IMG/VR virus record: IMGVR_UViG_3300030060_004627
Span: 1 to 25,212 of that record
Length of the DNA: 25,212 nt
From: a virus
Strand: one strand, 5' to 3'
How positions within the stretch are numbered: the stretch's first letter is position 1; each line of letters starts with the position of its first letter. The notes below the pieces were generated by a model. It was not told the DNA's origin, searched no databases, and was given only the letters and a program-made list of their open reading frames with translations. The position numbers and the translations under genes are program-made. Positions 1 to 25,212 of the stretch are shown here, one piece after another.

Positions 1-1960
1 TATTTTGTACTCTACCTGAACCAAATCCTCCTGGCCTTCTGCCTCCCCCACCTCTTGGTCTTGGAGGTACACTACCTAATGAAGATTTTCTTTTTCTATT
101 AAATATTTTTTTCAAACTAATTCTTGGTGCTGGTTTAGGAGCAGGTGGTGCTGGTGCTCTCCTTTTTCTTGGTGGAGCAGGTCTTACTACATTAATCTTT
201 TTTCTTCCTCCTCTTAGATTATTTAATTGAGCATTTTTTAAATTATCCAATAGGTTTTGATTAGTTTTTATTGTTCCTAAATTAAATATGGGTGTTGGTT
301 TAGGTGGTAACCTTCTTCTAACAACTGGTTTCGGTTTCTTTTTAAAACTATTCATAAAACTAGCAGCTAAATTTTGATTTATTGTTCTGTTAAATGCATC
401 TTGGTCTTTTCCACCTGGAACGAATCCAGTAAATTTACCCATATTAGCAGGATTAACTGCACCTACTAAGAAAGATGATGGAAATGAAATCTTAGGTAAT
501 TGTAATTTTTTCTTTATTTCGGATTTCATTTTTTCCATATCAAACTTAGGTAATACAAAATCAATTTTTATATCTTCTTTAATTCTATCTATATCAGGTA
601 AATTATCAAGTATATCCTGTTGTTCTCTTGTTGGTTTGATATCATCTCTAACTTTTGGTTTAATGAATTTTGGAACAGGTGTATCTGTTACACACAATTC
701 TTTTTTAAGTATTGTAGCTTTACCTTTTGTAGCTTTTACACTTCCCTCTAAAGCACATATTCTTACTGATTTTCTACGAGGTAAAGTAAATGAAATTTTA
801 TCACCATCCATTTGGGTGTACTCAATTACACAAGTTTTTGATTTGAAGAAAGGGCCTTTTCTGTTTACATTAGTAACTTGATAAAAATAGTATTTCTTTG
901 GGTCTCCCTTTATAACTACATCTTTTACTGGAGCTGGTTTTTCTCTAACAACTTTGGCTTTAACTATCTTCAATGGTTTTACTACTCGTTTTGTAACAGA
1001 TACTTTGGTATCTACTTTTTTCGATGTTCCAAAGGTTTGTAGAATCGTATCTATTCTATCTCTGGATTCTAATTTAGTTATCGATGGTACTGATTGAACT
1101 TGTAGATTTCTTTTTGGTAAATAAAATGCTATTACATCACAAATAATTTCATTAGATGTTCTTACTAAAGTAGATAAATCAAAACTTGTTACATTTTTAT
1201 TTATTCTCATTGGTTTACCATAATCTTTAGTACCAATTTTATATTGTCTATTACTAACATAATATCCTATAGCTTGTTTTGCTTTAATAACACATTGGTC
1301 TATAAACCCTTCGAAGTCTTGGATTTGAAATTCTTTCTTTACATTTTTAATCCAATCAGCTCCAAATAATGCGTTTAGTTTTCTTAAAACACTTTCTGTA
1401 GATATAGTATCTATAAACCCATCCAATCGGTTTACAACATCATCTCTGAATTCACCATTTCTTAAAAAGATATTATATCTTTCATTTAAATCATCTTCCA
1501 TTATCTTAGTATCAGGTTTGATTGGAAGAACTCTAATCTCTGTTCTTGATGGTGATATTTCGTGAATCCAAACTTTGTTTTGATTTGCTTCACTACCAAC
1601 TCTTTTATTTAGTAGTGTTATTTGAGTTTTATATAATCCGTTTTTGTATCCTGCTTCATTTATTAATCTTTCTATATCAACAAAGTATTCAGAATTAGAA
1701 TTAGAAGTTGCACCTCTTGCAATTAAAATATATTTTCTAATATTATCTACATCAGAAATATTTACATATCTAACTAGCTTACCAGCTTCACCTTGTGGTA
1801 GTTGGTTATCACCATTATCATAAAGAATAAATTCAATAGTATCGGTTACACCTCTACCAAAGAACGATGGCAAAGAACCTCTTTCAAAGATTTTTCTATC
1901 TTTGATATCAACTCTTTGAGCTTCTTTTTTTAATATTTCTTTAAAGTTCTTAATTGCCAT
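1..1960 (-). CDS. Large virion/baseplate structural protein, partial (C-terminus outside window)
   Basis: This is an open frame of about 653 codons starting at ATG 1960 (MAIKNFKEILKKEAQR) with no stop before the window edge. It is the last gene of the baseplate operon, starting 7 bases after the previous stop, so a structural role is inferred from position. The N-terminal ~300 residues look globular. Around residues 360-410 is a compact segment with spaced cysteines (KTCVIEYTQMDGDK, VRICALEGSV, KKELCVTDTP) that could be a small beta domain. The last ~110 visible residues are rich in Pro, Arg, Lys and Gly (PAPPRKRRAPAPPAPKPAPR, then a Gly/Arg-rich tail) and are probably disordered. In T4 the genes after gp6 encode further wedge proteins (gp7, gp8), but I cannot match this protein to either. 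Its reality is clear; its function is not known. Confidence 0.85.
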   Translation of the reverse strand, partial: MAIKNFKEILKKEAQRVDIKDRKIFERGSLPSFFGRGVTDTIEFILYDNGDNQLPQGEAGKLVRYVNISDVDNIRKYILIARGATSNSNSEYFVDIERLINEAGYKNGLYKTQITLLNKRVGSEANQNKVWIHEISPSRTEIRVLPIKPDTKIMEDDLNERYNIFLRNGEFRDDVVNRLDGFIDTISTESVLRKLNALFGADWIKNVKKEFQIQDFEGFIDQCVIKAKQAIGYYVSNRQYKIGTKDYGKPMRINKNVTSFDLSTLVRTSNEIICDVIAFYLPKRNLQVQSVPSITKLESRDRIDTILQTFGTSKKVDTKVSVTKRVVKPLKIVKAKVVREKPAPVKDVVIKGDPKKYYFYQVTNVNRKGPFFKSKTCVIEYTQMDGDKISFTLPRRKSVRICALEGSVKATKGKATILKKELCVTDTPVPKFIKPKVRDDIKPTREQQDILDNLPDIDRIKEDIKIDFVLPKFDMEKMKSEIKKKLQLPKISFPSSFLVGAVNPANMGKFTGFVPGGKDQDAFNRTINQNLAASFMNSFKKKPKPVVRRRLPPKPTPIFNLGTIKTNQNLLDNLKNAQLNNLRGGRKKINVVRPAPPRKRRAPAPPAPKPAPRISLKKIFNRKRKSSLGSVPPRPRGGGGRRPGGFGSGRVQN

Positions 1961-1966
1961 AATCTA

Positions 1967-2986
1967 TTATCCGTGGTCTTTCTTAACTTGTCCTTCTAAT
2001 GAAATAGTTTCACCACCACCTTTAATTGTTAAAGTAGCTCCATATGTCCTACCATGCTTATGATGCCATTTTCTTGGTTTAAATCCACCAATTTGTCCTG
2101 TATTAGCTGATACATTAACTGTTTTTGATTCACCAGAAGCTATTGTTACAGATGAAGGTGCTTTTAACCAAGAAGTAGCTGTAAATGATACAGATATATC
2201 TTCTGCTGTAGTATTTAGTAAAATAATACCAGGCCCGTTTCTAAAGCCAGGACTACGAGTACCTTTTCTAGTAGCGTAGTAGTATAAATCTGGCTTATCA
2301 TCTTCTTTTGTTTCTGCTACTCTTACAGTAAATTTATCACCGGCCGCTTCAGCTCCTGCTGTCAACTCTGAAGTTTTACCTTTAACTTGCTCTTCTAATG
2401 TACCTATTTGTGATATAAGCGCTTCTTTCTGTGCTACCAAACCTTCTACCTGCGCTTCCAAAGAAACCCTCTCTATTGCTTCTGCTACTGATTTCTGTAT
2501 AGCTTGTTGTAAATCCGAAGCTGCTTGTGCAAACTTATCGGCTGAAGCTTCAGCTGAGTTTTCAGCTACTGCTACTCTTAATAGAGATGCATCTAATTCT
2601 GATTTTAATCCAGCTATTTGAGATTCTAAATCTGATATCTTTGAACGAAGTTCTGATATAATACCATTTAACTCTTCTATTTTAGCATTAGCTTTTTCTA
2701 ATTCAGCTAGTAAAGCATTATATTCACTTCTTAAAACTACATCAGGTAAATCTTTAGGTGCTTTTGGAATTAGTTCATCAACATCTGCATCTACTGCTAA
2801 TAAGAGTTGTTTCTCATCATATTTTGGTTTCTTTAGTTTACTAAACATTTCACCATCCATAGACCCGTTTACTTCTTTCATTTGCTCTGCAAAGAAATTG
2901 TGTCTACCATACGGGTCGATAGACTTCACTGCGGATGAACCACTTGTGTTTAGTTCTTTAACTCTTAGTTCTTTATCTAATGCCAT
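1967..2986 (-). CDS. Coiled-coil virion structural protein with C-terminal beta domain
   Basis: The protein has 339 residues. Residues 1-85 form a non-repetitive N-terminal region. Residues ~88-210 are a long heptad-rich coiled coil (LLAELEKANAKIEELNGIIS and onward, Ala-rich near 145-170). The C-terminal ~115 residues look like an Ig-like or beta-sandwich domain (IILLNTTAEDISVSFTATSW; VTIASGESKTVNVSANTG) with a His/Lys-rich loop (KWHHKHGRTYG). This layout suits a trimeric fibre or baseplate-attached spike, but no specific T4 homologue is recognised. Its start overlaps the upstream stop by one base (TAATG type), so it is translationally coupled within the baseplate operon. Confidence 0.85.
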   Translation of the reverse strand: MALDKELRVKELNTSGSSAVKSIDPYGRHNFFAEQMKEVNGSMDGEMFSKLKKPKYDEKQLLLAVDADVDELIPKAPKDLPDVVLRSEYNALLAELEKANAKIEELNGIISELRSKISDLESQIAGLKSELDASLLRVAVAENSAEASADKFAQAASDLQQAIQKSVAEAIERVSLEAQVEGLVAQKEALISQIGTLEEQVKGKTSELTAGAEAAGDKFTVRVAETKEDDKPDLYYYATRKGTRSPGFRNGPGIILLNTTAEDISVSFTATSWLKAPSSVTIASGESKTVNVSANTGQIGGFKPRKWHHKHGRTYGATLTIKGGGETISLEGQVKKDHG

Positions 2987-4044
2987 TAGTCAGTTACTTC
3001 AAATATATAATCATCATCAAAGTATTCGGATGAACCTGTTAGTTCTACCTTTAACTCTACCCTATAACTTCTATTTATTTCAAAATTTGTTAAATCTAAA
3101 CTAATTCTACTTTTGTTTCCATAAGTACTTAATTTAGAATAATCACCGAAAGGAATAATGATATCATTACTTTCGTTATCTCTTATTTGGTAGAAAGATG
3201 ATGTTGGAAGTAAGCTGCCTGTGGAGTATCCAAATGTGTTATTAAAAGTTTTTTGTGGATACAACTCTCTTGCGAATACTTCTATATCGTATCTTCCACC
3301 GGCTTTATATGATTTTTTCAATCTCTTCAATGATACTTTGTAATCTTCTGGTAACGCTTGTAGTGAACCAGTTTCATATCTACTATCATCCCAACCGATT
3401 CTAATCTTTGGTTGATATATTGTATGTGTTTCCTTACTAAAGAATTTTAGTTGTCCATAATCAATATCATTGTTTTCTTTTTGTGATTCATGCTTTATAA
3501 TAAATCCTTCGTTTGAATATCCACCATCTAACCAAAATGAAAGTGATGATGATACATCAACAACCAAATCAGATGATTCATAATCATAAGAACGAGTAGC
3601 TTGAGATGCGGTGTACCACATACCACCCTTTCCATCAAATGAACCAGTTGCACTACCACTGTTAGAAACATTTGTTGGTAACCAATTAGAACCACTATCT
3701 CTGTAGTTCCAAGTACACCCATCACTCGATATATCATCAAAACGAGTTCCAACTCCCATTTCCCAACTTTGTGAAACAGGATTTATTTCTAATGAATAAG
3801 AAAGTGGTATTTCATTTGTTTCTGTTTCTCTTAGTACCATTTCAGCTACACTCATCGTTACATCACCACTTGCTAAACTAGCCGATAATGTATTTGTATC
3901 GAACTTAATTAAAGTTCTAGCCGTATCTTTTAGTGAACCATAGTAAACTTTAGACACTTCTAATATCTCATCCAAACCAGTGTTTTGATTTGGTTGTTGT
4001 AGAAATATACTAGCGTCTTTAGATGCGGTTAAAAAATAATACAT
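2986..4044 (-). CDS. Virion structural protein with N-terminal DNRLRE/CBM96-like beta domain
   Basis: The protein has 352 residues and directly follows the gp6-like gene, sharing one base with it. Residues ~7-100 (KDASIFLQQPNQNTGLDEIL, then TARTLIKFD and SQSWEMGVGTRFDD) resemble the DNRLRE/CBM96-like beta-sandwich found in secreted and tail proteins: a KDASI start, an N-x-G segment, a R-x-L-I-K-F-D strand and a late W-x-x-G-x-G-T-R. The rest is rich in Ser, Gly and Tyr and predicted beta, with no membrane segment or signal peptide. Position between gp6-like and coiled-coil proteins suggests a baseplate-peripheral or fibre-connecting role. The fold suggestion is by eye and moderate; the structural role rests on context. 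Confidence 0.85.
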   Translation of the reverse strand: MYYFLTASKDASIFLQQPNQNTGLDEILEVSKVYYGSLKDTARTLIKFDTNTLSASLASGDVTMSVAEMVLRETETNEIPLSYSLEINPVSQSWEMGVGTRFDDISSDGCTWNYRDSGSNWLPTNVSNSGSATGSFDGKGGMWYTASQATRSYDYESSDLVVDVSSSLSFWLDGGYSNEGFIIKHESQKENNDIDYGQLKFFSKETHTIYQPKIRIGWDDSRYETGSLQALPEDYKVSLKRLKKSYKAGGRYDIEVFARELYPQKTFNNTFGYSTGSLLPTSSFYQIRDNESNDIIIPFGDYSKLSTYGNKSRISLDLTNFEINRSYRVELKVELTGSSEYFDDDYIFEVTD

Positions 4045-6095
4045 TATACTACTCTCCCTCTTATATCCCTATCAGGGTATTTAACTTCAAATATCGATGG
4101 GTCTAATGAAGGATAAATCTGTTTATTCTTCGTAGCTCCTTTTACATCGTATGCGTTTGGTGAATAACCTGAGGATTCTCCACATAAGTTTTTAAACTCT
4201 GTTTTAACAACTGATTGTACTCCTTCAATATTTCCTATTAACATTTCAACTTCACCAATGTTGATTGGCATATTAAATGTCCATTTATCTATCTCAAAGT
4301 AATCTTTTAATGCAGATATACAATTAGTCATTACCTCTCTTTTATTATAATCTCTATAAACTCTTATTTCAAAATCCAAACCTACATTGATAACAAATCC
4401 ATCTAACAGATTTACTCCATCAGTTAACATTCTAAATTCGTTAAGATATGTTTTAGCGTTTTCTTTTACTGCTCTGTTAAGACCTGATAATTTTTTATTA
4501 GAATCGTATCCTAACACATATAAGTTTACTGCGAAAGGATTATTTTTTTCTTTTATATTTGATTTTTTGTTTGATAAAAATTTAGAAACTTGTTCTTTGA
4601 TTTGTTTATCAGTATTTTTACCATCGGCTTGTAAATCTTGCACCAACTTAGAAAATTCATTTAGTGCGGTTGGTGAAGCAAGTATAGAACCTGGTGAATT
4701 ATCATCCAATTGACCATCAGCTGCACAGAATGCTTTTGTAATATTACCAAACTTAGGTGGCATTGATAATGCTCTTACTTGATAATCCTTTGATGTTACT
4801 GCTCTGTTCTGTGAACCAAAGTTAGCTATAGCATTTTGTCTAATCTCTTCTAATGTTTCTGCACCCCTACCACCAGTCGCTGGTTGTTCATTATCTACTG
4901 CTAATGAATTCTTTACAGTCGAATATAGATTTCTTGCCCCATCATCAAATGCTGATAAATCTTCATCAAATGAAACTTTAGTGATTCTTTGTATTTTATT
5001 TTGTGCTACATTTGATTCTACACCCCCACCAACTAAATACTTTACAGTCATTGTAGTATTCTTTGGTGATTGTCCATATGATTTAGTTAATAAGAAGTTA
5101 GATGGGTCAAATGAACTTCCTAATTTATCTATAGAGTTTGTTAATCCCAATCCAACATTTTTAAATGTAGGTATTAATAATTCATCATTTTTTCCTGCAT
5201 CACCACTACCAAATTCAATTGTAGTTGTACCATTAGGGTTTGTAACTACTTTATATCGTCTTGGTGTTTTAATAAGTTTTAAAATAGATGGTACTGTATT
5301 TCTAAATTGGAATAAATCTTTATCCTGTCCTTCTGAGTTTGAATATTCTACATATACCATCTCTTGTCCCAAATAAGGAACTTTATAATATTTGTTATTG
5401 TTAGCATCTCTAACATCGTATATATCAATTACATTATTATCAGGTATATCTATTCTTACATATTCCTCTTGAGATGAACCAAATGTAATTTCTATTTGTT
5501 TTTCTGTGGCTGATATTACATCAACATATTTTTTTACTAAATAAAATTTAGGATTATTTGTAGATGCATCTCTTTCATATACAGTTATTTCTCTATCATC
5601 TGCATCAGCAAAATCTAATAATTCTGTTGTTCTAAATTGTACACCATCCGCATCAACCTCCATACCTTCTTTTACTCTTAGGTAATAATCAGTATCAGGT
5701 TCAAATGCTAAATCACCTGATGAGATTGGATTTGTTAATCTTCTTGATGGTACTAATTGAAATACACTTAGTTTTGTTGTAGCTGGAGTTGTTGCTTTAG
5801 CTCTATACCCCATCATCTTAGATAACTCAAATATATTTTCTCTATCTTCGGCTGTTGTTATTAGTGATTCTCTTAATGTATCATCTATATAATATCCCAA
5901 TACATCACCCACATAAGATGCCATTTCAATGAACATCATACCTGGTGATGATTCGTTAAAATCATTGTATGTTGTTGGGAAGTAAGTTTTAGCAAATTCA
6001 ATTAAGTTGTTTCTAAAATCAACAAAATCTTTATTAAGGTATTTAATATCTTTACCCTTATCTTTAAAACTTTTTATTTGATTATTTAGTGCCAT
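4044..6095 (-). CDS. 6: Baseplate wedge protein, gp6-like (baseplate J family)
   Basis: The protein has 683 residues, close to T4 gp6 (660). Gp6 dimers join neighbouring baseplate wedges into a ring in contractile-tail phages. The N-terminus carries the pattern expected of the family: a region on reaching and filling the wedge (DFVDFRNNLIEFAKTYFPTT), then NESSPGMMFIEMASYVGD near residues 48-65 and YYIDDTLRESLI. The middle and C-terminal parts are consistent with Baseplate_J (GGRGAETLEEIRQNA; RAVTSKDYQVRALSMPP; C-terminal half with a long alpha/beta region). It sits directly after the gp25-like gene, the gene order seen in T4-like phages, which supports the call. Confidence 0.9.
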   Translation of the reverse strand: MALNNQIKSFKDKGKDIKYLNKDFVDFRNNLIEFAKTYFPTTYNDFNESSPGMMFIEMASYVGDVLGYYIDDTLRESLITTAEDRENIFELSKMMGYRAKATTPATTKLSVFQLVPSRRLTNPISSGDLAFEPDTDYYLRVKEGMEVDADGVQFRTTELLDFADADDREITVYERDASTNNPKFYLVKKYVDVISATEKQIEITFGSSQEEYVRIDIPDNNVIDIYDVRDANNNKYYKVPYLGQEMVYVEYSNSEGQDKDLFQFRNTVPSILKLIKTPRRYKVVTNPNGTTTIEFGSGDAGKNDELLIPTFKNVGLGLTNSIDKLGSSFDPSNFLLTKSYGQSPKNTTMTVKYLVGGGVESNVAQNKIQRITKVSFDEDLSAFDDGARNLYSTVKNSLAVDNEQPATGGRGAETLEEIRQNAIANFGSQNRAVTSKDYQVRALSMPPKFGNITKAFCAADGQLDDNSPGSILASPTALNEFSKLVQDLQADGKNTDKQIKEQVSKFLSNKKSNIKEKNNPFAVNLYVLGYDSNKKLSGLNRAVKENAKTYLNEFRMLTDGVNLLDGFVINVGLDFEIRVYRDYNKREVMTNCISALKDYFEIDKWTFNMPINIGEVEMLIGNIEGVQSVVKTEFKNLCGESSGYSPNAYDVKGATKNKQIYPSLDPSIFEVKYPDRDIRGRVV

Positions 6096-6096
6096 A

Positions 6097-6528
6097 TTAT
6101 TCCTCTACCAAAAATGTTAATGTATCTAATGTTTGGTCTCCCTCTTGTCTAAACTTCAAAGATACTTTTGCTTGATTATTATCAGTTTGTTCTTTACTGA
6201 TATCAATGTTAATATCTTCTACAATAACATAGGGTAACCACTTAGCTACTGCATCATTAATAGTGTTTTCCAAATCCTCTTCAAATTTCTCTGTAGCTGG
6301 ATTGAATAACAAATCATGTAACCCACTTCCAAAATCAGGTTGTAATATTCTTTCACCCCTTTTTGTAAGTAATAAATTTTTTAAGTTGGAACTTATTTGG
6401 TCAAATGTTCTAAAAGATTGTCTAAAGTATCCATCATTACCTCTTTGTATTGGTAGAGTGATACCTACTGCAAAGTTGTTAAACTCCTCAGTATCAATTA
6501 CAATCTTTTTATTTAACTCATAAGCCAT
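6097..6528 (-). CDS. 25: Baseplate wedge protein, gp25-like
   Basis: The protein has 143 residues, near the size of T4 gp25 (132). The gp25/GPW family nucleates sheath polymerisation on the baseplate and binds gp6. The family signature is visible: F-R-T-F-D-Q-I-S-S-N-L-K-N-L-L-L-T before RGERILQPDFGSGLHDLLF (residues ~56-75), which is the T-x-x-G-E-R-x-x-x-P-x-F-G-S motif. A C-terminal stretch with alternating beta strands (VIVEDINIDIS; LKFRQEGDQTLDTLTFLVEE) follows. Only one base separates its stop from the gp6-like start, and it follows the upstream gene by one base, so it sits in a tight baseplate operon. Confidence 0.92.
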   Translation of the reverse strand: MAYELNKKIVIDTEEFNNFAVGITLPIQRGNDGYFRQSFRTFDQISSNLKNLLLTKRGERILQPDFGSGLHDLLFNPATEKFEEDLENTINDAVAKWLPYVIVEDINIDISKEQTDNNQAKVSLKFRQEGDQTLDTLTFLVEE

Positions 6529-6529
6529 T

Positions 6530-7084
6530 TTATGCTCCCACTTTGTTTCTTGTCATCGCTTTTACAAGCTCTGAATTATCTCTGTTAAGAATCTTATCTA
6601 AACCAGGTACTCCAGTTGTTACTCCTAATCCTTGTGGTTGTGGAGCTGATTGTTGACCAGCTGGTTGTAATCCCATCTTAGATGCCATTTCTTGTCTGAA
6701 TGTTTGGATACTACTTTGTCCTACAGGTGTTCCACCACCAGCAGCCGCTACATTGTGTGTCCCAAATGTAACTGTTTTATCCATCGTATCATTCATTCCA
6801 CTTTGAAGAGTTTCATTAAGTGCCTGATTTAACATAGGGTTCTTAGTATATGATTGATTCTCAACAACTGGTTGAGAATTTTTTCTATCTTCTTCTAACA
6901 CCGCATCAGCTAAAGAAAACGGGTCTACACTTTGTTCTTTTTTTGGTGTAGAACTTTTCATTTTTCTTTTTACAGCTTCATCTAAAATTTTAGGAAAAGT
7001 TTTCTTTAGAAAAACTTCATGTCTTTTAGCTACTTCAGCTTCTACTAGTGTTTTAATAATTTTTACTAATTTTTTTGAATCCAT
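6530..7084 (-). CDS. Putative virion-associated protein, Gln/Pro-rich
   Basis: The protein has 184 residues and no recognised domain. The N-terminal ~50 residues are strongly basic and helical (KKLVKIIKTLVEAEVAKRHE, KRKMKSS), and the centre and C-terminal half are low complexity, rich in Gln, Gly, Ala and Pro (AAAGGGTPVGQSSIQTF; GLQPAGQQSAPQPQGLG). It is the first gene after a candidate late promoter at 7115-7122 and immediately precedes the gp25-like gene, so a tail or baseplate assembly role is likely. The start at 7084 is supported by the intergenic spacer; no strong Shine-Dalgarno is present. Function unknown. Confidence 0.8.
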   Translation of the reverse strand: MDSKKLVKIIKTLVEAEVAKRHEVFLKKTFPKILDEAVKRKMKSSTPKKEQSVDPFSLADAVLEEDRKNSQPVVENQSYTKNPMLNQALNETLQSGMNDTMDKTVTFGTHNVAAAGGGTPVGQSSIQTFRQEMASKMGLQPAGQQSAPQPQGLGVTTGVPGLDKILNRDNSELVKAMTRNKVGA

Positions 7085-7114
7085 CGTTAATTTATTAGTT
7101 ATACCATTGTTTAA

Positions 7115-7122
7115 TATAAATA
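7115..7122 (-). promoter_or_regulatory. Candidate late promoter motif (ATATTTATA), baseplate wedge genes
   Basis: The plus strand reads TATAAATA; in gene direction it is TATATTTATATTAAAC. It ends 30 bases before the ATG at 7084, in a 60-base spacer. No TTG-type -33 box lies 20 bases upstream. It matches three other intergenic copies (9601, 10183, 20170). The link to the gp55-like sigma factor is inferred; the orientation differs from the T4 late consensus. Confidence 0.45.
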
Positions 7123-7144
7123 TACACTTTTAATAATTTAGGTC

Positions 7145-7927
7145 TTAGAATGGAATATTCCAACAGCGTTCACCATTTTTTTCAGGATTTTGTGCTATAT
7201 AAAACTTATCATTGTACTTAACAACATCACCTGAGTTAAATATTCCTGCTTCTGTAAACTCTTTTGCATTTGGTGCATCATCATCAGCAGTAACATCTAG
7301 TGGTTGCCAATCTGAATTAGCTTGTCCATCAGAATCATCATCACCATCACGACCGAATCCACCTGGTATTAAATAACCACTCCATTGTATTACACCTGGC
7401 GCTGGTACTGGAGATGGTGCAGCTGGGAACATTGATGTTGTATAAATCATACCTTTAAGTGTAAGTAAATGTATTTGAGCTGCTAATATAAAAAAATCAA
7501 TTAAAAATGCGGATGACATTACTGGTGGTGTTGGAAAGTTTGCTACCCAAGTGCCGGGACTAATACATATGTTTTGAGTTACAACAATATTTTGTATTGC
7601 GCCAGGTGCTGGGATTGGTGGTATTGGAAATGGGTTCATTGTTGCACCAGCCCAATATGCTTTTACACCATTACCTATATTTTTAATAAGTGGAGATAAG
7701 GAAGGGCCTGGATTTGCGAAACATTGTATAAGTGTTACAGCTACCAAAGATTCCATAGCTTGTGTATTTGCTTTTTGAACTGTACATAAATTTAATCCTT
7801 GAATACCTCTACGCATACACATATCATATTCAAATGTAATCTTTTTAGCAAAAGCATTTGATGTTGCAACACCCACAGGTGTTTTCATATACCTTAACAT
7901 ATTTGAACGAAAGATGCCCCAACTCAT
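7145..7927 (-). CDS. Hydrophobic, proline-rich virion protein with chitin-binding-like C-terminus
   Basis: The protein has 260 residues. Residues ~1-190 are hydrophobic and rich in Pro, Ala, Ile and Phe (NPFPIPPIPAPGAIQNIVV; SAFLIDFFILAAQIHLLTLK; MFPAAPSPVPAPGVIQWSGY), with five cysteines (C37, C48, C69, C119 and C256, the last in the C-terminal tail); there is no N-terminal signal peptide. A Gly/Asp-rich linker (GGFGRDGDDDSDGQANSDWQ) leads to a C-terminal module, IFNSGDVVKYNDKFYIAQNP, with a following Trp near the end, which resembles CBM5/12 chitin- or glycan-binding modules. Located between the gp5-like spike gene and the gp25-like cluster, it is probably a tail or baseplate-tip protein. 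The CBM resemblance is by eye. Its start lies one base after the previous stop. Confidence 0.83.
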   Translation of the reverse strand: MSWGIFRSNMLRYMKTPVGVATSNAFAKKITFEYDMCMRRGIQGLNLCTVQKANTQAMESLVAVTLIQCFANPGPSLSPLIKNIGNGVKAYWAGATMNPFPIPPIPAPGAIQNIVVTQNICISPGTWVANFPTPPVMSSAFLIDFFILAAQIHLLTLKGMIYTTSMFPAAPSPVPAPGVIQWSGYLIPGGFGRDGDDDSDGQANSDWQPLDVTADDDAPNAKEFTEAGIFNSGDVVKYNDKFYIAQNPEKNGERCWNIPF

Positions 7928-7928
7928 T

Positions 7929-9176
7929 TTAATCTACAAAGTTTTTAGAACTTAATATTACTTTTAGTCTACTTTTTATTTGTGAGAAAACTGCTGCATT
8001 AACGGGTGGACCTGATGGGCCTGCTGGGGTTGGGTGTGTCATTTGGTTTATTGCATCAATCAAATCACCTAATATATCTACAAGCGTATCTCCTTTGACT
8101 ATTGGTTCTTCACCACCACCATTACCTAAATGAATTTCACCAGTACCACTTTCTATTGTAAAGTTATTATTATTTGTATTAAAAAATGTATCATCTTCAA
8201 CAGCAACAAGCATTCCACCTTTGTTATCTATTGATAAAGTACTATCGGATATAAATCCATAATTACCTTTTGAGTAAAATATCATTTCAGATTCTTTAGA
8301 TGATATAATAACTCTACCACTATTAATTAATATTTGGTCTCCAATAAGTTCTGATGGATAATCTGCGAAGGAGTTTGGTTTGTTTTCAAAATTAGAAGAA
8401 CCACCATCATCTATTACACCTGGTTGAAAATCTAATTTATAATCTACTGATGATAGTACGATAGTAGACCCATCTCTATTTACATCTTCTTCTGTTGTAC
8501 TACCAAATTCTGTTTCGGTTTGTGATACATCGTTTTCTCTATTTCTTAATATGATTGTAGGTGAGAGAGTTTTCTCTGCGTTATTGTACCCACTAAATCT
8601 TAATGATTGTCCAAATCTACTTTCTATTAATGAATCACCCTCATAGTATCTTAATGGATGTATATCATCTTGCTTATCTTCAAATACCTCACCTAATTTA
8701 TTATCCTCACCACTATCAGATGTTGATTTGTTTGAAATACCAGTGTTTGATGTTGATTGATAATCTGACCCACTATTATCTTTTTCTTTAAAGAACTTAA
8801 AAAAATCAGATATAACTGTTGGTGAAGTATCTATGTTTGGTGTAACATTATCATTACTCCTTCTATAAAAATAACCTGTTTTTGATTTGAAAATATCTAC
8901 TTTTTCATTTTTAACAGGTAAAGTATTAAAGTTTTTATCCAATGGTGCTGCATAATTAGCTCCTCCATCACCTTCAATCGCTCCTTTATTCATAGGTATG
9001 AAAGCGATGTGTCCAACTTTACCAAGCCCAAGCTTACCTTCTGTAATTAAAGTATTTGTTTCATCTAATATTACTTCAGTTACAACACCCTTAAATATTT
9101 CGGCATCATCATCTTTAAATAAATTAGAAAATAAACTTCTAGCTGGTTTAGACCTACTTCTATTACTTCTGTCCAT
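7929..9176 (-). CDS. Baseplate central spike protein, gp5-like (no lysozyme domain)
   Basis: The protein has 415 residues. The N-terminal ~110 residues suit an OB-fold: FKGVVTEVILDETNTLITEG and KVGHIAFIPMN, beta strands that begin like gp5/VgrG-type spike proteins. A Ser/Asp/Asn-rich linker follows (~130-190). The C-terminal half has repeated short beta strands typical of a spike prism (GDQILINSGRVIISSKESEM; IFYSKGNYGFISDSTLSIDN; IESGTGEIHLGNGGGEEPIV). It ends in VDILGDLIDAINQMTHPTPA, similar to C-termini of phage spike proteins. No lysozyme domain is seen, so the protein would lack the muramidase of T4 gp5. It overlaps the upstream gene by 14 bases. The gp5-like call is moderate; a spike role is more certain. 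Confidence 0.8.
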   Translation of the reverse strand: MDRSNRSRSKPARSLFSNLFKDDDAEIFKGVVTEVILDETNTLITEGKLGLGKVGHIAFIPMNKGAIEGDGGANYAAPLDKNFNTLPVKNEKVDIFKSKTGYFYRRSNDNVTPNIDTSPTVISDFFKFFKEKDNSGSDYQSTSNTGISNKSTSDSGEDNKLGEVFEDKQDDIHPLRYYEGDSLIESRFGQSLRFSGYNNAEKTLSPTIILRNRENDVSQTETEFGSTTEEDVNRDGSTIVLSSVDYKLDFQPGVIDDGGSSNFENKPNSFADYPSELIGDQILINSGRVIISSKESEMIFYSKGNYGFISDSTLSIDNKGGMLVAVEDDTFFNTNNNNFTIESGTGEIHLGNGGGEEPIVKGDTLVDILGDLIDAINQMTHPTPAGPSGPPVNAAVFSQIKSRLKVILSSKNFVD

Positions 9177-9579
9177 CTTCTACCTTTTGTTTTAATTCTT
9201 CAACTTCATTTGTCAATTCATCAACTTGTAGTTTTTCATCAGCAACTTCACCTACTACATCTTCTAATTGTTGTAATAGTTGTTCTTTTTCTTTATCAGT
9301 TAGAAATCCATCTTCACCTAAAGTTTTATCTTTAGATGCAATCATTCTTTGTGCTATAGCTGCCATCTTAATTAACGATTCATCATTTCTAACAGATGTA
9401 TCTACTAAATCTTTTATAATAGGTCCGATTACTGCCATATCACCAGAATGTCTAATTACCTTTTTCATTTCAGCAATTAAATCTGATATCCTTACTTTTT
9501 TATTTTGCTGGTTATCGTAGATATCTTTAAATAATCCACTCAAATTTTTACCAGGAAATAATTCAAATTCTGTACTCAT
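9163..9579 (-). CDS. Small helical protein at head of baseplate operon, function unknown
   Basis: The protein has 138 residues, predicted almost entirely helical, with a C-terminal acidic coiled coil (QQLEDVVGEVADEKLQVDEL, then NEVEELKQKV). The N-terminus (FELFPGKNLSGLFKDIYDNQ) is a recognisable but unnamed segment. No signal peptide or membrane segment is present. It is first in the operon that carries the gp5-like, gp25-like and gp6-like genes, behind a candidate late promoter at 9601-9608, so a baseplate hub or assembly-chaperone role is plausible but unproven. Its last 14 bases overlap the start of the gp5-like gene. Confidence 0.82.
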   Translation of the reverse strand: MSTEFELFPGKNLSGLFKDIYDNQQNKKVRISDLIAEMKKVIRHSGDMAVIGPIIKDLVDTSVRNDESLIKMAAIAQRMIASKDKTLGEDGFLTDKEKEQLLQQLEDVVGEVADEKLQVDELTNEVEELKQKVEDGQK

Positions 9580-9600
9580 AATTTTTGTATATTATCTAAC

Positions 9601-9608
9601 TATAAATA
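9601..9608 (-). promoter_or_regulatory. Candidate late promoter motif (ATATTTATA), structural operon
   Basis: Plus-strand TATAAATA; in gene direction CAATATTTATAGTTAG, ending 21 bases before the ATG at 9579. It lies just past the terminator of the holin-like gene, so it marks the start of a new unit. No -33 TTG box is visible. This is the cleanest positional case for a promoter among the four copies. Confidence 0.5.
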
Positions 9609-9616
9609 TTGGAAAT

Positions 9617-9646
9617 AAAAAAACCTCCCATTTCTGAGAGGTTTTC
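9617..9646 (-). terminator. Rho-independent terminator after the holin-like gene
   Basis: In gene direction an AAAACCTC / GAGGTTTT stem, with a ~10-base loop, runs straight into a T tract of seven. It lies about 28 bases past the stop of the gene at 9674-9910. It cleanly separates that gene from the structural operon to its left. Confidence 0.85.
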
Positions 9647-9673
9647 ATATCTTAACCGGTTATGGTTGTATTC

Positions 9674-9910
9674 TTAAGCTTTCTTTTTAAGAATGTGGTA
9701 TAAAACTCCAGCACCTACTAAACCAAGTAGACCTTCGTTACTCAATCCACCTAATATACCCATAATGTTTTCCACTACAGATACCTCAGGCCAGAAAGGA
9801 ATCGCCGCACCTTTGAATAGTACTTCTAATACTACACCAAGAGCGATAACACTTATACCGATTTCTGTTAGATGATTAGCCCAATCGCCAATCTTTTTAA
9901 GAAATTCCAT
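9674..9910 (-). CDS. Small two-helix membrane protein, holin-like
   Basis: The protein has 78 residues: MEFLKKIGDWANHLTEIG, then a first hydrophobic segment (~17-36, ISVIALGVVLEVLFKGA), a Trp/Pro turn (AIPFWPEVS), and a second hydrophobic segment (~52-73, GILGGLSNEGLLGLVGAGVL) before a KKK tail. Size, two helices and charged C-terminus are consistent with a class II-type holin, but no family is recognised. Its ribosome-binding site AGAGGAG about 7 bases before the ATG is among the best in the window, implying high expression. It is flanked by its own terminator and a long leader, and the candidate lysis enzyme lies at 12856-13434, so a lysis role is inferred only. Confidence 0.75.
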   Translation of the reverse strand: MEFLKKIGDWANHLTEIGISVIALGVVLEVLFKGAAIPFWPEVSVVENIMGILGGLSNEGLLGLVGAGVLYHILKKKA

Positions 9911-10057
9911 ATATTACTCCTCTGTTTAAAATTAATGAAAATAACTTTTCCATATTACAAAACATCGGACTGTCCAGCTTATAACTATAGTATATATTAA
10001 ATAAAAAGTATGTTTTTTAATTTCACACCCAATGGGCAAACAATATTAGGTGTCAAA
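9911..10057 (-). promoter_or_regulatory. Long untranslated leader of the holin-like gene
   Basis: About 147 bases with no ORF. In gene direction it contains the ACACC/GGTGT complementary pair around a 19-base loop (10024-10052), an A/T-rich stretch with TATATACTATAG that might be a -7 region but lacks a convincing -33 TTG, and a short perfect dyad GGAC-A-GTCC (9967-9975). The leader ends in AGAGGAG before the ATG. A regulated or structured 5' leader is plausible; no known riboswitch is recognised. Confidence 0.4.
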
Positions 10058-10084
10058 CAAAAAACCCAACCTTACGGGGTTGGG
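10058..10084 (-). terminator. Rho-independent terminator of putative small RNA
   Basis: A perfect 7-bp stem CCCAACC / GGTTGGG with the loop CCGTAA is followed by TTTTTTG in the direction of transcription. It is about 105 bases past the carbamoyltransferase stop and ends the non-coding interval next to that gene. It could also terminate read-through of the carbamoyltransferase operon. Confidence 0.88.
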
Positions 10085-10182
10085 CTTTGTTATCCAATCA
10101 CTTTGAATTACGACTGGTTCTTTAGAGCTACTAAGTTTATCAATCTCCACACATCTGTCTACAATTGTTGAGCCCTACAAGT
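10058..10182 (-). ncRNA. Putative phage small RNA (about 120 nt)
   Basis: A stretch of ~125 bases with no usable ORF (the only ATG opens a 4-codon frame) lies between a candidate late promoter motif (10183-10190) and a strong intrinsic terminator (10058-10084). The sequence is less A/T-biased than neighbouring spacers and contains GTAGGGCTCAAC and a near repeat GTAGCTCTAAAG 48 bases later. It does not fold into an obvious tRNA cloverleaf and I see no known RNA family. The alternative is simply a long 3' UTR of the carbamoyltransferase operon. Transcript and function are inferred. Confidence 0.5.
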
Positions 10183-10190
10183 TATAAATA
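10183..10190 (-). promoter_or_regulatory. Candidate late promoter motif (ATATTTATA) before putative small RNA
   Basis: Plus-strand TATAAATA; in gene direction TAATATTTATAACTTG. It abuts the stop codon of the carbamoyltransferase gene (10191) and precedes about 120 non-coding bases ending in an intrinsic terminator. No -33 TTG is visible. It would place a transcript start near 10175-10180. Confidence 0.45.
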
Positions 10191-11900
10191 TTAGATTATT
10201 TTCTTAGAAATAAAAATATTATCAACTACTAAGAAGTCCATATCACAATTCATAAAGGTATCAATAGCTTCTTGCGTATCTCTAACCATAGTTTGGTCTT
10301 TTAAATTAAATGATGTATTAAGTAGTATTGGATACTTTGTAATCTTTTGATATTCTTTTAATAGTGCATACATCTTAGGATTAAAATCTTCTCTAAGTGT
10401 TTGTACTCTAGCTGAACCATCGGTGTGTGTAATAGCTGGTAATTTTTCTCTATGTTTTGGTTTTACCGAAACAATTTGATTCATATATGGTATCTCTATA
10501 TTGGGTGTAAAGAAGTGTTTCATATCTTCGTAAGTAACCATTGGAGCGAACGGTCTGAATCCCTCTCTTTTCTTTACTACCATATTTACCCTCTTCTTCA
10601 TTTGTGGGTCTCTTGGGTCTGCTAAGATAGAACGATTACCTAATGCTCTTGCACCAAATTCTAATTGACCTCTAACCCAACCAATGATGTTTCCTTCTGA
10701 TATAAGTTTAGCTACTTTAGGAAGTAACTCTTTATCAGATAATGCTTCATAAAATATTTTTTCATCATTCTCTTTTACAATTTTTACAATATCTAATAAC
10801 TTTTCAGATGGACCTAAGAATGGTGATTTATTTTGTTTCCTGTCATTTGTAATATGATTCCAATAGTTAAGAGCTGCTCCAATAGCAGAACCAGCATCAG
10901 ATGGAGCTGGTGGAATCCAAATATTTTTAAATGGAGTTTTACTTTGTATCTTACCATTAGCCGTTCCGTTATATGCACATCCACCACTTAAACATAAGTT
11001 TTTAGATTTAGTTTTTTTATATAACTTATTTAGTAATTTAAAGAAATGCTTTTCATATGTGTATTGTAAAGCTGCTGATATATTTTTATGTATATCATTA
11101 ATTGGTTCTTCGGGTAATCTATTTGGTATTTCTAATAGTTTAGATAATTTTGTATTGAACATAATCTTATCAGAATAGTGATAAGAGAAATATTCCATAT
11201 TTAGTTCAAATCCATCTTCCGTTTCTTTTATTAGTTCATCAAACTTTTTATGATGAAATAGATGAGTACCATATGGTGCCAATCCCATAACTTTATACTC
11301 ACCTTCATTTGGTTTGAATCCTAAGAAAGCAGTAATTGTAGAATAAAGTAATCCTAATGAGTGTGGATACACTACTTCACTATGTCTTTTTATTATGTTA
11401 TCTTTACCACTTGCTAATACAGTAGTATCCCATTCACCAACACCATCTACTGATAGTATAGCTGATTCATCAAAATCTGAGGTAAAGTATGAATATGCTA
11501 AATGAGATAAGTGATGATTACCAATGAAAACTTTAGCATTAGGAAATATGTAATCAAAATGTTCTAGTGGATTTGTTTTCTTTGGAAACTTAAATGGATT
11601 CTTCCAAAAGTATTTCCAATAAGATTTCCAATCTCTATCGTATTTTAGTTTTGGATTCTCATAGTAACATACTGCAGAAATATCTTTTCCACCAATATTG
11701 TTATTTTTCAAAATCCAATTAATAGAGTTTATTGGAAAACTATTATCGTGTTTTATACCAGTAAATCTCTCTTCTTCTACTGCGTTTAAAACTTGTCCAT
11801 TCTGTATTAGTGCTACTGCTGAGTCGTGAAATCCAAAAGAGATTCCGATAATGTACTTATCATTGATGTTCTTCATTCCAAAACTGATTTGGGTTTTCAT
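10191..11900 (-). CDS. NodU/CmcH-family O-carbamoyltransferase
   Basis: The protein has 569 residues from ATG 11900, or 561 from the more family-like ATG 11876 (MKNINDKYIIGISFGFHDSA), which overlaps the sigma-factor gene by only 17 bases. NodU/CmcH/TobZ enzymes move a carbamoyl group from carbamoyl phosphate, through carbamoyl-adenylate, to a hydroxyl. Visible motifs are the N-terminal G-x-S-F-G-F-H-D-S-A and EEERFTGIKHD, the mid SGGCAYN and PPAPSDAGSAIGAA, then the C-terminal-domain motifs ARALGNRSILADPRDP, FRPFAPMV and LLNTSFNLKDQTMV. Both the Kae1-like and YrdC-like halves appear complete. Substrate is unknown: a surface glycan, a virion sugar or a hydroxylated DNA base are all options. 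It is the last gene of the lysis/sigma operon. Confidence 0.92.
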   Translation of the reverse strand: MKTQISFGMKNINDKYIIGISFGFHDSAVALIQNGQVLNAVEEERFTGIKHDNSFPINSINWILKNNNIGGKDISAVCYYENPKLKYDRDWKSYWKYFWKNPFKFPKKTNPLEHFDYIFPNAKVFIGNHHLSHLAYSYFTSDFDESAILSVDGVGEWDTTVLASGKDNIIKRHSEVVYPHSLGLLYSTITAFLGFKPNEGEYKVMGLAPYGTHLFHHKKFDELIKETEDGFELNMEYFSYHYSDKIMFNTKLSKLLEIPNRLPEEPINDIHKNISAALQYTYEKHFFKLLNKLYKKTKSKNLCLSGGCAYNGTANGKIQSKTPFKNIWIPPAPSDAGSAIGAALNYWNHITNDRKQNKSPFLGPSEKLLDIVKIVKENDEKIFYEALSDKELLPKVAKLISEGNIIGWVRGQLEFGARALGNRSILADPRDPQMKKRVNMVVKKREGFRPFAPMVTYEDMKHFFTPNIEIPYMNQIVSVKPKHREKLPAITHTDGSARVQTLREDFNPKMYALLKEYQKITKYPILLNTSFNLKDQTMVRDTQEAIDTFMNCDMDFLVVDNIFISKKII

Positions 11901-12588
11901 CTATTACTTCACCTTCTAAAAATGCATTTAACATTTTCTTTTGATGTTGTTTCATCACATTTACAACCTTTGTAATGTAGTGAGTTTTACAATCAGTCAT
12001 TTCTCTGATTAGTAAGTATAAATGTTTTTTATTAAAGTTTTCTATATAATCTGCTCTTCTAAATAGTTCTAATACTGCATCTGCTATTTGGATATCTCTT
12101 TTCTTTGTAAATACAAGTGTAAGGTTTTTATCCCAATATCCCAACATTATTTTTCTAAACTCAGAGTATTCTTCATTTTGTTGAGTTTCATAATAATCGT
12201 TTTGGGGATTCCAAGTTTGAGGCATTTCAGATATCAATGCGTTCTTCTGCCACCTTTTGTAATTACCATTATTATTTAGAATCAGATAATTTTTTGCTAT
12301 GATTGTGAAATAAGAAAATGCTTTACCTTTACCTTCTTTGTACATATGCATTTTTTCTACCATAGCTGATACTACTTCTTTTTTAATATCAGATTTGGGT
12401 ACATCAAAGTAAGTAAATTTAAATGTATTTAAAACATTTTCTGCTAATTTCGCAAAAGGATATTTTATACCTTCATTGTATATTTTATTTTTTTCCTTTT
12501 GGTCTGTACATTTGTTATACGCAATAATAGCATCTTGCGCAGGAGTACCAAAATACATTTTGGATTTTTTTCTTCTTGGTCTTGGCAT
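11860..12588 (-). CDS. 55: Late-transcription sigma factor, gp55-like
   Basis: The protein has 242 residues; T4 gp55 has 185. Gp55 is the phage sigma subunit that directs host RNA polymerase to late promoters and recognises only a -10-like box. Layout matches: a basic N-terminus (RPRRKKSKMYFG), a region-2-like helical block (DAIIAYNKCTDQKEKNKIYN; YPFAKLAENVLNTFKFTYFD; KEVVSAMVEKMHMYKEGKGK) and the typical AFSYFTIIAKNYLI aromatic stretch (~residues 90-103), followed by a less conserved C-terminal half containing helices. Its C-terminal 41 bases (17 with the later start) overlap the carbamoyltransferase gene. The call rests on motif style and T4-like context rather than close identity. Confidence 0.75.
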   Translation of the reverse strand: MPRPRRKKSKMYFGTPAQDAIIAYNKCTDQKEKNKIYNEGIKYPFAKLAENVLNTFKFTYFDVPKSDIKKEVVSAMVEKMHMYKEGKGKAFSYFTIIAKNYLILNNNGNYKRWQKNALISEMPQTWNPQNDYYETQQNEEYSEFRKIMLGYWDKNLTLVFTKKRDIQIADAVLELFRRADYIENFNKKHLYLLIREMTDCKTHYITKVVNVMKQHQKKMLNAFLEGEVIDENPNQFWNEEHQ

Positions 12589-12591
12589 ACT

Positions 12592-12855
12592 TTATTTAAA
12601 TTGTTCGTTTAGTTCATCTACTATTCTTTTTAGTTCTGTAAATACAGAACCAACCTCATCATCGGATTCGAATGAACCTCTGATGTCTGCTTGCTTCATC
12701 TTATCATTGGCTTGTGTAATAGTAGTTACTACACCATTAATCGTACCAACCAAATCATCTTCTAATTGTTCGTTTTGTCGGAGTAAGTTTCTAACTCCTA
12801 TCAGCAGTCCAATGTTAGCAACTGCTGATACTCCTAAAATTATTTCTATAACCAT
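12592..12855 (-). CDS. Small N-terminally anchored membrane protein, function unknown
   Basis: The protein has 87 residues. Residues ~2-24 form one transmembrane helix (IEIILGVSAVANIGLLIGVR), followed by a polar helical region (NEQLEDDLVGTINGVVTTIT) and a conserved-looking acidic segment DIRGSFESDDEVGSVF, then a second short helix. This general design (short anchor, coiled coil, FESDDEVG) is one I associate with small proteins of T4-like marine phages, but I cannot name a function. It starts at the base after the stop of the lytic enzyme and ends three bases before the sigma-factor start, so it belongs to that operon. Confidence 0.82.
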   Translation of the reverse strand: MVIEIILGVSAVANIGLLIGVRNLLRQNEQLEDDLVGTINGVVTTITQANDKMKQADIRGSFESDDEVGSVFTELKRIVDELNEQFK

Positions 12856-13434
12856 TTAATTTAATTTTATATCGTATCCACTAAATTGTTTCATATACGA
12901 TGTTATCTTTGTACCATAAGCATCTTTAAAAACTTTACCATTTTTAAAATACCTTTTTACCGAACCCTGTCCTCCAAGATGTGCTGCTGCCAATATACCA
13001 CTTTCTGAAATATACATACCATTGATTATTTTTCCATCGAATAAATCAATATAAGTTTGTAGTTTTTCTTTGTTGTGTAGTAATAAAGCCATCATTGCTT
13101 CTTCTTGTAATTGTGGGTTGTTAAGGAATTCTTTACGAGTAACTTTGAATCCTAACCCTTTTAAGGTTGCTTTTCCAAATTGGTATTTACCCATATATCC
13201 CCAAGTGTTTGTAATATCATATCTATTACCACTTTCTCTGAATCCTATATCATATAAGAATCTATTAAGTTCCTCTTCGTGATATTGTTTGATTCTAAGT
13301 TTCTCAGCTTCTTCTCTGAGTTTTTCCTCCGTCATCAACTTATCATAGTTGTATAATTCGGATGTTGTTGCGGAATCTATCATTCCAAACGATAGTATTG
13401 AAATTACCATCGTAGCAATTAGTGTTTTTCTCAT
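12856..13434 (-). CDS. Secreted lytic transglycosylase-like muralytic enzyme (endolysin candidate)
   Basis: The protein has 192 residues. An N-terminal signal peptide is clear (MRKTLIATMVISILSFGMID, cleavage perhaps after residue 22), so export would be by the host Sec system rather than by a holin. A charged helical linker precedes a lysozyme-like domain: GFRESGNRYD with catalytic Glu near E67, GYMGKYQFGKATLKGLGF (G-x-x-G-x-x-Q, ~79-96) and ILAAAHLGGQGSVKRYF (~147-163), the pattern of SLT/lytic transglycosylases that cleave peptidoglycan between MurNAc and GlcNAc. It has a strong AAGGAG ribosome-binding site and a host-type promoter at 13465-13496. Role in lysis or infection is likely but not certain. 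Confidence 0.82.
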   Translation of the reverse strand: MRKTLIATMVISILSFGMIDSATTSELYNYDKLMTEEKLREEAEKLRIKQYHEEELNRFLYDIGFRESGNRYDITNTWGYMGKYQFGKATLKGLGFKVTRKEFLNNPQLQEEAMMALLLHNKEKLQTYIDLFDGKIINGMYISESGILAAAHLGGQGSVKRYFKNGKVFKDAYGTKITSYMKQFSGYDIKLN

Positions 13435-13464
13435 ACGGTATTTCTCCTTTTGATTAAACTATAA

Positions 13465-13496
13465 CAAATATACGAAAAAAATTTCATATATCCAAA
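13465..13496 (-). promoter_or_regulatory. Bacteroidota-type promoter, lytic enzyme operon
   Basis: In gene direction TTTG, 20 bases, TATATTTG. This is an exact fit to the TTTG/TAnnTTTG pattern of Bacteroidota housekeeping promoters. The start would be ~20-25 bases before the ATG, leaving room for the AAGGAG site. The block shares 30 of 32 bases with the promoter at 22620-22651. Confidence 0.85.
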
Positions 13497-13513
13497 TAAA
13501 ATCGCATTTTTTT

Positions 13514-13768
13514 TTATGCTTGCCCTATTGGACCGAAGTACATCTCCAATAGCTCATCATCGGTTGATTGAACCCTTCTTTTTAATTTATCTGCTTCGCT
13601 GATGAGTTTTGCGAATTCTTTGGCTGTTTGCATAAACATCTTTTGATTATGCAATAACCTTTCCTCTACCTCCTCTTTGGTAAGGATTTCTTTTTCAATC
13701 AGTAATTCCATTATAGATTGATTAAGTAGGTTAACTTGTAATAAGTTATCTTTGAGTTCTTTAATCAT
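13514..13768 (-). CDS. Small helical protein, function unknown
   Basis: The protein has 84 residues, almost all helical and charged (NLLQVNLLNQSIMELLIEKE; EEVEERLLHNQKMFMQTAKE; DKLKRRVQSTDDELLEMYFG), with amphipathic pattern consistent with a coiled-coil. It overlaps the upstream gene by 8 bases and is the last gene of the long repair/metabolism operon, ending just before the next promoter. No family recognised; no membrane segment or signal peptide. Confidence 0.8.
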   Translation of the reverse strand: MIKELKDNLLQVNLLNQSIMELLIEKEILTKEEVEERLLHNQKMFMQTAKEFAKLISEADKLKRRVQSTDDELLEMYFGPIGQA

Positions 13769-14009
13769 CTTTTTCTTCTTGTTTCTCTAATTCAGTTAAC
13801 AAGCTCTTTATATCTTCTTTATTATCTTCTAAATCACCAAATATTTTTTTTATATTTTTTGGTGAGTAACCTAACGAATGTGCTAATCTTACTACTATAG
13901 CTTTATACTCATTCAAATTCATATCATCAGGTACATCAAACTTTATTTCGTTTGCTTCCCTAACATTCTGTTTCCATCCGTTACTATACTTAAATATTAA
14001 TTTTGCCAT
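13761..14009 (-). CDS. Small acidic protein, function unknown
   Basis: The protein has 82 residues. It begins with a beta-like stretch (MAKLIFKYSNGWKQNVREA), followed by a helical segment (DDMNLNEYKAIVVRLAHSLG) with the phrase SLGYSPKNIKKIFGD that could be a small DNA- or protein-binding helical motif, and ends in an acidic helix (LLTELEKQEEKDD). Fourteen bases separate it from the deformylase stop. Function unknown. Confidence 0.8.
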   Translation of the reverse strand: MAKLIFKYSNGWKQNVREANEIKFDVPDDMNLNEYKAIVVRLAHSLGYSPKNIKKIFGDLEDNKEDIKSLLTELEKQEEKDD

Positions 14010-14023
14010 CGTTTCGTTTCGTT

Positions 14024-14644
14024 TTATACAATTTGATATCCTTTCTCCAATAATGGTACTGCTTTTTTGTACTTCATAAACTCAGTATCACCATCAGGAG
14101 ATTTAACCATAACCTTTTCATTTCTTCCAAATTTCTTTTCAGATACTCTTTGGATGTTGTATGCTCTAATAGAATCTGTAATTAATATTCCATCTAAATG
14201 GTCTATCTCATGCTGAGCAACAACACATTCTAACAATCCCTCATCAGCAAAGTAATTGTGTCCTTCTGTACCAATCTTATCCTTTTCATCAGGTCCAAAT
14301 TCTACTGTACCTAAGTTATCAGTTTCTACAGTTACAGAAACACTCCTAACTGTATTCTTTGGTTTTCTCATTGTTTTGGGAAGTGATAAACAACTCTCAA
14401 TATATTGAACTGCTTCTTCACTTCTTTTAACAATTTTAGGATTTATCAATACCATTGGTTGTTTAATGTTAATAACACACATTCTTTTATCTACACCAAT
14501 TTGATTTGCTGATAATCCAAATCCTTTTTCTTTTTCTAATGCGGTAAATAATGCCGCTGATATAACTTCTTCTTCAGATTTGTTTTTAGGTAAATCCGTA
14601 ACAACCTTTTGTAATTTTATTGCATCTGTAACTATCTTACTCAT
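14024..14644 (-). CDS. def: Peptide deformylase (phage-encoded)
   Basis: The protein has 206 residues from ATG 14644; an in-frame TTG at 14650 is less likely because the ATG overlaps the previous stop by only 8 bases. The enzyme removes the N-formyl group from new proteins using a metal bound by one Cys and two His. Numbering from the TTG at 14650, motif I is GLSANQIGV (45-53), motif II ESCLSLP (C87; the family usually has EGCLS, so Gly to Ser) and motif III QHEIDHLDG (H147, E148, H151). All catalytic residues are present, so it should be active. Phage deformylases are common in marine T4-like phages and are thought to aid processing of phage or host proteins. Confidence 0.95.
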   Translation of the reverse strand: MSKIVTDAIKLQKVVTDLPKNKSEEEVISAALFTALEKEKGFGLSANQIGVDKRMCVINIKQPMVLINPKIVKRSEEAVQYIESCLSLPKTMRKPKNTVRSVSVTVETDNLGTVEFGPDEKDKIGTEGHNYFADEGLLECVVAQHEIDHLDGILITDSIRAYNIQRVSEKKFGRNEKVMVKSPDGDTEFMKYKKAVPLLEKGYQIV

Positions 14645-14879
14645 TTTCAAATAAATTTAATTGTGATAAATCTTTTACAAGCTCTCGTTCTGATATATCT
14701 TCTCCCATTTTTCTACGAGTGATAGTCTTACCACCATCAGGAGATTCATATATCCAACCCTTCATATTAGTATATTGTTTTTGTAGTTCTCTATTTTTCC
14801 AATACATTTCTCTAATTTTTTCTCCAAGCTCCATATCATTTGGAGTTTCTTCTACTATTTTTTTTATTACTGAATCCAT
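14637..14879 (-). CDS. Small protein, function unknown
   Basis: The protein has 80 residues, predicted helical at its start (IKKIVEETPNDMELGEKIRE; MYWKNRELQKQYTNMKGWIY) and ending in an acidic helix (ISERELVKDLSQLNLFENE). No recognised domain. The central GWIYESPDGGKTITRRKMGE could be a short beta turn. It lies one base after the methyltransferase-like gene's stop and overlaps the deformylase start by 8 bases, so it is a coupled operon member. Confidence 0.78.
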   Translation of the reverse strand: MDSVIKKIVEETPNDMELGEKIREMYWKNRELQKQYTNMKGWIYESPDGGKTITRRKMGEDISERELVKDLSQLNLFENE

Positions 14880-14880
14880 G

Positions 14881-15435
14881 TTATATTTTTTTTACTAAGG
14901 TTTTTGTGTTTAATCTATTTTGATGTGGGTTCTTCCACAACTCTTTATTATCAAATTCGTTTAATTTTTTAATTTTTGAATTTTGTATTGCTATAGGATG
15001 GAGGTTTTTAAATTCTTCAACAATAGAATTGTTAATTAAAATATATCCACCCTCTACTAAGTAATCCCAAGCGTAATCAAATAATTCATATCTTACATTT
15101 TTATCAGTAGCTACTGACCCAATATCTATATCACAATATGCGATGTTTCTTTTATGTGGTTCTTGTTTATATACATCAAAAGAAAATATTCTTGGATGAT
15201 TTAGTGGGTTGAATATATCATATCCATATACTCTTTTACTTCCGTATAGTTCACATAACTTTTCAATGGTAACACCGACACCACAACCAAACTGAATTAT
15301 ATCTCCTTCTTTTGGTATGTCTAATGTCGGTAGTAGTTCTGATGCTATTTTGTATGAATGATAATCGTAACCATATTCACTCCATATGGTATTACCACCA
15401 TCAAACCACTCTTTCCATTGTTTCTTATAACTCAC
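14881..15435 (-). CDS. Class I SAM-dependent methyltransferase-like protein
   Basis: The protein has 184 residues. Residues ~41-60 (EGDIIQFGCGVGVTIEKLCE) form a Rossmann motif I (D/G-x-G-x-G-type, here FGCGVG), followed by VYGYDIFN (motif II acidic residue) and later LVEGGYILINNSIVEEF, a post-motif strand typical of small methyltransferases. A Tyr/His-rich N-terminus (YGYDYHSYK) precedes it. Substrate is unknown; its place after a nucleotidyltransferase and an RmlC-like cupin is consistent with sugar or surface-glycan modification. It shares one base with the nucleotidyltransferase stop. Confidence 0.7.
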   Translation of the reverse strand: MSYKKQWKEWFDGGNTIWSEYGYDYHSYKIASELLPTLDIPKEGDIIQFGCGVGVTIEKLCELYGSKRVYGYDIFNPLNHPRIFSFDVYKQEPHKRNIAYCDIDIGSVATDKNVRYELFDYAWDYLVEGGYILINNSIVEEFKNLHPIAIQNSKIKKLNEFDNKELWKNPHQNRLNTKTLVKKI

Positions 15436-15920
15436 TATACTGCTAAGTTGTTATATTTTTCTAATAACCAAGATGAAGATTGTACTTTATCACCCAATCC
15501 CCAAACTAACTCTATGCCCCATCCTTTACAAACATCTTCTTCTACAGATGGTACTTGACCAGCAACTCTATCACCACCATTACCAAACGCCATAACTCCT
15601 TCTTGCCATTCATTTTCACCTCTTTCTCTCATCCATTTGTGTCTTGATGCATCGATAAAATCACATGCTGATTCATCATTGTGTATTTTTGGATTCATAA
15701 TATAAACCCAATCTACTCCTTTTATGTTATCCATTATGAAAGCCCTTTCGTTTTCTTTCATAAATTGTTTTCCTTTTTTTCTCCTTAACCAACTATCGTT
15801 GTTAAGTCCAATCCAAACTTCATCTGCAAGTTCTCTTGCATTTTGGATACATTCAATATGACCTTTGTGTACGGGGTCAAATCCACCGCTAATTAAAATT
15901 ACTTTATACTTTTTACTCAT
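15435..15920 (-). CDS. Cytidylyltransferase-like nucleotidyltransferase (RfaE/TagD type)
   Basis: The protein has 161 residues, the size of single-domain cytidylyltransferases. The HxGH signature is clear: ISGGFDPVHKGHIECIQNA with H18 and H21. A KENERAFIMDNI segment follows (~55-66), where the family has its R/T-E-R-motif. The C-terminal VQSSSWLLEKY (here S-S-S instead of I-S-S-T-x-I) corresponds to the usual second motif. The family makes CDP- or ADP-linked precursors (CDP-glycerol, ADP-heptose, FAD/NMN relatives). Next to RmlC-like and methyltransferase-like genes, surface sugar synthesis is likely. Exact substrate unknown. Confidence 0.85.
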   Translation of the reverse strand: MSKKYKVILISGGFDPVHKGHIECIQNARELADEVWIGLNNDSWLRRKKGKQFMKENERAFIMDNIKGVDWVYIMNPKIHNDESACDFIDASRHKWMRERGENEWQEGVMAFGNGGDRVAGQVPSVEEDVCKGWGIELVWGLGDKVQSSSWLLEKYNNLAV

Positions 15921-16300
15921 TTGTTTTCAGTTTTCCACTCCTCATCAAATGCGCCTACTTCTTTTCTATGTTCATCTGATGGGTCGTATTTTTGTGTTAC
16001 ATAATATGCTAAAATTGTTCCCGGCTCTAATGCCTTATAACCATGATACACACCAGGTGGTATCTTTAAGACTTGTGGATTTTTATCTGAAAGGTATTTA
16101 AATTCACAACCATCTTCTTCGGTTGCCCATCCTACCTTTAAACTACCTTTGAGGCAAATCCAATAGTCAGTTTGCTTTTCGTGTTTGTGCCACGCAACTA
16201 TATGTTCAGTTGAATTTATATAAGATATATTTACTTGTCCTTTTTCTAAAGGAAATACATCTAATAATCTTTGTGCTCTATCATCTTCGTGATAATTCAT
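15917..16300 (-). CDS. RmlC-like cupin (dTDP-4-dehydrorhamnose 3,5-epimerase family)
   Basis: The protein has 127 residues, shorter than full-length RmlC (~180) but covering the jelly-roll core. Visible are the cupin histidines AWHKHEKQTDYW (H38, H40), the CLKGSLKVGW strand, then KIPPGVYHGYKALEP (His86) and YYVTQKYDPSDEHR (~99-112), all typical of RmlC. In bacteria RmlC epimerises dTDP-4-keto-6-deoxyglucose on the path to dTDP-rhamnose. No RmlA, B or D is seen here, so it would act on a host intermediate or in another sugar-epimerase reaction. It overlaps the nucleotidyltransferase by 4 bases. Confidence 0.8.
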   Translation of the reverse strand: MNYHEDDRAQRLLDVFPLEKGQVNISYINSTEHIVAWHKHEKQTDYWICLKGSLKVGWATEEDGCEFKYLSDKNPQVLKIPPGVYHGYKALEPGTILAYYVTQKYDPSDEHRKEVGAFDEEWKTENK

Positions 16301-16302
16301 AA

Positions 16303-17187
16303 TTAATTGTTTAATGGTGCTTTAATGGTTGGGTGTGATTCATAATCAACAATCTCATAATCAAACTCACCCCCTAATATATCAATATTGGATAATTTAA
16401 TTTTTGGTAAATTATAAGAATCTCTTCTTATTTGTTCGTGTGCTTGTTCTAAATGATTTTTATATAAATGTATATCACCCAATGAACCAATCAGTTCACC
16501 CGGTTCATATCCTGTTTCCTCACATAATAGTAATAACAATAATCCGTAAGATGCTATATTGAATGGTAATCCTAAGAATACATCTACACTCCTTTGATTC
16601 CACATTAGTGATAACTTACCATCTGCTACATAACATTGAAATGAGTAGTGGCAAGGTGGTAGAGTCATCTTTTCTAAATCTTCTACATTCCAAGCTGATA
16701 CTATATGTCTCCTACTATTTGGGTTATCTTTTAGATTTTCTATAAGTTGTTTTATCTGGTCAATATATTCTTTACTACCCCACTTCCTCCATTGTGTTCC
16801 GTAGATTGGACCTAACAACCCATAGTGCCAATACTCTTTATCGTTTTGAACTTTATCGATAAACTCTTCCTTTGATAATGGTTCATCTAAATCCCAATCA
16901 ACTACTCTTTGATATTTTTTATATGCATCACCATCCCAAATGTGGCAATTATTATCTAACAAATATTTGATATGAGAATCTCCTTTTAAAAACCATTTTA
17001 GTTCTGTAATCATTGATTTGTATGCCATCTTCTTTGTTGTAAGAAGTGGAAATCCTTTACTCATATCATGCCTAAAGGTATCACCAAAGTAAGATAGTGT
17101 ACCTGTACCAGTCCTATCTTCTTTTTCTTGTCCATACATTATGAGTTTTCTAAGAAACCCTTGATATTGTTTATCTACTGTGTTCAT
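16303..17187 (-). CDS. thyA: Thymidylate synthase (ThyA)
   Basis: The protein has 294 residues, in the normal range for ThyA. It methylates dUMP to dTMP with methylene-tetrahydrofolate. The catalytic cysteine is C179 in TLPPCHYSFQCYV; the folate and dUMP residues are present (EDRTGTGTLSYFGDTF at 23-38, RRHIVSAWN at 159-167, RSVDVFLGLPFNIASYG at 199-214, GDIHLYKNH at 237-245). The Asn of LPFN (N210) matches the dUMP-selective residue, where T4-type dCMP hydroxymethylases have Asp, so this is a synthase rather than a hydroxymethylase. It supports the heavy thymine demand of an A/T-rich phage genome. Confidence 0.97.
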   Translation of the reverse strand: MNTVDKQYQGFLRKLIMYGQEKEDRTGTGTLSYFGDTFRHDMSKGFPLLTTKKMAYKSMITELKWFLKGDSHIKYLLDNNCHIWDGDAYKKYQRVVDWDLDEPLSKEEFIDKVQNDKEYWHYGLLGPIYGTQWRKWGSKEYIDQIKQLIENLKDNPNSRRHIVSAWNVEDLEKMTLPPCHYSFQCYVADGKLSLMWNQRSVDVFLGLPFNIASYGLLLLLLCEETGYEPGELIGSLGDIHLYKNHLEQAHEQIRRDSYNLPKIKLSNIDILGGEFDYEIVDYESHPTIKAPLNN

Positions 17188-17188
17188 A

Positions 17189-17515
17189 TTATGCTGTCAT
17201 TCCATCATAGGATTCGAACCTATAATATACTGTTAATTCTTCTCCTACCTTTATTGGTCTTATAGAGTGTAATATTCTTTCTTCTGTATTAGTACTGATA
17301 TAACAATTAGGATTTTCACTATGATTGATAAATCCACCAAGAGGAGTTCGTACCCATTCTCTTCTTGTAGTTGAAACTGAGAATACATGCGTTTCACCAA
17401 ATACTTCTCCAGCTGAGAAATCTCTTTCTGCGGTTAACCCTAAACCTTCTATTTTACTATCCATTATTGTTAACCCTTCAGGTAATGGTTTGTATGTATC
17501 TTCAAATTGTTTCAT
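17189..17515 (-). CDS. SET-domain protein (putative protein lysine methyltransferase)
   Basis: The protein has 108 residues from ATG 17515, chosen because its ATGA overlaps the previous stop; an upstream Met at 17572 would add 19 residues but overlap 61 bases. The SET core is recognisable: KIEGLGLTAERDFSAGEVFG (~21-40; G-x-G-L/I and R-D-F-x-x-G-E), then GGFINHSENPNCYIS (~60-74; the N-H-S and P-N-C signature) and GEELTVYYRFESYD (~91-104; the Y-residue/SAM pocket motif). These enzymes transfer methyl groups to lysine side chains. No zinc-binding pre/post-SET cysteines are seen. The target in a phage is unknown. It is short but covers the canonical elements. Confidence 0.82.
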   Translation of the reverse strand: MKQFEDTYKPLPEGLTIMDSKIEGLGLTAERDFSAGEVFGETHVFSVSTTRREWVRTPLGGFINHSENPNCYISTNTEERILHSIRPIKVGEELTVYYRFESYDGMTA

Positions 17516-17799
17516 GTAGTTAATAATCCATAAATAATTATACCAACTATTGTCATAAATAATCCTAAACAAGAAAGCCCTAACACCTTATAGTTATTCT
17601 CTACTTGTTTCTTACTTCTACCTTGATACCCATACCAATTTTTATCTTGGCTTGTAATATCGTGTATTAAAAATTCTATTCTTTTTTTTGCCATCATAGG
17701 AACATCATCTTCCAATAATTCTTTGATTGATTCTAAATCTTTTACTATTTCTGATTTTTTCATTTTGGTTTTCTTTTCCCATTCAAGGGCGTTATTCAT
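17512..17799 (-). CDS. Small C-terminally anchored membrane protein, function unknown
   Basis: About 95 residues from ATG 17799; an ATG at 17811 is also possible. The N-terminal two thirds are charged and helical (KMKKSEIVKDLESIKELLED; KRIEFLIHDITSQDKNWYGY), and the last ~25 residues are one transmembrane helix (LGLSCLGLFMTIVGIIIYGL) ending in LTT, so it is a tail-anchored-like protein with its bulk in the cytoplasm. No family recognised. It overlaps the UvdE stop by 8 bases and the SET gene by 4. Confidence 0.78.
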   Translation of the reverse strand: MNNALEWEKKTKMKKSEIVKDLESIKELLEDDVPMMAKKRIEFLIHDITSQDKNWYGYQGRSKKQVENNYKVLGLSCLGLFMTIVGIIIYGLLTT

Positions 17800-18751
17800 A
17801 AAGTGATTCATAGCTTGATGTATTTCTTAATCCACTATATTCACATCTATTTGTTTTAATAAATGGAAGTATAGATAATTCTTTTGCTTTTGCTTCTACC
17901 ATAATATCAACATTGTTTCCGTATGTATTAGGTAGTTCATTAATATAATCCGAATGTGCTTGTGGTTTTAGAGATTCATTACCTTCATGCAAAGCTTTTG
18001 ATTCTGAGTAGTGTACGATTGGTTTGATACCCTCAGGCCAAGTGGAGATTGCTAACTCCAATGCTTCTTGCTCTGATAAATCACCTGTACAAAATTTGTG
18101 GTGGTGATAATCAAATACAATAGGGATACCAATTCTTTCGTGTATATACATCAAATCTTTTACTGAGTACATAGATGCTTTATCATCATTCTCTACAGTC
18201 AAACGAGTCCTAACTGATTCTGGTAGTAACTCAAAGTTTTTACAGAACCTATCCATAGCGGATTGTTTATCTCCATATACACCATTACAATGTATGTTGA
18301 TTTTGTTGTATGGTGAACGCTCTAATCCTAACATATCGAATACTTCACCATGTATTCTTAAATCAGTAATTGTATTATCAACCACATGCTTATGTGGTGA
18401 TACTAATACATTGAACGGGCCTGGATGTGATGTTAATCGTAATCCTTTTGATTTAGCGTAGTGACCTGCACCAGCTAATAATGTTTTGATTCTAAGGTAT
18501 TGTGGTAAATCTTTAAACTTATATTCCGATGCCCACGGAAAGAACTCTGAAGATAATCTAAAACATTTAATTCCGTTATCTACATTCCATCTAAGTATCC
18601 TACCTAAATCAGCTGCGTTTAGCATACCTAACTCACCAGCATATGATAATCCTTTTTCTTTAAATGTTTTTTTAATCATACTACGATTTGTAGTAACTTT
18701 TGGTTTTTGACCTGATAAGGTCATATTAATACAAGCGTATCCTAAGTTCAT
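17792..18751 (-). CDS. uvsE: UV damage endonuclease (UvdE/UVDE family)
   Basis: The protein has 319 residues, the size of UVDE enzymes. These TIM-barrel nucleases nick DNA 5' of pyrimidine dimers and other lesions, using three metal ions. Signature segments occur in order: MNLGYACINMTL (1-12), FRLSSEFFPWAS (~63-74), LRLTSHPGPFNV (~103-114), NKINIHCNGVYGDK (~147-160), RLTVENDDKASMYS (~183-196), VFDYHHHKFCTGD (~212-224), IVHYSESKA (~243-251), PQAHSDYINE and VDIMVEAKAKE. These include the H, E, D and K residues that bind the metals in the family. It is first in a long operon behind a host-type promoter, so it is probably expressed early. The phage would repair its own UV damage, fitting sunlit water. 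Confidence 0.95.
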   Translation of the reverse strand: MNLGYACINMTLSGQKPKVTTNRSMIKKTFKEKGLSYAGELGMLNAADLGRILRWNVDNGIKCFRLSSEFFPWASEYKFKDLPQYLRIKTLLAGAGHYAKSKGLRLTSHPGPFNVLVSPHKHVVDNTITDLRIHGEVFDMLGLERSPYNKINIHCNGVYGDKQSAMDRFCKNFELLPESVRTRLTVENDDKASMYSVKDLMYIHERIGIPIVFDYHHHKFCTGDLSEQEALELAISTWPEGIKPIVHYSESKALHEGNESLKPQAHSDYINELPNTYGNNVDIMVEAKAKELSILPFIKTNRCEYSGLRNTSSYESLYE

Positions 18752-18757
18752 AAATAA

Positions 18758-18776
18758 TATATTTGTATCAAATATA
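18758..18776. repeat. Inverted repeat over the uvsE promoter start
   Basis: A perfect 19-bp dyad with 8-base arms and a 3-base centre, TATATTTG-(TAT/ATA)-CAAATATA. It overlaps the -7 box so a bound regulator would block transcription. Its layout (7-8-base arms, 3-base centre) matches the dyad of the three right-hand promoters although the sequence differs. Confidence 0.6.
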
Positions 18777-18800
18777 CAAAAAATATTTTAAATATCCAAA
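18769..18800 (-). promoter_or_regulatory. Bacteroidota-type promoter, uvsE operon
   Basis: In gene direction TTTG, 20 bases, TATATTTG, an exact Bacteroidota-type pair. A perfect 19-bp dyad TATATTTG-ATA-CAAATATA (18758-18776) covers the -7 box and probable start. The likely 5' leader is about 10-15 bases. The block from 18769 to 18825 is 52/57 identical to 22620-22676. Confidence 0.87.
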
Positions 18801-18804
18801 TTTT

Positions 18805-19965
18805 TTAGTAAGTTTTTTCAGTAAAGTTTTCAGGATAGTTAGATTTCTTTATATTTTTCATCCAATATCTTACTGCTTCTGGGTCATTCTGCCAAAGTTT
18901 TTTTATTCTCCAATCAAAGTTTGGATGTAAATAATATGGTTTACCACCTAAAGCAACATTGTTTTTAGCTGCAGTTACTAACGGGTCTCCCATCTTTATA
19001 AGAGATTCTTTTTCTTCTTTCAAAGATATCTTTGGTTTGAATCCCTTTGCTTCATCTGGTAGTGGTTCTTCCTCTACATCCATTAATAATGTTTTTTGTA
19101 GTTCTGTAAGTTCTTCATCAGGACTTTCATCATATAACTCCCTCTTACGAATTACTTTTTGTTTATCTACAATACCCCTATCAACTTGTAAAGCATTGTT
19201 AAAAGCAACTACAAGCGCTACTGCGAGCGGGTCGAATACAAAGATAATAATTAGGATTAACCAATTAATTATCCTGTCCATTCCATACCCAGTCAATCCA
19301 CTTAGATATTGTAGAGGACCAAGTTCTGATGCTCCTTCTAAGTTTGTATCTAAGTCTAATATCTTTAACTGAATAGATTGTAGTGAATCTGCTGCTACTT
19401 CTCTTTTCGATTGAATACCTTTCCTATTATCTTCTTCCACATTAATTCTACTTTGTGCCAAGCGTAACTCAGCAGTGGATATTGTGGTTCTAACGCCTCC
19501 AACCACCGAGGTGTCTCGTACTTGGATTTGTTGAGATTTAGCATTGGAAAGAGTAGAGATGTTATTAGATATTCTTTTAAGTTCCTCATCGTATCTTGCA
19601 ACATCATCAGCGTAGAACTTTTCTTTTTGTTGTAAAAATGATTTTTGTTTTTCATTTGCTGAGAACATATTAAAGGTATCTTGGAATGCCGATGTTAGGA
19701 ATCCATAGATACCAAGTGATGTAATTAATACTAATATAATAACACCAAAAGTTAAATACCACCTAAATACTTTATTTATCTTTTCCCAATAATTGTAAAG
19801 ATATCCTGCAGTAATTAGTTTTGCTAATTCTAAAGAACTAGCCATTAGAATAACAGACAAAGATGCCCCAGCAAATAGTTTAGATAAACCACTTACAGAA
19901 AAAAAGGCAGCGTTGAAAGCAACGAACAGTGCCGATAATCCTAATAAGAATGTTCTGAATTTCAT
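18805..19965 (-). CDS. Four-helix membrane protein with central coiled coil
   Basis: The protein has 386 residues. Three transmembrane helices lie at ~5-27, ~31-57 and ~69-95 (FRWYLTFGVIILVLITSLGI), followed by a long polar coiled coil (~105-225; QKSFLQQKEKFYADDVARYD, ELRLAQSRINVEEDNRKGIQ), a fourth transmembrane helix (~234-258; WLILIIIFVFDPLAVALVVA) and a charged ~125-residue C-terminal domain. I recognise the design as one found in marine phages but no function is known. It may scaffold a membrane-associated process. It is coupled to an upstream 59-residue ORF (shared base at 19965). Its last codons lie inside a repeated promoter-flank block (18797-18825), which is unusual. Confidence 0.85.
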   Translation of the reverse strand: MKFRTFLLGLSALFVAFNAAFFSVSGLSKLFAGASLSVILMASSLELAKLITAGYLYNYWEKINKVFRWYLTFGVIILVLITSLGIYGFLTSAFQDTFNMFSANEKQKSFLQQKEKFYADDVARYDEELKRISNNISTLSNAKSQQIQVRDTSVVGGVRTTISTAELRLAQSRINVEEDNRKGIQSKREVAADSLQSIQLKILDLDTNLEGASELGPLQYLSGLTGYGMDRIINWLILIIIFVFDPLAVALVVAFNNALQVDRGIVDKQKVIRKRELYDESPDEELTELQKTLLMDVEEEPLPDEAKGFKPKISLKEEKESLIKMGDPLVTAAKNNVALGGKPYYLHPNFDWRIKKLWQNDPEAVRYWMKNIKKSNYPENFTEKTY

Positions 19966-20144
19966 TACGAAATGTCTACCAAATCTTTTACCTTAGTATT
20001 TAAATTGAGAATTTCTTTGGTTAATCGAAGAGCCGTATTAGGGTCTACCTTCTGTGCGCCAGTAATTCCCTTTTCTAATAACTTTGCTCTACTTTCAATC
20101 CCATCTATGTGAGAATAAGCTTTGAGTTTTCTTGCTTCGTTCAT
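19965..20144 (-). CDS. Small 59-residue protein, function unknown
   Basis: ATG at 20144 and TAA sharing one base with the next ATG (TAATG) give 59 residues: MNEARKLKAYSHIDGIESRA, KLLEKGITGAQKVDPNTALR and LTKEILNLNTKVKDLVDIS. It is helical and charged with no membrane segment. It is first after the hsp20 terminator and a candidate late motif at 20170-20177, and tightly coupled to the membrane/coil protein, which suggests the two act together. Codon bias and tight coupling support its reality. Confidence 0.8.
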   Translation of the reverse strand: MNEARKLKAYSHIDGIESRAKLLEKGITGAQKVDPNTALRLTKEILNLNTKVKDLVDIS

Positions 20145-20169
20145 AACTTTATTTGTTTTATTTTACTTA

Positions 20170-20177
20170 TATAAATA
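20170..20177 (-). promoter_or_regulatory. Candidate late promoter motif (ATATTTATA) before the 59-residue and membrane-coil genes
   Basis: Plus-strand TATAAATA; in gene direction TAATATTTATATAAG, ending 25 bases before the ATG at 20144. It follows the hsp20 terminator directly. A TATATTTA sequence overlaps just upstream, but no TTG box lies 20 bases before it. Either the late class or a weak host-type promoter could apply. Confidence 0.45.
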
Positions 20178-20187
20178 TTAAATATAC

Positions 20188-20213
20188 AAAAAAAGGGGAG
20201 AAAACTCCCCTTT
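20188..20213 (-). terminator. Rho-independent terminator after hsp20
   Basis: A 9-bp stem AAAGGGGAG / CTCCCCTTT with a TTTT loop runs directly into a T tract of seven in the direction of transcription, about 20 bases after the hsp20 stop at 20234. One of the strongest terminators in the window. Confidence 0.95.
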
Positions 20214-20233
20214 CTTATCTACTGAGATTATAA

Positions 20234-20620
20234 CTAATAAGATATTTTAAGAGATTTACTTTTTTTATCTTCTTTCTTATCAATTAGGAGAGTAAGTAGT
20301 CCATTTTCAAACTTAGCTTCGGTTTTTGTACCATCATAATCCTTACCTACTGTAAGAGTTAAATCGATATCAGAAACAAAGCGTGAAGTTTTTTCATCCT
20401 TTTTAGATACAATTTTGATTTCCGTATCGGTAACATCAACTTTAATATCTTTGGGGTTGTGTCCTGTAGTGTTTACAATAACTTCTTGCTTTCCATTTTC
20501 TAATGTAGTTACATCAAAATTACCATTTACATTACTCCAAGACTTTCTTGTTCTTTGAAATGGTTGTTCATTCAAGAATACATCTTCAATAAAATCGTTA
20601 AAAGTGTTAATTGTGTACAT
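20234..20620 (-). CDS. hsp20: Small heat-shock protein, Hsp20/alpha-crystallin family
   Basis: The protein has 128 residues. An N-terminal stretch (NTFNDFIEDVFLNEQPFQRT) precedes the alpha-crystallin domain (~33-122) with VNTTGHNPKDIKVDVTDTEI, the DL-TLTVG segment and FENGLLTLLIDKKED near 104-118, where the A/E-x-G-x-L motif of Hsp20 sits. The C-terminal tail has the KSLKISY end with an I-x-I-like extension. Hsp20 holds partly unfolded proteins; phages of the T4 group use it in capsid or tail assembly. It has a reasonable ribosome-binding site (AAAGGA), its own terminator and an unusual operator-like upstream region. Confidence 0.93.
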   Translation of the reverse strand: MYTINTFNDFIEDVFLNEQPFQRTRKSWSNVNGNFDVTTLENGKQEVIVNTTGHNPKDIKVDVTDTEIKIVSKKDEKTSRFVSDIDLTLTVGKDYDGTKTEAKFENGLLTLLIDKKEDKKSKSLKISY

Positions 20621-20660
20621 AGTTTTTCCTTTTTTAATTTTTAAACATTTATTCTTATTA

Positions 20661-20734
20661 GTACCAAATGCGTACCAATCCTAATTGTATGACAATTTGT
20701 CAGTTTTTTCTAAAAACCTCCTGACATTTTGTCA
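20661..20734 (-). promoter_or_regulatory. Operator-like region upstream of hsp20
   Basis: This region has two 13-bp dyads, TGACA-nnn-TGTCA, at 20690-20702 and 20722-20734, centres 32 bases (about three helical turns) apart, and a 7-base direct repeat gtaccaa at 20661-20667 and 20672-20678 with an 11-base period. The right-hand dyad overlaps the end of the HD gene. In gene direction ATTG, 20 bases, CGCATTTG could be a degenerate promoter. A specific regulator site is plausible; no regulator is identified. Confidence 0.5.
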
Positions 20735-21393
20735 TATATCCCATTCTGAACTCTATATTCTGAGTTCTCTTGTCTAGTACTCATACAATCAGCCCAATGG
20801 ATAATGTATGGTAAATCTGTTTTAAGCTGGAAATCTTCGTTGTAAGATATCCAATATTTTTTAGTTGCTTCATTGTACAACCCATCAGCCATCATAATAC
20901 CCAATTGTTCTTTCTGAGTATATGTGATTCCATATTTGTTAAGTAACCAAAATGCTCTATCGGTTACATCAAAGTATTGTAACTTTGGATTATGTGTAAA
21001 GAATTCTTTTTTATTCTTCTGATGCCACTCTGAAGTTTGTGGTATATAATATGGTTCTACACCATCACCTAACTTACCTAAGTCGTGATGAAATGCAGCA
21101 AAGAATAGTTCTTCATCTGTAAAGTTTACATATCCTCCACCTTCTTCAAATAACTTTTTCATTTTATGTGCGTTTCTAGCTACATTCATTATGTGGTCTA
21201 TATAACCACCAACATAAGCATTGTGAAAGTTTAATTTACCACTAGCAGGTGCAACTACTAATTCTTGTCCTAATTCTGATTCAGAATACATATGGAGTAA
21301 CTTTTCTAATCTCTCACCTTTAAATACCTTCTTTAGTGCATCTATGAATTTATCATAGTTATTACTTAATTGTTCTGCTGTATAGTTTTTCAT
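20710..21393 (-). CDS. HD-domain metal-dependent phosphohydrolase
   Basis: The protein has 227 residues. HD superfamily enzymes use His and Asp metal ligands to cleave phosphate esters such as nucleotides or cyclic nucleotides. Metal-site residues are visible: GGYIDHIMNVARNAH (H67), AAFHHDLGKLGDG (H102, H103, D104) and IIHWADCMSTRQ (H199, D202). The helical layout is typical of the fold. Many T4-like marine phages carry one; they may adjust nucleotide pools or signalling. It overlaps the gene before it by four bases (ATGA) and its stop codon lies inside the operator-like region before hsp20. Confidence 0.83.
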   Translation of the reverse strand: MKNYTAEQLSNNYDKFIDALKKVFKGERLEKLLHMYSESELGQELVVAPASGKLNFHNAYVGGYIDHIMNVARNAHKMKKLFEEGGGYVNFTDEELFFAAFHHDLGKLGDGVEPYYIPQTSEWHQKNKKEFFTHNPKLQYFDVTDRAFWLLNKYGITYTQKEQLGIMMADGLYNEATKKYWISYNEDFQLKTDLPYIIHWADCMSTRQENSEYRVQNGIYDKMSGGF

Positions 21394-21710
21394 TTTTTAT
21401 AAATTGATTTACGAGTTAATGTTTTATATAATACTTCTATTTCTTCTTCCGTTGTACATTGTCCTAATCCGTTACAATCTAATAACTGTACAACGAAACA
21501 ACCCTTTTCAATACCTCTTATATTATCTTTATTTGTTGTTGATATAAGTTGTAATCCATAAAGGTCTCTACTTTCTTTTGGTAAGTTAAGAGTGTACTGA
21601 TATATTTCTTCCATTTCATTATCAGTATCAAACTCCTTTTTCCAACCTTGCTTTTTAAATGTTTCCTCTGTTATTGGTGTTTGAGGAAATTGAACAGGTC
21701 CTTTCATCAT
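21390..21710 (-). CDS. Conserved-looking small protein, function unknown
   Basis: The protein has 106 residues, containing a VVQLLDCNGLGQCTTEEEIE stretch with two cysteines (possibly a small metal or redox site) and no membrane segment or signal peptide. The N-terminus (MMKGPVQFPQTPITEETFKK) looks like a soluble globular start. It starts with ATGA, overlapping the lipoprotein stop, and ends with a 4-base overlap with the HD gene. I do not recognise the family; a second Met gives a one-residue-shorter form. Confidence 0.78.
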   Translation of the reverse strand: MMKGPVQFPQTPITEETFKKQGWKKEFDTDNEMEEIYQYTLNLPKESRDLYGLQLISTTNKDNIRGIEKGCFVVQLLDCNGLGQCTTEEEIEVLYKTLTRKSIYKK

Positions 21711-22126
21711 TCTAAAACAAATCTTATAGTTTTACTTACTAAGTGTTCTCTTATTGTACCTGTTAATATAAGTGTATCACCTACCATTGTTTGTACAGGT
21801 GCGATTACATTCATTACTTCACCATCGGTTACATAGGAACAACAATTAGTTACTGAAACTATATTATCATCAAAGTTCCAATATAAATTACTTTCCCATT
21901 CTACTTTCATTGGTTCATCCCAATGAAGTGTATTACCAACTGTACCACTTATTGTGTGTATAGTTTGATTAGTACTATCGTTTAATTGTAATCGATAGTA
22001 TCCATTATTATCCATTGGTAATCTACCATCTAATTCTAATGTAGGTTCAATTGCAATAATATCATCCGTTACATCACAAGATAATAATAGTAATCCTACA
22101 ATAAATAATCTAATATACTTTTCCAT
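21707..22126 (-). CDS. Phage-encoded lipoprotein (signal peptidase II type)
   Basis: The protein has 139 residues. The N-terminus KYIRLFIVGLLLLSC is a signal peptide with the lipobox L-L-S-C, Cys at residue 17. CDVTDDI next to the Cys has acidic residues at +1, +4 and +5, similar to acidic lipoprotein-export signals that send Bacteroidota lipoproteins to the cell surface (inference). The mature part appears beta-rich (LHWDEPMKVEWESNLYWNFD; CCSYVTDGEVMNVIAPVQTM), with no recognised domain. Its start lies 31 bases inside the upstream gene and no better start exists. A phage lipoprotein often blocks superinfection, but that role is inferred. Confidence 0.75.
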   Translation of the reverse strand: MEKYIRLFIVGLLLLSCDVTDDIIAIEPTLELDGRLPMDNNGYYRLQLNDSTNQTIHTISGTVGNTLHWDEPMKVEWESNLYWNFDDNIVSVTNCCSYVTDGEVMNVIAPVQTMVGDTLILTGTIREHLVSKTIRFVLE

Positions 22127-22611
22127 GTCGGAAATTCATTTGGTTTGTTATCGTTTTCCCAATCGTTACCGAATCTCAAAAGTTTACCTTTGAAATCACC
22201 AGCACCATTCTTCAATCTATCATCGATTAGGTAATCACCCAATAGGTGACCTTTGTGGTGAGTAGTAACAATTTTTTTGTGGAACATATGAGGAAAGTAA
22301 TCCTCTATCCAATATCTTTTATCGGTGAGTGATTGTGGATTACCCCAAGGTGCTGAGGTAGCTATGAATATATCATACTTACCACTATTGTGTAGTTTCT
22401 TAATAGCATCAATAGCCCCATCTATTGGAGGTGGGTTTCTAAAGATACCTGGTATGTGGTCAGGACAACCTTTGAATTTATTTTTTAAGTGTGGATGTAC
22501 ATCTAAGAAGTTAGTGATAGCTTTATTGAAATCAACTAACACACCATCCATATCTATATAAAGTATTTTTTTGTTCAAATTTTTAATTTTAGTATTAATA
22601 TTATCACTCAT
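22096..22611 (-). CDS. HAD-family 5'(3')-deoxyribonucleotidase-like protein
   Basis: The protein has 171 residues. HAD motifs are in place: ILYIDMDGVLVDFNKA with nucleophile D20 and acid D22 (motif I, DxDG), FIATSAPWGNPQ (T85/S86, motif II), HHKGHLLGDYLIDDRLKN with K120 and D130/D131 (motifs III and IV). The D-x-D-G-V-x-x-D-F and IDDR spacing match the NT5C/YorS type that strips phosphate from deoxyribonucleotides, consistent with nucleotide salvage. Its ATG lies only 9 bases past the TATATTTA box, so the message may be leaderless. It ends inside the start of the lipoprotein gene. Confidence 0.85.
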   Translation of the reverse strand: MSDNINTKIKNLNKKILYIDMDGVLVDFNKAITNFLDVHPHLKNKFKGCPDHIPGIFRNPPPIDGAIDAIKKLHNSGKYDIFIATSAPWGNPQSLTDKRYWIEDYFPHMFHKKIVTTHHKGHLLGDYLIDDRLKNGAGDFKGKLLRFGNDWENDNKPNEFPTWKSILDYLL

Positions 22612-22624
22612 TTACATAGTAAAT
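22610..22624. repeat. Operator-like dyad over HAD-nucleotidase promoter and ATG
   Basis: The 15-bp dyad ATTTAC-ATA-GTAAAT is the same core as at 23084-23100 and 23713-23729. Here it also covers two bases of the start codon, so a bound protein could block both transcription start and translation initiation. No regulator is known. Confidence 0.55.
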
Positions 22625-22651
22625 ATACGAAAAATATTTCATATATCCAAA
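22620..22651 (-). promoter_or_regulatory. Bacteroidota-type promoter, HAD-nucleotidase operon
   Basis: In gene direction TTTG, 20 bases, TATATTTA. The -7 box ends 9 bases before the ATG, leaving an untranslated leader of a few bases at most. The block 22620-22676 matches the uvsE promoter block at 52 of 57 bases. Confidence 0.85.
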
Positions 22652-22678
22652 TTTTTTAGTAAGTTTTTTTAGTAAATT

Positions 22679-22864
22679 TTACTTACAATGGGCTCTGAAT
22701 CCTATGATTGGTTTATGATTAACTTTATCAATTATGGTTTTTAACATAATTGCTCTGTTATCAATCATACCTTTTGTAAGTTCTAAGGTTTCTAAATCAT
22801 ATTCGTTTGCTATCCAATCTTTAAACAGATAGGTAAGTAGATTTGATTTTAATTTTGATATCAT
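22679..22864 (-). CDS. Small protein, function unknown
   Basis: The protein has 61 residues (MISKLKSNLLTYLFKDWIAN, EYDLETLELTKGMIDNRAIM and more), helical and soluble, with no recognised domain. It starts one base after the previous stop (22866) and ends three bases before the repeated promoter-flank block at 22648-22676. Likely a genuine small gene given tight coupling, but function unknown. Confidence 0.7.
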   Translation of the reverse strand: MISKLKSNLLTYLFKDWIANEYDLETLELTKGMIDNRAIMLKTIIDKVNHKPIIGFRAHCK

Positions 22865-22865
22865 A

Positions 22866-23075
22866 TTATTGAATTGTTATTATTTGGAAAGGGTCAATTA
22901 TTGCGTTATTCCATTCTTTACTTATTGGTAAGAAGGTCGGAGCACTTATACCGATACATCCGTTCAGTTCAAGTTCAGGCATATCATCATATTTACCAAT
23001 ACTTGTTACTATTCCTGGTAGTAATCTACCATATTTATCTTTCCAGGTTATTTTATCATTTACTTTTACATTCAT
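22866..23075 (-). CDS. Small beta-rich protein, function unknown
   Basis: The protein has 69 residues. The beginning, NDKITWKDKYGRLLPGIVTS, followed by IGKYDDMPELELNGCIG, has the strand-turn-strand spacing of a small SH3/KOW-like barrel, but no specific family is recognised. It sits close behind the promoter at 23095-23126 and is followed one base later by another small gene. The ATG is about 19 bases after the -7 box, so the leader is short. Confidence 0.72.
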   Translation of the reverse strand: MNVKVNDKITWKDKYGRLLPGIVTSIGKYDDMPELELNGCIGISAPTFLPISKEWNNAIIDPFQIITIQ

Positions 23076-23083
23076 ATCTTAAT

Positions 23084-23100
23084 TATTTACATAGTAAATA
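23084..23100. repeat. Operator-like dyad over small-gene promoter
   Basis: A 17-bp dyad TATTTAC-ATA-GTAAATA with 7-base arms and a 3-base centre. The same 17 bases occur at 23713-23729, and a 15-base core occurs at 22610-22624. Each overlaps a TATATTTA box. Confidence 0.65.
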
Positions 23101-23126
23101 TACGAAAAATATTTGACGTGCACAAG
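23095..23126 (-). promoter_or_regulatory. Bacteroidota-type promoter, small genes 23075-22679
   Basis: In gene direction CTTG, 20 bases, TATATTTA. The TTG core and spacing are the same as in the other four promoters. Its downstream dyad and start sequence through the ATG region are shared with the promoter at 23724. Confidence 0.82.
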
Positions 23127-23154
23127 CTTTTTCGTACTTTTTTTTTAATTTTTT

Positions 23155-23610
23155 TTAGAAATCACCATCGGCAACTTGGAAACAAGTAATACCATTATTC
23201 CTCCACATATCAACAACTTTCTTTCTATCATCAAATGTACACAATACATTATCTTTACCTATGTTATCTAACCATAATTGTTTGAGAACATCATCAGGTG
23301 TGAAATCTTTTAAAGGTCTCATAACAAGAACATTATGTGGTACTTTGTTTGAATCTAACCACTTTTTGGTTGCATCCCAAGTACTTACACTTCTACCACT
23401 AAGTATTTGAATTCTGTATCCATTAGTGTGTAGGGTTTGTGCCATTTTGATTACAGGTAGGTTGGGTTTATCCATACTGATATTCTTTGGGTCAAAGAAT
23501 TTATCCCAATTTAATTTACCATTAGGTTTAGTACAGAACTTTCTCCTATCATCGATAAGAGCTAGTGTACCATCTAAATCAAAAATTACTATTTTACTTT
23601 TTAAGGTCAT
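23155..23610 (-). CDS. Stand-alone polynucleotide kinase-type 3'-phosphatase (HAD family)
   Basis: The protein has 151 residues, matching only the C-terminal phosphatase half of T4 polynucleotide kinase. HAD motifs: VIFDLDGTLA with D11 and D13, ILSGRSVSTWDA (S71, R73) and FDDRKKVVDMWR (D127, D128), ending in ITCFQVADGDF, which is very like the C-terminus of T4 Pnkp (Q-V-A-x-G-D-F). No kinase P-loop domain precedes it. The enzyme would remove 3'-phosphates at nucleic acid ends during repair, or from cleaved tRNA. It is coupled (17-base overlap) to a 36-residue leader ORF behind a Bacteroidota-type promoter. Confidence 0.9.
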   Translation of the reverse strand: MTLKSKIVIFDLDGTLALIDDRRKFCTKPNGKLNWDKFFDPKNISMDKPNLPVIKMAQTLHTNGYRIQILSGRSVSTWDATKKWLDSNKVPHNVLVMRPLKDFTPDDVLKQLWLDNIGKDNVLCTFDDRKKVVDMWRNNGITCFQVADGDF

Positions 23611-23704
23611 CTATTTGTTTTTGTAATGATTTAATTTTTCTATCTCTACTAAGTAGATACTTAACTAAAGTATCTTTGTGAGTTATTTGGTATATTGACT
23701 TCAT
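23594..23704 (-). CDS. 36-residue leader ORF upstream of 3'-phosphatase
   Basis: ATG at 23704 and TAA at 23594 give MKSIYQITHKDTLVKYLLSR and DRKIKSLQKQIDDLKK, 36 residues, basic and helical. It starts about 20 bases after a TATATTTA box and overlaps the 3'-phosphatase start by 17 bases, the same sort of coupling as other genes here. It could be a small protein in its own right or a translated leader. There is no ORF of any size on either strand that better explains this stretch. Confidence 0.65.
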   Translation of the reverse strand: MKSIYQITHKDTLVKYLLSRDRKIKSLQKQIDDLKK

Positions 23705-23712
23705 ATCTTAAT

Positions 23713-23729
23713 TATTTACATAGTAAATA
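23713..23729. repeat. Operator-like dyad over 3'-phosphatase promoter
   Basis: A 17-bp dyad TATTTAC-ATA-GTAAATA identical to 23084-23100. Both copies share surrounding bases up to the ATG of their first gene, suggesting one operator type duplicated with its promoter. Confidence 0.65.
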
Positions 23730-23755
23730 TACGAAAAATACCCGAGAAAAACAAG
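23724..23755 (-). promoter_or_regulatory. Bacteroidota-type promoter, 3'-phosphatase operon
   Basis: In gene direction CTTG, 20 bases, TATATTTA. Spacing and boxes match the promoters at 23095 and 22620. The probable start is about 15-20 bases before the ATG at 23704. Confidence 0.82.
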
Positions 23756-23773
23756 GAAAAAGTGAATTATTTT

Positions 23774-24439
23774 TTACAGTAATGGCTTACTACCTTCCTG
23801 TCTTAATTTGTGTTTTGGATGTAAATGTTTCAATATTAATTCGTTATCTAATCCCAAATCTAAACTATTTAATACTTTTGTTTTTACATCTACATCAGTA
23901 GAATATAAATCTTCGTAATATGTGATTGGGATATTATAGTTATCAGATAAAATTTTTAATGTTTCTTTTTGTACATTTAATAAATCCTTCCATCCACCCC
24001 TTTCAACACCCTCTTTAATTTCATGTGTTATTTCATCTGAATACCATTGTTTAAATCCATATGTTTCAATAGAACCTGTTTCCTTTCTTACATTGATTTT
24101 GTGTATCAGATTACAATAACTTTCCCAATGCTCATTATAGTTTCTTCTATCTAAGAAAATTATTTTATCAAACATTGTTGAAAGATGATTGAAGTGTTCT
24201 ATAATAGATAACATATTATATCCATCTTTCCTAAATGATTTGGGCATTTGATGTACTAATGTTTTTAAACAAAAGTTGGGATTATCGTTTATAGTTTGTT
24301 GTATATCTTTTTTTTCTAAATAATAATCACCCGATTCTGTATTAAATGGTTCACTATATCCAAAAAGTAGTTGTTCTTTAATAGCAAAGAATAAAGATGT
24401 TGTTCCACTTCTTGGTGTACCAAATATTAGAATATTCAT
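23774..24439 (-). CDS. Sulfotransferase-like protein
   Basis: The protein has 221 residues. The PAPS-binding N-terminal loop is visible: MNILIFGTPRSGTTSLFFAI (residues 1-20; P-R-S-G-T-T). FDKIIFLDRRNYNEHWESY (~118-136) corresponds to the 3'-phosphate-binding strand with R and S-like contacts. The family moves sulfate from PAPS to hydroxyls on glycans, lipids or small molecules. A surface-glycan target is plausible because of nearby sugar-modifying genes elsewhere in the window. Its ATG shares one base with the phoH stop (TAATG), so it is co-translated with PhoH. Substrate unknown. Confidence 0.8.
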   Translation of the reverse strand: MNILIFGTPRSGTTSLFFAIKEQLLFGYSEPFNTESGDYYLEKKDIQQTINDNPNFCLKTLVHQMPKSFRKDGYNMLSIIEHFNHLSTMFDKIIFLDRRNYNEHWESYCNLIHKINVRKETGSIETYGFKQWYSDEITHEIKEGVERGGWKDLLNVQKETLKILSDNYNIPITYYEDLYSTDVDVKTKVLNSLDLGLDNELILKHLHPKHKLRQEGSKPLL

Positions 24440-25101
24440 TATGAATAGTTTTGTAATAATCTTAGTATCTCATCTAAAGATTCGTGTCTATGATTATCCA
24501 TTAGAGTTACCGCATAAACAAATTTAGATTCTTTAACCTTTGGTACTTCGTGTATAGCTGAATCATTTGGAAACTTTAAATCAATCTGTTGTGGGTCTCC
24601 AGTTAGAATCATTGTAGAACCCTTACCCAATCTACCCAATACCATTCCAAGTTGTTGTTTAGTTAGGTTCTGAAACTCATCTACGATTACACATGCGTTA
24701 TCAAAGGTTCTTCCTCTAAAGTGAGATAGTGATACCAATTCTATGTTCTCATCAGATTCCATCTTTTGAAGAATCATTGGTTTATTATAAACCTTTCTCA
24801 TATTAGAACGAATAGGAACTAACCAAGGCTCCATCTTTTCATCCAATGAACCTGGTAAGTATCCATTATCTTCGTTTGATACTGTTGGTCTTGTTATGAT
24901 GATTTGATTTATCTTACGAGTAAAAAACATATCTAATGCTATTTGTACTGCTAATAGTGTTTTACCACTACCAGCTTTACCCATTACAAAATTGTATGGA
25001 TGATATAACACCGCTGTCTTTGCGGACTTTTGTTCATTTGATAATACTATATCAAATTTTACTTTACCCTTTGGGGGATTTTTACTAATATTCTCTGCCA
25101 T
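24439..25101 (-). CDS. phoH: PhoH-like P-loop ATPase
   Basis: The protein has 220 residues, single-domain. Walker A is GKAGSGKT at 41-48, Walker B VIVDEFQNL at ~138-146, with TGDPQQIDL at 167-175 and the FRGRTFDNA motif at 128-136; these define the PhoH family. PhoH genes are widespread in marine phages, often used as a marker; a direct ATP-driven RNA-related activity is proposed for the family but its phage role is not settled. It overlaps an upstream partial gene by 17 bases and the downstream sulfotransferase by one. No phosphate-box is seen here because the promoter lies outside the window. Confidence 0.95.
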   Translation of the reverse strand: MAENISKNPPKGKVKFDIVLSNEQKSAKTAVLYHPYNFVMGKAGSGKTLLAVQIALDMFFTRKINQIIITRPTVSNEDNGYLPGSLDEKMEPWLVPIRSNMRKVYNKPMILQKMESDENIELVSLSHFRGRTFDNACVIVDEFQNLTKQQLGMVLGRLGKGSTMILTGDPQQIDLKFPNDSAIHEVPKVKESKFVYAVTLMDNHRHESLDEILRLLQNYS

Positions 25102-25212
25102 AATCCTCTATAAAATTATATCGCTCTCCACCTAATTTATGACAAATTACTATGGGAGCTTTGTTCCAATTATCCATATAACCATACAACCATTCTTTTT
25201 TAGAAAATAAAT
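25085..25212 (-). CDS. Clipped gene upstream of phoH (C-terminal part only), function unknown
   Basis: The window's right edge cuts a reading frame that ends in TAG at 25085, giving about 41 C-terminal residues (SKKEWLYGYMDNWNKAPIVI, CHKLGGERYNFIEDYGREY). No in-frame stop interrupts it and it overlaps phoH by 17 bases, as in other coupled genes here. Too short to assign a family. Confidence 0.65.
   Translation of the reverse strand, partial: LFSKKEWLYGYMDNWNKAPIVICHKLGGERYNFIEDYGREY

Follow-up and report, generated by a model that had tools for sequence, protein, structure and literature searches.

Background

Bacterial sRNAs derived from the 3′ ends of mRNAs are transcribed from a promoter inside the coding sequence and have the terminator of the mRNA in common with it (review PMC9438474). 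Small RNAs are also known from phages, among them OOP and PreS of lambda, sar of P22 and c4 of P1/P7, and cyanophages carry the wcaG and manA RNA elements, which are cis elements of metabolic genes (review PMC12197685). In T4, late promoters have a TATA box about one helical turn upstream of the transcription start (PMC2988020).

Here we present the analysis of a short intergenic interval in an uncultured T4-like ocean virus (IMG/VR record IMGVR_UViG_3300030060_004627). The window, which is the whole stretch of DNA analysed, spans 25,212 nucleotides and its minus strand is the coding strand. To our knowledge, virulent T4-like phages have so far yielded few sRNAs, and marine ones fewer still. 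Our preferred reading, to which we assign a probability of roughly 60 %, is that the interval is a small-RNA gene in which a phage-type promoter is followed by an RNA of about 120 nt consisting of a 5′ stem (P1), a hairpin (H2) and a terminator. That a putative RNA gene exists at this locus is well supported by the comparison of relatives.

The locus resembles bacterial 3′-end sRNA genes in that relatives carrying an overlapping open reading frame (ORF) have the promoter-like motif within the coding sequence and the predicted RNA ends at the terminator of the gene. It differs from them in being phage-encoded, in having lost the parent ORF in the window and in other lineages, and in that the RNA start is predicted. 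Like lambda OOP and PreS, P22 sar and P1/P7 c4, which are short non-coding phage transcripts of about 70-120 nt, the RNA predicted here is short and non-coding; the described RNAs, however, have experimental support and known targets, whereas the present one is predicted, has a T4-like promoter type and matches no Rfam family. It shares with the wcaG and manA elements that it is a structured RNA of marine phages, and differs from them in forming a promoter-to-terminator unit, again without an Rfam match. Because the architecture is that of 3′-end and phage sRNAs and no Rfam family matches, the candidate is best placed as a new family within the known class of phage sRNAs. Its most unusual property is that, at one and the same locus, the candidate is embedded in an ORF in some phages and stands alone in others.

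The locus offers a compact and well-delimited sRNA candidate with about 50 natural variants, in which the coexistence of ORF-overlapping and ORF-free states makes the passage from a 3′-end sRNA to an independent gene a directly testable question. Together, the motif ATAYTTATA and the implicated gp55-like sigma factor, both predicted, provide a handle on late transcription in an uncultured phage group.

Results

Layout of the locus

All features described below are on the minus strand. The interval lies between a carbamoyltransferase gene upstream (10191..11900; PF02543/PF16861, phrog_1601) and a gene of 78 codons downstream (9674..9910), which has no family match in Pfam or PHROGs and served as synteny anchor. 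The initial annotation had proposed, directly after the carbamoyltransferase stop, a late-type motif, some 95 ORF-free bases and a terminator with a 7-bp stem and a T tract, and each of these elements was recovered. The promoter-like motif ATATTTATA, of phage late type, occupies 10183..10191 and adjoins the TAA of the carbamoyltransferase ORF. The interval holds no minus-strand ORF longer than 14 codons, and this longest frame has no ribosome-binding context. The intrinsic terminator with its T tract (10053..10088) is built from CCCAACC/GGTTGGG followed by TTTTTTGTTT at 10088-10061; its stem has 7 bp, or 11 when flanking pairs are counted, and it is kept in relatives. Between 9500 and 10700 there are 5 terminator-like sites against 0.5 expected. 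The statements that the interval is not a tRNA and is less A/T-biased than other spacers also hold: a tRNA/tmRNA search of the interval found none, and its GC content is 37-40 % compared with 9-27 % in the other spacers.

The predicted small RNA of about 120 nt extends from the promoter motif to the terminator (10057..10178). Its putative 5′ stem P1 pairs TAGGGCT (10171..10177) with AGCTCTA (10123..10129). The near-repeat of GTAGGGCTC and GTAGCTC noted in the initial annotation is real, and is better explained by the two arms of P1, which resemble each other because AGCT is self-complementary. Hairpin H2, CCAGUCGU-AAUUCAAA-GUGAUUGG, follows at 10094..10117 with its loop at 10102-10109 and sits between P1 and the terminator. 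Folded as a single sequence the interval is unexceptional (z = -1.27), so the case rests on comparison across relatives. Rfam covariance models gave no match in the window at gathering score, and in relatives only weak matches away from the locus, with E up to 1, in L159.

A conserved hairpin with covariation

Syntenic loci were collected by the dozen from IMG/VR scans with the carbamoyltransferase and with the downstream 78-aa gene. Conservation of H2 extends to about 50 distinct sequences from marine phages (50 collected), and the hairpin always stands directly 5′ of a terminator; most relatives have the form CUAAUCGU-AAUUCAAA-GUGAUUAG. Some of these sequences were retrieved with search patterns in which certain H2 bases are preset, so that conservation there is partly by construction, and the loci found through the carbamoyltransferase or the 78-aa protein are free of this bias. 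Covariation and a conserved loop are seen in sets of 33 and 26 distinct sequences. Among the 33, 97.5 % of cells are paired and two pairs have changed on both sides, or three once the divergent L214 is included, in a hairpin that varies at few pairs and in sequences many of which are closely related. The covariation score exceeds those of all 500 shuffles and of every slid control; as the shuffles retain relatedness, these ranks are not probabilities. H2 is, on these data, a conserved structure with covariation.

The initial annotation had set covariance analysis across related phages beforehand as a check on an RNA of this kind, and the prediction came through it, with H2 and the terminator kept in about 50 distinct sequences, base pairs in which both partners have changed, and a promoter-like motif preceding H2. 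Its proposal of a phage sRNA of about 120 nt thereby gained support from the conservation and covariation in relatives, while the origin in a protein gene and the H2 core had been overlooked.

H2 could instead act as DNA, as a palindrome bound by a protein or used for recombination at a hot spot of gene swapping. The locus is indeed a swap site, with relatives carrying different ORFs upstream and downstream of H2. The departures from Watson-Crick pairing, however, are of the kind expected of RNA: read on the minus strand they comprise 51 G-U cells and hardly any C-A (a single one), and the minus strand also carries the terminator that follows H2. RNA made from the minus strand would fit this imbalance better than a DNA palindrome, and we regard the DNA element as very improbable.

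P1 is more variable and differs between groups. In the P1 subgroup 93 % of its cells are paired, a figure that partly reflects coding constraint and comes from a set in which L257 is misaligned. The free-standing copy of L257 has TAGAGTA/TACTCTA, in support of the stem.

Three specific roles for these elements were considered and set aside. Mimicry of a tRNA T-loop, suggested by TTCAAA in the H2 loop, is ruled out by the L140 group, which has AUAACAAA. An attenuator pairing of GGGCU with AGCCC of the terminator would be possible in the window and is not conserved, since relatives have TAGAGCT. Finally, complementarity to the loop does not point to a phage target: matches to CGTAATTCAAAGTG elsewhere in the window all have three mismatches and do not exceed chance.

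A promoter-like motif and its possible reader

In the window ATATTTATA occurs four times, always on the coding strand and always between genes; three copies lie 29-38 nt before ORF starts and the fourth is that of the interval. The count itself, 4 against 3.8 expected, is not above chance, and it is strand and position that stand out. Across 27 sources of the clade TATTTATA is the commonest 8-mer in the 12-60 nt before genes and clusters about 30 nt before their starts; it is therefore probably the promoter of these phages. A control with 55 permutations of the motif letters, each having at least 10 occurrences, is led by the motif (69 %) and its one-base shift ATATTTAT (71 %), with a median of 7 %, and the strand bias of ATA(C/T)TTATA is 77:7. 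From these motif statistics, ATATTTATA is probably the promoter of the predicted RNA. Copies of ATA(C/T)TTATA on the coding strand of the window include those at 7123-7115, 9609-9601 and 20178-20170.

Like the T4 late promoter (PMC2988020), this is an A/T motif of 8 bp shortly before genes, and a second element was not needed in the test made here. The two differ in sequence, the sense motif of the clade being ATA(C/T)TTATA and that of T4 TATAAATA, at an equivalent position before genes. A search for TATAAATA on the coding strand of the window found no occurrence, hence no T4 late promoter in sense. ATA(C/T)TTATA is the reverse complement of the T4-like TATAAATA and so stands in the opposite orientation to the T4 late promoter relative to genes. 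By analogy with T4 late promoters, in which the TATA box precedes the start by about one helical turn (PMC2988020), the RNA would start near 10178.

The association of the motif with H2 extends across relatives. ATAYTTAT is found 19-82 nt upstream of H2 in 47 of 50 loci. Where the overlapping ORF is intact the motif lies inside the coding sequence as TAT ACT TAT, and these codons are identical in 20 of the 20 ORFs that have Tyr-Thr-Tyr there, while many other conserved codons vary. The ORF of L288 has Trp-Thr-Ser at this site, and ATATTTAT stands directly before H2 instead. ORF homologues without H2 (L154, L158, L160 and kin) lack the motif too. A spacing of 19 nt between motif and H2 is seen in L151, L157 and L288; the predicted RNA there barely exceeds H2 and terminator, which marks these two as the core.

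The main rival to a separate RNA is a cis-acting 3′ UTR, in which H2 and the terminator would end the mRNA of the carbamoyltransferase (or of the ORF), as a shield against 3′ exonucleases or a protein site that tunes stability, and no functional separate sRNA would be made. H2 always comes immediately before the terminator, and the carbamoyltransferase is upstream in all syntenic loci. Because the window has no other terminator separating the carbamoyltransferase from the interval, the carbamoyltransferase mRNA would share the 3′ end of the interval. The initial annotation had offered sRNA and 3′ UTR as alternatives, and here the two are not exclusive. A 3′ UTR does not, however, account for the conservation of the promoter-like motif along with H2, even where it falls on fixed codons of the ORF, nor for the relocated motif of L288, and as a full explanation we consider it unlikely. 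Under the preferred reading of a small-RNA gene, the RNA would be transcribed separately and late.

A candidate reader of the motif is encoded next to the carbamoyltransferase. The predicted structure of the 242-aa product of 11860..12588 has T4 gp55 (7d7c_F) as its best aligned chain (Z 11.5, rmsd 9.9 over 128 residues, pLDDT 69.6), and most other rows of the structure comparison are sigma factors; the model has moderate confidence and Foldseek E values are above 0.1. Helical proteins give high structure-comparison scores by default. Sequence-profile searches with this protein were negative and it has no PHROGs or Pfam annotation, so that the resemblance to gp55 comes from structure comparison only. 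We take the model as suggestive of a gp55-like sigma factor, which would probably read ATATTTATA. With this predicted gp55-like protein encoded nearby, the locus would resemble the T4 late promoter and gp55 system. A T4-type prohead protease was found, in line with T4-like kinship. Flavobacterium phage immuto and Microcystis phage Mel-JY01 encode homologues of the 242-aa protein, which carry the annotation 'hypothetical'.

An overlapping gene and persistence without it

In L004, L005, L007 and others an intact gene of about 116-125 codons lies between the carbamoyltransferase and the 78-aa gene. The window and L001-L003 have only its last ~70 bases left, with an in-frame TAG; in the window this remnant, at 10108..10176, can be aligned to the terminal part of the intact L004, L005 and L007 ORFs. 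Judged by these alignments, the interval is mostly the decayed 3′ end of that gene. An intact parent gene that overlaps the RNA and has the terminator in common with it is thus found in relatives such as L004, L005 and L007 and not in the window, where the parent is a remnant and the copy consequently free-standing. The encoded protein (L004 5217-5567 and relatives) is a small predicted secreted protein of about 116-125 aa with an N-terminal signal-like segment; it has no family match and was repeatedly gained or lost at the locus.

Such a history could also leave a neutral remnant, a functionless decayed 3′ end of the deleted ORF together with the ordinary terminator of that gene, and the alignment of the interval with the ORF end and its in-frame stops are what this would predict. 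Part of H2, however, lies beyond the ORF stop, its pairs are maintained where both partners have changed, and several lineages still have it after losing or replacing the ORF, which makes a neutral remnant improbable.

The unit of motif, H2 and terminator persists whether the overlapping ORF is present, lost or replaced; it stands alone in L257, L115, the L140 group, the L159/L156 group and the group of the window. When these states are mapped onto a tree of the carbamoyltransferase, 11 changes are required for the free-standing label (no fewer than 9 if only supported branches count) and at least 12 for the ORF-carrying label, with L214 scored as ORF-only despite its divergent H2; recombination may inflate these counts. 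The carbamoyltransferase is upstream of H2 in 101 of 101 carbamoyltransferase-bearing loci that have H2. The RNA is absent from L141/L143/L147 and from L154/L158/L160 and kin, and is therefore dispensable, not essential. The gap that separates the carbamoyltransferase from the 78-aa gene is a swap spot, with different genes flanking H2 (L227, L006/L008, L115).

A covariance model of the RNA finds one strong copy, at this locus, in each of nine longer records that carry it. Weaker extra matches in the clade's own records were presumed, as a group, to be terminators because the model contains the terminator. In the nearest cultured relatives, model R1 scored no more than 24 bits (Flavobacterium phage immuto) or found nothing (Microcystis phage Mel-JY01), and LR756508 had no match either; blastn of the DNA against cultured phages gave chance-level matches only, and the 78-aa gene had no match in cultured phages.

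At the level of sequence, the comparison demonstrates the architecture, its conservation and covariation, the association with the motif and the persistence without the ORF. The mechanism we propose builds on these. The RNA would start near 10178 from ATATTTATA, whose probable reader is the gp55-like sigma of the adjoining gene, and the transcript of about 120 nt would fold into the variable 5′ stem P1, the conserved hairpin H2 with its loop AAUUCAAA, and the terminator. The RNA would have arisen in, or been captured into, the 3′ end of the small protein gene, of which this phage would have deleted all but the last ~70 bases while retaining the RNA unit. In our reading the RNA probably acts in trans, with the exposed H2 loop either base-pairing or binding a protein. 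We put forward more tentatively, at somewhat short of even odds, that this is a new family of late phage regulatory RNAs with a wide distribution among uncultured T4-like marine phages, which started out as the 3′ end of a small protein gene or was captured by one, repeatedly outlived that gene as a free-standing RNA gene and works in trans via its conserved hairpin loop.

Further observations

On the minus strand of L094, near position 950, the same H2 loop is carried by a different, fully paired stem, TTCAATC/GATTGAA, before a terminator; this copy follows an unrelated gene, lacks the motif and is either a chance match or a second context. Just past the terminator in the window is a third inverted repeat, ACACCTAAT...ATTGGGTGT (10021-10056, minus strand), with apparently compensatory changes in L131 (ACACTCGAT...ATCGGTGT); it is possibly an operator or leader hairpin of the 78-aa gene. 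The leader of that gene, TATACTATAGTTATT...GGACAGTCCGATGTTTTGTAATATGGAAAAGTTATT (window 9911-10000, minus strand, and L130-L182), is strongly conserved across distant relatives.
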